Positions 1 through 64,000 of a stretch of DNA of 64,000 bases are shown here, piece after piece. Under the pieces are notes generated by a model, which saw nothing but the letters and a program-made list of their open reading frames with translations, did not search any database and was not told the DNA's origin. Source of the DNA: Roseibium sediminicola (GTDB lineage: Bacteria; Pseudomonadota; Alphaproteobacteria; Rhizobiales; Stappiaceae). Made by a program: the position numbers and the translations under genes. The stretch is taken from contig NZ_JALNMJ010000015.1 in the NCBI RefSeq assembly GCF_023156505.1, forward strand, positions 1-64,000, read 5' to 3'. Positions within the stretch are counted from its first letter, which is position 1; each line of letters opens with the position of its first letter.

Positions 1-102
1 ACGGGTAAGAAACAGGCGATCATCGCCTGCACCAGGAAGCTCCTGACCATTCTCAACGCCATGGTCAGAGACGACAAGGAATGGCAGCCTATGATCAAAT
101 AA
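1..102 (+). CDS. IS110-family transposase, C-terminal end only (runs off the window)
   Basis: The first 33 codons are open in frame 1 and end at TAA. The visible tail reads ACTRKLLTILNAMVRDDKEW, which matches the conserved C-terminal end of IS110-family transposases (the R-K-L-L-x-x-L-N-A-M pattern of the transposase_20 domain end). IS110 enzymes combine an N-terminal RuvC-like DEDD domain with a C-terminal serine-containing domain; both lie mostly upstream of the window, so intactness cannot be judged. The gene ends only about 10 bases before half of a palindromic repeat, which fits the known habit of IS110/IS1111 elements of inserting into REP-like palindromes. Family recognition is by motif memory only. 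Confidence 0.8.
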   Translation, partial: TGKKQAIIACTRKLLTILNAMVRDDKEWQPMIK

Positions 103-111
103 CAAACACGG

Positions 112-150
112 TTGCTTCGAGATGCCGCTTGCGCGGTCCCTCAGGATGAC
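112..150. repeat. Right half of a family A palindromic repeat
   Basis: This stretch contains CTTCGAGA and ends in CCTCAGGATGAC, the right arm of the repeat found complete at 42654-42759, 52371-52474 and 62822-62926. No left arm is present; the IS110 end lies where it would be. The middle differs from the other copies. Confidence 0.6.
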
Positions 151-238
151 GCTGAATGAATGATGCCCCTCGCCTGATGCTCATTCAGAGCTTGTATTCA
201 GTCCCTGATATCTGCTCCCAACCTCCAGGATGTTTCAC

Positions 239-754
239 ATGGCCGTTTTTGTTGCCCTGCTGCGGGCCGTCAATGTCGGCGGAACCGGCAAATTGCCGAT
301 GGCCGATCTGCGCGCCATGGCGGAGGCCCTCGGCTTCGACAACATCGCCACCTACATCCAGAGCGGCAATCTGGTGTTCACCTCCGACCTGGCAGCAGAA
401 GAGGTCCTCGCCGGGCTCGATGACGCTTTGACCGCCCATTTCGGCAAGTCTCCCGGGATCATGCTGCGCGCCCTGGACGAGCTGGAAGCGCTGTATGCCC
501 GGATGCCGTTTCAGGACGCGCAGCCCAGCCAGGTCCTGGTCACGTTTCTGCAAGAAGAAACTGCGCCGGATGCCCTTGAGCACATGGTTGCCGCCGATGG
601 CGAGGAGGCCGTGGTCCTGGGGTCCGAGATCGTCGTTCATTACCCGAACGGACAGGGACGCTCGAAGCTGAAGCTGCCGGCCCTGAAGCCGGGCACCGCG
701 CGCAATCTCAACACGGTGCGCAAGCTTCTGGAGTTGGCCCGGGAGCGGGGGTGA
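239..754 (+). CDS. DUF1697 family protein
   Basis: A 171-residue protein starting MAVFVALLRAVNVGG, the typical start of the DUF1697 family, followed by the family's YIQSGNLVF motif near residue 40. The function of the family is not established. I chose ATG 239 over the in-frame ATG at 230 because AGGA (227-230) is then 8 bases upstream of the start. No signal peptide or membrane segment is visible, so it should be cytosolic. It stands alone between repeats and is followed by a palindromic repeat; no operon partner is apparent. Confidence 0.85.
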   Translation: MAVFVALLRAVNVGGTGKLPMADLRAMAEALGFDNIATYIQSGNLVFTSDLAAEEVLAGLDDALTAHFGKSPGIMLRALDELEALYARMPFQDAQPSQVLVTFLQEETAPDALEHMVAADGEEAVVLGSEIVVHYPNGQGRSKLKLPALKPGTARNLNTVRKLLELARERG

Positions 755-775
755 TAAGGAGGCCCACTCTCGGCA

Positions 776-903
776 GTCATCCCGGAGGCAGCGCAGCGGA
801 GATCCGGGACCGGGGAGCCCCTGACAGTCAGCAACTGCCATTTGCCTTTATTCAGGAAACTGGCTCCCCGATCCCGGCACGCGTTTCACTTGGCCGGGAT
901 GAC
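776..903. repeat. Family C palindromic repeat
   Basis: Starts GTCATCCCGG and ends CCGGGATGAC, with internal pairs of the GATCCGGGA / GATCCCGG type, so the transcript could fold into a long imperfect hairpin. Half of a related copy lies at 48091-48127. It sits between two convergent genes (DUF1697 and pyc), a usual place for REP-like sequences. Confidence 0.7.
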
Positions 904-963
904 GAAAGAGAGTTGTGTTGAAAGACCAAGGCCGCCCGGATCGCCCCGGACGGCCCGTTCCTG

Positions 964-3900
964 TCAGCTCTCGAACACCACCAGAAGGTCCTTGGCATCG
1001 ATCTGGGAGCCTGGCGAGACCAGCACTTCCTTGACCTTGCCGTCGCGCTCGGCGTGGAGCGCGGTTTCCATCTTCATGGCTTCGATGGAGACCAGCACGT
1101 CGCCCGCCTTGACGTCCTGTCCGCTCGCAATGGCGACCGTGGAGATGACGCCCGGCATCGGCGCACCGACATGGGCGGCATTGCCGTCCTCGGCCTTGCG
1201 CATCGCTGCGGCGCCGGTGGCTCCATGGGCGCGGTCCGGAACCTTGATGATCCGCGGTTGGCCATTGAGCTCGAAGAACACTTTCTTCTCGCCCTTCACG
1301 TCCGTTTCGCCGATCGCCTGGCAGCGCACCACCAGGGTCTTGCCGGGCTCCAGCTCGACGAAGATCTCGTCACCAGGCTCAAGGCCATAGAAATACACCG
1401 GCGTCGGCAGCACCGAGGTCGGACCGTATTGCTGCTGGGCCTTGTCGAAATCGGTGAAGACCTTCGGATACATCAGATAGGAGGCGAGCTCCGTGTCGCT
1501 GATGTCGTGGCCGGTCTTTTCCTCGGCCGTCTTGCGTTCAGCGTCGAGATCGGCCTCCTCCAACAGCGAGCCCGGACGCACCGTGATCGGCGTTTCGCCC
1601 TTCAGCACCTTTTTCTGCAGCGCCTCCGGCCAGCCGCCCGGGGATTGGCCGAGATCGCCATGCAGCATCTTGACGACGCTGTCCGGGAAGGCAACGTCCT
1701 TCGCCGGGTCCTCGACATCGGCAACGGTCAAGCCCTGGCTGACCATCATCAGCGCCATGTCGCCAACCACCTTGGAGGAGGGCGTCACCTTGACGATGTC
1801 GCCGAACATCTGGTTGGCGTCGGCATAGGCCTGAGCAACCTCGTGCCAGCGGGTTTCGAGGCCGAGCGAGCGCGCCTGTTCCTTCAGGTTGGTGAACTGG
1901 CCGCCCGGCATTTCGTGGAGATAAACCTCAGACGCACCGAAGCGCAGGTCGCTCTCGAAGGCCCGGTACTGGGCCCGGACCGCTTCCCAGTAGAAGGAGA
2001 TCTGTCGGATGGTCTTGGCGTCGAGACCGGTGTCGCGCTCGCTGCCGCGCAACGCCTCGACGATGGATCCGAGGCAGGGCTGCGAGGTCAGGCCCGACAG
2101 CGCATCCATGGCCGCATCGACCGCATCCGCACCTGCCTCGACCGCCGCCAGGACCGTGGCCGCGGCAATGCCGGACGTGTCATGGGTGTGGAAGTGGATC
2201 GGCAGGTCGACTTCTTCCTTCAGCGTCTTGATCAGCAACCGGGCGGCTTCCGGCTTCAACAGGCCGGCCATGTCCTTGAGGCCTAGAATATGCGCGCCCG
2301 CCGCTTCCAGCTCCTTGGCCAGGCCGACATAATATTTCAGGTCGTATTTCGGCCGGGCGCTGTCCAGCATGTCGCCGGTATAGCAGAGCACGCCCTCGCA
2401 GAGCTTGCCCGCCTCTTGGACCGCGTCCATGGAAACACGCATGTTTTCGACCCAGTTGAGGCAGTCGAACACGCGGAAAAGGTCAATGCCGTTTTCGGCT
2501 GCCTGGGCAACGAAGAACTTGACCACATTGTCCGGATAGTTGGTGTAGCCGACGCCGTTGGAACCGCGCAGCAGCATCTGCAACAGGATGTTCGGCGCTT
2601 TTTCGCGAATGTGATGCAGGCGCTCCCAGGGGCTTTCCGTCAGGAAGCGCATGGCAACGTCGAAGGTGGCGCCGCCCCAGCATTCCAGCGAGAACAGGCT
2701 CGGCAGGCCGGCGGCATAAGCGTCTGCGATGCTGACGATGTCATGGCTGCGCATGCGCGTTGCCAGCAGAGACTGGTGCGCGTCGCGCATGGTCGTGTCG
2801 GTGACCAGCGCCCGCTTTTCCGCCTTCATCCAGTCGGCAAAACCTTTCGGACCAAGTTGGTCGAGCAGCTGGCGCGTTCCGGCCGGCTTGTCGTCGCCGA
2901 AATCCGGAATGACCGGCGCGGCGACATCTTTGGGCGGGCGGGCCCGGGTCTTGGTTTCCGGATGGCCGTTGACGGAGACGTCGGCGATATAGGTGAGCAG
3001 CTTGGTCGCCCGGTCCTGGCGGCGGGTCTGTTCGAACAGCGCCGGGGTCTCGTCGATGAACCTTGTCGTGTAACTGCAGGCCTTGAAGTCCGCATGGCCG
3101 ATGATGTTTTCCAGGAACACCAGGTTTGTGGCAACGCCGCGGATGCGGAATTCGCGCAGGGCGCGGTCCATGCGCTTGCGCGCGTCTTCCGCGGTCGGCG
3201 CCCAGGCGGTCACCTTCTCAAGCAGCGGATCGTAGAAGCGGGTGATCACCGCGCCGGAATAGGCGGTGCCGCCGTCAAGACGGATGCCGAAGCCGGTGGC
3301 GCCGCGGTAGGCGGTAATGCGGCCGTAATCCGGAATGAAATTCTGCTCCGGATCCTCCGTGGTGATCCGGCACTGCAGCGCATGACCATTCAGGCGGATC
3401 TTGGCCTGCTCAGGCACGCCGCTTTCATAAGTGCCGATCCTGGCGCCTTCACAGATCTTGATCTGCGCCTGTACAATATCGATGCCGGTGACTTCCTCCG
3501 TCACCGTGTGCTCGACCTGGACCCGCGGATTGACCTCGATGAAGTAGATCGCGCCCGTGTCGGCATCCATCAGGAACTCGACAGTGCCGGCGCCGCGATA
3601 ATTCACCGCCTGGCCGATCTTGATGCCGTACTGACAGAGTTCCGCGCGCTTGGCTTCGTCGAGATACGGTGCCGGTGCGCGCTCGACCACTTTCTGGTGG
3701 CGGCGCTGAATGGAACAGTCGCGCTCATAAAGGTGAACGACCGTCTCGCCGTCGCCGAGGATCTGCACTTCGACGTGGCGGGCGCGCTGGACCAGCTTTT
3801 CCAGATAGATCTCGTCCTTGCCGAATGCGGCCATGGCCTCGCGCTTGGCGGCCAGCACTTCCTTTTCCAGGGTAGCTTCGTCCGGAATGACGCGCATGCC

Positions 3901-4404
3901 GCGTCCGCCGCCGCCCCAGGAGGCTTTCAGCATCACCGGATAGCCGATCCCGGCAGCCAGGCTCTTGATCTCGTTGATGTCGTCCGGCAGCGGATCGGTT
4001 GCCGGCATGACCGGCACACCGGCCTCGATGGCCAGGTTGCGCGCGGCGACCTTGTTGCCAAGACGGCGCATGGTGTCGGATTTCGGACCGATGAAGGTGA
4101 TGCCGGCCTCTTCGCAGGCATCGACGAATTCCGGACTTTCCGAAAGCAGGCCGTAGCCCGGGTGAATGGCATCGGCGCCGGAATGTTTGGCAACACGAAT
4201 GATCTCGTCGATGGACAGATAGGCTTCGATCGGCCCGAGCCCCTTGCCGACCTGATACGCCTCGTCCGCCTTGAAGCGGTGCAAGGCCAATTTGTCCTGT
4301 TCCGCATAGATCGCAACGGTCTTCAGACCGAGCTCATTAGCGGCCCGGAACACCCGGATCGCGATCTCGGATCGGTTCGCAACGAGAATTTTTGTTATTG
4401 CCAA
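964..4404 (-). CDS. pyc: Pyruvate carboxylase
   Basis: A 1146-residue biotin enzyme that carboxylates pyruvate to oxaloacetate at the expense of ATP, feeding the TCA cycle. Order of domains: biotin carboxylase (about 1-450, with the GGGGRGMR ATP-grasp loop), carboxyltransferase of the HMG-lyase type (about 525-800, with TTMRDAHQSLLATR), PC-type C-terminal region, and a biotinyl domain with EAMKMET, whose biotinylated Lys is near residue 1111. The length matches rhizobial single-chain PC. The start is TTG at 4404: the protein then begins LAITKILVANRSEIA, the usual start, and AGGGGG sits 9 bases upstream. A longer reading from another TTG at 4431 would run through this ribosome binding site and is less likely. 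Transcribed alone. Confidence 0.97.
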   Translation of the reverse strand: MAITKILVANRSEIAIRVFRAANELGLKTVAIYAEQDKLALHRFKADEAYQVGKGLGPIEAYLSIDEIIRVAKHSGADAIHPGYGLLSESPEFVDACEEAGITFIGPKSDTMRRLGNKVAARNLAIEAGVPVMPATDPLPDDINEIKSLAAGIGYPVMLKASWGGGGRGMRVIPDEATLEKEVLAAKREAMAAFGKDEIYLEKLVQRARHVEVQILGDGETVVHLYERDCSIQRRHQKVVERAPAPYLDEAKRAELCQYGIKIGQAVNYRGAGTVEFLMDADTGAIYFIEVNPRVQVEHTVTEEVTGIDIVQAQIKICEGARIGTYESGVPEQAKIRLNGHALQCRITTEDPEQNFIPDYGRITAYRGATGFGIRLDGGTAYSGAVITRFYDPLLEKVTAWAPTAEDARKRMDRALREFRIRGVATNLVFLENIIGHADFKACSYTTRFIDETPALFEQTRRQDRATKLLTYIADVSVNGHPETKTRARPPKDVAAPVIPDFGDDKPAGTRQLLDQLGPKGFADWMKAEKRALVTDTTMRDAHQSLLATRMRSHDIVSIADAYAAGLPSLFSLECWGGATFDVAMRFLTESPWERLHHIREKAPNILLQMLLRGSNGVGYTNYPDNVVKFFVAQAAENGIDLFRVFDCLNWVENMRVSMDAVQEAGKLCEGVLCYTGDMLDSARPKYDLKYYVGLAKELEAAGAHILGLKDMAGLLKPEAARLLIKTLKEEVDLPIHFHTHDTSGIAAATVLAAVEAGADAVDAAMDALSGLTSQPCLGSIVEALRGSERDTGLDAKTIRQISFYWEAVRAQYRAFESDLRFGASEVYLHEMPGGQFTNLKEQARSLGLETRWHEVAQAYADANQMFGDIVKVTPSSKVVGDMALMMVSQGLTVADVEDPAKDVAFPDSVVKMLHGDLGQSPGGWPEALQKKVLKGETPITVRPGSLLEEADLDAERKTAEEKTGHDISDTELASYLMYPKVFTDFDKAQQQYGPTSVLPTPVYFYGLEPGDEIFVELEPGKTLVVRCQAIGETDVKGEKKVFFELNGQPRIIKVPDRAHGATGAAAMRKAEDGNAAHVGAPMPGVISTVAIASGQDVKAGDVLVSIEAMKMETALHAERDGKVKEVLVSPGSQIDAKDLLVVFES

Positions 4405-5198
4405 ACGCCCATTCCCCCTAATTTTCAGCAAAGAGACCTGCTGGTTTCGGCAAGATTTCTACTTTGGTCGGACGCTCTTGAAAAGGGGCAGAAGGGATGT
4501 CCTTTTTTTAACCTGGAAAATATTTTTGCGCCTGCACTGATAACTGTAGGAAAACGAACGCTAAATTGATTGAACCTCAAGCGTTGCGTCGCAATCAGAT
4601 AAATTTGCGCCGCAGCATTTTCGCGGGTCTTCATGGACATCCTGAAGGCAATTTCCGCGCCTGGACGCTGAGCCGCCTCATTTTGAGACAAGTTCGAGCC
4701 GCCAACACAAACGGCTCCGCTTCGGCCTATGGGCATCACGCCGGCCACCTACTACATCTTGTCGGAACAAAGCCGAAACACCGTTGAATCAGCGATTCGT
4801 CCGGGATTCGTTCACGCTGTGTCCACGGGTAAACGGGCCGGAACTCCGGCACGGCAGCGACCTTTACAATAAATTATCTATTGACAGCGATTCGACGCAA
4901 ACGCGCGCACCAGACGGCCCATGACTCAAACCCTTGACCAGATTCAGGATTTCGTAGCGTCACCCTGCCTCAAGACCACATCTGGTAGGGAACAAATCCT
5001 GAATCGCCAAGAGTCCGCGATTCGGTTTCGGTTTGTTCCGGAGTCGTTCTCCACAGCTTATTTTTGCCAGCAAAAACCTGACCTTTTGGCCAAAAGATAG
5101 GGGACATGCCGTCCCGGCCTGTGCTAGACACGCGGCACCAGATATAGGTGTCCGCTATCCCGACACCGAGCCGTAGAAAGCCGATCACAAGCACTTTC
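4405..5198. other. Intergenic region between divergent pyc and helicase genes
   Basis: About 0.8 kb with no convincing gene; the open frames here are short and have no recognisable product. It must hold the promoters for pyc (minus) and the helicase gene (plus). Visible structure: a perfect 12-base inverted repeat, GATTCAGGATTT (4941-4952) with AAATCCTGAATC (4994-5005), separated by 41 bases, and a short hairpin TTTTTGC-CA-GCAAAAA near 5065-5080. No tRNA or known small RNA was recognised. Confidence 0.6.
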
Positions 5199-8100
5199 AT
5201 GCCCCGTCTCCAGAACCTGCCGCTGCCGCCGTCTGCCCGGTCCCGCACAGTGACGGCCGTGCTCGGCCCCACCAATACCGGCAAGACCCACCTCGCCATC
5301 GAACGCATGCTGGCCCAGCCTTCCGGCCTGATCGGCCTGCCGCTGCGGCTGCTTGCGCGCGAAGTCTATGGCCGCGTCGCCGAACGCGCGGGCGAGGACA
5401 CCGTCGCGCTGATCACCGGTGAAGAAAAGATCATTCCGGAGAAACCGCGCTTCTGGGTCTCGACGGTCGAAGCCATGCCGCTCGACCTCGACACGGAATT
5501 CGTGGCCATCGACGAGGTCCAGCTGGCCGGCAATCTCGACCGCGGCCATGTCTTCACCGACCGGATCCTGAACCTGCGTGGCCGCTCGGAAACCTTGCTG
5601 CTGGGTGCGGCAACCGCCCGCCCGCTTTTGGAAAAACTGCTGCCGGGACTCAATGTCGTCACCCGGCCGCGCATGTCGGTGCTGGAATATGCCGGCTCGA
5701 AAAAGGTCTCGCGGCTGCCGGCGCGCTCCGCGATCGTCGCCTTTTCCTCCGACGAGGTCTATTCGATCGCCGAACTGCTCCGGCGCCAGCGCGGCGGGGC
5801 CGCCGTCGTGCTCGGTTCGCTCAGCCCGCGCACGCGCAATGCCCAGGTGGAGCTGTTCCAGAACGGCGATGTCGACCACCTGGTCGCCACCGACGCCATC
5901 GGCATGGGCCTGAACCTGGATGTTCACCACATCGCCTTTGCCGGCAACCGCAAATATGACGGTTATCAGTACCGTCAGCTGACCCCCTCGGAAATGGGCC
6001 AGATCGCGGGGCGCGCCGGCCGCCACACCAAGGACGGTACCTTCGGCGTAACCGGACGGGTCGATCCGCTGGACGACGAATTGATCCAACGGATCGAAAG
6101 TCACCAGTTTGACAGCCTGAAAGTGCTGCAATGGCGCAACAGTTCCCTGGATTTTTCATCTTCCGCGGCCCTGCGCCAAAGCCTGGATGCGGTGCCCAGG
6201 GAAGAGGGTCTCGCGAGGGCACCGATTGGCGACGACCTCACCGCTCTTGAATATTTATTGCGCGATCGCGCAATATCCGGCATGGCTACGGGCGCAAAAG
6301 CGGTCGAATTGTTATGGGACGTGTGTCAGATCCCCGACTATCGTAAGATCGCGCCGGCCAACCATGCGGAGCTGCTGAACACGATTTACACCCATCTGAT
6401 GCAGGACGGCGCAATCGCCGATGACTGGTTCACCCGTCAATTGGCCTTCGCAGACCGCACGGATGGTGATATCGACACACTCGCGAACCGGATTGCACAT
6501 ATCCGGACGTGGACCTATGTCGCCAATCGACCTGACTGGCTGGCCGATCCGGCTCACTGGCAGGGCGAGACACGCGCCATTGAAGACAAACTATCCGACG
6601 CCCTTCACGAACGGCTTACCCAGCGCTTCGTGGACCGGCGTACAAGTGTATTGATGCGACGTTTGAGAGAGAACGCAATGCTGGAAGCGGAAATTACATC
6701 GAGCGGCGATGTGCTCGTTGAAGGTCAGCACATCGGGAATCTGCTTGGCTTCCGGTTTGCTCCCGACGCGGCGGCCGAGGGACCGGACGGCAAGACCGTT
6801 CGCGCGGCCGCCCAGAAGGCCCTGACCACCGAGATCGAATCCCGTGCTGAAAAGCTCGGCAAGTCGGAGAACAGCGATTTCGTGCTGGCTTCCGACGCCA
6901 CCATCCGCTGGCGCGGCGAACCGGTGGCCAAGCTGGTCGCCGGTGAAGAGGTCCTGGTCCCGACCGTGCTGCTGCTGGCCGACGAACATCTGACCGGTCC
7001 CGCCCGCGATGCGGTTCAAAGCCGGATCGACCTGTGGGCCAAGGCCCAGATCGAAACCCTGCTGAAGCCGCTGGTCGATCTCAAGAACGGCGAAGGCCTT
7101 GAAGGCCTTGCACGGGGCATCGCGTTCCGCATCGTGGAAGGTCTCGGCATTCTCGAGCGTCAGGACGCGGCCGACGAAATCCGTCAACTGGATCAGGACA
7201 TGCGCGCCGGTCTGCGCAAGCACGGCATCCGCTTCGGCGCCTATACCGTGTTCGTGCCCGCGCTTCTGAAGCCGGCGCCGAGCCAGTTGCTGGCCCAGCT
7301 CTGGGCCCTGAAGCACGGTTCTCTTGACATGAACGGCATGACCGAGCTGCCGCAGCTGTCCGCCTCCGGCCGGACGTCCATCCCGGTCGACGAGACCATC
7401 GACAAGGCGCTTTACAAGGTCGTCGGCTTCCGCGTCTGCGGTCCGCGCGCCGTGCGCGTCGACATCCTGGAGCGTCTCGCCGACCTGATCCGGCCGCTGA
7501 TCGCCTGGAAACCGCTCGACGCGGAAGTCAGCCCTCCGGAAGGCGCCGTGGAAACCGGTGGCGGCTTCACCGTCACCGTGGCAATGACCTCCCTGCTCGG
7601 CTGCGCCGGCGAGGATTTCTCAGCCGTGCTGAAGTCCCTCGGCTACCGGGTCGAGACCAAGGAGGTCCAGCGTCCCGTGACTGCCAAGCCGGACGCCGAA
7701 GAGGCCGCTCCGGCGGAACCTGCATCGGCTGAAACGGAAACGGCCCAGGCGGAAGCTTCCGAAGCACCCGCCGAAACCGAGGCGGCCGAGACCGCGCCGG
7801 CGGAACCGGTTGCCGAACTGGCCGGCGCCGGAGCCGATGCCCCCGTAGCGGAAGAGACAGTTGCTATGGCCGAACCGGTGGAAACGCCAGCCGAGCCGGA
7901 AAGTGCAACCGAACCGGCCGCAGAAAGCACCGTTGCCGAGGCTGTGACCTCTGATGAGGCAGCGGCCGATACTGCGCCTGAGGAATCCGCGCCAGTGGAA
8001 ACCGCATCCACCGACACTGCCACCGGCGAACCTGTCGAACTGGAAACGGTGACCATCGAAATCTGGCGGCCGGGCCGCCACGACCGGCGCCCGCGCGGCC

Positions 8101-8348
8101 GCAATGACCAGCGCCGCGGCGACAGCCGCAGGAGCCAGGGCCCGAAGGGTGGCCAGGGCGAAAAACGGCATGGCAAACCCGGCGGCAAGGGCGGTCCGAA
8201 CCGCAACCGCGGGCAGCAGGGCGGCAAGGGCTTTGACGGCGGCAACCGCCGTGACAAGGCGCCTCGCGACAAGCCGATCGATCCGAATTCGCCCTTCGCG
8301 GCCCTGATGGCGCTGAAGGCGGATATGGACAACAAGGACAAGAAGTAA
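5199..8348 (+). CDS. SUV3-like superfamily 2 RNA helicase with long disordered tail
   Basis: About 1049 residues. The N-terminal half has helicase motifs of the SUV3/mitochondrial type: GPTNTGKTH (Walker A, about residue 23), DEVQL (Walker B, about 105), ATDAIGMGLNL and QIAGRAGRH (motif VI). Such proteins are ATP-dependent RNA helicases linked to RNA decay in mitochondria; the role in alphaproteobacteria is less clear. After about residue 820 comes an Ala/Glu/Pro/Thr-rich acidic stretch, then a basic Arg/Gly/Asn-rich end (about 960-1035), likely RNA-binding and unstructured. Start choice: ATG 5199 gives MPRLQNLP before the conserved TVTAVLGPTNTGKTH, as in relatives; an in-frame GTG at 5148 is an alternative. 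Its stop codon overlaps the proposed start of the S4 gene, so the two are probably translationally coupled. Confidence 0.9.
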   Translation: MPRLQNLPLPPSARSRTVTAVLGPTNTGKTHLAIERMLAQPSGLIGLPLRLLAREVYGRVAERAGEDTVALITGEEKIIPEKPRFWVSTVEAMPLDLDTEFVAIDEVQLAGNLDRGHVFTDRILNLRGRSETLLLGAATARPLLEKLLPGLNVVTRPRMSVLEYAGSKKVSRLPARSAIVAFSSDEVYSIAELLRRQRGGAAVVLGSLSPRTRNAQVELFQNGDVDHLVATDAIGMGLNLDVHHIAFAGNRKYDGYQYRQLTPSEMGQIAGRAGRHTKDGTFGVTGRVDPLDDELIQRIESHQFDSLKVLQWRNSSLDFSSSAALRQSLDAVPREEGLARAPIGDDLTALEYLLRDRAISGMATGAKAVELLWDVCQIPDYRKIAPANHAELLNTIYTHLMQDGAIADDWFTRQLAFADRTDGDIDTLANRIAHIRTWTYVANRPDWLADPAHWQGETRAIEDKLSDALHERLTQRFVDRRTSVLMRRLRENAMLEAEITSSGDVLVEGQHIGNLLGFRFAPDAAAEGPDGKTVRAAAQKALTTEIESRAEKLGKSENSDFVLASDATIRWRGEPVAKLVAGEEVLVPTVLLLADEHLTGPARDAVQSRIDLWAKAQIETLLKPLVDLKNGEGLEGLARGIAFRIVEGLGILERQDAADEIRQLDQDMRAGLRKHGIRFGAYTVFVPALLKPAPSQLLAQLWALKHGSLDMNGMTELPQLSASGRTSIPVDETIDKALYKVVGFRVCGPRAVRVDILERLADLIRPLIAWKPLDAEVSPPEGAVETGGGFTVTVAMTSLLGCAGEDFSAVLKSLGYRVETKEVQRPVTAKPDAEEAAPAEPASAETETAQAEASEAPAETEAAETAPAEPVAELAGAGADAPVAEETVAMAEPVETPAEPESATEPAAESTVAEAVTSDEAAADTAPEESAPVETASTDTATGEPVELETVTIEIWRPGRHDRRPRGRNDQRRGDSRRSQGPKGGQGEKRHGKPGGKGGPNRNRGQQGGKGFDGGNRRDKAPRDKPIDPNSPFAALMALKADMDNKDKK

Positions 8349-8749
8349 TTTCCGCGCCTGAGCCTCAAGCTGCTGCCGGCAGCCTGCGCATAGACAAGTG
8401 GCTCTGGTACGCCAGGGTCACCAAATCCCGGTCGCTTGCCCAGAAACTGGCGACCTCCGGTCATGTCCGGGTCAACAAGGACAAGATTGCTTCCGCCAGC
8501 AAGACCATCAAGGCCGGCGATGTCCTGACCGTTGCCCTGGAGCGGCGGGTGCTTGTTCTGAAGGTGCTGGCGCTCGGCACGCGGCGCGGCCCTTTTGAGG
8601 AAGCGCGCAAGCTTTACGAGGATCTGTCGCCGCCGCCACCGCCCAAACAGGACGCGCCGCCCCCGCCGCCAGGCCAGCGCGAGGCCGGCGCGGGCCGGCC
8701 GACCAAGCGCGACCGGCGCAAGATGGATGCCTTTCGCAGCGACGACTGA
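8348..8749 (+). CDS. S4-domain RNA-binding protein (Hsp15-like), apparent ATT start
   Basis: The reading frame encodes about 133 residues with a full S4 domain near the N-terminus: RIDKWLWYARVTKSRSLAQK, then GHVRVNK and AGDVLTV, followed by a Pro-rich linker and a basic end. This is the Hsp15 (HslR)-like family that binds rRNA or stalled 50S subunits. There is no ATG, GTG or TTG in this frame upstream of codon 68 (GTG 8549), which would delete the S4 domain. The best start is ATT at 8348, overlapping the helicase stop (TAATT), with AGGA about 9 bases upstream; relatives often have TAATG at this junction. CTG at 8384 is another possibility. Gene identity is firm; start is inferred. Confidence 0.85.
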   Translation: MSAPEPQAAAGSLRIDKWLWYARVTKSRSLAQKLATSGHVRVNKDKIASASKTIKAGDVLTVALERRVLVLKVLALGTRRGPFEEARKLYEDLSPPPPPKQDAPPPPPGQREAGAGRPTKRDRRKMDAFRSDD

Positions 8750-8969
8750 CGCAAAATCCGGCTTCGCCCTTAAAAACGGAAAAACATTCTCTTATTCGGC
8801 CGGACTGCGTCATCCAGGGCGCTTGCGCGCGCAGGACAAAAACGATACCCAACAGCAGCATGAAGCGATAAACGTGCCCCGCAAGCGGGCGCACGGCGGA
8901 AAACAGATCGCCGGTTGCGATTGACGGCGGGGACCGTCAAGGCAATGCCGGAGCCGAATGAGGATTGAG

Positions 8970-9302
8970 ATGACCTACGTCGTCACAGACAATTGCATCA
9001 AGTGCAAATACACCGACTGCGTTGAAGTCTGCCCGGTTGATTGCTTTTATGAAGGCGAGAACTTCCTGGTGATCAATCCGGACGAGTGCATCGACTGCGG
9101 CGTCTGCGAACCGGAATGCCCTGCGGAAGCCATCCTGCCCGATACTGAGCCGGGTCTGGAAAAATGGATCGAGATCAACGCCGAATACTCCGAAAAGTGG
9201 CCGAATATCACGGAGAAGAGGGATCCGCTGCCGGACGCGGAAGAGTTTGACGGCAAAGAAAACAAGTTCGAACAGTACTTCTCGCCGAAACCGGCTGCCT
9301 GA
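8970..9302 (+). CDS. fdxA: 7Fe ferredoxin FdxA
   Basis: A 110-residue ferredoxin with a [3Fe-4S] and a [4Fe-4S] cluster, a small soluble electron carrier. The N-terminal motif [18 protein letters not shown] and the second motif [12 protein letters not shown] are intact. The C-terminal extension ([17 protein letters not shown]) is typical of the Azotobacter FdI/FdxA type. I chose ATG 8970, giving the conserved [10 protein letters not shown] start with AGGA 5 bases upstream; an ATG at 8958 would add four residues. The gene order S4 protein-fdxA-carD is, to my knowledge, common in Rhizobiales. The electron partner is not known from sequence. Confidence 0.95.
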
Positions 9303-9758
9303 TTCGCCACTGGAGTTTCTGCGACGCAGTGCCGCAAGTCGTTTACATAGGACTGGGGCGGTCGATTTTTTGAATGGATTCAGGAACCTGACGGACGTGT
9401 TCCGTTAGGTTACTTGTGCTTTTTGCGCACCTGCAAAGCACAACGCTTTAATTTTCCACAAAAGTGTGTTATATATAACAGCTAGTCGCCAACCACGAGA
9501 ACAACCCCCAAAACGGAGTTTCTGAAATCCTGTCCCGGGCCTCAACAACCGGACGGAGCAAGCTCCCGGCAGCTCATATGACTGACAAGGTTCTAGTGTG
9601 GAAATAGACGACTGACCAGCCCTGACACGCCGCATATCAACAGGCGTTCCACTTTGGATCGCTCGGCGGGCTTCGTGTCGCATAAGAAAAGAGGACCGCA
9701 CGGCGGTCCATCACCGGTCCGGCAAAGACCGATCAACTGCGCAGGAGAGAATACGAGT
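9303..9758. other. Intergenic region with two hairpins between fdxA and carD
   Basis: No gene is seen in these 456 bases. An 11-base-pair hairpin (AACCTGACGGA / TCCGTTAGGTT, 9385-9411) lies 83 bases after fdxA. A second, TTGTGCTTT / AAAGCACAA, spans 9414-9443. Neither is followed at once by a T run, though a TTTAATTTT stretch follows the second. The rest is probably the carD promoter and leader, including an AT-rich block around 9470-9480. Confidence 0.5.
9385..9443 (+). terminator. Possible double-hairpin terminator after fdxA
   Basis: Two adjacent stem-loops with 11 and 9 paired positions (one G-T pair in the first), ending at CGCTTTAATTTT. The weak T tract makes this only a possible intrinsic terminator. 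Confidence 0.4.
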
Positions 9759-10343
9759 ATGGCAACCAGCACCAAAAAGACCGCGCAGCGCCAGGGATTC
9801 AAAACCGGCGAGTACATCGTTTATCCGGCACACGGCGTCGGCCAGATTACCGCCATTGAAGAGCAAAACGTTGCAGGTCACTCTTTGGAGTTGCTCGTTA
9901 TCGTTTTTGAACAGGACAAGATGACCCTTCGTGTCCCGGTCGCCAAGATCGCGTCCGTCGGCATGCGGAAGCTCGGCGATCCGACTGCCGTCAAGAAGGC
10001 TCTCGAAACCGTACGGGGCCGTCCGCGCGTGAAGCGGACCATGTGGAGCCGCCGTGCCCAGGAATATGAAGCCAAGATCAATTCCGGCGATCTGATTGCC
10101 ATTTCCGAGGTGGTCCGCGACCTTTTCCGGTCCGAGAGCCAGCCGGAGCAGTCCTATTCCGAACGCCAGCTTTACGAAGCAGCCCTCGACCGCATGGCGC
10201 GGGAAATCGCTGCGGTGAACAAGTGTTCGGAAACCGAGGCCATCAAGCAGATCGAACAGAATCTGGCAAAGTCTCCGAGCCGCATGAAGGCAGCTGCTGA
10301 AGCCGCCGCGGAAGAAGACGAAGACAAGGAAGAAGCCGCCTGA
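9759..10343 (+). CDS. carD: CarD/CdnL-family transcription regulator
   Basis: A 194-residue protein whose N-terminal part (about 13-75; KTGEYIVYPAHGVGQI and DKMTLRVPVAKI) is the CarD/CdnL/TRCF RNA polymerase-interacting domain. The family binds the beta subunit of RNA polymerase and stabilises open promoter complexes, mainly at housekeeping and rRNA promoters. The C-terminal part is helical and ends in an acidic EEDEDKEEAA tail. ATG 9759 is preceded by AGGAGAGA at 8 bases. The reading frame is open further upstream (from 9654), but that extension has no family similarity. A clear terminator follows. Confidence 0.95.
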   Translation: MATSTKKTAQRQGFKTGEYIVYPAHGVGQITAIEEQNVAGHSLELLVIVFEQDKMTLRVPVAKIASVGMRKLGDPTAVKKALETVRGRPRVKRTMWSRRAQEYEAKINSGDLIAISEVVRDLFRSESQPEQSYSERQLYEAALDRMAREIAAVNKCSETEAIKQIEQNLAKSPSRMKAAAEAAAEEDEDKEEAA

Positions 10344-10374
10344 TCTCAGCGCGGTTCAGTCCGGAAAACGGAAA

Positions 10375-10406
10375 GGGTCTGGAAATTCCAGGCCCTTTTT
10401 CTTTTT
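10375..10406 (+). terminator. Intrinsic terminator of carD
   Basis: Stem GGGTCTGG / CCAGGCCC (one G-T pair) with an AAATT loop, followed by a T-rich tract (TTTTTCTTTTT). It lies 32 bases after the carD stop. Confidence 0.85.
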
Positions 10407-10532
10407 GCCGCCGCGGATGATCGCGTCTTGTTCACGCGAAAGTGCACAATTTTCTGCCCCTACGGAAGCCACATGTGATCTAACCTGAAGTCAGGTACGT
10501 AGAACCCCCGATACCACATCGGAGTGTCGATC

Positions 10533-11396
10533 ATGTCCATGAGCGAAAAACGGCAACTGGTGCAAGCCGCGATGAAGGCGCCTTACCTCACGCGCGAGGA
10601 GGAGCTGGACCTCGCATTGCGATGGCGGCACGAGCGGGACGAAAAGGCACTGGAAAAACTGTCGCTCTCCCACATGCGCCTGGTGATTGCGGTTGCCTCC
10701 CGGTTTCGCAATTTCGGTCTGAACCTCGGTGACCTGATTCAGGAAGGCCATGTCGGCCTGCTGGAAGCCGCCGCCCGGTTCGAGCCGGAGCGGGAGGTCC
10801 GCTTCTCAACCTATGCCACCTGGTGGATCCGCGCCTCGATCCAGGACTATATCCTGCGCAACTGGTCGATCGTGCGCGGCGGCACTTCCTCGTCCCAAAA
10901 GGCGCTGTTCTTTAATCTGCGCCGGCTGCGCGCGAAACTCTCCAGCAACCAGACGCCGCTCACCGACAGCGAACTGCATCAGAAGATCGCCGATGCCATT
11001 GGCGTCAAACAGGCCGATGTCGCGCTGATGAATGCGCGCCTCTCCGGTCCGGACACTTCCCTCAACGCGCCGGTGACCGACAGCGACGGTTCAAGCGCCG
11101 ATCGGCAGGATTTCCTGGTGTCAGACGCGCCCCTGCCCGATGAAATCGTCACCGGCCATATCGACAGCGAACGACGCCACAGATGGCTGAATTCGGCGCT
11201 GGAGGTGCTCAGCGAACGGGAGTTGAAGATCGTGCGCGAACGCCGTCTGTCGGAAGACGGCGCCACGCTGGAATCCCTCGGTGCCAAGCTCGGCATTTCC
11301 AAGGAGCGGGTTCGCCAAATCGAAAGCCGCGCCATGGAGAAACTGAAATCCGCGCTCCTGGCAGCCCAGCCCGATGAAGCTGTTTACAGCGCCTGA
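10533..11396 (+). CDS. rpoH2: RNA polymerase sigma-32-type factor RpoH (RpoH2-like)
   Basis: A 287-residue sigma-70 family member. Region 2 (GDLIQEGHVGLLEAA ... RFSTYATWWIRASIQDYILRNWSIV) and a C-terminal helix-turn-helix region 4 (ERVRQIESRAMEKL) are present. The RpoH box region reads QKALFFNLRRLR, which marks a heat-shock-type sigma. Alphaproteobacteria commonly have two RpoH proteins; the second often responds to oxidative or singlet-oxygen stress. Assigning this one as RpoH2 rests on general resemblance and its place next to carD. ATG 10533 follows GGAG by 8 bases; an in-frame GTG at 10524 overlaps that site. A terminator follows. Confidence 0.92.
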   Translation: MSMSEKRQLVQAAMKAPYLTREEELDLALRWRHERDEKALEKLSLSHMRLVIAVASRFRNFGLNLGDLIQEGHVGLLEAAARFEPEREVRFSTYATWWIRASIQDYILRNWSIVRGGTSSSQKALFFNLRRLRAKLSSNQTPLTDSELHQKIADAIGVKQADVALMNARLSGPDTSLNAPVTDSDGSSADRQDFLVSDAPLPDEIVTGHIDSERRHRWLNSALEVLSERELKIVRERRLSEDGATLESLGAKLGISKERVRQIESRAMEKLKSALLAAQPDEAVYSA

Positions 11397-11420
11397 CCAA
11401 GATCCAAGACGACCACTGAC

Positions 11421-11448
11421 ATGGGAGCCGCAATGGCTCCCATTTTTT
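11421..11448 (+). terminator. Intrinsic terminator of rpoH2
   Basis: Perfect 9-base-pair stem ATGGGAGCC / GGCTCCCAT with a GCAAT loop, followed by TTTTT; 24 bases after the stop codon. Confidence 0.92.
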
Positions 11449-11540
11449 GTGGTTTCCCGCATAACCCTCGCCAAAACCACTGTTTCACCCCGAGCAGGCA
11501 CAAAGCGCCGTCACGCAGGATCCGACACCCCCAATAGAGC

Positions 11541-11580
11541 AAGTGGCCACTCCTTCGAGACGGACCTGAAGGTTCTCCGC
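11541..11580. repeat. Decayed fragment of a family A repeat
   Basis: Contains CAAGTGGCCACTCCTTCGAGACGGACCT split over the fragment, matching the middle and right arm of the family A repeats. The terminal CAGGATGAC is altered to CCGCAGAAT and the left arm is not clear. Confidence 0.5.
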
Positions 11581-11617
11581 AGAATTTGTTTGTACAAGCA
11601 GGTTCTCGGAAAGCGGC

Positions 11618-13141
11618 CTAGTCCACCACCAGCTTGATCGCCGTACCGGCCGGAATTGCCTTGTCCGCGCCAAGATCGTTCAGGATGGTGAAGAATTCGA
11701 GCCGCCTGGACGGTTCCACCCCGCTCATGCCGATGGCCAGCTTGCGCGCCGTGTCGCCCGGCTTCGACTGCACCACCTTGATCCGAAGCGACCTGAGGCG
11801 CGCGCGTTCCGTCGGCGACAGCTGCGTGAAGCTCTCGACGGTTTCGTGGAAATCCCGGTCGAACCGGTCGTTCGGCGAACGGCTGGCGAAGATGAAGCGG
11901 TAACCCGTCTTGCCGATGCGCACCACCGCAATCCGGAAGGACCAGCCTTGCGTGATCGCCGCGCCGGTTACCGCCGGCAGGCCGTTGATGGTGGTCTCGC
12001 GCACGCTGGCCGGCAGAAGGCCATTGATCCAGCCGGAATTCATGTAGTCCCGCAGGCTGGAATAACCGCTGACATCGGCACCGTCGAACCGGATGGCGGT
12101 GCCGTCGCCATTGCTGGCCAGCACGGCTTCCGGCGTGTTTTCCAGAATATAGCCCGCAGGCACGGTGTAGCCGATGCCGAGCGCCTTGTGCAGGAACGAC
12201 CGGCCGCGCACGAAGCCTTCCAGCGGATCGTCGCCGAACAGCATGCCGTTGATCTGGCTGAGATAGCGTTCCCGGTCACGTTCGCCGATGCCCGGCGCGC
12301 CGATCTGGCGGGCGGAACGCACCGCGATCTGAAGCCGCTCCGGCGTCGACGGGTGCGAGGACAGGAAGTCGGGCGCCGATGAGCCGGACTTGTCGGCGGA
12401 CTGATATTGCGCAAACGCCGCCATCGAGCGGAGGAACCGGGCGGCCGCGTACGGATCGAAGCCTGCCTTGGCCAGGGTCTTGACCCCGATCGCATCCGCC
12501 TCCAGTTCCTGCACCTGGCTGAAGCGCGCGAACGACAGCTGCGAGGAGATGATCGCCTTGCGTGCTTCCTCGCTGTCCTGGACCACATCGGTCAGGATCC
12601 GGTTGGCAAGCTGCTTGGCTTCTGCCCGCTGCTGCCGCTTGATGGCGTGGCTGGCGGTCACATGGGCCATCTCGTGGGCCAGCACGGCGGCCACTTCCGA
12701 CGTGTCATTGGCAAGCGCCAGCAGGCCGCGGGTGACATAGAGATAGCCGCCCGGCAGCGCGAAGGCGTTGATCGCCGGTGAATTCAGGATGGTGATCTTG
12801 TAGCTCTGGGACGGGTCGTCGGAGGCGGCGACAAGACGGCCGACCACGCTGGCGACCGCCCGTTCCGCGCCGGCATCCTTGTAGACACCGCCATAGGTGG
12901 CCACAACGCGGGGATGTTCGCGCTCGCCGATACCGGCGGCAAGGTTCGGACGCAGGGTCCCCGGTGCCACCGTGGTGCCGACACTTGGCCCGTCGCCGAG
13001 AAGCTGGCAGGAGGCAAGCAGCAGCGCGGCAACACAGGCTAGCGCGCCGCGCAAGGGACCGCGCAAGCGGCTGCGCCCGGTGCATGGCTGTGCCCTCGAT
13101 CCGCCGGGGCACCGGAAATCAGATGTTGCCTTGGCCTTCAC
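11618..13141 (-). CDS. M48-family metalloprotease lipoprotein (BepA/LoiP-like)
   Basis: A 507-residue protein. The N-terminus carries a hydrophobic stretch ending LLLASC, a lipobox, so it is probably a lipoprotein of the periplasmic side. The zinc-binding motif HEMAH (about residue 155) and the downstream ELEADAIG third ligand identify the M48 peptidase family. Bacterial homologues such as BepA survey outer-membrane protein assembly. The C-terminal 100 residues contain an SPxE-x-R...KVVQSKPGDTARKLA segment resembling a LysM-like or M48-associated domain. The GTG start at 13141 lies just after the stop of the upstream nuclease-like gene, with GAAGGG before it, so the two genes form an operon. 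Confidence 0.88.
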   Translation of the reverse strand: MKAKATSDFRCPGGSRAQPCTGRSRLRGPLRGALACVAALLLASCQLLGDGPSVGTTVAPGTLRPNLAAGIGEREHPRVVATYGGVYKDAGAERAVASVVGRLVAASDDPSQSYKITILNSPAINAFALPGGYLYVTRGLLALANDTSEVAAVLAHEMAHVTASHAIKRQQRAEAKQLANRILTDVVQDSEEARKAIISSQLSFARFSQVQELEADAIGVKTLAKAGFDPYAAARFLRSMAAFAQYQSADKSGSSAPDFLSSHPSTPERLQIAVRSARQIGAPGIGERDRERYLSQINGMLFGDDPLEGFVRGRSFLHKALGIGYTVPAGYILENTPEAVLASNGDGTAIRFDGADVSGYSSLRDYMNSGWINGLLPASVRETTINGLPAVTGAAITQGWSFRIAVVRIGKTGYRFIFASRSPNDRFDRDFHETVESFTQLSPTERARLRSLRIKVVQSKPGDTARKLAIGMSGVEPSRRLEFFTILNDLGADKAIPAGTAIKLVVD

Positions 13142-13151
13142 GTGCTGCCCT

Positions 13152-14027
13152 TCAATCGTCCAGTACCACCAATTGTTCCGGATGCCGCAGCGTGATCAGC
13201 GGCCCGTCTTTCAGCTCCACCACACCGCGCAGTTCGACAAACCGGCCCGCCAGCGCGTCCAGCGCTCCGGCCGCGCCGCCCAGCGCCGCGCTGAACCGGT
13301 CTTCCTCCGCCGTCTTCAGCGTGCCCGTCACATCTGTTTTCCAGTATTTTCCGAAGTTGAGATAGCGGGTACGGCGGGTTTTTCCAAGAGAAACAATGCG
13401 CCCGCGCGCAATCACATAGCGCCCGGCGGCGGCCTCCAGAGGCCCGGGCCGGTCCGTGGAATAGATCCGGACCGTGCCGCCCTGGCGCCAGATCCCCATG
13501 CCGGTCCGCCGTGCGTGGCTTTCGGCGCGGCGCAACGCCTGCGCACAGGCGGCTTCGCCATGACCGGGCGCAAAGATGGCGCGTCCCGCTTCCAGCTGGA
13601 GCGCTTGCCACAACCCGGCTTCGCCGGCTCGTCCGGTCACGATCCAGGCGGGTATCAGCCCCCAGCGGTTCGGTTCACCCAGCGCGATGGCGGAAAACTC
13701 TTCAGCCGGTGCGTCCACCGTCCTGGCATCCGGCGGGGATTGATCAGCCGCTCGCTCCGGGAAGCGCAGGTCGCTGGCGAAATAGCGTGCGCCATCCGCC
13801 GCAAGGAACAGATTTTCGGCGGGGGCGTAGGTGACGCTTACACCTTTGACCGGATCCGCGGCGCAATCCTTGAGGATGACCGTGTGACCGGCCTCGTCGG
13901 CAAGGGTGCTTCCAACAGACAGAAGCGCGACGCACAGCCCCAGGCAGGCCGCGCCCACGCGCACTCTCCGCCCGCGCCCGCGGGCCGTCTTTCCAGGTCT
14001 GGCCAACCTTAGCGGCACGGTCCCCAC
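13152..14027 (-). CDS. Secreted thermonuclease-like (SNase) protein
   Basis: A 291-residue protein with a predicted signal peptide (hydrophobic core VGAACLGLCVALLSVGS, cleavage near TLADE). The middle part resembles the staphylococcal nuclease fold (EAACAQALRRAESHARRTGMGIW is typical of the SNase C-terminal segment). The end (YVIARGRIVSLGKTRRTRYLNFGKYWKTDVTG) resembles the DNA-binding OB-like tail found in alphaproteobacterial SNase-related proteins. The full set of SNase catalytic residues is not obvious, so nuclease activity is uncertain. GTG 14027 is the start used; ribosome binding is weak. It is cotranscribed with the M48 protease gene, 10 bases apart. Confidence 0.7.
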   Translation of the reverse strand: MGTVPLRLARPGKTARGRGRRVRVGAACLGLCVALLSVGSTLADEAGHTVILKDCAADPVKGVSVTYAPAENLFLAADGARYFASDLRFPERAADQSPPDARTVDAPAEEFSAIALGEPNRWGLIPAWIVTGRAGEAGLWQALQLEAGRAIFAPGHGEAACAQALRRAESHARRTGMGIWRQGGTVRIYSTDRPGPLEAAAGRYVIARGRIVSLGKTRRTRYLNFGKYWKTDVTGTLKTAEEDRFSAALGGAAGALDALAGRFVELRGVVELKDGPLITLRHPEQLVVLDD

Positions 14028-14242
14028 CTCAGCCGATCAAAAGGGGTCACCCCTTTCCCAGGGCGCCTTCATGAACAGGCGGCTCGGGCAAAGCTGAGAA
14101 AGTGGTCACGACGAACCTCTGTGCTACGCACGGAATACGGCAAGTCCAAGACAACAGCCCAAAAACCCGCCCCAGCCCGCACAATCGCCCCGCGACTGAG
14201 GGGGTCGCCAAGCCCGCCAAATCATGTTATCCGCTGACTTAA

Positions 14243-14319
14243 GGCCCCGTAGCTCAGCAGGATAGAGCATCAGATTCCTAATCTGAGGGTCGCGCGTTCG
14301 AATCGCGCCGGGGTCACCA
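14243..14319 (+). tRNA. tRNA-Arg (anticodon CCT)
   Basis: A full cloverleaf can be drawn: acceptor GGCCCCG pairs with CGGGGTC (one G-T pair), anticodon stem TCAGA/TCTGA with loop TTCCTAA giving anticodon CCT, T-loop GTTCGAATC, and an encoded CCA end (14317-14319). It reads AGG codons. A truncated hsdM sits 23 bases from its 3' end, consistent with use as an integration site. Confidence 0.97.
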
Positions 14320-14342
14320 AAATCTCTATATTTCTCAATTAA

Positions 14343-14639
14343 CTATTTGGCAGACCACAACGATGCCGGCCGCGCCGGTGCGAATCCCTTGAAGACCGGC
14401 CATCTCAGATCGCTGTAAGGCCGGCCGCGCGGGTCATTTCCGTTCGGAAAGATCACCCGTTCCATCGGCTTTCCGAACCGGTTCGCCTTGCGCTCCTCCC
14501 GCGTTTGAATATCGTCCAGGCCGCGCATGAACAGGAGATAAGTGATCTGTTCGATCACCTCGTGTGGATTGGCGATGCCACCCGCCCAAAAAGCATTCCA
14601 GACACTGTCGATCTTGTTGCGCAGCTCTCCGGTGATCAC
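14343..14639 (-). pseudogene. Truncated HsdM, type I restriction-modification methyltransferase subunit
   Basis: The 98 residues begin ITGELRNKIDSVWNAFW and continue with EVIEQITYLLFMRGLDD and PNGNDPRGRPYSDLRW, the conserved N-terminal helical domain (HsdM_N) of type I methyltransferases. Intact HsdM proteins run to about 500 residues and carry NPPF-type catalytic motifs; none of that is present. The homology stops about 12 codons before the stop codon, right beside the tRNA-Arg 3' end. GTG 14639 has AAGGAGG about 10 bases upstream, so translation may still start. No hsdS or hsdR is near. This looks like the boundary scar of a lost or rearranged island. Confidence 0.85.
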
Positions 14640-14745
14640 GGGACGGAGCCTCCTTGTTTTCTGATTCGCCCGTGCAATTTAAAAGTGCTTTCGCGCGCAG
14701 GAAAGAGGCGGCGATCCATGGATCGAATAGAGTTCGGGCGACCGC

Positions 14746-15354
14746 TCAGAAACGCTTGATCCTGGTATCAGCGTGCCCATAGGCGCCTGCGTCCGCGAGC
14801 ACCATGAAATCCAAGCCTGTCTCCGCCTCTGCGCGAAGCACAACTTCTGCTGCCGCGCGTGCGTCTTCCTCCCCGTCGTGATGCCTGAATACGAGACCAA
14901 GATGGCTTTTGAGCGACTTCAGGCCATGGCCGCCATTTCCTTTAAGCTCCGGCCACGCCCGGCGGGCAACAGCAACACTGTCCCGCCAGTGCCAGTCCGG
15001 TGCAAGACAGCCATGCAACGAGCAGGCAGCGTTGACCGCGCTGCGGTCGAAACTGCTGTGCTGGAAGACAGTATGGCCTGCGACCACCTGCGTGAGCATG
15101 GCAAGCACCTCCGGAAAACGCGGGGCGCCTCGCACGGTCTCCTCGTTGATGCCGTGGACCCAGGTGCAGGTCCAGGTCGGCGTACAGGGATCGACATAGG
15201 TCGACCAGGTCGCGACCGATCCGTCCATATCGACACAGGCAAGACCCACCTGGCAGATGCTGGCGCGGTCGTTGTTTGCCGTTTCGACATCCAGAGCCAT
15301 GAAACGAAAAGACCCCGTGGGGAGCAGCTTTCCAGCAGTTCGATCAAAAATCAC
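14746..15354 (-). CDS. DnaQ-like 3'-5' exonuclease (DEDDh family)
   Basis: About 202 residues. The motif FMALDVETANNDRASICQVG carries the first acidic pair (D-x-E), WVHGINEETVRGAP matches the Exo II region, and HHDGEEDARAAAEV the final H-x(4-5)-D motif, so the catalytic set of the RNase T/DNA polymerase III epsilon family appears complete. Proteins like this trim DNA or RNA 3' ends; the substrate is unknown. The frame is open up to 15435 (TTG), but GTG 15354 has AAGGGG 8 bases upstream and begins just before the domain, so I prefer it. It is downstream of cbbR on the same strand with a gap of about 180 bases. Confidence 0.85.
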   Translation of the reverse strand: MIFDRTAGKLLPTGSFRFMALDVETANNDRASICQVGLACVDMDGSVATWSTYVDPCTPTWTCTWVHGINEETVRGAPRFPEVLAMLTQVVAGHTVFQHSSFDRSAVNAACSLHGCLAPDWHWRDSVAVARRAWPELKGNGGHGLKSLKSHLGLVFRHHDGEEDARAAAEVVLRAEAETGLDFMVLADAGAYGHADTRIKRF

Positions 15355-15531
15355 GGGCACTTCCCCTTCTTGTTGCACAATATCTTTCCCGCTGGAGCTC
15401 AAGCGCTGCCATGACACGCCGGAGACGATCCCCAATGACCCTGGTCGTTCGGGCGCCGCCTTTCGCCACCAGTAACACCGAATGGCAGTACACCCGCATC
15501 GCTTCCGTGTGCCGCACGTCTCCCATCTCCC

Positions 15532-16479
15532 TCACCCCCGCAACAACGCGCTGATCTCGTCCTCCGCCAGCAGTGCTTCGCCGTTGCTGCGGATATAGTC
15601 CAGAACCGTCGTCATCGCCGGGTCCGGGGTGAGGTCGGCGCGGTGCAGGACGAACCAGTGGCGGACGATCGGCAGGGGCGCAGCGCGCAGGATGGCGAGG
15701 CGGCCGGATTTCAGTTCCTCGATCACCGTGTGGGCGGAAATCAGGGCAATGCCGAGACCGGCGATCACCGCCTGTTTGATCGACTCGTTCGATTCCATTT
15801 CCGTGAAGGTGAAGGTCTGGCCTTCGCCGAGCTGGTCCAGAAACCGCATCGACAGGATGCGCGTGCCCGAGCCGGGTTCGCGCATGATGAAATTCTCTTT
15901 CAGGATATCGGACTTGTCGGCCTTCCCGGCCGCGACCAGCGGATGTTCCGGGTGGGCAATCAGGATATGGGGATGATCGCCGATATTAAAGGCGGTCACC
16001 TCCGGCTGGCGCGGCGGACGGCCCATGATCGCCAGGTCGATCTTGCCCGAGCCCAGATCTGAAATGGTCCTGTCCCGGTTGCCCACCTGCAGCACCACCT
16101 CGATATCCGGATAGTCCCGTTTCAGCTGCGCCACGATAGAGGGTGCAAAATATTTGCCGGTGCTGACGACGCCCAGGACCACACGGCCCGCCCGGCCCTT
16201 TTTCATGGCATCGATGCTGCCGACGGCCCGGGTCAGGGCAGACAGCGAGGCTTCGTAAGCCTCCAGCAGCGCCCGCCCGGCTGCCGTCGCCTCGAAGCCC
16301 CCGGCTCTGGCCCGGTTGACCAGCGCGCAGCCGAAATTTTCCTCCAGAACCTTGAGCTGGGTGTGGACCGCGGGCGGTGTCAGACCCAGAACATCCGCAG
16401 AAGCACTGATACTGCCGGTCTTCACGACGGCAGCCAGCGCCCGCAACTGCTTGAAAGTGATCGTGTTTATCAGCGTCAT
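15532..16479 (-). CDS. cbbR: LysR-type regulator of the Calvin cycle operon, CbbR
   Basis: A 315-residue LysR-type regulator, divergent from the cbb operon 94 bases away. The winged helix-turn-helix is at residues about 5-65 (TFKQLRALAAVVKTGSISASADVLGLTPPAVHTQLKVLEE) and a periplasmic-binding-protein-like effector domain follows. CbbR proteins activate cbb operons in response to Calvin cycle intermediates or NADPH. Position and the FKQLRALAAVVKTGS type of N-terminus support the assignment. The stop codon TGA overlaps a GTG that opens a 63-codon frame, considered separately and not accepted as a gene. Confidence 0.93.
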   Translation of the reverse strand: MTLINTITFKQLRALAAVVKTGSISASADVLGLTPPAVHTQLKVLEENFGCALVNRARAGGFEATAAGRALLEAYEASLSALTRAVGSIDAMKKGRAGRVVLGVVSTGKYFAPSIVAQLKRDYPDIEVVLQVGNRDRTISDLGSGKIDLAIMGRPPRQPEVTAFNIGDHPHILIAHPEHPLVAAGKADKSDILKENFIMREPGSGTRILSMRFLDQLGEGQTFTFTEMESNESIKQAVIAGLGIALISAHTVIEELKSGRLAILRAAPLPIVRHWFVLHRADLTPDPAMTTVLDYIRSNGEALLAEDEISALLRG

Positions 16480-16573
16480 TTAATTTTTTTGAAAGCCGGT
16501 TCCGAAGTTTTAAATTCAGTTTACATTCAGAACCGTGAATATCAAGGCCAGCCCACAAGGACGGGAGGCCTTG
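16480..16573. promoter_or_regulatory. cbbR-cbb intergenic control region
   Basis: This AT-rich spacer between the divergent genes must hold both promoters and the CbbR sites. Visible: a direct repeat ATTCAG at 16514-16519 and 16525-16530, one helical turn (11 bases) apart, within a run matching the loose T-N11-A LysR rule. The exact operator is an inference. Confidence 0.55.
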
Positions 16574-17581
16574 ATGAAAGCGACACGCCCGGCAATAGAC
16601 CCGGCCCGAATTCCATTGGAAGGTTTTGCGCTGCTCAACGGCCTGTGCCAGGTCGTGGAAAGCCTGTCGCGGACCATCGCCATGGGTCCTCTGACCGGCG
16701 GCCTCGGCCGCGAAGTCGGCCGGAACACGGACGGCGATGACCAGAAGGCGCTCGATGTCGAGGCGGACAGAGCCTTTCTCGACGCCCTCGCCAAGTGCGA
16801 TATCCGCTGGTACGCGTCCGAGGAACAGGACGCGGTCCTGGAGGTGACGCCCGGCGGCCGCTACGCGCTGGCCATCGATCCGCTCGACGGCTCCTCCAAC
16901 ATCGACGTCAACGTCTCGATCGGCACCATTTTTTCCGTCTTCGAGGCCAACAATGATCCGGAAGCCTCGTTCCTGCGGCCGGCCCGGGACCAGCTCGCGG
17001 CGGGCTATTTCATCTACGGTCCGCAGACCGCGCTGATCGTGACCTTCGGCTCCGGCGTGCAGCATTATGTGCTCGACCCGATCGACCGCCAGTTCAAGCT
17101 GGCCAACGACCGCCTGCTCATTCCGGAAACCGCCAGCGAATTTGCCATCAACGCGTCGAACTACCGCCACTGGTCCCGGCCGGTGCGGGCCTATATCGAC
17201 GATTGCCTGGCCGGCGCCGACGGTCCTCGGGCCAAGAATTTCAACATGCGCTGGGTGGCGTCTCTGGTCGCCGAGACCCACCGCATCCTGAGCCGCGGCG
17301 GCATCTTTCTATATCCGGCGGACAGCCGGCCCGGCTACGACAAGGGCCGCCTGCGCACGGTCTATGAATGCGCGCCGATCGCCTTTCTCGTCGAACAGGC
17401 CGGCGGCAAGGCAACCACCGGAACCGATCGCCTGCTCGACCAGACCGCCAGCGAACTCCATCAGCGCACACCGTTTGTCTTCGGATCCGCCGACAAGGTC
17501 GACCGGATCACCGCCTATCACGACCTGCCCGACCAGGAGGCTTCCGCCCTGTTCGGCACCCGCGGCCTGTTCCGCGGCTGA
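16574..17581 (+). CDS. fbp: Class I fructose-1,6-bisphosphatase
   Basis: A 335-residue cytosolic enzyme removing the 1-phosphate from fructose 1,6-bisphosphate, in Calvin cycle regeneration and gluconeogenesis. The metal/phosphate motif [10 protein letters not shown] (about residue 101) and [19 protein letters not shown] and GGIFLYPAD are all class I features. Cbb-operon versions may also act on sedoheptulose bisphosphate. ATG 16574 has GGAGG 5 bases upstream; the frame is open to 16535, but without such a site. First gene of the cbb operon (often named cbbF), 42 bases before prk. Confidence 0.96.
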
Positions 17582-17623
17582 CACCAGCGCCCTTCGGCGC
17601 AGCAAAGATTTTGAAGGATCATC

Positions 17624-18496
17624 ATGTCCAAGAAACATCCGATCATCTCGGTGACCGGCTCCTCGGGTGCGGGCACGACGACGGTCAAGACCACATTCGA
17701 CCAGATCTTCCGGCGCGAGGGCATCAGCACCGTTTCCATCGAGGGCGATGCCTTTCACCGCTACGACCGCGCCGCCATGAAGCAGGAGCTGGACGCCCGC
17801 AAGAGCGCCGGCGACGAGACCTTCAGCCATTTCAGCTACGACGCCAACGAACTGGAGAAGCTGGAAGAGGTGTTCCGCAGCTATGGCGAGACCGGCCGGG
17901 GCGAGACCCGGCATTACGTCCATGACGACGAAGAGGCGGCGCGTTACGGTGCCGAACCTGGCACCTTCACCGGCTGGGCGCCTTTCGAGGAAGGCTCGGA
18001 CCTCCTGTTCTACGAAGGCCTGCACGGCGCCGTCGTCAATGACACAGTCAACCTGTCGGCTCTGGCGGATCTGAAGATTGGTGTTGTCCCGGTGATCAAC
18101 CTGGAATGGATCCAGAAGATCCACCGCGACAAGGACCGGCGCGGTTATTCGACCGAAGCCGTCACCGATACGATCCTGCGGCGCATGCACGCCTATGTGC
18201 ATTGCATCTGCCCGCAATTCACCGAGACGGACATCAACTTCCAGCGCGTTCCCGTGGTCGACACGTCCAACCCCTTCATTGCCCGCTGGATCCCGACGCC
18301 GGACGAGAGCCTGGTCGTCATCCGCTTCAAGAACCCGCGCGGCATCGACTTCGCCTACCTCCGGACGATGATCCACGACAGCTGGATAACCCGCGCCAAT
18401 TCCATCGTCATTCCCGGCGGCAAGATGGATCTGGCGATGCAGCTGATCTTCACGCCGATGATCATGCGCCTCGTCAACGAATCCCGGCGCGCCTGA
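17624..18496 (+). CDS. prk: Phosphoribulokinase
   Basis: A 290-residue enzyme that phosphorylates ribulose 5-phosphate with ATP to make the RuBisCO substrate. The P-loop GSSGAGTTT is at residues about 12-20, and [11 protein letters not shown] and [10 protein letters not shown] match the substrate-binding segments of the proteobacterial (octameric, NADH-activated) type. Length is normal for this class. With RuBisCO it is one of the two Calvin cycle-specific enzymes, so its presence supports a working cycle. The symbol cbbP is also used. It lies 11 bases before tkt in the same operon. Confidence 0.97.
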
Positions 18497-18507
18497 AGGA
18501 GCTTGTC

Positions 18508-20496
18508 ATGAACGTCCATACCCCGACGCAGACCAGCGAAACGCTGATGGCCAATGCCCTTCGCGTTCTGGCAATGGATGCGGTCCAGACGGCCAATTCC
18601 GGCCATCCGGGCGCACCCATGGGCCTCGCCGATGTCGCCACGGTGCTGTTCAATCGTTTCCTGAAGATCGACCCGTCAGATCCCTCATGGCCAGACCGCG
18701 ACCGCTTCGTCCTCAGCGCCGGCCACGCCTCGATGCTGGTCTATGCAATCCACCACCTGCTCGGTTATGACGACATGGACACCGGCCAGCTGAAAGCTTT
18801 TCGCCAGCTCGGCGCGCGCACCGCCGGCCACCCCGAATACGGCCATGCCAAGGGCATCGAGACGACCACGGGACCACTCGGCCAGGGCATCGCCACCGCC
18901 GTCGGCATGGCGCTGGCCGAGCGCATGCAGAACGCCCGTTTCGGCGACGATCTGGTCGATCATTTCACCTATGTGCTTGCCGGTGACGGCTGCCTGATGG
19001 AGGGCATCAGCCACGAGGCCATCGACATGGCCGGTCATCTCGGCCTCGGCCGTCTGATCGTCTTCTGGGACGACAACCGCATCACCATCGACGGGCCGAC
19101 AAACCTGTCGACCTCCATGGACCAGACGAAGCGCTTCGAGGCCGCCGGCTGGCAGGTGCTCAGCGTCGATGGCCATGATGCCGAAGCCATCGCCAGGTCC
19201 ATCGCGGCCGCCCGAACCGACACCGGCCGCCCGACGATGATTGCCTGCCGCACGGTGATCGGCCAGGGCGCCCCGACCATGGCCGGCAGTCATAAGGTGC
19301 ACGGGGCGCCGCTTGGCGCGGAAGAGATCGCGGCCGCCAGAAACGCCCTTGCCTGGACCGCACCCGCCTTCGAGACCCCGGCGCCGATCAGAGAGGCCTG
19401 GGAAGACGTTGCGGTCCGGGGCGCCGCCGCCCGCAAGAGCTGGGAAACCCGCAAGGAAACGCATCCTCTGAAACAAGCCTTCGACTCCTCTCTCAAGGCC
19501 CCGGACGCCGGCGCGCTGGCCGCGGCGATTGCCACGCACAAGGAGAAGCTGAGTGCGGAAGCGCCGAAACTGGCCACACGCAAGGCCTCCGAACTCGCGC
19601 TGGAGGTTGTTGGCGCGACGCTACCCAATGCGGTCGGCGGCTCGGCTGACCTGACCGGGTCAAACAACACCTGGACCAGCGGCATGCGCGCCGTTTCCCG
19701 CAAGAATTATGGCGGCAACTACCTGCATTACGGCATTCGCGAACACGGCATGGCCGCGGCCATGAACGGCATCGCACTTCATGGCGGTTTCTTTGCCTAT
19801 GGCGGCACGTTCCTCGCCTTTGCAGACTACTGCCGTCCGGCCATTCGCCTGTCCGCCCTGATGGGCCTGCCGGTCGCCTATGTCATGACCCATGACAGCA
19901 TTGGGCTCGGCGAGGACGGTCCGACCCACCAGCCGGTCGAGACGCTGGCCTCGTTGCGCGCCATGCCGAACCTGACCGTCATCAGACCTGCCGACGCGGT
20001 CGAAACCGCCGAGGCCTGGGAGATCGCGGCAACTTCGCGGACGGCGCCGACCGTGCTGTGCCTGTCCCGCCAGGGATTGCCGACGCTTCGCACGGACCAC
20101 ACCCTCGAAAACAGGACCCGCCGCGGCGCCTATCTTCTGAAGGAGACGGACGGCGACCGGCACGTCACGCTGATCGCGACCGGTTCGGAGGTCGAGATCG
20201 CGCTTGCCGCCGCCGATCTTCTGGCCGTGAACGGCATCAAGGCCGCCATCGTCTCCGCGCCTTCCTTCGAGCTCTTTGCAAGGCAGGACCCGGCCTATCG
20301 CGCCGCGGTGCTCGGAACAGCGCCGCGCGTCGGTGTCGAGGCGGCCGTCCGCCAGGGTTGGGTCGCCCTGATCGGCGCCGACGGCGCCTTTGTCGGCATG
20401 ACCGGCTTCGGCGCCTCAGCGCCGGCCTCCGACCTCTACGAACACTTCGGCATCACCCCGGCCGCGGTCGCAGCCGCCGCCAAGGCCCTGATTTAA
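18508..20496 (+). CDS. tkt: Transketolase
   Basis: A 662-residue thiamin diphosphate enzyme moving two-carbon ketol units in the regenerative phase. Motifs: SGHPGAPMG and the GHASMLVYA His near the N-terminus, thiamin motif [13 protein letters not shown] ... DDNRITIDG (about 155-190), and the pyrimidine-binding region with [13 protein letters not shown] (about 410). It starts at ATG 18508 with AAGGAG about 8 bases upstream, directly after prk. The symbol cbbT is used in this context. A second, housekeeping transketolase elsewhere in the genome is likely. Confidence 0.97.
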
Positions 20497-23082
<2,586 letters not shown>

Positions 23083-23142
23083 CCCGACTTTTCACACCGC
23101 CGGCACGCCGGCGGACCTCACCCGATTTAAAGGAGCAAACCC

Positions 23143-23562
23143 ATGCGTCTCAGACAGGGCCAGTTCAGCTTTCTGCCGGATCTCACCGATGCGCAGATCC
23201 ACGACCAGGCACAATATGCCATCGACAACGGCTGGGCCGTGTCGGTCGAATACACCGACGATCCACATCCCCGGAACACTTATTGGGAAATGTGGGGCCA
23301 CCCGATGTTCGACAATCCGGATGCCGCCGCCGTGGTGTTCGAGATCAATGAATGCCGCAAGGAACATGGCGGCAAATACATCCGCGTGATCGCCTTCGAC
23401 AGCAGCGCCGGCTGGGAGTCGATCCGGATGAGCTTCATTGTCAACCGGCCTAAGGACGAGCCCGGCTTCCGTGTGGTCCGTCAGGAAGGCGAAGGCCGCA
23501 TCATCCGCTACACCGTGGAAAGCTATGCCGTTCGTGAGCCCGAAGGGCGCCGTTACGCCTGA
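23143..23562 (+). CDS. cbbS: RuBisCO small subunit
   Basis: A 139-residue small subunit that caps the L8S8 enzyme. MRLRQGQFSFLPDLTDAQI and EYTDDPHPRNTYWEMWGHPMF are typical of red-type small subunits, which also have a C-terminal hairpin extension (here RIIRYTVESYAVREPEGRRYA). It is 60 bases after cbbL, with AAAGGAG before the ATG, and is followed by cbbX. Confidence 0.98.
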   Translation: MRLRQGQFSFLPDLTDAQIHDQAQYAIDNGWAVSVEYTDDPHPRNTYWEMWGHPMFDNPDAAAVVFEINECRKEHGGKYIRVIAFDSSAGWESIRMSFIVNRPKDEPGFRVVRQEGEGRIIRYTVESYAVREPEGRRYA

Positions 23563-23637
23563 GCGGGTCACAGCGGGCCGCCGAGCCATTCCTTCCTCCG
23601 GCCGGCGGCCCGCCTTTTTAGAACGGGAGCAGTCATC

Positions 23638-24570
23638 ATGTCCGATAACGGCACCAGACCACCGACCGAAGTCGACCTTGCAGCGGCCTATGAGGAAAGC
23701 GGTGTGCGCGACATCCTGCGCGAGCTCGAAGACACCATGATCGGGCTCGGCCCGGTCAAACAGCGCATCCGGGAATCGGCGGCGCTGCTGCTGGTCGACC
23801 AGGCACGGCGGCAAATGGGTCTGGCGACCGACACGCCGACCCTGCACATGAGCTTCACCGGCAACCCGGGCACCGGCAAGACCACCGTGGCGCTCAAGAT
23901 GGCCAGCCTGCTGCACCGGCTCGGCTATGTGCGCAAGGGACATCTGGTGACCGTGACCCGGGACGATCTGGTCGGCCAATACATCGGCCACACGGCACCC
24001 AAGACCAAGGAAATCCTGAAAAAGGCCATGGGCGGCGTCCTCTTCATCGACGAGGCCTATTATCTCTACAGGCCCGAAAACGAGCGCGACTACGGCCAGG
24101 AAGCGATCGAGATCCTGCTGCAGGTCATGGAAAACAACCGCGACGACCTGGTCGTGATCTTGGCCGGTTATGGCGACCGGATGGACCGGTTTTTCGAATC
24201 CAACCCCGGCTTCCGCTCCCGCATTGCCCATCACATCGAGTTTCCCGACTATTCGGACGACGAGCTGCTGCGTATTTCAGAAGGCATGCTGGCCGACCAG
24301 AACTATGCCTTCGATGACGAGGCCCGCCAGACGATGGTCGAGTATATCGCCGCGCGCCGGACCCAATCCCATTTCGCCAATGCCCGTTCGATCCGCAACG
24401 CGCTCGACCGCGCCCGATTGCGCCAGGCCAACCGCCTGTTCAGCGAAGCCGCGGGCCCGGTCGATGCGACTGCGCTCTCAACCATCCGCGAGGCGGACAT
24501 CCGGGCCAGTCGCGTCTTCCGTGGTGGTCTCGACACGGACCGTCCCGTCCGGCGGGACGCCGCCGAATGA
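23638..24570 (+). CDS. cbbX: Red-type RuBisCO activase CbbX
   Basis: A 310-residue AAA+ ATPase that remodels inhibited red-type RuBisCO by pulling on the large-subunit C-terminus. The Walker A motif GNPGTGKTT is at about residue 76, Walker [12 protein letters not shown] at about 137, and the arginine-finger region [15 protein letters not shown] is present. Red-type CbbX is allosterically activated by ribulose bisphosphate. Its place right after cbbS is the standard arrangement and confirms the RuBisCO type. GGGAG precedes the ATG. Confidence 0.97.
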
Positions 24571-24599
24571 TCCCCTCTTCTTCAACAAGGTGACACCAG

Positions 24600-25301
24600 A
24601 TGACCTTCAGCCGATCCATCAAGATCGCCCCGTCGATCCTGTCCGCGGACTTTGCCGATTTCGGCCGGGAGATCGAAGCCATTGAGGACCAGGGCTGTGA
24701 CTGGGTGCATGTCGACGTGATGGACGGGCATTTTGTGCCCAACCTCACCTTCGGTCCGCCGCTCTGCAAGGCGATCCGGCCGCATATCACGACGGTCATG
24801 GACGTGCATCTGATGATCGCCCCGGTCGATCCTTATATCGACGCCTTCGCAGAGGCCGGCGCCGACATCATCACCGCGCATCTGGAAGCCGGTCCGCATC
24901 CGCACCGGACCCTGCAGGCTATCCGCGCGACAGGGAAGAAGGCTGGCCTGGCGCTCAATCCGGGCACGCCGGTGGAGGCCGTGATCCCGCTTCTGGATCT
25001 CACCGACCTCATTTGCGTGATGACGGTCAATCCGGGTTTCGGCGGTCAGTCCTTCATCGCCGGCCAACTCGTCCAGATCCGGCGGCTCAAGGCCCTGATC
25101 GGCGACCGGCCGATCCATATCGAGGTCGATGGCGGTGTCGATCCTGCGACCGCGCCGCTTGTGGCCGAAGCCGGCGCCGATGTGCTGGTCGCCGGCTCCG
25201 CGGTTTTTCGCGGCGGCTCGGTCGAGGCCCCGGAGAAATATGGCGCCAACATCCGGGCCATTCGCGAGTCGGCAAACGCGGCGCTCCACCTGGCGGCCTG
25301 A
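24600..25301 (+). CDS. rpe: Ribulose-phosphate 3-epimerase
   Basis: A 233-residue TIM-barrel enzyme interconverting xylulose 5-phosphate and ribulose 5-phosphate, supplying phosphoribulokinase. Motifs: IAPSILSADFADF, the metal-binding HVDVMDGHFVPNLTFG, VMDVHLMI, MTVNPGFGGQSFI and EVDGGVDPATAP. ATG 24600 is 29 bases after cbbX, with AAGGTGA upstream. CbbE is the operon name. Confidence 0.97.
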   Translation: MTFSRSIKIAPSILSADFADFGREIEAIEDQGCDWVHVDVMDGHFVPNLTFGPPLCKAIRPHITTVMDVHLMIAPVDPYIDAFAEAGADIITAHLEAGPHPHRTLQAIRATGKKAGLALNPGTPVEAVIPLLDLTDLICVMTVNPGFGGQSFIAGQLVQIRRLKALIGDRPIHIEVDGGVDPATAPLVAEAGADVLVAGSAVFRGGSVEAPEKYGANIRAIRESANAALHLAA

Positions 25302-25404
25302 GTGAAAGACTTGCGCACGCGGCCACTCGTGCGCGTTCGGCGGTCGTCGGCTATGATTGCCGCCGCGCCCGTCCGGCACCGCAACTTGCAAAGGAATATC
25401 TCTT

Positions 25405-25959
25405 ATGGCCGCCACACCGCCCGTCTGCGATTTCGGCTGGAAAGCCCCGTCCTTCGAATTGCCCGCCACCGACGGCAGAACCTACAGCCTGGCCGACATT
25501 GCCGGTCCGAAGGGCACGCTGATCATGTTCATCTGCAATCACTGCCCCTATGTGGTGGCGGTGCGGGACCGTATCCTGCGCGATGCCCGCGACCTCGCGG
25601 CTCTCGGCATCGGCGTGGCCGCCATCAGCGCCAACGACACCGAGGCCTATCCGCAGGACAGTTTTGAGAAGATGAAAGAGTTGGCGGAGCGGGAGAATTT
25701 TCCCTTCCCTTATCTCTATGATGAGGACCAGTCGGTCGCCCGGGCCTACGACGCCGTCTGCACACCGGACTTTTTCGGCTTCAATTCCGCCCTGGAATTG
25801 CAATATCGCGGCCGACTCGATGCCTCTCGCAGGGAAAGCGGCCCGCCGGATCTGCGCCGGGATCTTTATGAAGCCATGCGGCAGGTGGCAGAAACCGGAA
25901 AGGGTCCGGAAGACCAGATCCCGTCCATGGGCTGTTCGATCAAGTGGAAGGCCGCATGA
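25405..25959 (+). CDS. Thioredoxin-fold (redoxin/AhpC-TSA-like) protein
   Basis: A 184-residue cytosolic protein of the thioredoxin superfamily, in the 'thioredoxin family protein' group with a CNHCPYV active-site region near residue 49 instead of CGPC. The fold elements APSFELPATDGRTYSLADIAG and GVAAISANDTEAYPQDSFEKM are typical. It has no signal peptide. It sits between rpe and gph, its stop overlapping the gph start (ATGA), so it is translated with the cbb genes. A redox link to the Calvin cycle is tempting but not shown by sequence. AAAGGA precedes ATG 25405. Confidence 0.85.
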   Translation: MAATPPVCDFGWKAPSFELPATDGRTYSLADIAGPKGTLIMFICNHCPYVVAVRDRILRDARDLAALGIGVAAISANDTEAYPQDSFEKMKELAERENFPFPYLYDEDQSVARAYDAVCTPDFFGFNSALELQYRGRLDASRRESGPPDLRRDLYEAMRQVAETGKGPEDQIPSMGCSIKWKAA

Positions 25960-26624
25960 CGCCGATTCTGATCTTCGATCTGGACGGCACGCTGATCGAC
26001 AGCGCGCCGGACCTGCATGCCGCCGCCAGCCGGATGCTTGAAGCGGAGGGCGAAGCGCCGCTGCCTCTTGCCACCATCCGCTCATTCATCGGCAACGGCA
26101 TTCCCGTCCTGGTCGACCGGATCATCGCGGCGACGGCGCTTTCTCCGGTGGATCGCAACCGTCTCGTTGCCGGCTTCCTTGCCGACTACCAGGCCCACGC
26201 CACGGACCTGACGGTCCCCTACCCGGATGTCGCGGCAACACTCACCACCCTGAAACAGGCAGGCCACGCCCTGGCGGTCTGCACCAACAAACCGGCAGCG
26301 CCGGCGCACGAAATTCTGACCGATCTTGGCCTTGCGTCTTTTTTCGATGATCTGATCGGCGGCGACAGCTTGCCAAGCCGCAAACCCGATCCGGAAGGCC
26401 TTCTAATTCTTCGGGATCGCCTGGGTTCAGGCCCGGTCGTCTATGTCGGCGACAGCGAGGTCGATGCGCAAACAGCCCAAAATGCGGGCGTGCCGTTTGC
26501 TCTTTTCACGGAAGGTTACCGGAAGAGCCCGGTGGGAGAGATTCCGCACACGGTCAGGTTTTCAAAATTCAACGATCTGCCGCAACAGGTCGAAAGCCTG
26601 CTGGCAATAGCAGGCCAAGCGTAA
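25956..26624 (+). CDS. gph: Phosphoglycolate phosphatase
   Basis: A 222-residue HAD-superfamily hydrolase. Motif I FDLDGTLIDSAPDL is at residues about 6-19, motif II region VCTNKP at about 107-112, and motif III/IV SRKPDPEGL ... YVGDSEVDAQTAQNAG follows. It removes 2-phosphoglycolate made by the oxygenase reaction of RuBisCO, which explains its place at the end of the cbb operon (cbbZ in other species). The ATG at 25956 overlaps the stop of the redoxin gene; GTG 25944 is an unlikely alternative. Confidence 0.94.
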   Translation: MTPILIFDLDGTLIDSAPDLHAAASRMLEAEGEAPLPLATIRSFIGNGIPVLVDRIIAATALSPVDRNRLVAGFLADYQAHATDLTVPYPDVAATLTTLKQAGHALAVCTNKPAAPAHEILTDLGLASFFDDLIGGDSLPSRKPDPEGLLILRDRLGSGPVVYVGDSEVDAQTAQNAGVPFALFTEGYRKSPVGEIPHTVRFSKFNDLPQQVESLLAIAGQA

Positions 26625-26663
26625 GCCGAACCCGTGTTGGATTCGGGCAAGAAATCGATCGGT

Positions 26664-26810
26664 TTACGGCGTTGCCGGTGTGTGCAGGGTGGTGACCGGC
26701 ACGCCGGACGCGACCGTGTTGTCGGTCAGGGCAAGGCTCGGATTGGTGGCCTTGGTGGCGGCGACGCCGACAAGGATCAGCGCGACGACGGCAATGCTCC
26801 AGAACTTCAT
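26664..26810 (-). CDS. Small 48-residue protein with signal/anchor segment
   Basis: Between gph and the GntR gene, the minus strand encodes MKFWSIAVVALILVGVAATK, then a short polar part ending TTLHTPATP. The first 18 residues form one hydrophobic helix after a single Lys, so it is a short membrane or exported peptide. ATG 26810 has GGAG 7 bases upstream. The frame is too short to be certain. It faces the end of the cbb operon (convergent). I do not recognise a family. Confidence 0.55.
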   Translation of the reverse strand: MKFWSIAVVALILVGVAATKATNPSLALTDNTVASGVPVTTLHTPATP

Positions 26811-27218
26811 GTCTCTGCTCCGTTTGCTTTGGCCGCCCCCGCCAAGTCGCTGCAGGCCGTTCCGGCGGACGAATCGATCTTCGACTTTCGTCTATATTAG
26901 ACTTTAGGATGAGTAAGGGCAATCCCGTAGAGTTACGTACTGGGACGGACACCCGATTTGTCGGCTCGTTGGCATCTTGTCAGAAGAATATCCTGCACGC
27001 CGAGCAACAGCTGCAACAGCCTGATTGATCGTCTATTGAAATGCCTGGCGCTCCACCCGCCGGGATCGGACACCATTCCAGTCGCTGAGGGAAAGCATGC
27101 GCCTACGACGTGAAACCCATATCTGACTAACAGACTACAGAACTGAGTTTTGCCGTTGACCGGAACGGTCTCACCGGTTCCAGGCCCTTTTCGTCAGGTC
27201 GGCACGAAATCCGGATCG
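26811..27218. other. Intergenic region, no gene seen
   Basis: About 0.4 kb. It should carry the promoter of the small protein at 26664-26810. A short palindrome GTCTA-TAT-TAGAC lies at 26890-26902, about 80 bases upstream of that start. No terminator with a clear T run was seen at the end of the GntR gene. Confidence 0.5.
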
Positions 27219-27950
27219 TCACGCGCTCCGCGGCTTGCGCCGCTGTGCGGCCAGGTCCTTGGTATAGGCGGCCAGGGCGTCCAGTTGCTGCTGCGCCGCG
27301 CCACCGTCACGCGCCTCAAGGGCCGCGGCAAGGGCCTCGTGCAGATCGGCGATCCGCTCCCGGTCGCGCAGCCGGTAGACCAGCATGTTCATCAGGGGCT
27401 GCATGGCCTCGAAGGCGGCCGACAGCTGAAAGCTTAGCAGGGGATTGCCCGTGGCGGCGGCAATCGCCGAATGGAAAGCAACATCCGAAGCGCAGAATTC
27501 CACATCGGTGGTCAGGCTGTCGCGCTGGCGTGCGATCTCCCGGCGCATGTCCGACAAATGATTGTCAGAGCGTTTTTCCGCCGCCAGCGGCAAGGCAGAG
27601 GCTTCCAGCGCGAACCGGGCCTCCACCGCGTCTTCCAGCGCGATGTCGTTCATGCCGATCAGGAGCCGGGTGGTCGTCACCAGATTGTCCTGGGCTTCGT
27701 CCCAGGTGATGCGGTTGACGAAGGCGCCACCCGAAGAGCCGCGTTCGCTGCGAATGAGGTTTTGCGCTGCCAGGCGCTTCAGCGCCTCGCGCACCGTTGA
27801 CCGGGACACGCCGAACCGTTCGGCCAGCTCCGCCTCGCTCGGCAACCGTTCCTCGCTGGCAAGCCGGCCTTCCAGAATGGCGTCGCGGATGGCATTGGCG
27901 ATCTGGACCGAGAGGCCCTCTTTCTGAATCGTGTTGAATTCAATCGCCAA
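27219..27950 (-). CDS. GntR (FadR subfamily) regulator, likely of the DMSP operon
   Basis: A 243-residue regulator with an N-terminal winged helix-turn-helix (about 15-75: IANAIRDAILEGRL ... LPSEAELAERFGVSRSTVREALKRL) and an all-helical FCD effector domain (EARFALEASALPLAA ... FHSAIAAATGNPLLS). FCD-type GntR proteins bind small organic acids. The start is TTG 27950 (LAIEFNT), supported by GGAG 6 bases upstream. It is divergent from the DUF2182-DUF1326-dmdA-acuI operon, and a GntR gene next to dmdA is known in Ruegeria-type organisms, so control of the DMSP genes is likely but inferred. Confidence 0.9.
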   Translation of the reverse strand: MAIEFNTIQKEGLSVQIANAIRDAILEGRLASEERLPSEAELAERFGVSRSTVREALKRLAAQNLIRSERGSSGGAFVNRITWDEAQDNLVTTTRLLIGMNDIALEDAVEARFALEASALPLAAEKRSDNHLSDMRREIARQRDSLTTDVEFCASDVAFHSAIAAATGNPLLSFQLSAAFEAMQPLMNMLVYRLRDRERIADLHEALAAALEARDGGAAQQQLDALAAYTKDLAAQRRKPRSA

Positions 27951-28026
27951 GTCGGTCTCCGGCTATCTTGCAAATGTGCAGGCAAGTTACTGGGGCGCCC
28001 GGCAAGGGTCAATTAAAATGTTTAAA

Positions 28027-28050
28027 TGTCTGACAATTAAATGTTTGACT
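28027..28050. promoter_or_regulatory. Candidate GntR operator, two related sites
   Basis: TGTCTGACA (28027-28035) is a perfect palindrome. A degenerate copy TGTTTGACT (28042-28050) lies 15 bases further on. The TGTC-N-GACA core resembles FadR/FCD-type half-sites (GT-N3-AC), and the sites lie between the regulator and the operon it probably controls. Confidence 0.5.
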
Positions 28051-28102
28051 TTTGCACATTGTAAGCGCAGCGTATGGCCAACGACGATCTCGGGAGGATC
28101 AG

Positions 28103-28891
28103 ATGGAGACCATGACGCGGCTGCTCACCGGCCAGAGAGGCCTGTGGCTGGCCTTCTATGGCAGCGTGCTTGCGGCCTGGGGCGCCCTGTTCGCCATGCA
28201 GGCGCAATTGCCTGCCGCCCTGAGCGTTGACGGTCTCGGATATTTTCTGTCGCTCTGCCGGACCACGGCTGCGGATGCAGGTTTTGTCTCCGCCCTCATC
28301 ATGTGGTCACTGATGGCGCTCGCCATGATGGCGCCGACCGCCTTCCCGGCCTTTCGCACCTATGCACAGCTCAACCGGACAGCCGGCTCCGGATCTCCAC
28401 CGCTCATCGCCCTCTTCGCCGGCTACATGACGGTCTGGCTCGGCTTCGCGGTCCTGGCGGCTTTTCTGCAAGTCCGGCTTGCGGAATTCGGCCTGGTCTC
28501 AACGTTCGGCCAGTCGATCTCGGCACCGCTCAACGGCGTTCTTCTGCTGCTGGCGGGAGCCTATCAGTTCAGCGCCCTGAAGGAGGCCTGTCTCAACGCC
28601 TGCCAGAGCCCGATGACCTTCTTTTTCAGTCACTGGCAACCCGGTGCAAAAGGTGGCGCGAAACTGGGCCTGCGACTCGGCGCCGTCTGTCTCGGCTGCT
28701 GCTGGGCCCTGATGCTGCTCGCCTTTGTCGCCGGCACCATGAACCTCGCGTTCATGGGCCTCGCCATGGTGCTGATGAGCCTAGAAAAACTGCCGGCGAT
28801 CGGCGCACGCCTCACCGCACCGCTTGGTGTCTTTCTCATTCTGGCGGGAGCGGTGGTGCTGCTCCTGTCCGCTTTCATACCATTCAACTAG
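28103..28891 (+). CDS. DUF2182 integral membrane protein
   Basis: A 262-residue protein with about six membrane helices. The family signatures are present: MWSLMALAMMAPTAFP (about residues 72-87), the two-Cys segment ACLNACQSP and the CLGCCWALM motif (about 197-205) followed by GTMNLAFMGL. DUF2182 proteins are described as predicted metal-binding membrane proteins; function is unproven. It starts at ATG 28103 with GGGAGG before it and is 10 bases ahead of the DUF1326 gene, a pairing seen in other genomes. Here it heads a cluster with dmdA. Confidence 0.85.
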   Translation: METMTRLLTGQRGLWLAFYGSVLAAWGALFAMQAQLPAALSVDGLGYFLSLCRTTAADAGFVSALIMWSLMALAMMAPTAFPAFRTYAQLNRTAGSGSPPLIALFAGYMTVWLGFAVLAAFLQVRLAEFGLVSTFGQSISAPLNGVLLLLAGAYQFSALKEACLNACQSPMTFFFSHWQPGAKGGAKLGLRLGAVCLGCCWALMLLAFVAGTMNLAFMGLAMVLMSLEKLPAIGARLTAPLGVFLILAGAVVLLLSAFIPFN

Positions 28892-28901
28892 GGAGAAAAT
28901 C

Positions 28902-29528
28902 ATGTCCGGATGGGCCATTCGCGGCGAACTGATTCTGAACTGCAACTGCACGGTCTTTTGTCCTTGCGTCGTTTCGCTCGGCAAGCATCCGCCCACCGAG
29001 GGCTATTGCCAGACCTGGGGCGGTGTGCGCATCGACGAAGGCCATTTCATGGGCGAGGATCTGTCTGGCCTGAACATCGGGCTCCTGATCGAAATCCCCG
29101 GGCTGATGGCACGCGGCAACTGGAAAGCCGCCGTCTTTATCGACGACCGGGCAAGCGAAGCTGCCTATGACGGTTTGGTCAAAATCTTCTCTGGCGAGGT
29201 CAAGGGCACCACGGGCCTCTTCAAGGTGCTGGTGAGCGAGTTTCTCGGCGCGGAGCGGGCCCCCATTTCCTACACGACCGAGGGCAAGACACGCCGGCTG
29301 GTTGTCGGGCGGGCGATCAAGGGAGAGGTTGTCCCGGTACAGGGCGCGGATCCGGAGAAAGATCTGGTGATCACCAACACCGAATACTGGATGGGATCCG
29401 ACATCACGGTCGCGACCGCAACGCAAGGGCGTGTCCGCGCCTATGGCCGCGTCTGGGACTTTGACGGCCGCAGTGCCGAAATCTGCCAGATCGACTGGTC
29501 CGGCCCCGCCGCCGAACAAGCCGCTTAA
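28902..29528 (+). CDS. DUF1326 protein with CxC...CxC motif
   Basis: A 208-residue soluble protein. Near the N-terminus, LNCNCTVFCPC gives C14-x-C16 and C20-x-C22, a likely metal- or thiol-active site. The rest (GLNIGLLIEIPGLMARGNWKA, TEYWMGSDITVATATQGRVRAYGR) follows the DUF1326 pattern. Function is unknown. It lies between DUF2182 and dmdA with short gaps (10 and 17 bases), so all are probably on one transcript. Signal peptide not seen. It might work with DUF2182 in binding or delivering a metal; this is an inference from the Cys motifs. Confidence 0.85.
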   Translation: MSGWAIRGELILNCNCTVFCPCVVSLGKHPPTEGYCQTWGGVRIDEGHFMGEDLSGLNIGLLIEIPGLMARGNWKAAVFIDDRASEAAYDGLVKIFSGEVKGTTGLFKVLVSEFLGAERAPISYTTEGKTRRLVVGRAIKGEVVPVQGADPEKDLVITNTEYWMGSDITVATATQGRVRAYGRVWDFDGRSAEICQIDWSGPAAEQAA

Positions 29529-29545
29529 GGCCCGAGGAGGTCGCC

Positions 29546-30667
29546 ATGCAGGTTCCCGCGCTTTCCATTTCCCGCCGCACGCGCAAGACACCGTTTTCAA
29601 GGCGTGTCCAGGCTGCAGGGGTCAAGGGCTATACGGTCTATAACCATATGCTCCTGCCCACCGTCTTCGACAGTGTCGAAGCGGATTACCACCATCTGAA
29701 AAAGGACGTTCAGATCTGGGATGTGGCCTGCGAGAGGCAGGTGGAATTGTGGGGGCCTGACGCGGCGCGCCTCGCCCAGATGCTGACGCCGCGCGATCTC
29801 TCCAGCATGACGGAGGGCCGCTGCTTTTACACGCCCATGGTCGACGAGACCGGCGGCATGCTCAACGACCCGGTCACCACGAAACTTGCAGACGACAAGT
29901 TCTGGGTGTCGGTTGCCGACAGTGACTTGCTGTTCTGGATCAAGGGCCTTGCCCATGCCTTCCGGCTGGAGGTCGATGTCGACGAGCCGGACGTCTCGCC
30001 GCTGGCGATCCAGGGGCCCAAGGCCGAAGACCTGGTTGCCCGGGTTTTCGGCGAGCGCATCCGCAAGATCCGCTTTTTTCACTTCGACTATGTCGAGTTC
30101 GAGGGCCGAAGACTGGTTCTGGCCCGTTCGGGCTATTCCAAACAGGGCGGCTTTGAACTTTATGTGGAGGATTCGCGCCTTGGAGAGCCGATATGGGACG
30201 CCTTCATGGCGGCGGGTGAAGACCTCAATGTGCGCGCCGGCTGCCCCAACCTGATCGAACGCATCGAGGGTCAGCTGCTTTCCTACGGCAACGACATGAC
30301 CCGCAACAACACGCCGCATGAATGTGGCCTCGGGCGGTTCTGCCAGACCAAGGACGCCATCGGCTGCGTCGGCCGCGATGCCCTGCTCAGAGTCGCGGTG
30401 GAAGGCCCTGTGCGGCAGATTCGCAGCCTGGCCATCGACGGCGACCCGGTGCCGCCCTGCGACGAGCTCTGGCCGATCATTGCCGGCGGCCGCCAGGTCG
30501 GCACCGTCAGTTCCGCCGCCTATTCCCCTGATTTCCGCACCAATGTCGCCATCGGCATGGTGCGCATGACCCATTGGGACGACGGCACCAAGGTGCAGGT
30601 CGACACGCCGCACGGCATACGGTCGGCGACCGTTTGGGAGACACCCTTTTCCAACCAGGGAGCTTAG
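29546..30667 (+). CDS. dmdA: Dimethylsulfoniopropionate demethylase DmdA
   Basis: A 373-residue enzyme of the glycine-cleavage T-protein fold. It moves a methyl group from DMSP to tetrahydrofolate, giving 3-methylmercaptopropionate. Features I recognise from Ruegeria DmdA: SRRTRKTPFS...GVKGYTVYNHMLLPTVF, WDVACERQVE, MLTPRDLS, EPDVSPLAIQGPKA, ARSGYSKQGGFELYVE, LNVRAGCPN-IERIEG-LLSYGNDMT and NTPHECGLGRFC. The match over the whole length is much closer to DmdA than to GcvT. Neighbours, a DmdB-type ligase and AcuI, agree. GAGGAGG precedes the ATG. A related non-DMSP clade cannot be fully excluded without a tree. Confidence 0.9.
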   Translation: MQVPALSISRRTRKTPFSRRVQAAGVKGYTVYNHMLLPTVFDSVEADYHHLKKDVQIWDVACERQVELWGPDAARLAQMLTPRDLSSMTEGRCFYTPMVDETGGMLNDPVTTKLADDKFWVSVADSDLLFWIKGLAHAFRLEVDVDEPDVSPLAIQGPKAEDLVARVFGERIRKIRFFHFDYVEFEGRRLVLARSGYSKQGGFELYVEDSRLGEPIWDAFMAAGEDLNVRAGCPNLIERIEGQLLSYGNDMTRNNTPHECGLGRFCQTKDAIGCVGRDALLRVAVEGPVRQIRSLAIDGDPVPPCDELWPIIAGGRQVGTVSSAAYSPDFRTNVAIGMVRMTHWDDGTKVQVDTPHGIRSATVWETPFSNQGA

Positions 30668-30668
30668 G

Positions 30669-32303
30669 ATGAAGCAGCATTACGATGCTTTCGCCAAGGC
30701 GTCCGCCAACCATGTGCCGCTGTCGCCGCTGTCCTTTCTGGAACGGACCGCCGCGATCTTTCCGGACCGCACGGCGCTGATCTACAACGACCGGCGCTTC
30801 ACCTGGGCCGAGGTGATGGACCGGGTCCGGCGCGTTGCCTCCAGCCTGACACAGCTTGGCATTGGTCCCGGCGACACGGTGTCCGTGATGGCGGCAAACA
30901 CGCCGGAACTGTTCGAGCTGCACTATGCCGTGCCTTTGACCGGCGCCGTTCTCAACACAATCAACACTCGCCTGGAACCGGAAACCGTCGCCTATATCCT
31001 GGATCACGGCGACGCGAGGCTGGTGATCGCCGACACGGCTTTTTCCGCTGTCATGCAAAGCGCCTTCCAGCTGAACGGCAAGGCCCTCCCGGCCATCGAC
31101 ATCGTCGATCCGGACGGACCGGGCGGCGAGCGGATCGGCTCTGAAACCTACGAAGAGCTTGTGGCGGCCGGAGATCCGGGCTTTGCCTTCGCAGGGCCGG
31201 ATGATGAATGGGCCGCGCTGGCGCTCAACTACACCTCCGGCACCTCCGGGCGGCCAAAAGGCGTGGTCTATCATCACCGCGGCGCCTATCTGATGGCGAT
31301 GGGAACACCGGTCGCCTGGGAATTGCCGCGCCATCCTGTCTATCTTTATTCCGTGCCCATGTTTCACTGCAACGGCTGGTGCCATGCCTGGACCATGACA
31401 CTGATGGCCGGCACCATCGTGCTGATCCGCCAGATCACGGGCGAGGCCGTCTTCAGGCTGATTGCCGAACACGGCATCACGCATCTCGGCGGTGCGCCGA
31501 TCGTCCTGTCGATGCTGATCAACACGCCGGAGGCGCAGCGGGCATCCGTGCCGCACAAGGTGAAGATCCTGACCGCCGGCGCCCCCCCACCCGCCGCCGT
31601 TCTGGCCGGCGTCAAAAAACTCGGCTTCGAGGTGATGCAGGTCTATGGCCTGACGGAAACCTATGGCCACGTCGCCCAATGCCTGTGGCAGGAGGACTGG
31701 GACGCTCTTGCGCCGGACGCACAGGCCGAACGCCAGTCCTGGCAGGGTGTCGTCTTCCCGATGACGGAAACAATTGACGTTGTCGACCGCGACAACGGCC
31801 GGCCTGTTCCCCATGATGGCGAGACCCAAGGAGAGATCGTCATTCGCGGCAACACGGTCATGAAGGGCTATTACAAGAACCCGGAAGCGACCGCGGAGGC
31901 GTTCTCCGGCGGCGCCTTCAAGTCGGGCGATGCGGCCGTGCGCCACCCGAACGGCTATATCCAGATCCGCGACCGGCTCAAGGACGTGATCATCTCCGGC
32001 GGTGAAAACATTTCCTCCGTCGAGGTTGAAGGCATTCTGCACCGGCACCCGGACGTGGTACTGGCCGCTGTGGTCGCCCTGCCGGACGAAAAATGGGGCG
32101 AGGTTCCCTGCGCCTTCGTGGAGCTGAAAGAGGGCAGCCGTGAAACCGAAGACAGCCTGATCGCGTTCTGTAAAGGACACATGGCCGGCTTCAAGCGGCC
32201 CAAGAAAATCGTTCTGACCGAGCTGCCCAAGACGGCAACCGGCAAGATCCAGAAATACGTCCTGCGCCAGGAGGCCAGGGCGATGACCGAGACCACCAGA
32301 TAA
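30669..32303 (+). CDS. dmdB: Acyl-CoA ligase, probably 3-methylmercaptopropionyl-CoA ligase DmdB
   Basis: A 544-residue member of the ANL adenylate-forming family. The AMP-binding motif NYTSGTSGRPKGVVYHH is at about residue 180, QVYGLTETYG at about 325, GDAAVRHPNGYIQIRDRLKD at about 420, and the catalytic Lys in KTATGKIQKY near the C-terminus. In the demethylation pathway DmdB activates methylmercaptopropionate with CoA and ATP. The position one base after the dmdA stop, with GGGAG overlapping the end of dmdA, supports this substrate. By sequence alone it could be another short- or medium-chain acyl-CoA ligase. Confidence 0.82.
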   Translation: MKQHYDAFAKASANHVPLSPLSFLERTAAIFPDRTALIYNDRRFTWAEVMDRVRRVASSLTQLGIGPGDTVSVMAANTPELFELHYAVPLTGAVLNTINTRLEPETVAYILDHGDARLVIADTAFSAVMQSAFQLNGKALPAIDIVDPDGPGGERIGSETYEELVAAGDPGFAFAGPDDEWAALALNYTSGTSGRPKGVVYHHRGAYLMAMGTPVAWELPRHPVYLYSVPMFHCNGWCHAWTMTLMAGTIVLIRQITGEAVFRLIAEHGITHLGGAPIVLSMLINTPEAQRASVPHKVKILTAGAPPPAAVLAGVKKLGFEVMQVYGLTETYGHVAQCLWQEDWDALAPDAQAERQSWQGVVFPMTETIDVVDRDNGRPVPHDGETQGEIVIRGNTVMKGYYKNPEATAEAFSGGAFKSGDAAVRHPNGYIQIRDRLKDVIISGGENISSVEVEGILHRHPDVVLAAVVALPDEKWGEVPCAFVELKEGSRETEDSLIAFCKGHMAGFKRPKKIVLTELPKTATGKIQKYVLRQEARAMTETTR

Positions 32304-32317
32304 CGGGATTGAGGCTC

Positions 32318-33310
32318 ATGGCTTTCAAAGCACTGATTGTGAACAAGGACGACGACAGCAAGACCCATGCGGGCATCGAGGAAATCGAAGAGACCCGGCT
32401 GCCGGAAGCCGATGTCACCGTTGCCGTTGAATATTCGACCCTGAACTACAAGGACGGTTTGTGCCTCGGCCCCGGCGGCGGCCTTGTCAGGACCTATCCG
32501 CATGTGCCGGGCATCGATTTTGCCGGCACGGTCGAGGAAAGTTCCGACGACTGGTATAAGCCCGGCGACAAGGTGGTGCTGACCGGCTGGCGCGTCGGCG
32601 AAGCCTGGTGGGGCGGCTATTCCCAGAAGGCCCGGGTCAAGGGCGAATGGCTGGTGCCGCTGCCCCAAGGCATCACCACCCGCAACGCCATGGCTGTCGG
32701 CACGGCCGGCTTCACCGCCATGCTGGCGATCATGGCGCTTGAGGACCACGGTCTGAAGCCGGGAAACGGCCCGGTTCTCGTGACGGGCGCCGCCGGCGGC
32801 GTCGGTTCGGTCGCCACCGCCATCCTTGCCAATCTCGGGTATGAAGTCGCCGCCGTCACCGGCAGGGAAAGCACCTGGGACTACCTGAAATCCCTCGGCG
32901 CCAGCTCCATCGTACCGCGCGACGACGTCGCCGAAACGGTCAAGCGGCCCCTCGAAACCGAGACCTGGGCGGGCTGCGTCGATGCCGTCGGCGGCGCCAT
33001 GCTGGCGCGAATCCTCGGCCAGATGAAATACGGCGCCTCGGTGGCCGCCGTCGGCCTTGCCGGCGGCGCGGCCCTGCCGGCCACCGTCATCCCGTTCCTG
33101 TTGCGGGGGGTGAACCTGCTTGGCATCGACAGTGTCATGAAACCTTATGATGCCCGCCTGAAGGCCTGGGAGCGCCTGGCCAAGGACCTGCCGATGGACA
33201 AGCTGGAAGCGATGATCCAGCCGGCGACACTCGCAGACCTGCCACAGCTCGGCGCGGATATCCTGAAAGGCCAGGTCAAGGGCCGTGTGGTCGTTGATGT
33301 GAACGCGTGA
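32318..33310 (+). CDS. acuI: Acryloyl-CoA reductase AcuI
   Basis: A 330-residue NADPH-dependent medium-chain reductase (YhdH/AcuI group). LNYKDGLCLGPGGGLVRTYPHVPGIDFAG is at about 44-72, DKVVLTGWRVGE at about 89 and the nucleotide-binding loop VTGAAGGVGSVA at about 154. AcuI reduces toxic acryloyl-CoA to propionyl-CoA, a step in DMSP cleavage use that is often linked to dmdA in marine alphaproteobacteria. No DMSP lyase gene (ddd type) is in the window. The ATG at 32318 follows GAGG and is 14 bases after the ligase gene. Last gene of the cluster. Confidence 0.92.
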   Translation: MAFKALIVNKDDDSKTHAGIEEIEETRLPEADVTVAVEYSTLNYKDGLCLGPGGGLVRTYPHVPGIDFAGTVEESSDDWYKPGDKVVLTGWRVGEAWWGGYSQKARVKGEWLVPLPQGITTRNAMAVGTAGFTAMLAIMALEDHGLKPGNGPVLVTGAAGGVGSVATAILANLGYEVAAVTGRESTWDYLKSLGASSIVPRDDVAETVKRPLETETWAGCVDAVGGAMLARILGQMKYGASVAAVGLAGGAALPATVIPFLLRGVNLLGIDSVMKPYDARLKAWERLAKDLPMDKLEAMIQPATLADLPQLGADILKGQVKGRVVVDVNA

Positions 33311-33324
33311 CGGTTAAGGGGCGG

Positions 33325-34233
33325 TCAGACCTCTGACCGCCCGTAATGCTCCTTTAGAAAATCGATCATCACCCGAACCTTCCGCGGCAGGTAGGAGCGG
33401 CTCGGATAAAGCAGCCAGGCTGCGGTATCGAAGGATGCCGCGGCACAAGCATGATCCGGGAACAGATCGGCCAGCGTGCCCCTCTCCAGATCCCGCTGCA
33501 CCAGCATGATCGGCAACAGCGCGACGCCCATGCCAAGCCGGGCAGCCGAGCGGATCGACAAAGCATTCGAGATCACCGTCGCGCCGCCAACCGGCACGCT
33601 GAACGCATCCGTGGCGCCCTTTTCCCGAAATTGCCAGAGCGTCTTGAAGCCCGGGATGGCAAAGCGGATGCAATCGCGCTCCGACAGCTCCCCGGGATGC
33701 GCGGGCCGGCCCGTCCGTTCCAGATAAACCGGCGAAGCCACCACCCGATAGCTGGTGGTCATCAGCTTGCTGACGATCCAGTCGCCCTGCGGCATCTGGC
33801 CGAAACGCACGGCAAGGTCGATGCCGTCCGCCCTGAGGTCCAGATTGGCGTCGGAGGCCAGAATCTCGAGATCGATCTCCGGATACCGCGTTCGAAACTC
33901 CGGCAGGATCGGCATCAAACATTCCTGAACGAAGGAAATGCTGGCGGTCATGCGCAGTGTGCCCCGCGGCGAAACCGCATTCATGCGGGCTTCGTCACCG
34001 GCGGCTTCCAGCTCTTCGACAAGAGGCCCGATCCGGTTGAGATAAAGCTCCCCTTCCCCGGTCGGCGCCAGGCTCCGCGTGCTGCGCTGAAACAGGCGAA
34101 AGCCGACATCCTGCTCCAATTGGGCGATGACACGTGAGACGCTGGAAGCGTCCAGTTCCAGAAGCCGGGCGACCGCAGCAAAGCTGCCGAGATCCCTGAC
34201 CAGCAAGGCGGTTTTGAGCGTGGAAAGTTCCAT
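33325..34233 (-). CDS. LysR-type regulator
   Basis: A 302-residue LysR-family protein with an N-terminal helix-turn-helix (about 1-60: DLGSFAAVARLLELDASSVSRVIAQLEQ) and the substrate-binding domain of the type seen in DsdC/PcaQ-like 'CrgA' group regulators (SPRGTLRMTASISFVQECLMP, LDLRADGIDLAVRFG). It is divergent from the azoreductase gene (98 bases apart), the common position for a regulator of that gene, and convergent with acuI (14 bases). The inducer cannot be told. Confidence 0.88.
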   Translation of the reverse strand: MELSTLKTALLVRDLGSFAAVARLLELDASSVSRVIAQLEQDVGFRLFQRSTRSLAPTGEGELYLNRIGPLVEELEAAGDEARMNAVSPRGTLRMTASISFVQECLMPILPEFRTRYPEIDLEILASDANLDLRADGIDLAVRFGQMPQGDWIVSKLMTTSYRVVASPVYLERTGRPAHPGELSERDCIRFAIPGFKTLWQFREKGATDAFSVPVGGATVISNALSIRSAARLGMGVALLPIMLVQRDLERGTLADLFPDHACAAASFDTAAWLLYPSRSYLPRKVRVMIDFLKEHYGRSEV

Positions 34234-34331
34234 TCGTGCAGATTACGCACGAGTTCAGTGTTTTCCGAGCCATTTTTTGAATTCCCGCAAGAAACTAGAT
34301 CCAACTTGCCAACCAACAAGGAGGCAGGTTC

Positions 34332-34949
34332 ATGACCCAGTTGTTACGCATCAATTCAAGTTCCCGGCAGGACGGCTCGCATTCGGCGGCCGTGGCCGAT
34401 GTATTCGAGGCCGAATTCCGGCAAAAACACCCCGGCTGCCGGGTGATCACAAGAAACGTCGCGGACGGATCCATTCCGTTCATCGCCCAGGAGACCATCG
34501 AGGGCTTCTATGCACCGCAGGACACCCTGTCCGATGATCTCAAGGCGGCTACCGCGCTGTCGGATGAGCTGATCGCGGAAATCCAGGCCTCAGACACGTT
34601 GCTTCTGGCCGTGCCGATCTACAATTTCTCCATTCCCGCGGCCCTGAAGGCCTGGATCGATCAGATCATGCGGATCGGACACACGTTTTCGATGGGCGAG
34701 GCCGGCTTTAAGGGCTTGGTCAAGGCAAGGCGGGCGGTCATCGTCTGCGCTTATGGCGCTGAAGGCTATTTGGCCGAAGAACCCTTTGCCGCGGCCAATT
34801 TCCTGGAACCTTATCTGAAATTCCTGTTTGCTTTCCTCGGCATCGAGACAGTGGATTTCGTCCATGTCCAGGGCACCGCGACGGCGACGCCCGAGACATT
34901 TGCCGGCCGGCTGGAGGCAGCTCGGGAAGACGCGCGCCGGGCCGCATAG
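34332..34949 (+). CDS. azoR: FMN-dependent NADH-azoreductase
   Basis: A 205-residue flavodoxin-like protein. RINSSSRQDGSHSAAVAD near the N-terminus is the FMN phosphate-binding loop, VPIYNFSIPAALKAWIDQI (about 95-113) the signature of the AzoR/NAD(P)H quinone reductase group, and FAFLGIETVDFV the family's end. Such enzymes reduce quinones and azo compounds with two electrons and often respond to electrophile stress. Start ATG 34332 with GGAGG upstream. The divergent LysR gene is the likely regulator. Confidence 0.9.
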   Translation: MTQLLRINSSSRQDGSHSAAVADVFEAEFRQKHPGCRVITRNVADGSIPFIAQETIEGFYAPQDTLSDDLKAATALSDELIAEIQASDTLLLAVPIYNFSIPAALKAWIDQIMRIGHTFSMGEAGFKGLVKARRAVIVCAYGAEGYLAEEPFAAANFLEPYLKFLFAFLGIETVDFVHVQGTATATPETFAGRLEAAREDARRAA

Positions 34950-35025
34950 CAAATCGCACGGGACGGGAACATCGCAACCGGAACCGGGTTTCTCGAAAGA
35001 TACTGCTTCTCAGGCCCGAATCCGG

Positions 35026-35054
35026 TTGCATTTGGCGGAAAGCTCCCATATAAG
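35026..35054 (+). promoter_or_regulatory. Probable promoter of rpmI-rplT
   Basis: TTGCAT (35026-35031) and TATAAG (35049-35054) are spaced by exactly 17 bases. The predicted leader to rpmI is about 148 bases, long enough for autoregulation by L20, though no specific structure could be proved. Confidence 0.6.
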
Positions 35055-35208
35055 CGCCCGGTCCAGAGTCGTCCGGCTCGTCGTGGACTGGATTTCTGTG
35101 TTCCGATGCAGACCGTCTTCGACAACCAAGGGCATGCCGTGTCGGCTCTGAATGCACCAAGAACGAAGCACCCGTTTGACAGCGGGAGCACCAAGGAAAG
35201 GATGCAAA

Positions 35209-35406
35209 ATGCCCAAGCTGAAGACGAAGTCCGGCGCCAAAAAGCGCTTTAAAGTGACCGCGACCGGCAAGGTGAAAACCGCGCAGGCCGGCAAGCGTCA
35301 TGGCATGATCAAGCGCACGAACAAGTTCATCCGCAACGCCCGTGGCACCACCACGCTGAGCGACCAGGATGCAAAGATCGTGAAGCAGTTCCTGCCGTAC
35401 GCATAA
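35209..35406 (+). CDS. rpmI: 50S ribosomal protein L35
   Basis: A 65-residue basic protein starting [20 protein letters not shown], the standard L35 start, and ending QFLPYA. It is a small component of the large ribosomal subunit. AAGGAAAGGA precedes ATG 35209. It is cotranscribed with rplT, 26 bases downstream. In many bacteria infC precedes and pheST follows this pair; neither is here. Confidence 0.98.
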
Positions 35407-35432
35407 CGCCAGCCCCGAAGGAGATCATCTAA

Positions 35433-35792
35433 ATGTCACGCGTCAAACGGGGCGTAACCGCCCACGCTCGTCACAAGAAAGTTATCAAAGCGGCAAAAGG
35501 CTATTATGGCCGTCGCAAGAACACCATCCGCGTTGCCAAGCAGGCCGTCGAGAAGGCCGGTCAGTACGCTTACCGCGACCGCAAGGCCAAGAAGCGCAAC
35601 TTCCGTTCGCTCTGGATCCAGCGCATCAACGCCGCGACCCGTCAGCACGGCATGACCTACGGCACCTTCATCAACGGCCTGAACAAGGCCGGTGTTGAGG
35701 TCGACCGCAAGGTTCTGTCCGACCTGGCCATCAATCAGCCGGACGCCTTCAAGGTGCTGGTCGACAAGGCCCAGGGCGCGCTGGCCGCCTAA
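35433..35792 (+). CDS. rplT: 50S ribosomal protein L20
   Basis: A 119-residue basic protein with the typical sequence [28 protein letters not shown] and [12 protein letters not shown]. It binds 23S rRNA early in assembly and, in some bacteria, represses its own operon by binding the leader. A strong terminator follows at 35819-35849. Confidence 0.98.
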
Positions 35793-35818
35793 GGCAGTCA
35801 CGCTTCTGGAATTTCAGG

Positions 35819-35849
35819 AAAGCGCGGTCCATCGGACCGCGCTTTTCTT
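35819..35849 (+). terminator. Intrinsic terminator of rpmI-rplT
   Basis: Stem AAAGCGCGGTCC / GGACCGCGCTTT with an ATC loop, then TCTTTT; 26 bases after rplT. Confidence 0.93.
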
Positions 35850-35910
35850 TTGGGCTCGCATATGGTCCCTTGGTGCCGTTGACCTGATCGTCCCTTCCGG
35901 TGCCAATGCC

Positions 35911-36438
35911 ATGCCCCTGTCCGATAAACAAACCGCTGTCCTGAAGGGCATGATCGCCGCCCTTCTTGTCTGCGCCCTGGCGCTCATCGCCGGCGCCTTG
36001 CTTCTTTCCGAAACGCTTTTGACGGAAGACACACTTGCCGGCCGGTTTTTGCTCCCGGCCAAATCCGGTCTCGCGATCAGCCTGTGGTTGCTCGCCGCCA
36101 TCGGCGTGCTCGCGCGGCATCGATTCTTCACCCCGGAAGACATCGACGGCAGTGGCCTGACGGAAGGCACCGTGACGGCCAGGCGCCTGCAGGCGGTCCT
36201 GCAGAACACACTGGAACAGACCGTGCTGGCAGTGATCGCCTATGGCTGCTTCGCCCTTCTGGCCCCGATCCAATATCTTGGTGCCCTTCCGGCCGCCGCA
36301 CTCCTGTTCTGGATCGGACGGACACTGTTCTGGCTTGGCTACGGCAAAGGAGCGGGAGGTCGCGCATTCGGCTTCGCTCTGACCTTCTATTCGACTGCCA
36401 TGTTGCTGATCGCAACTCTGGTTCTCGCGATTTTGTAG
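35911..36438 (+). CDS. MAPEG-family membrane protein
   Basis: A 175-residue protein with four predicted membrane helices (about 13-30, 50-66, 108-125, 150-172). RLQAVLQNTLEQTVLAVIAY is the MAPEG-type motif seen in microsomal glutathione S-transferase-like proteins. Family members act on glutathione or eicosanoid-like substrates in eukaryotes; the bacterial role is unknown. The ATG at 35911 has no strong ribosome binding site, and the start could shift slightly. It follows the rplT terminator, so it should have its own promoter. Confidence 0.78.
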   Translation: MPLSDKQTAVLKGMIAALLVCALALIAGALLLSETLLTEDTLAGRFLLPAKSGLAISLWLLAAIGVLARHRFFTPEDIDGSGLTEGTVTARRLQAVLQNTLEQTVLAVIAYGCFALLAPIQYLGALPAAALLFWIGRTLFWLGYGKGAGGRAFGFALTFYSTAMLLIATLVLAIL

Positions 36439-36478
36439 CGGCTATGATTGCGCCGAATTGACAGCAGGCTTGCCTCGA

Positions 36479-37111
36479 ATGACCCATGTCATCATTTTCG
36501 ATTGCGAATTTCTGACGAGACCGGGAGCGAAATCGCGCATGTGGTGCGGCCCCGAGGATCCCGATCCCTGCGTCGTCCAGATTGGCGCCGTCAAATTGTC
36601 GCTCGAACCGGATTTTGCCATCGCGGCAACGGAGAAGATCTTCATCAAATCCCGGGACCGATCCGGAAAGACATGTGTCGTCGCCCCGTTTTTCGTCGAA
36701 TTGACCGGCATTACCCAGGCGCAGGTCGACGCGGAAGGTGTGAGCCAGACGGAAGCGCTCAATCGCCTGGAGCGGTTTGCGGACGGAGCGTCCCTATGGT
36801 CCTGGGGCAAGGACGAATTCTTTCTGCTCGCCATAAGCTGCTACGTCGCCGGTATCGCGCCATCCATTGCCGCACATCGCTTCGGCAACGCGGGCAACCT
36901 CCTGCTGACCGCAGGAATGCCCCGCGACGATCTGGAGCAGACCACCAGCGGTCAGCTCGCCGGTTATTATGGCTTGTCGGGCGGAAGTGACCGACGGCAT
37001 CACGATGCGTTGGATGATGCGATTTCCGTGGCCCTGTGCCTTCAACACCTTTTGAGAGAATCCCGACTCACTCCGGAAGACTTCCAACTCCCGGCAAGCG
37101 TCAGATCATGA
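36479..37111 (+). CDS. 3'-5' exonuclease-like protein (RNase H fold, DEDDh)
   Basis: About 210 residues. It begins MTHVIIFDCEFLTRPG, giving the D-x-E pair of Exo I, and continues with VVQIGAV, VELTGITQAQVD (Exo II region) and HHDALDDAISVALCLQHLL, the His-x4-Asp of Exo III, so the catalytic residues look complete. It is a second exonuclease of this fold in the window but is not similar in detail to that at 14746-15354. ATG 36479 is chosen; TTG 36458 adds seven residues. The two genes around it are on other transcripts. Confidence 0.8.
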   Translation: MTHVIIFDCEFLTRPGAKSRMWCGPEDPDPCVVQIGAVKLSLEPDFAIAATEKIFIKSRDRSGKTCVVAPFFVELTGITQAQVDAEGVSQTEALNRLERFADGASLWSWGKDEFFLLAISCYVAGIAPSIAAHRFGNAGNLLLTAGMPRDDLEQTTSGQLAGYYGLSGGSDRRHHDALDDAISVALCLQHLLRESRLTPEDFQLPASVRS

Positions 37112-37115
37112 CGCG

Positions 37116-37712
37116 CTAGTATCCGGTCCGGTAAAAGCTGACGGCGCTCGGCACTTTCGGCAGATCCTTCTCGGACCGGATTGTCCATTTGAGCGGATAG
37201 GCCCCGAAGGCCAGCCGGGTGCCGTCGGCCCAGACCCGGTCTTGCAGCACTTCATCCACTTCCGGCAGATCGAAAACGGCACAAGTACGGCCGTCCACCG
37301 GTCGCGCGATATTGGTCTGCCAGCCCGCAAGGCCGCAGCCAGCGGGGTTTTCCGGGTCGTTGTAGATCGCGGTTACCTCGTCCTGGTTGGTCTTCAGGGT
37401 GATCGATTCGACCTTGAGGGCGACACGGATCGCCTCGCTGTCCTCAGATACTTCGACGATCCCGGTCTCGTAGCGGGCCTGAACGGTGGGCACACGGCAG
37501 GCATTGCTGGCAAAGACCTGGCTCCTGGCGGCCATGCGGCCGCTGCCGTCGATCGTGAGAAGGGTGATCATGCCGTGCCGGCTATTCTGGCCGATCGGCA
37601 GGCAATCGGTGGTCCATTCCCCCTGCAGGCTGGCCGGAACGATCGGGTCGGCCCGAGATTCGGTCGCCAGGACACAGATGGCCAGGCTCAGGGCAACGGA
37701 TAGCGAACGCAT
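37116..37712 (-). CDS. Secreted protein of unknown function
   Basis: A 198-residue protein with a clear signal peptide (SVALSLAICVLATESRADP). The mature part starts with SLQGEWTTDCLP, a pattern found in small lipocalin-like or protease-inhibitor-like folds, and has five cysteines. No family was recognised with confidence. It ends 5 bases from the convergent exonuclease gene and has a free upstream region of about 360 bases. Confidence 0.65.
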   Translation of the reverse strand: MRSLSVALSLAICVLATESRADPIVPASLQGEWTTDCLPIGQNSRHGMITLLTIDGSGRMAARSQVFASNACRVPTVQARYETGIVEVSEDSEAIRVALKVESITLKTNQDEVTAIYNDPENPAGCGLAGWQTNIARPVDGRTCAVFDLPEVDEVLQDRVWADGTRLAFGAYPLKWTIRSEKDLPKVPSAVSFYRTGY

Positions 37713-38070
37713 TATGGACTCCGCAGAATTGACGATTGAAGGCGTTCGATCGGTAAAGACTGATTCCGGTCGCGCCGTGACCGAACGATGGCGCTTTGAT
37801 GGTTGTGTTCCGCAAATTGTAACGGCGTTCCAAATCGCCTTGAGCCGCTTGAGAATCTAGGTTCTCAAGCCCCGTTCCCGGCTTGTCCCCGCTATCCCCG
37901 CGCCTCACCGGCCTTTCCGGAAACGTGTCACCTTGTTAACTTTTATTAATACGGATTGGCGGTTTTCTGCGGACAAAAGGTTAACAAGCCGTTAAGCTGG
38001 CACGATGATTGCGACGTTTCAGGCAAGGCAACGCCAAGCGTGCCAATCTGAAACAACGAGGCGTGAAGAC
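37713..38070. other. Intergenic region with a spaced inverted repeat
   Basis: No gene is seen. The inverted repeat CTTGTTAAC (37932-37940) / GTTAACAAG (37980-37988) flanks an AT-rich part (TTTTATTAATAC), which could be an operator loop or the promoter of the gene at 38071. The region is the shared upstream area of the divergent genes at 37712 and 38071. Confidence 0.5.
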
Positions 38071-38400
38071 GTGCGAGTGAATCCGGTAACATCCGCAGGC
38101 CGTGCCAATGTGAGGCGCAAGCGTCCCGCAATGGGAGAGACCGAGTCAGAACGCCAGAACAGCTTTGCCGCCCACCTGCCTGTGCCGTCGCAGCCGCTCG
38201 AACGGGACCAGCAGGCGTTCACCTCGCGCTACCGCCCGAATTCCGTTTTCCTGGCGCATCTGATCGCGACCCGCGATTTCGACATCCAGGTCGGCAAACC
38301 GCTGCCGAGCGACACGCTGAATGGCGCGAACAGCTATCGCGCCGTCGCCGCCCTGCCGCGCCGTCGCGCCGCCGGCCATCTGCTCAAGACCGAGCGCTGA
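38071..38400 (+). CDS. Small conserved-type protein, first of an MRVxPV pair
   Basis: A 109-residue protein starting with GTG 38071 as VRVNPVTSAGRANVRRKRP, Arg-rich and predicted mostly unstructured at the start. The middle SRYRPNSVFLAHLIATRDF looks like a short helix. It ends KTER. GAGG lies 9 bases before the GTG. The gene 250 bases downstream (38652) begins MRVTPVSAVPALRIRQKP and also has an A-x-L-L-A-S-R helix, so the two appear to be diverged paralogues. Function unknown. A terminator follows. Confidence 0.65.
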   Translation: MRVNPVTSAGRANVRRKRPAMGETESERQNSFAAHLPVPSQPLERDQQAFTSRYRPNSVFLAHLIATRDFDIQVGKPLPSDTLNGANSYRAVAALPRRRAAGHLLKTER

Positions 38401-38440
38401 GATTTTCAAAGTTTCCAGATGTACCACTGGATACCACTGG

Positions 38441-38468
38441 CCCGGGGCACTGCCCCGGGTTCTTTTTT
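38441..38468 (+). terminator. Intrinsic terminator
   Basis: Stem CCCGGGGC / GCCCCGGG with a three-base ACT loop and a following TTCTTTTTT tract, 40 bases after the gene ending at 38400. Confidence 0.9.
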
Positions 38469-38538
38469 GTCCGAAGGGCAGCGTTCGGCACATCCGGGTT
38501 TGTTTCGGCTCCCTTGGAGGCCGACGTCCCGACCAAAG

Positions 38539-38554
38539 TGTGACGCGCGTCACA
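38539..38554. promoter_or_regulatory. CRP/FNR-family operator candidate
   Basis: TGTGACGCGCGTCACA is a perfect 16-base palindrome of the form TGTGA-N6-TCACA, identical to the CRP consensus half-sites. It lies 97 bases upstream of ATG 38652 and just before a possible promoter (TTGTGC near 38563). A regulator is not in the window. Confidence 0.6.
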
Positions 38555-38651
38555 TTTTTCCGTTGTGCTTCGACCTATATTTAAAAACAGATCCGGACTC
38601 CCCGGACCTCCGACAAGATTGGCCACGGACTGGCCCGCCACGGAGACTGAC

Positions 38652-38969
38652 ATGCGAGTGACCCCTGTATCGGCCGTTCCGGCCCTGCGCATCCGCCAGA
38701 AGCCGGTTGCCGAATTCATCCCGAACGCAGACCTCTTCGACGCCCCGAGGACCGGCTTTGGTGCCATCGACATGCCGGCCCATATCGCCGCAGCCGAGCT
38801 GGAGCGCGACCTCTATGCGGGTGGTCATGCGGAATATGCGACCCAGCTTCTGGCCAGCCGCCAGCTTTCCCTGGAAACGGAACTCGAGCGCCGGCAGCAC
38901 CATGCCCAATACCGCATGGCCGCCGACGACAGCGACGATCGCTCCTATACGGTATCCCTCTCAGCCTGA
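38652..38969 (+). CDS. Small protein, second of the MRVxPV pair
   Basis: A 105-residue protein, MRVTPVSAVPALRIRQKPVAEF at its start, then a helical part (AAELERDLYAGGHAEYATQLLASRQLSLETELERRQ). ATG 38652 has CGGAG 6 bases upstream. The MRV-polar-PV start and the A-x-L-L-A-S-R segment echo the gene at 38071. A separate terminator and its own CRP-like site suggest separate control. I do not recognise a known family. It is convergent with the multicopper oxidase gene (8 bases apart). Confidence 0.68.
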   Translation: MRVTPVSAVPALRIRQKPVAEFIPNADLFDAPRTGFGAIDMPAHIAAAELERDLYAGGHAEYATQLLASRQLSLETELERRQHHAQYRMAADDSDDRSYTVSLSA

Positions 38970-38977
38970 CCTAACTG

Positions 38978-40363
38978 TCAGCCGTCGACCCTGAGAAAAC
39001 CGGCCAGGCCGGTTTTCTGGTGTTCGATCACATGACAATGAAATGCCCAGTCGCCCGGATTGTCGGCGACCAGCGCCACATCCATGGTTTCTTCTTCGAG
39101 CAGCAACGCGGTGTCGGTCACCAGCGGCGGCAGCTGACGCTTGTTCGAGCGCAGCAGCTTGAAGGACAGCCCGTGCAGGTGGATCGGGTGGTCGTTCGGC
39201 GATTCGTTGCGCAGTCTCAGGATATAGGACTTGCCCTGTTTCATTGTCGCCAGCGGATCGAACGGGCCGGGCAGGTCGCCCGGCCAGGCGGTGCGGTTGA
39301 TCGACCAGAACGTATAACCAAGCGTGCCGCAAATGCTGGCTTGCGGCGCGTCGCCTTCCGGCGACCAGCCGAACACGAACTCCAGCACCTCCGCATTGGC
39401 GAGATCCGGCTCCGGCACCGGGTTTGGCGGCAGAGGTTTTAGCTCCTTGAGATCACGTCCAGCGCTCTGACCTACCGGCTGGAACGAACACAGCTCCTTA
39501 TCGCCATTCGGGCGCTTCAAGAGAAGCCGCACCACCTTGTCCTCGCTGTCCGGCACACGCAGGGCGATGTCCGCCCGCTGGCCGGGCGCCAGGATGAGGT
39601 CCCGGGCCGGAACGGGCGCGGGAAGCGGATTGGAATCGAGCGCGATCACTTTTGCGTCGCCGCCCGCCAGCTCGTATGTGCCGACCCGCGTAAGATCGGT
39701 TACCGCGAGGCGCAACCGCACCAGACCGCCGGCAGGCAGGTCATAGGTCGGCGCCACCTTCCAGTTCACCGTCGCCACCGTGCCGTAGGTCCCGCCGCGG
39801 GCCGCGTTGCGCGCCTTGAAGAACTCGATGAACTGGCCGTCGCCGTCAAGCCGGAAATCGCGGATATTGAGCGGCAGGTCCTGGTCGAAGCCAGGATCCT
39901 CTTTTTCTTCCACGATCATCACGCCGGTGAGCCCCCGGGCCATCTGCTCCAGCGTGTTGCAATGGGGGTGGTACCAGAAGGTGCCGGCATCGGGCGGCGT
40001 GAATTCATAACGAAAGGTCTTGCCGGCCTCGATCGGATACTGGGTCAGATAGGGTACGCCGTCCATGCCGTTGGGGATCCGGAAACCGTGCCAGTGCACG
40101 GTGGAGACCTCGTCCAGGGCGTTGTGGACATCGATGGCGGCCTTGCGGCCCTGTTTGAAGCGCAACACCGGCGGCGGCCCGTCCGGCGCGAAGCTCATCA
40201 TGGACCGGGTCACGGCGTCCGGCAGGATCTGATGGTCGAGGCTGGCAAGGGTCAGGGCGTGATCGGCGGCCTGGGCCTGGCGGGCGCCAAGCCCGCCTGC
40301 GGCAAAGGCGGTCGCCAAGCCGGCGCTGCCGAGCAAAAGTTCCCGCCGGGAGAATCCGGGCAT
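38978..40363 (-). CDS. Tat-exported multicopper oxidase (CueO/SufI-like)
   Basis: A 461-residue cupredoxin-type protein. The signal sequence SRRELLLGSAGLATAFAAGG has the twin-Arg motif, so it is exported folded to the periplasm. All four copper-ligand motifs are there: HWHGFR (about 91-96), WYHPHC (about 130-135), HPIHLHG (about 395-401) and HCHVIEHQKTG (about 438-448). The axial position after the last His is Leu, as in higher-potential laccases. Possible roles are Cu(I), Mn or phenol oxidation. It ends 8 bases from a convergent gene; upstream, ggt is on the same strand 98 bases away. Confidence 0.9.
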   Translation of the reverse strand: MPGFSRRELLLGSAGLATAFAAGGLGARQAQAADHALTLASLDHQILPDAVTRSMMSFAPDGPPPVLRFKQGRKAAIDVHNALDEVSTVHWHGFRIPNGMDGVPYLTQYPIEAGKTFRYEFTPPDAGTFWYHPHCNTLEQMARGLTGVMIVEEKEDPGFDQDLPLNIRDFRLDGDGQFIEFFKARNAARGGTYGTVATVNWKVAPTYDLPAGGLVRLRLAVTDLTRVGTYELAGGDAKVIALDSNPLPAPVPARDLILAPGQRADIALRVPDSEDKVVRLLLKRPNGDKELCSFQPVGQSAGRDLKELKPLPPNPVPEPDLANAEVLEFVFGWSPEGDAPQASICGTLGYTFWSINRTAWPGDLPGPFDPLATMKQGKSYILRLRNESPNDHPIHLHGLSFKLLRSNKRQLPPLVTDTALLLEEETMDVALVADNPGDWAFHCHVIEHQKTGLAGFLRVDG

Positions 40364-40461
40364 CTTGATACCTTTTCAATAAGTGTCGGCGCGTCCGGTG
40401 CCAATCAACACCCGGAAAGACCGAGGCTCAAGGATCAAAGTGTCGCGGGGCTTTAAGCGCC

Positions 40462-42057
40462 TCAATAGCCGGCCGCGTGGCCGTCCTTGCGCGGATCGGA
40501 GCCTGCTGTCAGCAAATGGCGCGCCCTGTCGATCATGATCGCCTGGGACCCGCCGATCGGTCCGGAAGCGGGGGTAACCGTGTGGCCGAGCGCCTTGAGA
40601 CCGTCGAGCGTTGACGGCGGCACCAGCCGTTCGGCCTGCAGGACATGCGTGTCCAGATTGAAGAACATGCGCGGAAAATCGATCGCCGCCTGCACGTCCA
40701 TGCCGTAATCGATGATGTTGGTCAGCAGATGCGCGTGACCGCAAGCCTGATACTGGCCGCCCATAACCCCGAACGACAGGAAAGGCGCACCGTTCTTCAG
40801 CACCATGGCCGGGATGATCGTATGCAGCGGCCGCTTGCCGCCGTCGATCGAATTGGCATGTCCCGGCGTCGCCCGGAACGATTTGCCCCGGCAATGCAGC
40901 AGCACCCCGGTGTTGGGCGCGACGATGCCGCTGCCGAAATCGCTGAAAAGGGAATTGATGAAGGAAACCGCCAGACCGTCCTTGTCGACCACGGTCAGGT
41001 AGACCGTGTCGGTCTGCGGTGCCAGCGTGCTTTCCGGGATCGTTGTCATCCGCTTGTCGAGTGACACGGACCTTGCCAGCTGATCAATGTAGTCGGATCC
41101 GATCAGGCGGCTGTGGCAAACTTCCATGTAGCCCGGATCGGTAACGAACCTGTCGCGCACCGCATAGGCGATCCTGGCTGCTTCCATTTCGAGATGAAAC
41201 CGTTCCGGACCGAGCGGATCGAACTGCTCAAGGTCGAACTTTTCCAGTATGCCGAGCATGACGAGGGCAATGATGCCCTGGCCGTTCGGCGGCAGTTCCG
41301 CCACCGTGTGGCCCTTGTAATCGCGCAGAACCGGTGAAACGGCTGTGGTGTGGCAGGCCGCGAGATCGTCGGTGGTCATCAGGCCGCCACGCTCTGCGAG
41401 GGCGGAGACAATATCTTCGGCGATGTCACCGGAATAAAACGCGTCGGCACCGCCTTCGGCAATCTTCTGCAGAGTGTCGGCCAGGCGCGGATATTTCAGG
41501 ACGGCGCCCGCCACCGGCGCTTCGCCCTTGATGAGGTAGCGGGCCGCCGAAATGGGATCGGCCCGAAGCTTGTCCACGTCGAGCGCCCAGTCCCGTGCAA
41601 CGCGCGGCGTCACCGGGAAGCCCTCACGGGCATAGTGTATGGCGCGCTTGAACAGCGACGCGAATTTTGCCGATCCATGGGCCTTGTGCAGGGTCTCCCA
41701 GGCACGCACGGCCCCCGGCACCGTGACGGCATGCGGCGAGGTGTCCGTGATCTCCGTGACGCCGAGTTCTGCAAGCTTTTGCGGCGTTGCGGCGCGCGGC
41801 GCGGCACCGGAGCCGTTGAACCCGGTCAGCTGTCCGTCCGGTTCCATCACGATGGCAAAACAGTCGCCGCCAATACCGGTCATGTGCGGCTCGACCACGC
41901 ATTGCACCGCAACCGCTGCGATGGCCGCGTCAACTGCGTTGCCACCGGCCTGGAGAATTTCAAGCGCCGCGCTGGTCGCCAGCGGATGCGAGGTTGCCGC
42001 TGCCGCCTGCCGTGCATAGACCGGTGACCGGCCTGGTGCCTGAAAATCGCGCTTCAC
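40462..42057 (-). CDS. ggt: Gamma-glutamyltransferase family protein
   Basis: A 531-residue Ntn-hydrolase, made as a precursor that cleaves itself before a Thr. The N-terminal part SHPLATSAALEILQAGGNAVDAAIAA is the family signature, and the cleavage/nucleophile region reads TDTVYLTVVDKDGLAVSFINS at about residues 338-359, with the Thr before V-Y as the expected nucleophile. No signal peptide is visible, unlike periplasmic GGTs, so this member is probably cytosolic and may act on other gamma-glutamyl amides or as a cephalosporin acylase-like enzyme. The start sits at ATG 42057 without a notable ribosome binding site. Confidence 0.87.
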   Translation of the reverse strand: MKRDFQAPGRSPVYARQAAAATSHPLATSAALEILQAGGNAVDAAIAAVAVQCVVEPHMTGIGGDCFAIVMEPDGQLTGFNGSGAAPRAATPQKLAELGVTEITDTSPHAVTVPGAVRAWETLHKAHGSAKFASLFKRAIHYAREGFPVTPRVARDWALDVDKLRADPISAARYLIKGEAPVAGAVLKYPRLADTLQKIAEGGADAFYSGDIAEDIVSALAERGGLMTTDDLAACHTTAVSPVLRDYKGHTVAELPPNGQGIIALVMLGILEKFDLEQFDPLGPERFHLEMEAARIAYAVRDRFVTDPGYMEVCHSRLIGSDYIDQLARSVSLDKRMTTIPESTLAPQTDTVYLTVVDKDGLAVSFINSLFSDFGSGIVAPNTGVLLHCRGKSFRATPGHANSIDGGKRPLHTIIPAMVLKNGAPFLSFGVMGGQYQACGHAHLLTNIIDYGMDVQAAIDFPRMFFNLDTHVLQAERLVPPSTLDGLKALGHTVTPASGPIGGSQAIMIDRARHLLTAGSDPRKDGHAAGY

Positions 42058-42191
42058 CTAAATTCCTCCCGCCCGAAACTCATTCTTTCCGAATTGCCGC
42101 AATTGCTTCTTGGCAAAGCCGCCTAGTCGCCGACACCCTGGTCTGTTAGCAAATCCATATCGCCGGCAGCACCTTAAGGAGAAGTCATCAA

Positions 42192-42623
42192 ATGAGCAAA
42201 CTGACATTATCGACAGCAGAGACCATCACCTCTGCCGCACTGGAAAAAGCCGCGGAGCTTAAGCTGAAGCCGTTGACGGTTGCCGTGCTGGATGCCGGTG
42301 GCCACACGATGCTGCTCAAGCGGCAGGACGGCTCGTCGATCATGCGGCCGCAAATCGCGACCGGAAAGGCCATCGGCGCCCTGGCCGTCGGCACCGGCAC
42401 CAGATGGCTGAACGCAAACGCCGAATCGCGCCCGCATTTTGTCAACGCGCTGAATGGCGCTTCCGGCGGCGCCATCATTCCGGTCCCCGGCGGCGTCCTC
42501 ATCAAGGACGGCAGCGGTGAAACCCTCGGCGCCGTCGGCATCACCGGCGACACTTCGGACAATGACGAAGCCTGCGCCGTCGCCGGTATCGAGGCGGTGG
42601 CCCTGATCGCGGACTGCGGCTGA
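42192..42623 (+). CDS. GlcG/HbpS-family protein
   Basis: A 143-residue protein of the HbpS/GlcG family (DUF336): SALEKAAELKLKPLTVAVLDAGGHTMLLKRQDG near the start, then GGVLIKDGSGETLGAVGITGDTSDNDEACA at the end. Family members bind haem or cobalamin-type cofactors or act with glycolate or propanediol use, but this copy is not in such an operon. AAGGAG precedes ATG 42192. It is divergent from ggt. Confidence 0.85.
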   Translation: MSKLTLSTAETITSAALEKAAELKLKPLTVAVLDAGGHTMLLKRQDGSSIMRPQIATGKAIGALAVGTGTRWLNANAESRPHFVNALNGASGGAIIPVPGGVLIKDGSGETLGAVGITGDTSDNDEACAVAGIEAVALIADCG

Positions 42624-42653
42624 CCAGGTACATGCGCCTCAACAAACACTACC

Positions 42654-42759
42654 GTCATCCTGAGGAAGCGCGAAAGCGCTGTCTCGAAGGATCCGCCACT
42701 TGTCACAGAGTGCCTGTCCGATCCTTCGAGACGGGCCTGACGGCCCTCCTCAGGATGAC
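42654..42759. repeat. Family A palindromic repeat, copy 1
   Basis: Begins GTCATCCTGAGGAAGCGC, with GCGCTGTCTCGAAGGAT in the left arm. The right arm is ATCCTTCGAGACGGGCC and ends CCTCAGGATGAC. The arms pair over most of their length, with a spacer of about 24 bases. Confidence 0.9.
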
Positions 42760-42781
42760 GCAGAATTTTTGGCGTTGCTGA

Positions 42782-43285
42782 TCAAACAAGCATCTTCCGG
42801 AAGATCTCAAGCGCGCCACCCGGATACCTCAGCGTGTCGATGTGCTGCCAGTCCCTGGCGATCACGAGAGGTTGCGCGGTCGACGTGGAGACGAGAAGCT
42901 CGCCGAAGCCAAGACCGGCGGCTTGCCTTTCAGCGGCGGCAATCAGCGCCGTGCCAATACCGACACGCCTGAAAGCTTCCGGTACGAATAGCGCCGTCAG
43001 CCAGACACCCGGATAGCGGTCTGAGCCCGGAGACGTATCACGCAGCGACACGGTGCCTAGCGGTTTGCCTTCCGGACCGAAGGCAACGAGGCAGCGCGGC
43101 AAGCGAACCGATGGATCAAGACAGCGTTCGAGATCCCGGCAGGCATCGCCTTGCCCGCCCGGACCATACCAGGCCGGCCACGCTTGCCGGAACCAGAGCG
43201 CGATCCGCTCCAACTGCTCCGCACAGGTTGTCAGGGAAACGACCGACACCGGCCGGTTCGGTCCAAGGGACCTGTCCGTGATCAC
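42782..43285 (-). CDS. GNAT-family N-acetyltransferase
   Basis: A 167-residue protein of the GNAT fold. GVWLTALFVPEAFRRVGIGTALIAAAERQA gives the acetyl-CoA pyrophosphate-binding motif (R-x2-G-I-G-x-A); GKPLGTVSLRDT and PLVIARDWQHIDTLRYPGGALEIF complete the pattern. The substrate is unknown. It lies 18 bases ahead of phaR on the minus strand and may be cotranscribed with it; it is transcribed after phaR. Confidence 0.87.
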   Translation of the reverse strand: MITDRSLGPNRPVSVVSLTTCAEQLERIALWFRQAWPAWYGPGGQGDACRDLERCLDPSVRLPRCLVAFGPEGKPLGTVSLRDTSPGSDRYPGVWLTALFVPEAFRRVGIGTALIAAAERQAAGLGFGELLVSTSTAQPLVIARDWQHIDTLRYPGGALEIFRKMLV

Positions 43286-43303
43286 GTCAGGCCCCTGTCA
43301 AAA

Positions 43304-43882
43304 TCAGGATTTGTCACTCAGCTGGTTGATCTTCTTCTGCATTTCTTCCAGCTGCTTCTTCATGTCGTCCAAATCGGAGGGCTCGGATTTGCCTTCCTTG
43401 GTGGCGGCACCGGCCGAGCTACCGCCTTCACCGGCCGGGAAGGGCATGAACATCTTCATGGCCCGCTCGAACATTTCCGTGTTGCGCTTGACCTGGTCCT
43501 CGATGGCGTCGAACGCGGTCGCCCCGAAAGCTTCACTCATCTGCGAGCGCAGCTTTTCCTGCTCCTTGGTCAGCGAGGTCATCGAATATTCCAGGAAACT
43601 CGGCACCAGTCCCTGCATGCTGTCGCCGTAAAACCGGATCAGTTGGCGCAGGAACGTGACCGGCAACAGGTTCTGTCCCTTGCCTTCCTGTTCGAAAATG
43701 ATCTGGGTCAGCACGGACCGTGTGATGTCCTCGCCGGACTTCGCGTCAAAGACCACGAAGTCCTCTTCCCCCTTCACCATCACCGCCAGGTCCTCGAGCG
43801 TGACATAGGTGCTGGTGCCCGTGTTGTAGAGCCGCCGGTTGGCGTATTTCTTGATGATTGTCGGCTCGTTCGTCTTGGCCAT
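43304..43882 (-). CDS. phaR: PHB synthesis repressor PhaR
   Basis: A 192-residue regulator. The N-terminal DNA-binding domain (PHB_acc_N) reads TIIKKYANRRLYNTGTSTYVTLEDLA, and the PHB_acc repeat follows (FVVFDAKSGEDITRSVLTQIIFEQEGKGQ). PhaR represses phasin and storage genes and is released when it binds PHB. The C-terminal part has a coiled helix (LDDMKKQLEEMQKKINQLS). It is divergent from phaA-phaB, as in most alphaproteobacteria. Confidence 0.95.
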   Translation of the reverse strand: MAKTNEPTIIKKYANRRLYNTGTSTYVTLEDLAVMVKGEEDFVVFDAKSGEDITRSVLTQIIFEQEGKGQNLLPVTFLRQLIRFYGDSMQGLVPSFLEYSMTSLTKEQEKLRSQMSEAFGATAFDAIEDQVKRNTEMFERAMKMFMPFPAGEGGSSAGAATKEGKSEPSDLDDMKKQLEEMQKKINQLSDKS

Positions 43883-44203
43883 CCGTGAATTCCGCCTGTT
43901 TGCCTTTTGGGCGCGAACGGGACGTCCTCCCGCTCTGGTTTCCCATTTGACGACAAGGCCTTCGCAGACTTGTCATCTCCTCCGACTAAGAGACTAAGCC
44001 AATCGTATCGGATCGTGCCACCCTTTTTATGTGCAGTGACGAAAGGATGATGCCGCAAATGCGAAAACACTTTGCCGATAAGGAGTGATACGGTTGACAC
44101 GACCAGCTGGTGCAGTTCTAGTTCCCGCATCAATAAGGATCAAAAGGTGCCTTAGCGGCACCAGTCCACTACGGCCGTTCGGCCTCGAGTCCTGGAGAGT
44201 ATG
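43883..44203. promoter_or_regulatory. phaR-phaA divergent control region
   Basis: A 320-base spacer. On the plus strand TTGACA (44094-44099) and TCTAGT (44117-44122) with a 17-base gap form a probable phaA promoter. The leader then carries a hairpin, GGTGCC-TTAGC-GGCACC (44146-44162), before the ribosome binding site. The phaR promoter and PhaR sites should lie in the remainder but were not resolved. Confidence 0.6.
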
Positions 44204-45385
44204 ATGAGCGCTTTCACCGATGTCGTCATTGTCAGTGCGACCCGCACACCCGTCGGATCCTTCAACGGATCCTTTGCCAACACCCCGGCGCACGATCTGG
44301 GCGCAATCGTAATGAAAGCCGCCATGCAGCAGGCCGGCGTCGATGGCGGCGATATTGACGAAGTCGTCTTCGGCCAGGTGCTGACGGCCGGCCAGGGCCA
44401 GAACCCGGCCCGTCAGGCCGCCATCAATGCCGGCATTTCCGATGCCGCCACCGCCTGGACCCTCAACCAGGTCTGCGGCTCGGGCCTGCGCACCGTTGCT
44501 GTTGCAGCGCAGCAGATTCTGACCGGCGACGCCACCATCATGATGGCCGGCGGCCAGGAAAACATGTCCCTGTCCCCGCACTGCGCCCATATGCGCGCCG
44601 GCTACAAGATGGGCGACTACAAGATGATCGACACCATGATCAAGGACGGTCTGTGGGACGCCTTCAACGGTTACCACATGGGCCAGACTGCCGAGAATGT
44701 CGCCGAGAAATGGCAGATCAACCGCGAACAGCAGGACGAATTCGCGGTTGCCTCCCAGAACAAGGCCGAAGCCGCCCAGAAGGCGGGCCGGTTCAAGGAC
44801 GAGATCACTCCGGTCACCGTCGTGGAGCGCCGTGCGGAACGTATTGTCGAGGACGACGAATATATCCGCCACGGAGCCACCCTGGACAGCGTCGCCAAGC
44901 TGCGTCCGGCCTTCACCAAGGAAGGCTCCGTAACGGCGGCCAACGCCTCCGGTCTCAATGACGGCGCCGCCGCCATCCTGGTGATGAGCGCCGCCGAAGC
45001 TGAGAAGCGCGGCCTCAAGCCGCTGGCACGCATTGCCTCCTGGGCGACCGCGGGCGTCGATCCGGCGGTCATGGGCTCCGGCCCGATCCCGGCGTCGCGC
45101 AAGGCCCTCGAAAAAGCCGGCTGGAGCGCTTCCGACCTGGATCTGGTCGAAGCCAACGAGGCCTTCGCCGCCCAGGCCTGCGCCGTCAACAAGGACATGG
45201 GCTGGAACCCGGACATCGTCAACGTCAATGGCGGCGCCATTGCCATTGGTCACCCGATCGGTGCGTCCGGCGCCCGCATTCTCTGCACCCTGCTGCATGA
45301 AATGAACCGCCGCGACGCCAAGAAGGGCCTCGCAACGCTGTGCATCGGCGGCGGCATGGGGGTTGCCATGTGCCTGGAGCGCTGA
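44204..45385 (+). CDS. phaA: Acetyl-CoA acetyltransferase (beta-ketothiolase)
   Basis: A 393-residue thiolase joining two acetyl-CoA to acetoacetyl-CoA, the first step of PHB synthesis. The acyl-accepting Cys lies in [12 protein letters not shown] (about residue 89), [10 protein letters not shown] and [20 protein letters not shown] follow, and the second Cys lies in [11 protein letters not shown] near the end. ATG 44204 is preferred to the adjacent ATG 44201, as GGAG then lies 6 bases upstream. phaB follows 122 bases downstream. It may also act in fatty-acid turnover. Confidence 0.96.
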
Positions 45386-45507
45386 TCGCGGCACACTGAG
45401 ATCCGGTCAGGACCGTCAAGGCCCTGACCGATACGGGCAGATGTTCGTGAAAGTTGAAAAACCTTGAGACCCGAAGGGTCCGGAACTGGAAGTCAGGAGG
45501 AAGGGGA

Positions 45508-46236
45508 ATGAGCAAGGTCGCATTGGTCACGGGTGGCACGCGCGGTATCGGCGAATCGATTTCGCGGGGCCTGAAAGACGCTGGTTACACCGTGGCGGCC
45601 ACATATGCCGGCAACACCGAGAAGGCCGAAGCCTTCAAGGCGGAGACCGGCATTCACGTCTACAAATGGGACGTATCCGATCCTGACGCCTGCGCGGCGG
45701 GCATTGCCCAGGTGGAAAACGAACTCGGTCCGGTGGAAGTCCTGGTCAACAACGCGGGCATCACCCGCGACGGCATGTTCCACAAGATGGACTTCGACCA
45801 GTGGCGGGCTGTCATGTCCACCAACCTGGACTCGATGTTCACCATGACCAAGCCGGTGATCAACGGCATGCGCGGCCGCAGCTCCGGCCGCATCATCAAC
45901 ATCTCGTCGATCAACGGCCAGAAGGGCCAGATGGGCCAGACCAACTATTCGGCCGCCAAGGCCGGCGTGATCGGCTTCACCAAGGCGCTCGCCCAGGAGA
46001 ACGCCTTCAAGGGCATCACGGTCAATTGCGTCTGCCCGGGCTACATCAACACCGACATGGTCGCCGCCATGCCGGAGAAGGTGCTTGAGAGCATCGTCGC
46101 CGGCATTCCGGTCGGCCGTCTCGGCCATCCGGAGGAAATCGCCCAGACGGTGGTCTACCTCGCATCCGACGCCGCCGCCTTCATGACCGGCGCCGTAATG
46201 ACCATCAATGGCGGCCAGTACATCGCCAACGGCTGA
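45508..46236 (+). CDS. phaB: Acetoacetyl-CoA reductase
   Basis: A 242-residue short-chain dehydrogenase: VTGGTRGIGESI (NAD(P) loop), NNAGITRD, catalytic Ser-Tyr-Lys in ISSINGQKGQMGQTNYSAAKAG, and PEEIAQTVVYLASDAAAF. It reduces acetoacetyl-CoA to (R)-3-hydroxybutyryl-CoA for the PHB synthase, which is not in the window. The overall sequence is close to PhaB rather than FabG. AGGAGGAAGGGG precedes ATG 45508. A terminator follows. Confidence 0.95.
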   Translation: MSKVALVTGGTRGIGESISRGLKDAGYTVAATYAGNTEKAEAFKAETGIHVYKWDVSDPDACAAGIAQVENELGPVEVLVNNAGITRDGMFHKMDFDQWRAVMSTNLDSMFTMTKPVINGMRGRSSGRIINISSINGQKGQMGQTNYSAAKAGVIGFTKALAQENAFKGITVNCVCPGYINTDMVAAMPEKVLESIVAGIPVGRLGHPEEIAQTVVYLASDAAAFMTGAVMTINGGQYIANG

Positions 46237-46262
46237 TCGCAGCCAGGTTCTACAAAGCTCGG

Positions 46263-46290
46263 AAAGGCGCCTCAGAGGCGCCTTTCTTCT
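46263..46290 (+). terminator. Intrinsic terminator of phaA-phaB
   Basis: Perfect nine-pair stem AAAGGCGCC / GGCGCCTTT with a TCAGA loop, then CTTCTT; 26 bases after the stop. Confidence 0.88.
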
Positions 46291-46309
46291 TGACCGATCC
46301 TTCAGCGGC

Positions 46310-47173
46310 TCATTGAAGGACGGACTCGCCGAGACAAAATCGTTGGAACCAGTAAGGATCGCTCGGCGCTTCGGAGTCGAATTCCCGCAAGTAGTAGCTC
46401 CAGTCCCACATCTTTTTTGGCGACACCAGATGGAAGTGACCATTGCGGTTACGCTTGGGAAGCGTCAGAAACGTTAGCCGCGCCCCTTGCGGCAATGCCT
46501 TCCTCGCCTCCGGAGAAAAGAGGCAAAAAGGTTCCCCACCGACTGTCCTTACAATCGCGTCATTGATCATTTGCGGATACCAGACCCAGCTATAAGCCGT
46601 CAGGACTAGGATTGATACGCCAGTTCCGACACCTGCGGAAAAATGCAAGGGCCGCGCCAGCGGTGCCATTGCGGCCATGATCACCGGAACGGTGAAAGCG
46701 GCCGCTGCTGCAATCGCAAGGATCAAATGCACCAAGAAGGGATTCGCAAGGTCGCGGGTTTGCCACGAGAGTGCGACAAAGCCAGTTAACGAGAGAATTC
46801 CCGACGCCCAGAGACCGAAGACCACGTCCAGCCAAACAGGCGAGGCGGACGCGGCATCCCGGATCGCCATCTCCCGGTTGAAGAGATAAACGAGAAACGC
46901 ACAGAGAAGCCGCAACACGACCGCGAGGCACATGCCAGCGACGATCAGGCCTGCCAGCACGCCCCCCAGCTCCATCCCCTCCGGCTCTGAAGGTGGGGTC
47001 AAACGCCACCACAACAACAGTCCGAGAAATGCTGCCGCCGATAGCTTCAAGGCCGTTTGAAGCCTGACAAAAAAGATCGGCGAAATGAAAAACAAACCGA
47101 TCAAAGCAAGACCGAGCAACATTAAAAGAACGCGCCTCTCGCAAGCACCTGGATGAATGACCGCAGGAAACAA
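46310..47173 (-). CDS. Multi-pass membrane protein, unknown function
   Basis: A 287-residue protein with about six hydrophobic helices in the first 200 residues (from LLMLLGLALIGLFFISPIFF to GVSILVLTAYSWVWY) and a soluble C-terminal part of about 75 residues (RLTFLTLPKRNRNGHFHLVSPKK). No family was recognised. Base and codon use is a little less GC-rich than the neighbouring pha genes, so it may be more recently acquired; I did not measure this. No partner gene on the same strand. Confidence 0.6.
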   Translation of the reverse strand: MFPAVIHPGACERRVLLMLLGLALIGLFFISPIFFVRLQTALKLSAAAFLGLLLWWRLTPPSEPEGMELGGVLAGLIVAGMCLAVVLRLLCAFLVYLFNREMAIRDAASASPVWLDVVFGLWASGILSLTGFVALSWQTRDLANPFLVHLILAIAAAAAFTVPVIMAAMAPLARPLHFSAGVGTGVSILVLTAYSWVWYPQMINDAIVRTVGGEPFCLFSPEARKALPQGARLTFLTLPKRNRNGHFHLVSPKKMWDWSYYLREFDSEAPSDPYWFQRFCLGESVLQ

Positions 47174-47367
47174 TCCGGCGGAGACCTTTACTGGACAAGA
47201 TCTCGATGGCCCGCTCCAAATTCAATGGAATGCAAAAAACTACTCAGGATTCGCTGAAATGACCCACGAAGTCACGCGTTGAACCGTGTTTGTAGAGGCA
47301 ATGCCTTGACCCGCGCCACTCTCTGCCCCTATTTCCCATAAACACCCGATGAGGAGCTTTCGAGAAC

Positions 47368-48006
47368 ATGGAATTCGAACACGGCCCGAACGACCCGACC
47401 CGCAAGGAAATGTCGCCGCTTCTGAAGCTGGCGCTGGAGCTGGGCCCGCTTGGCGTGTTCTTCCTGTTCAATGCCAGGGGCGAACAGATCGCCGCCGCCC
47501 TTCCGGTGCTGCAAGCCGTCGGCAAGCCGATCTTCCTGGCGACCGCGGCCTTCATGATTGCGATCACGGTGTCGCTGGTCGTCTCGCTGTGGCTGACCAA
47601 ACGCCTGCCGATCATGCCGCTGGTGTCGGGTGTCGTGGTCCTGGTGTTCGGGGCGCTGACTCTGTGGCTGCATGACGAGCTCTTCATCAAGCTGAAGCCG
47701 ACCATCGTCAACTGCCTGTTCGGCTCGATCCTGCTCGGCGGGCTCTTGTTTGGCAAATCCCTGCTCGGTTATGTCTTCGACAGCGCCTTCAAGTTGACCG
47801 ACGAGGGCTGGCGCAAGCTGACCTTCCGCTGGGGTGTCTTCTTCTTCGTGCTGGCGATCATCAACGAGATCGTCTGGCGCAGCTTCTCGACCGATTTCTG
47901 GGTCAGCTTCAAGGTCTTCGGCATCATGCCGATCACCCTGATCTTCACCCTGACCCAGCTGCCCCTGATCCAGAAACACGCCATCATCGAAGAGGGCAAG
48001 GCTTAA
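47368..48006 (+). CDS. ispZ: Inner membrane septation protein A (YciB/IspZ)
   Basis: A 212-residue protein with five or six membrane helices. The family patterns [62 protein letters not shown] and [29 protein letters not shown] are all present. The family is linked to septation and cell-envelope integrity. ATG 47368 with GAGGAG about 11 bases upstream. In many relatives it follows ftsY; here ftsY is 13 kb away. Confidence 0.93.
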
Positions 48007-48018
48007 GGGGCACCGCTT

Positions 48019-48052
48019 TTCCTGGGTTCCCGCGAAAGCGGGAACCCAGGAA
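48019..48052 (+). terminator. Perfect hairpin after ispZ (repeat-type)
   Basis: TTCCTGGGTTCCCGC and its exact complement flank a GAAA tetraloop, a 15-base-pair stem only 12 bases after the ispZ stop. There is no T run after it. The GGGTTCCCGC type of palindrome is a common dispersed repeat in alphaproteobacteria, so it may serve as a terminator or transcript-end protector. Confidence 0.6.
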
Positions 48053-48090
48053 GCCTCATAAATTGCTGTATTCAATCAAGTTTTGCCCCA

Positions 48091-48127
48091 GGGTCCCGGG
48101 TCTCCGCTGCGCTGCGCCTGGGATGAC
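48091..48127. repeat. Half copy of the family C repeat
   Basis: Reads (in reverse complement) GTCATCCCAGGCGCAGCGCA and on to GGGACCC, matching the left arm of the repeat at 776-903. The other arm is missing; a family B repeat follows directly. Confidence 0.65.
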
Positions 48128-48148
48128 AAAGTGCGCTTTCCCAACCCC

Positions 48149-48318
48149 GTCATTCCGGACAAGTGCAGCAATAGCTGCACGCTGATCCGGAATCCAGCGT
48201 GTCAGCGTGAGCGCAAGCGAACTCGTCTTTCATACAAAAGCTTTGGCCGCGCTTTCAGCGCGAAATATGTCTGGATTCCGGATCAGCGCTCGGCTGCGCC
48301 TCACTTGTCCGGAATGAC
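48149..48318. repeat. Family B palindromic repeat, copy 1
   Basis: Begins GTCATTCCGGACAAG and ends CTTGTCCGGAATGAC, with internal arms CTGATCCGGAATCCAG and CTGGATTCCGGATCAG. It spans 170 bases. A second copy is at 57728-57883. Confidence 0.88.
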
Positions 48319-48335
48319 GGTGATTTCGTTTCCGT

Positions 48336-48758
48336 TCAGTGCATGTCCCCGTGCCCAAAGGAGACATCCCGGCGCGCGCCGGTGATGGAGATGGAAAAGC
48401 CCGCGATCACATCGATCAGGGAAATCGCCATCAGGATGAAGAACAGAGATGTTGCCGCCTGCTGCAGCACCAGGAACTCCACCAGATAGGCGACAAACAC
48501 CAGCACCGAGAACATGTGGTCGAGCAGGGCCGTGGTGCCGATGCGGGTTGCCTTCAGGATCTCGATGAAGAGGAAAAACAGGCCGACGGTGATCAGCACA
48601 TCGCTGATGAGCAGCTGGAAGGTCGCGCCGGACACCATGGAAATGGTGATGATCGGCTGCGCCCAGAAGCCGGCGTCCGCCGCCCCGGCCGTGAAGGCGA
48701 GCGCGTTGTAGATCAGAAGCGAGAACAGCGTGAACGGAACGGCGGAGAAAAGGCGCAT
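48336..48758 (-). CDS. Four-helix membrane protein, unknown function
   Basis: A 140-residue protein with about four hydrophobic helices (residues 5-28, 44-66, 82-105, 106-125) and a short polar end ARRDVSFGHGDMH. It resembles conserved small membrane proteins of Rhizobiales, but no family name can be given. It stands alone between repeats and rpmF. Confidence 0.65.
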   Translation of the reverse strand: MRLFSAVPFTLFSLLIYNALAFTAGAADAGFWAQPIITISMVSGATFQLLISDVLITVGLFFLFIEILKATRIGTTALLDHMFSVLVFVAYLVEFLVLQQAATSLFFILMAISLIDVIAGFSISITGARRDVSFGHGDMH

Positions 48759-48971
48759 GGAGGGTTCCCGGAATATGTGGCCCGTTGGGGCGGATCGCGG
48801 CGAGCTGACACGATCTTGAGAGCAGTTTCAAGGCACGTCGCGGATTAGACAAAGAAAAAGGCCGGCCTGTCGGAACAAGGCCAGCCTCAATCTTGTTTTG
48901 CCATGCGGCGATCCGCCCGATCGGGATCGAAACAACAACGGTCCGCCTTCAGAGATGAAGGCGGAAAGGCG

Positions 48972-49157
48972 TTATGCTTCGTCCTTAGCGGTCAGGATCT
49001 GACGGCCCCGGTACATGCCGGTCTTCAGATCAACGTGATGCGGACGGCGCAGTTCGCCCGAATCCTTGTCCTCAACGTAAGACGGCTGCTTCAGGGCGTC
49101 CGTGGAACGGCGAAAACCGCGCTTCATGCGCGAGGTTTTTCTCTTTGGAACGGCCAT
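48972..49157 (-). CDS. rpmF: 50S ribosomal protein L32
   Basis: A 61-residue protein starting [22 protein letters not shown], the standard L32 start of alphaproteobacteria, with [16 protein letters not shown] at the end. It lacks the zinc-binding cysteines found in some L32 proteins. The frame is open to 49274, but ATG 49157, with GAGAAAAGAAAA upstream, gives the family start. mtgA lies upstream on the same strand with a gap of about 180 bases, an order common in Rhizobiales. Confidence 0.97.
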
Positions 49158-49338
49158 TTTTCTTTTCTCCGTGGTCCATAACAGCGCGGCCCGGACCGGG
49201 TAAGCCCGGGGCGTGGCGTCACGCAACGTGTTGGAATGCGCGGCGTTATACAGGGAACGCCAGCGTTTTGCCACCCCATAGAGAAAAATTTCTTGGTCTA
49301 ACTACCCGAAGCCGGATCGTCTGGCCACCGGCCCCGGT

Positions 49339-50082
49339 TCATTTCCCCAGAACACAGCCGAAAATCGGCCCTGCGCCCGTCACTCTTGCGAGGTTCGTGG
49401 CCGCCAGGCGGCGGTGCCCGCCGGAGGGTTTTGCCGGATTTCGACCAAGCGGATTGGGCAGGGCCGTGGCGAGCCGGGCCGCTTCGGTCCTTGTCAGATC
49501 CTTGGCCGGCTTGCCGAACCAGGCCTGCGCGGCTGCTTCCGCCCCGAAAATACCCTCGCCCCATTCGGCGATGTTGAGATAGATCTCCAGGACCCGTTTC
49601 TTCGACAGGATCGCGTCCAGCATAAGCGCCAGCGGCAGTTCCAGGCCCTTGCGGATGTAGGACCGGTCGCCCCACAGGAACAGGTTCTTGGCGGTCTGCA
49701 TGGTGATCGTGCTGGCCCCGCGCGGCTTCTCGCCCTCGCTCAAGGCCTCGACCTGGTCCTGCAGCGCGTCCCATTCCACACCATGGTTCTTGCAGAACCC
49801 GCTGTCCTCGGAGGTGATCACCGAGCGGATCAGGTTGGGGGAAATCTCGTCCAAGGGCACCCATTGCCGGTCGACCCAGAGAAACTGCACATAGCGGCCG
49901 ATCATCAACGTGCTCACCGGCGGCACCACGGAATAGATCACCGTCAGCACCGGCGGTGCCAGCAAAATGACAAGCAGCAGCTGCAGCAGGCGTCTTTTCA
50001 GGGACCGCCAGAGGCCCTTCTTGCTGCCGGAAGACTTTCCCGAGCCGGGCCGCCCCCCCGTTACCGGCTTAACTTTTGCCAT
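49339..50082 (-). CDS. mtgA: Monofunctional peptidoglycan transglycosylase
   Basis: A 247-residue inner-membrane enzyme that polymerises lipid II glycan strands. There is one membrane anchor (LLQLLLVILLAPPVLTVIYSV, about 32-52), and the GT51 motifs follow: ITSEDSGFCKNHGVEWDAL with the catalytic Glu, GASTITMQTAKNLFLW, RKGLELPLALMLDAILSKKRVLEIYLNIAEWG. ATG 50082 overlaps the end of the cfa-like gene by 14 bases, so translation is probably coupled. Confidence 0.94.
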   Translation of the reverse strand: MAKVKPVTGGRPGSGKSSGSKKGLWRSLKRRLLQLLLVILLAPPVLTVIYSVVPPVSTLMIGRYVQFLWVDRQWVPLDEISPNLIRSVITSEDSGFCKNHGVEWDALQDQVEALSEGEKPRGASTITMQTAKNLFLWGDRSYIRKGLELPLALMLDAILSKKRVLEIYLNIAEWGEGIFGAEAAAQAWFGKPAKDLTRTEAARLATALPNPLGRNPAKPSGGHRRLAATNLARVTGAGPIFGCVLGK

Positions 50083-51289
50083 TCAGTCTCCGCTCGTTGT
50101 CGACGATAAAGTCCCGAAGGATCGGCACGGCATCCCGTTCCTTGGAGACCAGGAGCTGAAAGACCATGTTCGATCCATGCAGGAACCCCAATTCGACGGC
50201 ACAGAGATAGAACTCCCACATCCGGCAAAAGGTTTCATCGTAGAGCGCGGCGGCTTCGGACCGCCTGTCCTCGAACCGGCGGCGCCAGTCGCGAATGGTG
50301 TAGTAATAGTGCAGACGCAGGATTTCCGCATCGCAGACCCATAACCCAAGCCGTTCGGTCGACGCAAAAACTTCCGACAGCGCGGGCACGTAACCACCGG
50401 GAAAAATGTATTTGCGAATGAACGGTCCGGTCGTTCCCGGTGGCGTCATGCGCCCGATCGAATGAATGACCGCAAAGCCGCTCTCCGTCAGGTTCTTGCG
50501 GATCTGGCCGAAATACGCGTCCAGATGGCCGATGCCGACATGTTCCATCATGCCGACGGAAATCACCCGGTCGAACGTACCCTCGAACTCGCGATAGTCT
50601 TTCAGGACAAATGTGACCCGATCCTGAAGACCCGCCGCGCGGACCCGCTGCTCCGCGATCCTGACCTGCTCCGGAGAGACATTCAGCGAGGTCACCCTTG
50701 CGCCGGCCTCCGCCATGCGGATCGCGAGCGAACCCCAGCCACCGCCGATCTCCAGGACGTCCATGTCCGGTTCCAGGTCCAGCTTGGCCACGAGATGGGT
50801 CAGCTTGGCGTCCTGCGCCGCTTCCAGCGTGTCATCGGCGCTTGTGTAATAGGCGCAGCTGTAATTGAGGCCGTCGTCCAGAAACAGCCGATAGAGCTCC
50901 GTCGACAGGTCGTAATGGTGCCGCGCCTGCGACTTTGCCCGTTCGACGCTGTTCTTCTGCTGGCGCCGGCGCATCGCCTTCCAGCCCTTGCGCAAGAGGC
51001 CCTGCACCGGGTTCGCTCCGAGCGGTGCCCGGTTGATGGAGAACAAGAACATGAAGTCGTAGCAGGTCGAGCCCTCTTCCATGGTCAACGTGCCGTCCAT
51101 ATAGGCTTCGCCCGCCGCAAGTTCGGGATTGAGAAACAGCGACCGGTAGAGTTTTTTGTCATGCAGCCGGATGGTCACCGTCGGCCCGTCCGCGCCGGAG
51201 CCGAAGGCGTGCACCGCTCCGGTGACGTCGATGACGCGCATGCGCCCGCGTTTGATGAAACCGCGCAAAAGGCTGGATAGCAATCGCAT
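50069..51289 (-). CDS. cfa: Cyclopropane-fatty-acyl-phospholipid synthase family protein
   Basis: A 406-residue SAM-dependent enzyme of the CFA family. The SAM-binding motif VLEIGGGWGSLAIRMAE is at about 178-194, LDDGLNYSCAYY (about 132-143) is the family's lipid-site motif, and MMEHVGIGHLDAYF follows. Such enzymes add a methylene group to lipid double bonds or methylate lipids. It overlaps mtgA by 14 bases, which links two envelope functions on one transcript. Paralogues in alphaproteobacteria differ in function, so the exact reaction is uncertain. Confidence 0.9.
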   Translation of the reverse strand: MRLLSSLLRGFIKRGRMRVIDVTGAVHAFGSGADGPTVTIRLHDKKLYRSLFLNPELAAGEAYMDGTLTMEEGSTCYDFMFLFSINRAPLGANPVQGLLRKGWKAMRRRQQKNSVERAKSQARHHYDLSTELYRLFLDDGLNYSCAYYTSADDTLEAAQDAKLTHLVAKLDLEPDMDVLEIGGGWGSLAIRMAEAGARVTSLNVSPEQVRIAEQRVRAAGLQDRVTFVLKDYREFEGTFDRVISVGMMEHVGIGHLDAYFGQIRKNLTESGFAVIHSIGRMTPPGTTGPFIRKYIFPGGYVPALSEVFASTERLGLWVCDAEILRLHYYYTIRDWRRRFEDRRSEAAALYDETFCRMWEFYLCAVELGFLHGSNMVFQLLVSKERDAVPILRDFIVDNERRLNGKS

Positions 51290-51442
51290 TAATCAATCTC
51301 CAAAACACCGGTCCGGCGGGCCGTCAGCGCGCGCGCCGGTCACTTTTTCAATTTCGTGTCTTGACGATACAGACAATACACCTCAGGGAAACCCGGCCCT
51401 TGAAAAAGTTGTTGGCAGCAGAGACCCGTTCCGGAGCCCATC

Positions 51443-52348
51443 GTGACCTTTGACCTGAAACAGCACCTGGCGAAACGCGGCAAATACATCGAAACCGCCC
51501 TGGAAGGGATCCTGAGCACGCCCTTGCTTCCGGATGAAACGGCACGGCCGGGCCGGCTTCTGGCCGCCATGCGCCACGGCGCGCTGAACGGCGGCAAGCG
51601 GCTGCGCCCGATCCTGGTCTATGAGACCGCAAAGATGTTCGGCCGCGTCGACGACGGCGTGCTCAAGGCGGCCTGCGCGCTGGAGCTCGTTCATTGTTAT
51701 TCCCTGGTCCATGACGATCTGCCGGCCATGGACGACGACGATTTGCGCCGCGGTCAGCCGACCGTGCACAAGGCCTATGACGAGGCCACAGCCATCCTGG
51801 CTGGCGACGCATTGCTGACACTGGCTTTCGACGTGATCGCGGAAGAGGCCGTACACAAGGATCCGGGCGTGCGCCTGACCCTCAGCCGGGAACTCGCCCG
51901 GGCCTCAGGCATTGGCGGCATGGCCGGCGGCCAGATGCTCGACCTGGAATCGGAGCACCGCGACCGCACCGAGGCGGAAATCCGGCAGCTGCAATCCATG
52001 AAGACCGGTGCCCTGCTGCGCTATGCCTGCCGCGCCGGTGCCCGTCTCGCCGATGCACCCGAAGCGGATATCGACCGCCTGACCCGCTTCGGCGAGGTCA
52101 TCGGCCTGGCCTTTCAGCTGGCCGACGATTTGCTGGATGTCGAGGCCAGCCCCGAGGTGATGGGCAAGGCGACCGGCAAGGACGCCGAGGCAGGCAAGGC
52201 AACGCTGGTGAGGCTCTGGGGCGTTGACAAAACCCGGGCTGAGCTGGTGCGGCTGCAGCGGGAAGCGGACAAGCTGCTCGGCTCCTATGGCCCACGGGCG
52301 GAGACCTTGAGCGCGCTGGCTTCGTTTATCGTCAGCCGGACGAGCTGA
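51443..52348 (+). CDS. ispA: Short-chain polyprenyl diphosphate synthase (FPP/GGPP type)
   Basis: A 301-residue enzyme joining isopentenyl diphosphate to allylic diphosphates. First Asp-rich motif DDLPAMDDDDLRRG at about 92-105, second in FQLADDLLDVE at about 226. NGGKRLRP and GGMAGGQMLDLESE also fit. The two residues between the Asp of the first motif are those of bacterial FPP synthases (DDxxxxD). The start is GTG 51443 with CCGGAG upstream. It is divergent from the cfa-mtgA operon and followed by a repeat. Confidence 0.94.
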   Translation: MTFDLKQHLAKRGKYIETALEGILSTPLLPDETARPGRLLAAMRHGALNGGKRLRPILVYETAKMFGRVDDGVLKAACALELVHCYSLVHDDLPAMDDDDLRRGQPTVHKAYDEATAILAGDALLTLAFDVIAEEAVHKDPGVRLTLSRELARASGIGGMAGGQMLDLESEHRDRTEAEIRQLQSMKTGALLRYACRAGARLADAPEADIDRLTRFGEVIGLAFQLADDLLDVEASPEVMGKATGKDAEAGKATLVRLWGVDKTRAELVRLQREADKLLGSYGPRAETLSALASFIVSRTS

Positions 52349-52370
52349 GGCTCGATCCTTCCCTCTCAGC

Positions 52371-52474
52371 GTCATCCTGAGGAAGCGCGTCAGCGCTGTC
52401 TCGAACGATCGGCCGCTTGCTCCGAGTATGCCGCCGATCCTTCGAGACGGGCCTTTGGCCCTCCTCAGGATGAC
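52371..52474. repeat. Family A palindromic repeat, copy 2
   Basis: Begins GTCATCCTGAGGAAGCGC, with TCTCGAACGATCGGCCGCTT. The right arm CCGATCCTTCGAGACGGGCC ends CCTCAGGATGAC. It lies between the convergent ispA and tyrA/tyrC genes. Confidence 0.9.
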
Positions 52475-52540
52475 GCTTCAGTGATTTAGGCGAAGGGCTT
52501 CGCGGCTGAAAACACCGCAGTTTTCGGAAGCTGCCAGAGC

Positions 52541-53485
52541 CTACTCCGCCGGACCGTCCGGATTGCCCTTGCCGTGGCGGCCGAAGTCCGGCGCGTCGGT
52601 TTCCTGGCCAGCCTCGATGATCGAGCGGCGGATGCCACGAGTGCGGGTGAAGAGATCGAACAGCGTCTGGCCGTCGCCCCAGCGGATCGCGCGCTGCAGG
52701 GCGGAGAGATCCTCGGAAAACCGGGCCAGCATCTCCAGGATCGCGTCCTTGTTGTTGAGGCAGACATCGCGCCACATGGTCGGATCGGAAGCCGCCAGGC
52801 GGGTGAAGTCGCGGAAGCCGGACGCGGAATACTTGATAACTTCCGACTTGGTCACGGTTTCCAGGTCATCCGCCGTGCCGACGATGTTGTAGGCGATCAG
52901 ATGCGGTAGGTGCGACACGATCGCCAGCACCAGATCGTGATGGTTCGGGTCCATCCGGTCCACATCGGAGCCGCAGCCGCGCCAGAATGTGCTGAGTTTT
53001 TCGATCGCGTCGGGATCGGTTCCTTCCGGCGGCGTCAGGATGCACCAGCGGTCCTCGAACAGGGTCGGAAAGCCGGCATCGGGGCCGGACTGTTCGGTGC
53101 CGGCAATCGGGTGGCCGGGAACAAAATGCACCCCTTCCGGCACATGCGGACTGACCTGATCGACCACCGAGCCCTTGGTGGAGCCGACATCCGTCAGGAT
53201 GGCGCCTTTCTTGAGCGCCGGTGCGATCCATTTGGCGACCGCCGCGTTCGCGCCCACCGGCACGCACAGGATGACCAGGTCCGCCCCCTCGACGGCCGTG
53301 GCGGCGTCGAGCTCATATCGGTCTCCGAGCCCCAGCTCCTCGGCGCGCGCCAGGGTTTCCGGAGAACGGGTCGAGATGGAGATTTCCTTCACCAGGCCGC
53401 GCTGACGCGCGGCCAAAGCGAGGGAGGACCCGATCAGGCCGATGCCGATCAGGGCCATGCGCTCAAAGAGGGGGGTGCCAGTCAT
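52541..53485 (-). CDS. tyrA: Prephenate/arogenate dehydrogenase
   Basis: A 314-residue NAD-binding enzyme for tyrosine synthesis (TyrA/TyrC group). The nucleotide loop IGIGLIGSSLALAARQRG is at about 13-30; DVGSTKG, PGHPIAGTEQSGPDAG and SHLPHLIAYN (catalytic His region) follow. The length corresponds to the cyclohexadienyl dehydrogenase type without an ACT domain. ATG 53485 is used; the frame extends to 53614, but that part overlaps hisC and lacks similarity. It is 8 bases after hisC, in a chorismate mutase-hisC-tyrA operon. Confidence 0.93.
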   Translation of the reverse strand: MTGTPLFERMALIGIGLIGSSLALAARQRGLVKEISISTRSPETLARAEELGLGDRYELDAATAVEGADLVILCVPVGANAAVAKWIAPALKKGAILTDVGSTKGSVVDQVSPHVPEGVHFVPGHPIAGTEQSGPDAGFPTLFEDRWCILTPPEGTDPDAIEKLSTFWRGCGSDVDRMDPNHHDLVLAIVSHLPHLIAYNIVGTADDLETVTKSEVIKYSASGFRDFTRLAASDPTMWRDVCLNNKDAILEMLARFSEDLSALQRAIRWGDGQTLFDLFTRTRGIRRSIIEAGQETDAPDFGRHGKGNPDGPAE

Positions 53486-53493
53486 GTGGTTCT

Positions 53494-54630
53494 TTAATTC
53501 TGTCCCAGAAAGTCTTTCAGATGGCCGATCACGGTCCGGTTGGCGTCCTCGGATCCGATCGTCATGCGGATCGAATTGGGCAGGCCGTAATTGGCGACCA
53601 TGCGCAACACGCAACCGCGCTCCAGAAGATAGGCATCGGCGTCCTTGGCCCGCTTGCCGTCTTCATCCGGGAAATGCACCAGCACGAAATTGCCAACGCT
53701 CGGTGTCACCTTCAGGCCGAGCTTTTCCAGCTCTTCGGTGACGAACGGCAGCCATTTTTCATTGTGCTCGATCGACTTGTTCACGAAATCGCGGTCGCGC
53801 ACCGCCGCCGTGCCCGCGGCAATCGCCATGCCGTTCAGGTTGAACGGGCCACGAATGCGGTTGAGCGCGTCAATCACGTGGGCCGGACCGAAGCCCCAGC
53901 CGACCCGCAGGTTGGCAAGGCCGTAGATCTTTGAGAAGGTCCGGGTCATGAAGACATTGTCGCTGGTCGCTGCCAGTTCGACGCCGCTCTCATAGTCGTT
54001 GCGGCGGACATATTCGGCATAGGCCGCGTCCAGAACCAGGAGCACATGCGGCGGCAGGCCCTGGTGCAGACGGCGGACTTCCTCGAAGGGCAGATAGGTG
54101 CCGGTCGGATTGTTCGGATTGGCGATGAACACCATCTTGGTCTTGTCGGTGACACGCTCCAGAATGGCGTCCACATCCGTGGTCAGGTCCTTTTCAGGCG
54201 CGACCACCGGCGTGGCGCCGGCCGCCCGGATGGCGATGTCATAGACCACGAACCCATGCTGGGAATAGATCGCCTCGTCGCCGGGCGCGAGATAACCGTA
54301 GGCCAGCAGGCTGAGAACCTCGTCGGAACCCGCGCCGCAGATGATCCGGTCGGGATTGAGACCGTAGATCTCGCCAATCGCATTGCGCAGCTCATTTGCC
54401 GCGCCGTCCGGATAAAGCTCGAGGTTCTGGGCAACTGCTTCGATGGCCGCCTTGGCGGCGGTGCTGGAGCCGAGCGGCGTCTCGTTGGAGGAGAGCTTAT
54501 GGACGGTTTTGCCGTGACTGCCCTTCGACTTGCCCGGAACGTAAGGGGCAATGTCCAGGACGCCCGGCTTCGGCTGCGGACGGGATGTCTGCGTCTCGTC
54601 GGCTTTGTTCACTGTGCTCATCTCGTTCAT
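53494..54630 (-). CDS. hisC: Histidinol-phosphate / aromatic aminotransferase
   Basis: A 378-residue PLP enzyme of the class II fold. [10 protein letters not shown] is at about 47-56, [11 protein letters not shown] at about 171 and the PLP Lys in [20 protein letters not shown] at about 230-249. Placed between chorismate mutase and prephenate dehydrogenase, it may serve both histidine and tyrosine/phenylalanine synthesis. ATG 54630 overlaps the stop of the chorismate mutase gene (ATGA) and has GAGGAG 8 bases upstream; ATG 54621 is an alternative. Confidence 0.93.
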
Positions 54631-55493
54631 TCCTGAGGCTCCTCGTCCTCGCCAGCAAAAGTCTCTTCCGGATCGCCGTCGATCGGCGCGGCATAACCGC
54701 CAACGCGCCGCAAAACGTCCGGTTCGGCCCCCGCATCGGTGCAGGCCTTGAAAACATCTTCTTCGCTCAGATCCCCGGAGATTGCCAGCAGCGCGTCGAC
54801 GCCGCTTGCGGAGCGGAAGAAACTGAGCACCTCGATGCCCTGGTCCATCAGCTTGCCGGGCAGAAGGTCGGACCAGCGGGCGTCATAAACCGCAATGTCC
54901 GCGTTGTCGATCATGCTGTCCGCCTTGGCAAGCACCAGCGCCGGCAGATCGGCCGGCCGTTCGTCCAGAACCACGAAGGGCAGGCGCGCCTGCACCTGGG
55001 CACCGGCCTCGCTGAGACCGCGCCACCAGGGCAGTTCCGCCCGGTCGGTCAGCGCGACCAGGCCAAGATCGCCCACGGATGCTGTGACGGCGCCGACCAC
55101 ATCGGCCGCGTCCGCCGCCGGAACCAGTTCGACAGAGAAGCCGAAATAGAACCGCGCCAGATCGAGCATCTCGATCAGCTCGGCGCTGCCGTCGAGGTGA
55201 ACTGCCGTGTCGGCCTGCAGGCTGGTGCAGGCGCAGATCAGGTCCCGCCACAGATGCTCGACGGTCGAAAGCGGCAGGTCGCCCTGATGGCGCTCCACCA
55301 TCTGGCGCATCATGTCCGCGTCCCGTTCCGGGTGAAACAGCGACGCGCCCTCACCGGCGGCGTGTCGGGCGGCCTGAATGCCGGCTTCGGCCCGGGCCCG
55401 CTCCATCAAAGCATCGTGAATGCGCCCGTCGATCTCGTCGACCTGCGTCCGCAGGTCCTCCAGCGACAGGCCGCTTTCCGGCAATTGAGACAT
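54627..55493 (-). CDS. Chorismate mutase (AroQ) with extra C-terminal domain
   Basis: A 288-residue protein. The first 90 residues ([30 protein letters not shown] ... [21 protein letters not shown]) are an AroQ-type chorismate mutase domain, which converts chorismate to prephenate. The remaining 190 residues resemble a prephenate dehydratase-like or periplasmic-binding fold only loosely and carry no TRF-type dehydratase motif, so I leave the domain unassigned. It starts the aromatic operon ahead of hisC and tyrA and is divergent from metX. Confidence 0.85.
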
Positions 55494-55660
55494 GAGGTTT
55501 TTCCGGTTTTCTGTTCAGGTCAGCGGCGCATAGTCATAGGCATGTGATGGCGCAAACGCAAAAGAAAACGTTGACTCGGCGCGTTCGTCACGGCTACCTC
55601 GCCAGTCTGCCCCGGGTGACGGTTTTCCTGCCCGGGAGGAACACCGAACCGCAAAGAGCC

Positions 55661-56863
55661 ATGCCCGCAGACACATCCAGTCCCGCCACACCGGAAGACC
55701 TGAAGGCCAGCGAGGCCGTCTCGCCTTCCAGCAAGCTTGCCCGGTTTCCGGCCGAAGAGCCGCTGGAACTGGATTCCGGTGCCCGGCTCGGCCCCTGGCA
55801 GATCGCCTATGAGACCTATGGCACGCTCAACGCGGACAAGACCAACGCGGTCGTGGTCTGCCATGCCCTGACGGGCGACCAGTATGTCGCCTCGACCAAT
55901 CCGGTCACCGGCAAGCCAGGCTGGTGGAGCCTGATGGTCGGGCCAGGCCGGCCGGTCGACACCAACCATTATTTCGTGATCTGCGCCAATGTGCTCGGCG
56001 GCTGTCTCGGCACCACGGGTCCCGCGTCGATCAATCCGGCCACCGGCAAGGCCTATGGCCTCGACATGCCGGTCGTGACCATTCGCGACATGGTCCGGGC
56101 CCAGGCGCGTCTGGTCGATCACCTCGGCATCGATACGCTGTTTGCCGTGATCGGCGGATCCATGGGCGGCATGCAGGTTCTGCAATGGGCCGTCAGCTAT
56201 CCGGAGCGGGTCTTTGCCGCCGTGCCGATCGCCGCGGCCGCAAGGCACACGTCCCAGAACATCGCCTTTCACGAGGTCGGCCGCCAGGCGATCATGGCGG
56301 ATCCGAACTGGTGCGGCGGTGCCTATATCGAGGAAGGCGTGCGCCCCACCAAGGGCCTGGCGGTTGCCCGCATGGCGGCCCACGTCACCTACATGTCGGA
56401 TGAATCGCTGCATCAGAAATTCGGCCGCAACCTGCAGGACCGGGACAGCAAGACCTTCGGCTTTGACGCCGATTTCCAGATCGAGAGCTACCTGCGCCAC
56501 CAGGGCATGACCTTTGTCGACCGGTTCGACGCCAATTCCTATCTCTATGTCACCCGCGCGATGGACTATTTCGACGTCGCAGAAGAATTCGGCGGCTCGC
56601 TCGCAAATGCCTTCCAGGACACGAAGACACGCTTCTGCGTCATGTCCTTCACGTCCGACTGGCTGTTCCCGACGTCTGAAAGCCGGCGGGTGGTCAAGGC
56701 GCTGAACGCCGCGGCGGCCAACGTCTCCTTTGTCGAGATCGACAGCGACCGCGGCCACGATTCCTTCCTCCTGGACGTGCCGGAAATGTTCGACACGATG
56801 TTCGGTTTCATCACCGGTGCCGCGCATGCCCGTGGCATTCCGGCGCCTGGCGAGGAGGTCTGA
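55661..56863 (+). CDS. metX: Homoserine O-acetyltransferase
   Basis: A 400-residue alpha/beta hydrolase that acetylates (or in some species succinylates) homoserine, the first step to methionine. [11 protein letters not shown], the nucleophile elbow [12 protein letters not shown] (about 165-176), and the Asp and His in [11 protein letters not shown] and [11 protein letters not shown] are all seen. ATG 55661 lacks a strong site just upstream (GGGAGGA is 20 bases away); the frame is open from 55544, so the start could be earlier. It overlaps functionally and closely with metW, one base apart. Confidence 0.94.
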
Positions 56864-56864
56864 C

Positions 56865-57497
56865 ATGAACCTTGCCCCCATGCAGACCCGGCCAGGTGAG
56901 GTGCGCGGCGACCACAAGGTCGTTGCCGAACTCGTGCCGCAGGGTGCGCGCGTGCTCGACATCGGTTCGGGCGACGGCGAGCTGCTCGATCTCCTGGTGC
57001 GCGAGCGCAATGTCGACGGGCGCGGCATCGAGCTGTCCCAGGACGGCGTGAACCGCTGCGTCGCCCGTGGCCTCTCTGTCATCCAGGGCGATGCCGACAT
57101 GGACCTGACCGATTATCCGGACCGGGCCTTTGACGTCGCCATTCTCAGCCAGACTCTGCAGGCGACCCGGGCACCGAAGGAAGTAATGAGTGAGCTCCTG
57201 CGCATCGGCAAGCAGGTGGTCGTGTCGCTGCCGAATTTCGCCCATTGGCGCAACCGCGCCCAGCTCCTGTTCCGCGGCCGCATGCCGGTGACCAAATACC
57301 TTCCTTACGAATGGTATGACACGCCCAACATCCATTTCTGCTCGCTGCGCGACTTCGTCGAACTGTGCCGGGAACTGGATGCCGATGTCGAAAAGGCCAT
57401 CGCGCTCAGCGCCAGGGGCAACAAGATCCCCGTCAACGCCCCCTGGTGGGTCTGGAACATCGTCGCCGAACAGGCCGTGTTTTTGCTGAAGCGGTAA
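56865..57497 (+). CDS. metW: Methionine biosynthesis protein MetW
   Basis: A 210-residue SAM-methyltransferase-like protein. VLDIGSGDGELLDLL is at about 31-45, GDADMDLTDYPDRAFDVAILSQTLQATRAP and PNFAHWRNRAQLLFRGRMPVTKYLPYEWYDTPNIHFCS are diagnostic. MetW works with MetX, and the pair is needed for homoserine acetylation in some bacteria. The start at 56865 lies just after the metX stop, with GAGGAGG within the end of metX. A large inverted repeat follows. Confidence 0.95.
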   Translation: MNLAPMQTRPGEVRGDHKVVAELVPQGARVLDIGSGDGELLDLLVRERNVDGRGIELSQDGVNRCVARGLSVIQGDADMDLTDYPDRAFDVAILSQTLQATRAPKEVMSELLRIGKQVVVSLPNFAHWRNRAQLLFRGRMPVTKYLPYEWYDTPNIHFCSLRDFVELCRELDADVEKAIALSARGNKIPVNAPWWVWNIVAEQAVFLLKR

Positions 57498-57538
57498 TAC
57501 TCACCGTTTCGGACCGGGGCGAGAAATTCATTTTCTTC

Positions 57539-57703
57539 AGGACCCCCACCCCTAACCCCTCCCCACAAGGGGGAGGGGAATACCGCCGTACTCGAACACA
57601 AGGCCCAGTTTCATGAGCGAAGCCTTTTATGGCACTTAAGTTGTTGCGGTACAGCGCATAATCCCCCTCCCCCTTGTGGGGAGGGGCTAGGGGTGGGGGT
57701 CCT
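57539..57703. repeat. C/G-rich inverted repeat after metW
   Basis: Left arm AGGACCCCCACCCCTAACCCC (57539 on), with CCTCCCCACAAGGGGGAGGGG; right arm CCCCTCCCCCTTGTGGGGAGGG (from 57663), with TAGGGGTGGGGGTCCT at its end. The arms of about 40 bases are separated by about 85 bases. This is a dispersed repeat type known from Rhizobiales. Confidence 0.88.
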
Positions 57704-57727
57704 CTAAAAAAATATTCAAACCGCACC

Positions 57728-57883
57728 GTCATGTATGGACAAGCGCAGCGTGAGCTGCGTGCCGATCCGAAATCCAGCGAATCCTCGTGAGCGAAGCGAT
57801 TTCAAAAAAGGGCGCGCCTGCGGCGCGAAAGATGTCTGGATTCCGGATCAGCGCTCGGCGTTGCCTCACTTGTCCGGAATGAC
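57728..57883. repeat. Family B palindromic repeat, copy 2
   Basis: Ends with CTGGATTCCGGATCAGCGCT and CTTGTCCGGAATGAC, as in copy 1. The left arm (GTCATGTATGGACAAG) has more changes, so this copy is more decayed. Confidence 0.85.
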
Positions 57884-57897
57884 GGAAGAAGGGTTTC

Positions 57898-58671
57898 TTA
57901 GACGTCCACCCGCCGATGCACGGAGCGGACGGGTTTGAGGCCTGTGGCGACGCCTTCCGGGATGAACACCGGACGCAGGACGTGCAACCGGCTTTTCCGG
58001 CCGCCCGAGGGCAGGCTCTGGAAGACGACCTTTTCCGCCTCCACCACCAAGATGCCGCCGAAAACCGGCCAGATGCGCCGGCCAACGCTTTCCCAGGTCC
58101 GCGCGGCCCGCAGCACAGCCCGTTTGCTCGACGGCGGCATGAACAGGGCTTCCTTGTCCTCCAGCACATTGAACTGGCAGCGCTTGAGCAGATCCTTCAA
58201 CTGTCCGCCCGAATAGGGGCGGCCATAGCCGAAGGGCGAGAGTTCGGACCGCGCCCACAGGCCGCGCCGGTTGGGCACGACGGTGATCAGCCGGCCACCG
58301 GGCGCCAGCACCCGCCAGGCCTCCCGCAGGAGCGCTGCCGGATCGGCACAATGGTCGAGCGCGTGGACCAGCATGACCCGGTCGAAAAAGGCATCGGGAA
58401 AGGGCAGGTCGTCGTCTTCCACCAGCGCGCAGGCGCTGTCGCGTTCGCGCGGCCAGGACACCGCGCCCTGGGGCGCCGGCATCGCCGCGATGGCCCGTTC
58501 GGCGCTGTCGAGATAGGGCCGCATGAACGGGCCTGCATAGCCGATGCCGAGCAGGCTTTTGCCTTTCATGTCCGGCCACATCTTGTGAATCGGCGCACCG
58601 ATCAGGCTGCGCAACAGACTTCCGAGCGGTAAATCGTAAAAGGCACGCAGATGGACGACGTCGAGATACAT
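57898..58671 (-). CDS. SAM-dependent methyltransferase
   Basis: A 257-residue class I methyltransferase. SLLGIGYAGPF is the SAM loop (about 39-49), DDDLPFPDAFFDRVMLVHALDHCADP the second motif and EAWRVLAPGGRLITVVPNRRGLWAR the third. Substrate unknown. It ends with a basic tail (LKPVRSVHRRVDV). It stands opposite gloB, a frequent neighbour in alphaproteobacteria, with a MITE-like element between them. The first ATG at 58671 is used; no strong ribosome binding site. Confidence 0.85.
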   Translation of the reverse strand: MYLDVVHLRAFYDLPLGSLLRSLIGAPIHKMWPDMKGKSLLGIGYAGPFMRPYLDSAERAIAAMPAPQGAVSWPRERDSACALVEDDDLPFPDAFFDRVMLVHALDHCADPAALLREAWRVLAPGGRLITVVPNRRGLWARSELSPFGYGRPYSGGQLKDLLKRCQFNVLEDKEALFMPPSSKRAVLRAARTWESVGRRIWPVFGGILVVEAEKVVFQSLPSGGRKSRLHVLRPVFIPEGVATGLKPVRSVHRRVDV

Positions 58672-58769
58672 TCAGGCAGGCTCGATGGTTCCGGACGCCG
58701 CGATTGAACATGGAACGGGCCGTCAGCGCAAGATCTCATGGCTTGCCCTTGAAGACGCTCTTTGCCACT

Positions 58770-59037
58770 TAATACCAACCTCAATAGATAGGAACCGATC
58801 TGACCGTGTTTGGGGTCTGTTCGGCAAGGAGCAGGTTGCAGGGCGATACGGTTTATCGTTCAAAACCTGGGACGCAGCTGAACAGTCCCCAAACACGGCC
58901 TTCGGTGGCCTGCTCCGGCCCGCCGGACAGCGTTGCGCCGCTTGAACGGCCAACCAGGCCGTCCTGCGCAACGCGCCTTGCCGGCCAATCCGGACCAGCG
59001 CCATCAGATGGGTTTCTATCTATCGAGGTTGGTATTA
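58770..59037. mobile_element. MITE-like element A (268 bp)
   Basis: Both ends read TAATACCAACCTC...; the 35-base terminal inverted repeats differ at about four places. Inside are two further hairpins: GTGTTTGGGGTCTGTTC (58806-58822) with its complement at 58880-58896, and GTTGCGC / GCGCAAC (58932-58972) enclosing ACGGCC / GGCCGT. No open frame for a transposase is present. It lies in the methyltransferase-gloB spacer. Confidence 0.75.
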
Positions 59038-59073
59038 CGTTTCAACAAGCCTTCCCCGACACGGAGCCCGCCC

Positions 59074-59856
59074 ATGGCCTTGCGCGACACCACCGAGATT
59101 CACCAGTTCCCCTGCCTCGACGACAATTTCGGCGTGCTGGTGCACGACACGGACACTGGCACCACCATCGCCTTCGACGTGCCCCATGCCGGTGCCTACG
59201 AGCAGGCGCTGGAGCAAACCGGCTGGACTTTGACCCACATTCTTGTCACCCACCACCACTGGGACCATGTCCAGGGTCTTGGCGAACTGAAACAGAAAAC
59301 TGGTGCCACGGTGATCGGCCCGGAACGCTCCCGCCAGAAGATCGCGGAATTCGACCAGACGGTGGAAGACGATGACGACGTCCGCTGCGGCCCCTACGAA
59401 GTCAAGGCGATCTCGACGCCAGGGCATACGCTGGACCAGATCTCCTGGTACATCCCATCGATCGGCATGGCCCATACCGGCGACACGCTGTTTTCGCTCG
59501 GTTGCGGCCGTGTCTTCGAGGGCGACAAGGAAATGATGTGGTCGTCCCTGTCGAAACTTCTGCGCAAGTTGCCGGGCGACACCACGATTTATTGCGGCCA
59601 CGAATACACGGAAGCCAATGCCCGTTTCGCGCTGACCATCGAGCCGGACAATGCCGACCTGAAGGCCCGGGCAGAGGAAGTCGCGGCTCTGCGGGCAAAG
59701 GGCGCGCCGACCCTGCCGACCACCATGGCCGCGGAAAAGGCCACCAACCCGTTTCTGCGCGCCGGCGAAGCGACGGTTGCCGCCGCCCTCGGCATGGAGG
59801 GCAAGTCCGCGGTGGACATCTTCACCGAGATCCGCACCCGCAAGGACAACGCCTGA
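59074..59856 (+). CDS. gloB: Hydroxyacylglutathione hydrolase (glyoxalase II)
   Basis: A 260-residue metallo-beta-lactamase-fold hydrolase that splits S-lactoylglutathione to lactate and glutathione, ending methylglyoxal detoxification. The metal motif THHHWDHVQG is at about 54-63, TPGHTLDQISWY and HTGDTLFSLGCGRVFEG follow, and YCGHEYTEAN supplies the last His. ATG 59074 gives MALRDTTEIHQFPCLDDNFGVL, the family start. The open frame upstream runs into the MITE-like element and is not coding. Confidence 0.95.
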   Translation: MALRDTTEIHQFPCLDDNFGVLVHDTDTGTTIAFDVPHAGAYEQALEQTGWTLTHILVTHHHWDHVQGLGELKQKTGATVIGPERSRQKIAEFDQTVEDDDDVRCGPYEVKAISTPGHTLDQISWYIPSIGMAHTGDTLFSLGCGRVFEGDKEMMWSSLSKLLRKLPGDTTIYCGHEYTEANARFALTIEPDNADLKARAEEVAALRAKGAPTLPTTMAAEKATNPFLRAGEATVAAALGMEGKSAVDIFTEIRTRKDNA

Positions 59857-59976
59857 GGCAGGCCGGTTTGCAACGCAGAATTGACAAGAGTTCCGTCTTT
59901 CTGCGCAGCGTGACTTAAAACCATGAGGTTTTGCCCCCATATGCACTTGTACCGTGTTCATGAAGGGGCAAACACC

Positions 59977-60192
59977 ATGACACCTGCCAGTTCCGAAGCC
60001 CATCTTGCGCGCTCCGCCGAAGAACGCGCCAGAGACGTGGTCCACCGGATCATTAGCCAGGCCGAGGCCATCCCGGTCGATCATGGCGGCGGCCACAAGC
60101 TGGACATGCAAGTGCTTTACGAGGAAGTGGTTGCGGCCCTGCGCGAAACCATCGATGATCTGGCCTTCTGCTCCGGATCGAAGCCGTCCTGA
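59977..60192 (+). CDS. Small protein of 71 residues, unknown
   Basis: MTPASSEAHLARSAEERARDVV, then HRIISQAEAIPVDHGGGHKLDM and a helical end ALRETIDDLAFCS. It has no signal or membrane segment. ATG 59977 has AGGGG 8 bases upstream; ATG 59923 would add 18 residues. Composition and codon use look coding. It may be cotranscribed with the cupin gene 48 bases downstream. No family recognised. Confidence 0.55.
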   Translation: MTPASSEAHLARSAEERARDVVHRIISQAEAIPVDHGGGHKLDMQVLYEEVVAALRETIDDLAFCSGSKPS

Positions 60193-60240
60193 CCGGCCGG
60201 GTCCGGGCACGCAAATCACTTTCCGATCCCGGGACCCATC

Positions 60241-60684
60241 ATGACTGTGTCTTCCGACCTGACGGCCGATCAGGTCGTTTCTCTCCTTAATATGCAGCCG
60301 CATCCCGAAGGCGGTTTTTATGCCGAGACCTTCCGCGACACTGTCACGGACGCGAACGGCCGTGCCGCCTCGACCCTGATCTATTTCCTGCTGCCGGAAG
60401 GGGTGCTGTCGCGCTGGCACAAGGTCGACGCGGTCGAGACCTGGCACTGGTATGCCGGCGCGGCGCTGGAGCTTTCGATCAGCGCGGATGGCGGACGGAA
60501 AGACATTCTGACCCTCGGCAACGACCTCGCCGAGGGCCAGCGCCCGCAGGGCATCGTCCCGCGCGACGGCTGGCAACAGGCCCGCTCGCTCGGCGCCTGG
60601 ACCCTGGTCGGCTGTACGGTCGCGCCGGGCTTTCAGTTCGAGGGATTTGTCATGGCGCCGGAGGACTGGGAGCCGGGGATTTGA
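60241..60684 (+). CDS. Cupin (DUF985) family protein
   Basis: A 147-residue protein of the DUF985/cupin_5 family: LLNMQPHPEGGFYAETFRD, IYFLLPEGVLSRWHKVDAVETWHWYAGAALEL and a C-terminal APGFQFEGFVMA. The His/Glu residues (H-x-D, E-W-H-W) could bind a metal or sugar. Function is unproven. Its TGA overlaps the TTG start of the next gene. Confidence 0.88.
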   Translation: MTVSSDLTADQVVSLLNMQPHPEGGFYAETFRDTVTDANGRAASTLIYFLLPEGVLSRWHKVDAVETWHWYAGAALELSISADGGRKDILTLGNDLAEGQRPQGIVPRDGWQQARSLGAWTLVGCTVAPGFQFEGFVMAPEDWEPGI

Positions 60685-61187
60685 CCGCAAACGCATCCCA
60701 AGCAGAACAAGGCGCGCCCGCATCGCGTTTCGGACGCCTTTTTCTCGGGTACGTCGCCGCCAGTGCGGCCGTGAGCGTCACGTTTGTCTGGCCTCCGCTC
60801 CTGCTCGGCCTCGCCTATTCCCGCAATTGGACCTTGGAGCATTTTGCGCTCTTTGCGATCGGGCCGACATTCCTCTTTCTGTTCGTGCTGCTACTGGCCT
60901 TGCTGCCATTCCTGCTCTGGTCAGTCGCGTCGGAACGATGGTCGCTTCAGAGTAAGGCCGCTCATATTCTGGCCGGTGTTTCCGCCGGTTTTCCGGTCTG
61001 GGCGGTCCATGTCTGGTCGAGATTATCCAGCGACGGGCATATCCTTCATCCACTCCGGGAGATCCTTTTGTCGCTGATCTGGATTGGTGCCTGCGCCAGC
61101 ATTGGCGGCTACGTGTATTGGTATCTTTCCGGCAGACACGCAGGCTCTGTCCCGCAAAGAGCCAAATTAGCGCGTCCTGCGGACTAG
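60681..61187 (+). CDS. Membrane protein, unknown, ended by a MITE-like insertion
   Basis: A 168-residue protein with about four hydrophobic helices (from LFLGYVAASAAVSVTFVWPPLLLGL to LLSLIWIGACASIGGYVYWYL). The TTG start (60681) overlaps the cupin stop (TTGA), so translation may be coupled. The stop TAG at 61185-61187 lies inside the CTAG at the left edge of the MITE-like element, so the original C-terminus may have been cut or altered. No family recognised. Confidence 0.6.
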   Translation: MTANASQAEQGAPASRFGRLFLGYVAASAAVSVTFVWPPLLLGLAYSRNWTLEHFALFAIGPTFLFLFVLLLALLPFLLWSVASERWSLQSKAAHILAGVSAGFPVWAVHVWSRLSSDGHILHPLREILLSLIWIGACASIGGYVYWYLSGRHAGSVPQRAKLARPAD

Positions 61188-61455
61188 GGCCTGTGGACAA
61201 TTAGGATTTGGTCTTGGTTTGGATGCAAATGGCTCGAGTTCTAGAAGCAAAGGCGCGGGAAGGGCTGGCCCTTTCAAGCCTTTGCGACGCCGAAATGAGC
61301 CATTTGAGCCAAATCCCTTCAGGACGCTGCGGATTTCGGTTTCGCGTGCGTCGGAAAGTCCTTGTGGTGTTGACACAACTGCGAACTTTCCTCCTACTCG
61401 AAGACCGAAATCCGACAAGCGCCAAGACCGAAACCTAATTGTCCACAGGCCCTAG
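61184..61455. mobile_element. MITE-like element B (272 bp)
   Basis: Ends in CTAGGGCCTGTGGACAATTAGG and its inverse. The terminal inverted repeat runs about 34 bases with two mismatches, and CTAG occurs at both edges. Internal hairpins: AAATGGCTC (61227-61235) / GAGCCATTT (61297-61305) and GGATTTCGGT (61331-61340) / ACCGAAATCC (61404-61413). Short open frames inside it (about 75 codons) have no product. The plan matches element A. Confidence 0.8.
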
Positions 61456-61471
61456 ACTTCTCCCGGTTTCT

Positions 61472-62755
61472 TTAAGCCAGCCCGGCAATCGCGCTGGCAA
61501 AATCCTTCGCCGAGAACGGCTCCAGATCCGCAACGCCTTCGCCGACGCCGATGAAATGCACCGGCAGGCCGTGTTTCGCGGCGATCGCCACCAGAATGCC
61601 GCCGCGGGCGGTGCCGTCAAGCTTGGTCATCACCAGACCGGTCACCCCGGCGACCTTGCCGAAAATCTCGACCTGGTTGAGGGCGTTCTGGCCGGTGGTG
61701 GCATCAAGGGTCAGGAGAACCGTATGCGGCGCGTCCGGATCGTGTTTCTTGATCACGCGGATGACCTTTTCCAGCTCATCCATCAGCTCGGCCTTGTTCT
61801 GCAGCCGGCCCGCCGTGTCGATCAGGAGTACGTCGACGGCCTTGTCCCTGGCTTCCTTCATGGCGTCGAAGGCGAGCCCGGCCGCATCGGCGCCGGTGTC
61901 GCGGGCAATCACCTCGGCACCGGTGCGCTCGCCCCAGATCTTCAGCTGCTCGACCGCGGCCGCGCGGAACGTGTCGCCGGCCGCCAGCATCACCGACCTG
62001 CCTTCGGAGCGCAGCTTCTGGCTGAGCTTGCCGATGGTGGTGGTCTTGCCGGTGCCGTTGACGCCGACCATCAGAACCACATGAGGCTTGTGCCCGGCTG
62101 CAAGATCGAGCGGTTTCGCCACCGGCTCCAGAACCTTCTCGACCTCTTCCGACAGGATCGCGCGGACTTCCTCCGGCGAGATTTCCTTGTCGTAGCGCCC
62201 GTCCGACAAGCGCTCGGTGATCGCCATCGCGGTGTCGACGCCAAGATCGGCCTGGATGAGAATGTCCTCCAGCTCCTCCAGCATGGAGGCATCCAGCTTG
62301 CGCTTGGTGAAGATCGAGGAAATACCCTCGGTCAGAGAGGCGGAGGAACGGGACAGGCCGTTTTTCAGGCGCTGGAACCAGGACTGTTTCGGCTCTTCTT
62401 GTGCCGGTTCCGGCTCCGCCGGGGGTTCGATCACCGGATCGGACTCGGCCTCCAGCGACACATCCGTCGGCAGGATCTCCGCGGCGGGCGGCACAGGCGA
62501 TGGCACGGAGGACATGGTCTGGCCCAGACCCTGTGCCGCGTCGAGCTGCATGGGGCGGGGCGGCTCGTTCATGGAGGCGACGGGCTGCACTTCCATTTCA
62601 ACGTCGACACTCGGGTCGTCCGTTTGAACCTCTTCGGAAGCGGATTCCTCCGCGACCGTTTCAGAAGTTGTTTCCGGGGCCGGCTCCGCCTGGCTTTCAG
62701 CCGTCTCCTTGCCGCCGAAGAGCCGTCCCAGGAAGCCGCGCTTTTTCTCGCTCAT
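61472..62755 (-). CDS. ftsY: Signal recognition particle receptor FtsY
   Basis: A 427-residue SRP GTPase. A long acidic N-terminal A region (about 1-110, rich in Glu, Ser and Pro) is followed by the N domain (SWFQRLKNGLSRSSASLTEGISSIF) and the G domain: VGVNGTGKTTTIGKL (about 228-242), DTAGR, TKLDGTARGG and GVGEGVADLEPF. FtsY docks SRP-ribosome complexes to the translocon at the inner membrane. It starts at ATG 62755 and follows mtaB, with a repeat between them. ispZ, often next to it, is elsewhere in the window. Confidence 0.96.
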   Translation of the reverse strand: MSEKKRGFLGRLFGGKETAESQAEPAPETTSETVAEESASEEVQTDDPSVDVEMEVQPVASMNEPPRPMQLDAAQGLGQTMSSVPSPVPPAAEILPTDVSLEAESDPVIEPPAEPEPAQEEPKQSWFQRLKNGLSRSSASLTEGISSIFTKRKLDASMLEELEDILIQADLGVDTAMAITERLSDGRYDKEISPEEVRAILSEEVEKVLEPVAKPLDLAAGHKPHVVLMVGVNGTGKTTTIGKLSQKLRSEGRSVMLAAGDTFRAAAVEQLKIWGERTGAEVIARDTGADAAGLAFDAMKEARDKAVDVLLIDTAGRLQNKAELMDELEKVIRVIKKHDPDAPHTVLLTLDATTGQNALNQVEIFGKVAGVTGLVMTKLDGTARGGILVAIAAKHGLPVHFIGVGEGVADLEPFSAKDFASAIAGLA

Positions 62756-62821
62756 GAACCCGCCTTAAAAATCTGTCCGCCATTGGGTCTCCCCGCCACC
62801 GGCGAGACCACAACCCCATGC

Positions 62822-62926
62822 GTCATCCTGAGGAAGCGCGTGAGCGCTGTCTCGAAGGATAGGCCGCTTGCTCCGAGTATGCCGCCTGTCCTTCGAGACG
62901 GACCTTTTGGTCCTCTCCAGGATGAC
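62822..62926. repeat. Family A palindromic repeat, copy 3
   Basis: Begins GTCATCCTGAGGAAGCGC and ends CAGGATGAC; the right arm has CCTTCGAGACGGACC and CTCTCCAGG, slightly changed. It lies between mtaB and ftsY. Confidence 0.9.
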
Positions 62927-63003
62927 GGCGTTTGTCTGTTTGCAGCTCAGTCCGACGCCTTTCATAGGGCAAGCTGCCAAAAAGCGACACCGAAAACGGC
63001 CGC

Positions 63004-64000
63004 TCAGGCCGCGCTGGAAAGAGCTTCGCCCAGAAGATGGCGCCCGGTATGGCCGATAATTCTGGTTTCGACAATCTCTCCGGCCGCGCCACCATTCAGT
63101 TCGACCTGGGTGAACTGCTCGGTCCGGCCAAGGCCGTCCTTTTCGATCAGCACTGGCTGTATGCCGCCGACTTCCGCCGCCAGATGCCGCGCGAGCGCTT
63201 CCTCACCCTTCGCCCGCAGCCGCGCGCCGCGTTCCTTGACGATCTGACGCGGCAATTGCGGCATGCGCGCCGCCGGTGTGCCGGGTCGCGGCGAAAACGG
63301 GAAGACATGCAGATGGGTCAGGCCGCACTCGTCGACGATCTTCAGCGAATTTTCGAACATCTCTTCGGTTTCCGTCGGGAAGCCTGCGATGATATCGGCG
63401 CCGAAGACCACATCCGGGCGCATGCGCCGGACCTCGTCGCAGAAGCGGATCGTGTCGGCGCGCAAGTGCCGCCGCTTCATCCGCTTCAGGATCATGTCGT
63501 CGCCGGCCTGCAGCGACAGGTGGAAATGCGGCATCAGCCGCTTGTCCTCGGCAATCACCCGCATCAGGTCGTCATCGGCTTCGATGCTGTCGATGGAGGA
63601 CAGGCGCAGGCGCTTCAGCTCCGGCACCATTTTAAGGATCTTGGCCGTCAACGTGCCGAGTTTCGGCGCACCGGGCAGATCGGCGCCATAGGACGTGATG
63701 TCGACACCGGTCAGCACGATTTCATTGTATCCGTTGCCGACCAGGCGCTTGATCTGGTCGGTGACCACGCCCATCGGCACGGAACGGGAATTGCCGCGGC
63801 CATAGGGAATGATGCAGAAGGTGCAGCGGTGGTCGCAGCCGTTCTGGACCTGAACGAAGGCGCGGGCGCGGCCCGTCAGACCATCGATCAGGTGGCCGGC
63901 GGTCTCCTCGACACTCATGATGTCGTTGACACGCACCTTTTCCGTTTCCGCAATGCCGAAGGCGGCGACATCAGAATAGGACTTGCGCTCCAGCTTCTCG
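63004..64000 (-). CDS. mtaB: tRNA methylthiotransferase MtaB (5' end outside the window)
   Basis: The visible 331 residues of a radical-SAM methylthiotransferase that turns t6A37 of tRNA into ms2t6A. The radical-SAM cluster motif is CDHRCTFC, inside RARAFVQVQNGCDHRCTFCIIPYGRG; LTGVDITSYG, FHLSLQAGDD and DIIAGFPTETEEMFENS follow, and the end has a short TRAM-like part. The frame is open to the window edge and lacks its N-terminal methylthiotransferase domain and start codon. The GTG at 63936 is internal. ftsY is downstream on the same strand. Confidence 0.93.
   Translation of the reverse strand, partial: EKLERKSYSDVAAFGIAETEKVRVNDIMSVEETAGHLIDGLTGRARAFVQVQNGCDHRCTFCIIPYGRGNSRSVPMGVVTDQIKRLVGNGYNEIVLTGVDITSYGADLPGAPKLGTLTAKILKMVPELKRLRLSSIDSIEADDDLMRVIAEDKRLMPHFHLSLQAGDDMILKRMKRRHLRADTIRFCDEVRRMRPDVVFGADIIAGFPTETEEMFENSLKIVDECGLTHLHVFPFSPRPGTPAARMPQLPRQIVKERGARLRAKGEEALARHLAAEVGGIQPVLIEKDGLGRTEQFTQVELNGGAAGEIVETRIIGHTGRHLLGEALSSAA

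Follow-up and report, generated by a model that had tools for sequence, protein, structure and literature searches.

Conserved non-canonical codons at a helicase stop as the probable translation start of an Hsp15-like S4-domain gene in Roseibium and related genera

The window analysed here is a stretch of 64,000 nucleotides from Roseibium sediminicola (contig NZ_JALNMJ010000015.1, positions 1 to 64,000), in which a gene for a Suv3-like helicase (Pfam DEXQc_Suv3, 7e-25; Helicase_C, 3e-10) is followed by a gene for a small protein with an S4 RNA-binding domain. The S4 locus is single copy in this genome, and the next gene downstream is the ferredoxin gene fdxA. The features of the helicase/S4 junction are the following:

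5148-8348, plus strand: Suv3-like helicase gene, open from GTG 5148, with stop codon TAA at 8346-8348
8334-8338, plus strand: SD-like motif AAGGA within the helicase tail, nine bases 5' of ATT
8348-8350, plus strand: ATT, the proposed start codon, whose first base (8348) is also the last base of the helicase stop TAA
8348-8749, plus strand: Hsp15-like S4-domain gene, 133 amino acids counted from ATT
8351-8386, plus strand: N-terminal segment from ATT to the S4 domain, evolving as coding DNA in the S4 frame
8384-8386, plus strand: CTG, codon -1 of RIDKW, rejected as a general start but a possible extra start in some species
8387-8527, plus strand: S4 RNA-binding domain (Pfam PF01479, protein residues 14-60)
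8398-8421, plus strand: hairpin (10-bp stem, 4-base loop) early in the coding sequence, with Arg codon AGG

The open S4 frame spans 8255 to 8749; its first ATG, GTG or TTG is GTG 8549, codon 68 when counted from ATT, which is located past the end of the Pfam S4 match (codons 14-60). The observations of a first-pass annotation made from the letters of the window, namely a complete S4 domain in a frame devoid of canonical start codons before codon 68 and a TAATT junction with AGGA about nine bases 5' of the ATT, were thus both confirmed in the window. Its expectation that related genes often carry TAATG at this place was not borne out, as neither TAATG nor TGATG occurs in any of the 110 distinct loci for which the helicase stop was mapped; the in-frame overlaps among these loci are of the TAATT/C/A and NTGA types.

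With regard to the encoded protein, the Pfam S4 domain is matched at 2.8e-11, and a profile of the family aligns almost end to end with Hsp15 structures, with values ranging from 6.8e-19 (1dm9) to 1.3e-16, as well as the YabO/RqcP structure 7aqc at 1.1e-9. The NCBIfam equivalog cut-off for Hsp15 is not reached (42.5 bits vs. 148), and the protein is therefore named Hsp15-like only. This Hsp15-like protein probably binds the 50S subunit: Hsp15 and RqcP are described in the accessible part of the literature as S4 proteins on 50S-nascent-chain complexes (PMC11317155), and the Roseibium protein resembles them by profile match. It differs from Hsp15 in scoring below the equivalog cut-off, and its role in Alphaproteobacteria is a predicted one.

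The gene was matched in 85 of 87 genomes of the family and the junction was read in all 85. Forty-eight carry a non-canonical codon in the S4 frame at the helicase stop, either overlapping it or lying just after it (ATT in 31, ATC in four, ATA in one and CTG in 12), while the other 37 are conventional. The non-canonical type comprises 42 of 44 Roseibium genomes and all six genomes of two further genera. Within Roseibium, where the gene is present in 44 of 45 genomes, the comparison of junctions proposed by the first-pass annotation as a check shows that ATT, ATC or ATA (AUH in the mRNA) is kept in 35 of 44 (30, four and one genomes, respectively), always overlapping or directly following the helicase stop. 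Five of the 44 exhibit CTG overlapping a TGA stop (CTGA), two (L037 and L133) have CTG shortly after the helicase stop, and L033 and L034 (R. litorale and R. suaedae) have an ATG eight codons 5' of the S4 domain. The second genus, g28, has CTGA in five of five genomes and the third, g29, TAATT in its one genome (L151); the remaining 35 family genomes, belonging to four genera, start with ATG, GTG or TTG. No canonical codon is present in the open frame before the S4 domain in 43 of the 48 non-canonical genomes. The other five contain an internal one (TTG at codon -1 in L028 and L036, GTG at -11 in L031, GTG at -7 in L051 and TTG at -4 in L135) and could use a conventional start instead.

A sequencing or assembly error at position 8350, which the first-pass annotation had wished to see excluded, has in its favor solely that ATG would be an ordinary codon. 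The same junction is found in 35 of 44 Roseibium genomes, which are separate assemblies and in some cases complete, so that the base at 8350 is not a sequencing error, the chance of which we regard as negligible.

Outside the family, 20 loci from the order were read in a first search, and L045 alone was without a canonical start, offering only a CTG after an in-frame TGA. Of 113 new matches in further genomes of the order 83 were read, and in 80 of these a canonical start lies no more than 25 codons away, the exceptions being L247 with CTGA, L251 with none and L264 with a GTG 32 codons upstream. Non-canonical starts of the S4 gene are therefore rare outside the family. L045 (genome G054, the one genome of its family) and L247 (genome G148) stem from two other families of the order and have only CTG, in L247 as CTGA, as a plausible start, and they may represent independent cases. 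In L251 (genome G125) the S4 frame is open for 69 codons upstream without any ATG, GTG or TTG.

Translation of the S4 gene from the ATT overlapping the helicase stop, the central proposal of the first-pass annotation, appears well supported by the conservation of the junction, the coding periodicity downstream of it, the keeping of the frame and the SD-like motif. Comparison of the genomes gives a conserved junction, an absence of canonical starts and coding constraint that sets in just after the ATT. The segment between ATT and domain is fast-evolving, and periodicity was assessed on the tree for 27 of the 35 Roseibium AUH genomes, those falling into two gap-free length classes: changes at the three codon positions numbered 29/17/54 (p=0.0007) for the class of 19 genomes and 16/17/30 (p=0.0055) for the class of eight. 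The non-coding spacer of 10 Pseudovibrio-type genomes, which served as control, shows no third-position excess (14/6/9, p=0.69). The distance from ATT to the domain amounts to 36, 39, 42, 45, 48, 51 or 60 bases and the frame is kept in all; L021 and L025 bear an extra base that turns TAATT into TAGATT and alters the frame relative to the helicase, with the frame from ATT into the S4 domain kept. All 47 non-canonical genomes tested carry one of the motifs AGGA, GGAG, GAGG or AAGG at a distance of 4-17 bases 5' of the junction codon, as compared to two of 47 with such a motif before codon -1 and 18 of 40 canonical relatives with one before the chosen start, although the motif resides within helicase codons, so that part of its conservation may be owed to the helicase protein, which weakens this evidence. 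In all 35 genomes the ATT, ATC or ATA is followed by a codon for P, S, T or A, as would be expected of a processed N-terminus, but these residues are also frequent in the segment.

ATT, ATC and ATA together form the isoleucine codon set, and their conservation taken alone could reflect the residue. Each of them would be read as Ile if frameshifting or readthrough of the stop yielded the S4 domain solely as part of a helicase-S4 fusion, and in the window the stop-free S4 frame does reach upstream into the helicase gene. Such a fusion is nevertheless very improbable. The relation between S4 and helicase frames varies within Roseibium, being -1 mostly and another in L033 and L034, while both genes share one frame with TAG or TGA between them in L021, L025, L037 and L133; no repeated slippery heptamer was noticed at the junction when it was inspected by eye. 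In eight of the 35 AUH genomes an S4-frame stop lies 1-6 codons 5' of the ATT, which speaks against a fusion and means that there is no earlier start in those genomes. The varying frame relation and the in-frame stops led us to reject a fusion as the common mechanism. Initiation further downstream, at GTG 8549 or some other canonical codon, was likewise rejected: the first such codon differs between genomes, and L004 and L011 have none within the first 60 codons.

For the evolution of the junction codon, a tree of 87 rows was derived from helicase and S4 proteins by a quick method that left 30 of 84 inner branches open. On this tree two changes are needed for the canonical, three for the AUH and four for the CTGA character, and these few changes imply that non-canonical starts have been kept over long times. 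The junction reads CTGATT in L031 (R. aestuarii) and CTAATT in L036. Conversion of the helicase stop from TGA to TAA would destroy a CTG start and leave ATT as the next codon, and the CTGATT of L031 is a plausible intermediate between the CTGA and TAATT types. In the 31 core rows four changes are counted at the third position of the start codon, three to C, one to A and none to G, where 2.9 changes to G would be expected at the rate of 16 fourfold sites; given four changes, the chance of none to G is about 0.2 (fourfold sites split 12:6 for T-to-C/A vs. T-to-G), so that avoidance of ATG at the S4 start is no more than hinted at. In the available part of a survey of 61,358 reconstructed AUG starts, one switch to AUU and two to CUG are listed (PMC5622118).

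The hairpin at 8398-8421 marks nearly the same clade as the non-canonical start. It was spotted after viewing a fold, and its support consists of synonymous constraint and clade contrast. Across 35 AUH genomes the hairpin averages -15.8 kcal/mol as opposed to -5.8 kcal/mol for synonymous recodings, with a mean rank of 0.010; the corresponding values are -13.2 and -5.6 for 10 CTGA genomes and -5.3 and -5.0 for 40 canonical-start genomes. Synonymous diversity in the hairpin clade is 0.21 inside vs. 0.52 outside the hairpin (p=0.002), and in the canonical-start relatives it is 0.57 both inside and outside. The hairpin is clade-specific and held by AGG Arg and CTC/CTT Leu codons, the canonical-start relatives being without it except for L033 and L034. 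The AGG codon is used in 43 of 47 non-canonical and two of 40 canonical genomes (L033 and L034); outside this table, L166, with a GTG start, has AGG and L151 CGG. No compensatory double change was found when covariation within the hairpin was looked for, and the junction region of 141 bases as a whole is not unusually structured (z=+0.82). A repeat element was discarded because the genome has no second copy of the hairpin sequence when up to three mismatches are allowed. A second small hairpin just 5' of CTG 8384 was also dropped, as it ranks at 0.35 on average against synonymous recodings and below 0.05 in only two of 35 AUH genomes. Structures involved in ribosome termination, as described in the accessible part of PMC7518266, sit directly after the stop and inhibit re-initiation, and this explanation was not adopted. 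A binding site of the S4 protein, a site of ribosome pausing and an aid to an internal CTG start are candidate roles for the hairpin.

The last of these roles touches on the start at CTG 8384, which the first-pass annotation had named as an outcome that would overturn its proposal and in which the upstream sequence would be a leader. The hairpin begins 14 bases 3' of the first base of this CTG, 32 of the 35 Roseibium AUH genomes carry CTG and two TTG at codon -1, and in those of the 36 AUH genomes (L151 included) that have neither codon there, L134 and L151, the full hairpin or its AGG is missing as well. In those same two genomes the junction retains ATT and codon -1 reads TTA or CAG, and L035, L138, L145 and L157 possess a strong hairpin without CTG at this position. 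Codon -1 is CAG, CTT, CTC or TTA in 11 of 48 non-canonical genomes, and CTG is frequent at Leu codons elsewhere in the S4 gene (28 of 35 genomes at one site). Together with the coding periodicity 5' of CTG 8384, the 11 genomes lacking CTG and TTG refute CTG 8384 as the general start, and the rarity of an SD-like motif before it also counts against it; we judge hairpin-assisted translation from this codon in place of ATT to be distinctly improbable. An extra internal start at CTG in some species is possible.

A different task for the hairpin would be autoregulation, in which the S4 protein binds the hairpin of its own mRNA and represses its own translation, with the weak start rendering repression effective. 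The RNA-binding domain of the protein, the stability of the hairpin above that of synonymous recodings in the 35 AUH genomes and the lowered synonymous diversity within it, confined to the clade, all fit this idea, while its position about 50 bases 3' of the ATT places the hairpin outside the initiating ribosome, L134 and L151 combine ATT with an absent hairpin, and L033 and L034 combine the hairpin with ATG. The missing double changes and the unexceptional folding of the junction region argue in the same direction. The hairpin is at most a candidate for an autoregulatory site of the S4 protein, and we consider this explanation unlikely.

We regard it as highly probable that the S4 gene is translated from the non-canonical codon at the helicase stop, weakly, in a manner coupled to the helicase and probably sensitive to IF3. 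AUU in R. sediminicola and AUU, AUC, AUA or CUG in its relatives, overlapping or adjoining the helicase stop, would constitute the start codon; the SD-like motif in the helicase tail would bring the ribosome to it, whether through termination-reinitiation or through direct entry; and the poor start codon would keep the output of S4 protein low and tied to translation of the helicase. Initiation at ATT, coupling, IF3 sensitivity and low dosage are what we infer from the comparison. Stop and start overlap or adjoin as is typical of a coupled pair; the junction is TAATT in the window, and most non-canonical genomes have either this form or CTGA. Such an overlap, together with an SD-like motif located within the helicase tail, is consistent with re-initiation after the helicase stop, direct entry being an alternative.

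After the canonical codons, AUA, AUU and AUC are the next best start codons. As far as the accessible sources go, a CUG start reaches 0.86% of the efficiency of AUG (PMC11497404), near-cognate starts are repressed by IF3, and IF3 autoregulates its own synthesis via infC (PMC5472188). Since AUU, AUC, AUA and CUG belong to the type of codon that IF3 disfavors and infC itself starts with AUU in Roseibium, S4 output is, by analogy, probably IF3-sensitive. The comparison with infC drawn in the first-pass annotation proved apt for this genus. Of 28 Roseibium genomes matched, 23 infC loci were read (29 of 30 loci overall, with L191 lacking an anchor), and all 23 start with ATT, preceded by GAGGAG or CAGGAG, the 20 codons upstream being free of ATG, GTG and TTG. 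The infC gene of the window's genome (locus L211 on contig C45 of genome G000, at about 259213-259713 on the minus strand) has ATT with GAGGAG upstream. The S4 gene is like infC, known with AUU, AUC or AUA in connection with IF3 autoregulation, in its conserved near-cognate start and SD motif. On the other hand, infC has ATT throughout and no stop overlap in the loci read, whereas the S4 start varies between ATT, ATC, ATA and CTG at the helicase stop.

A wider reading, which we put forward tentatively and hold to be rather doubtful, would place a rescue-like factor in the fidelity regulon of IF3: the start would be set by its position, that is, by helicase stop and SD-like motif, and not by codon identity, so that the codon could drift among AUU, AUC, AUA and CUG with AUG selected against, and the hairpin would be a dedicated element of the control. 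If this were true, the level of free IF3 would set IF3 and the rescue-like factor together.

To our knowledge, characterised bacterial genes with near-cognate starts are few. Judged by the accessible parts of the respective papers, sigR of Streptomyces with its GTC start is similar in that a non-canonical start limits expression and is misplaced by automatic annotation, with repression by IF3 demonstrated for sigR (PMC5472188). It differs in codon and gene, and in the sigR-rsrA pair the start that takes part in the ATGA overlap is that of the downstream gene rather than the non-canonical one. Staphylococcus cvfC1 (AUU) and ccpN (AUA) likewise have conserved non-canonical starts that cut expression, to about 10% of that with AUG in poor medium (PMC13009471), and these are accompanied by extended SD motifs, in contrast to the modest AAGGA at the stop-start overlap of the S4 gene. 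Termination-reinitiation pairs are alike in that stop and start share bases and coupling is expected, with overlaps of the types ATGA and TGATG (PMC6728339) in place of the TA-ATT and CTGA junctions described here. No account of a non-AUG start for this gene was recognised in the accessible literature, subscription journals lying mostly outside the search. The junction is real and conserved, and its best explanation is that translation of the Hsp15-like protein begins at a non-AUG codon overlapping the helicase stop.

Gene finders that assume ATG, GTG or TTG can miss or truncate such genes, and in the present case the first standard start would remove the S4 domain. Roseibium offers a natural series of AUU, AUC, AUA, CUG and AUG at one locus, in which the effects of start codon, stop overlap and IF3 on expression could be compared. 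If control by IF3 is real, ribosome rescue would be linked to the fidelity of initiation. The conservation of a seemingly weak start in nearly the whole genus suggests a built-in brake on the amount of S4 protein.
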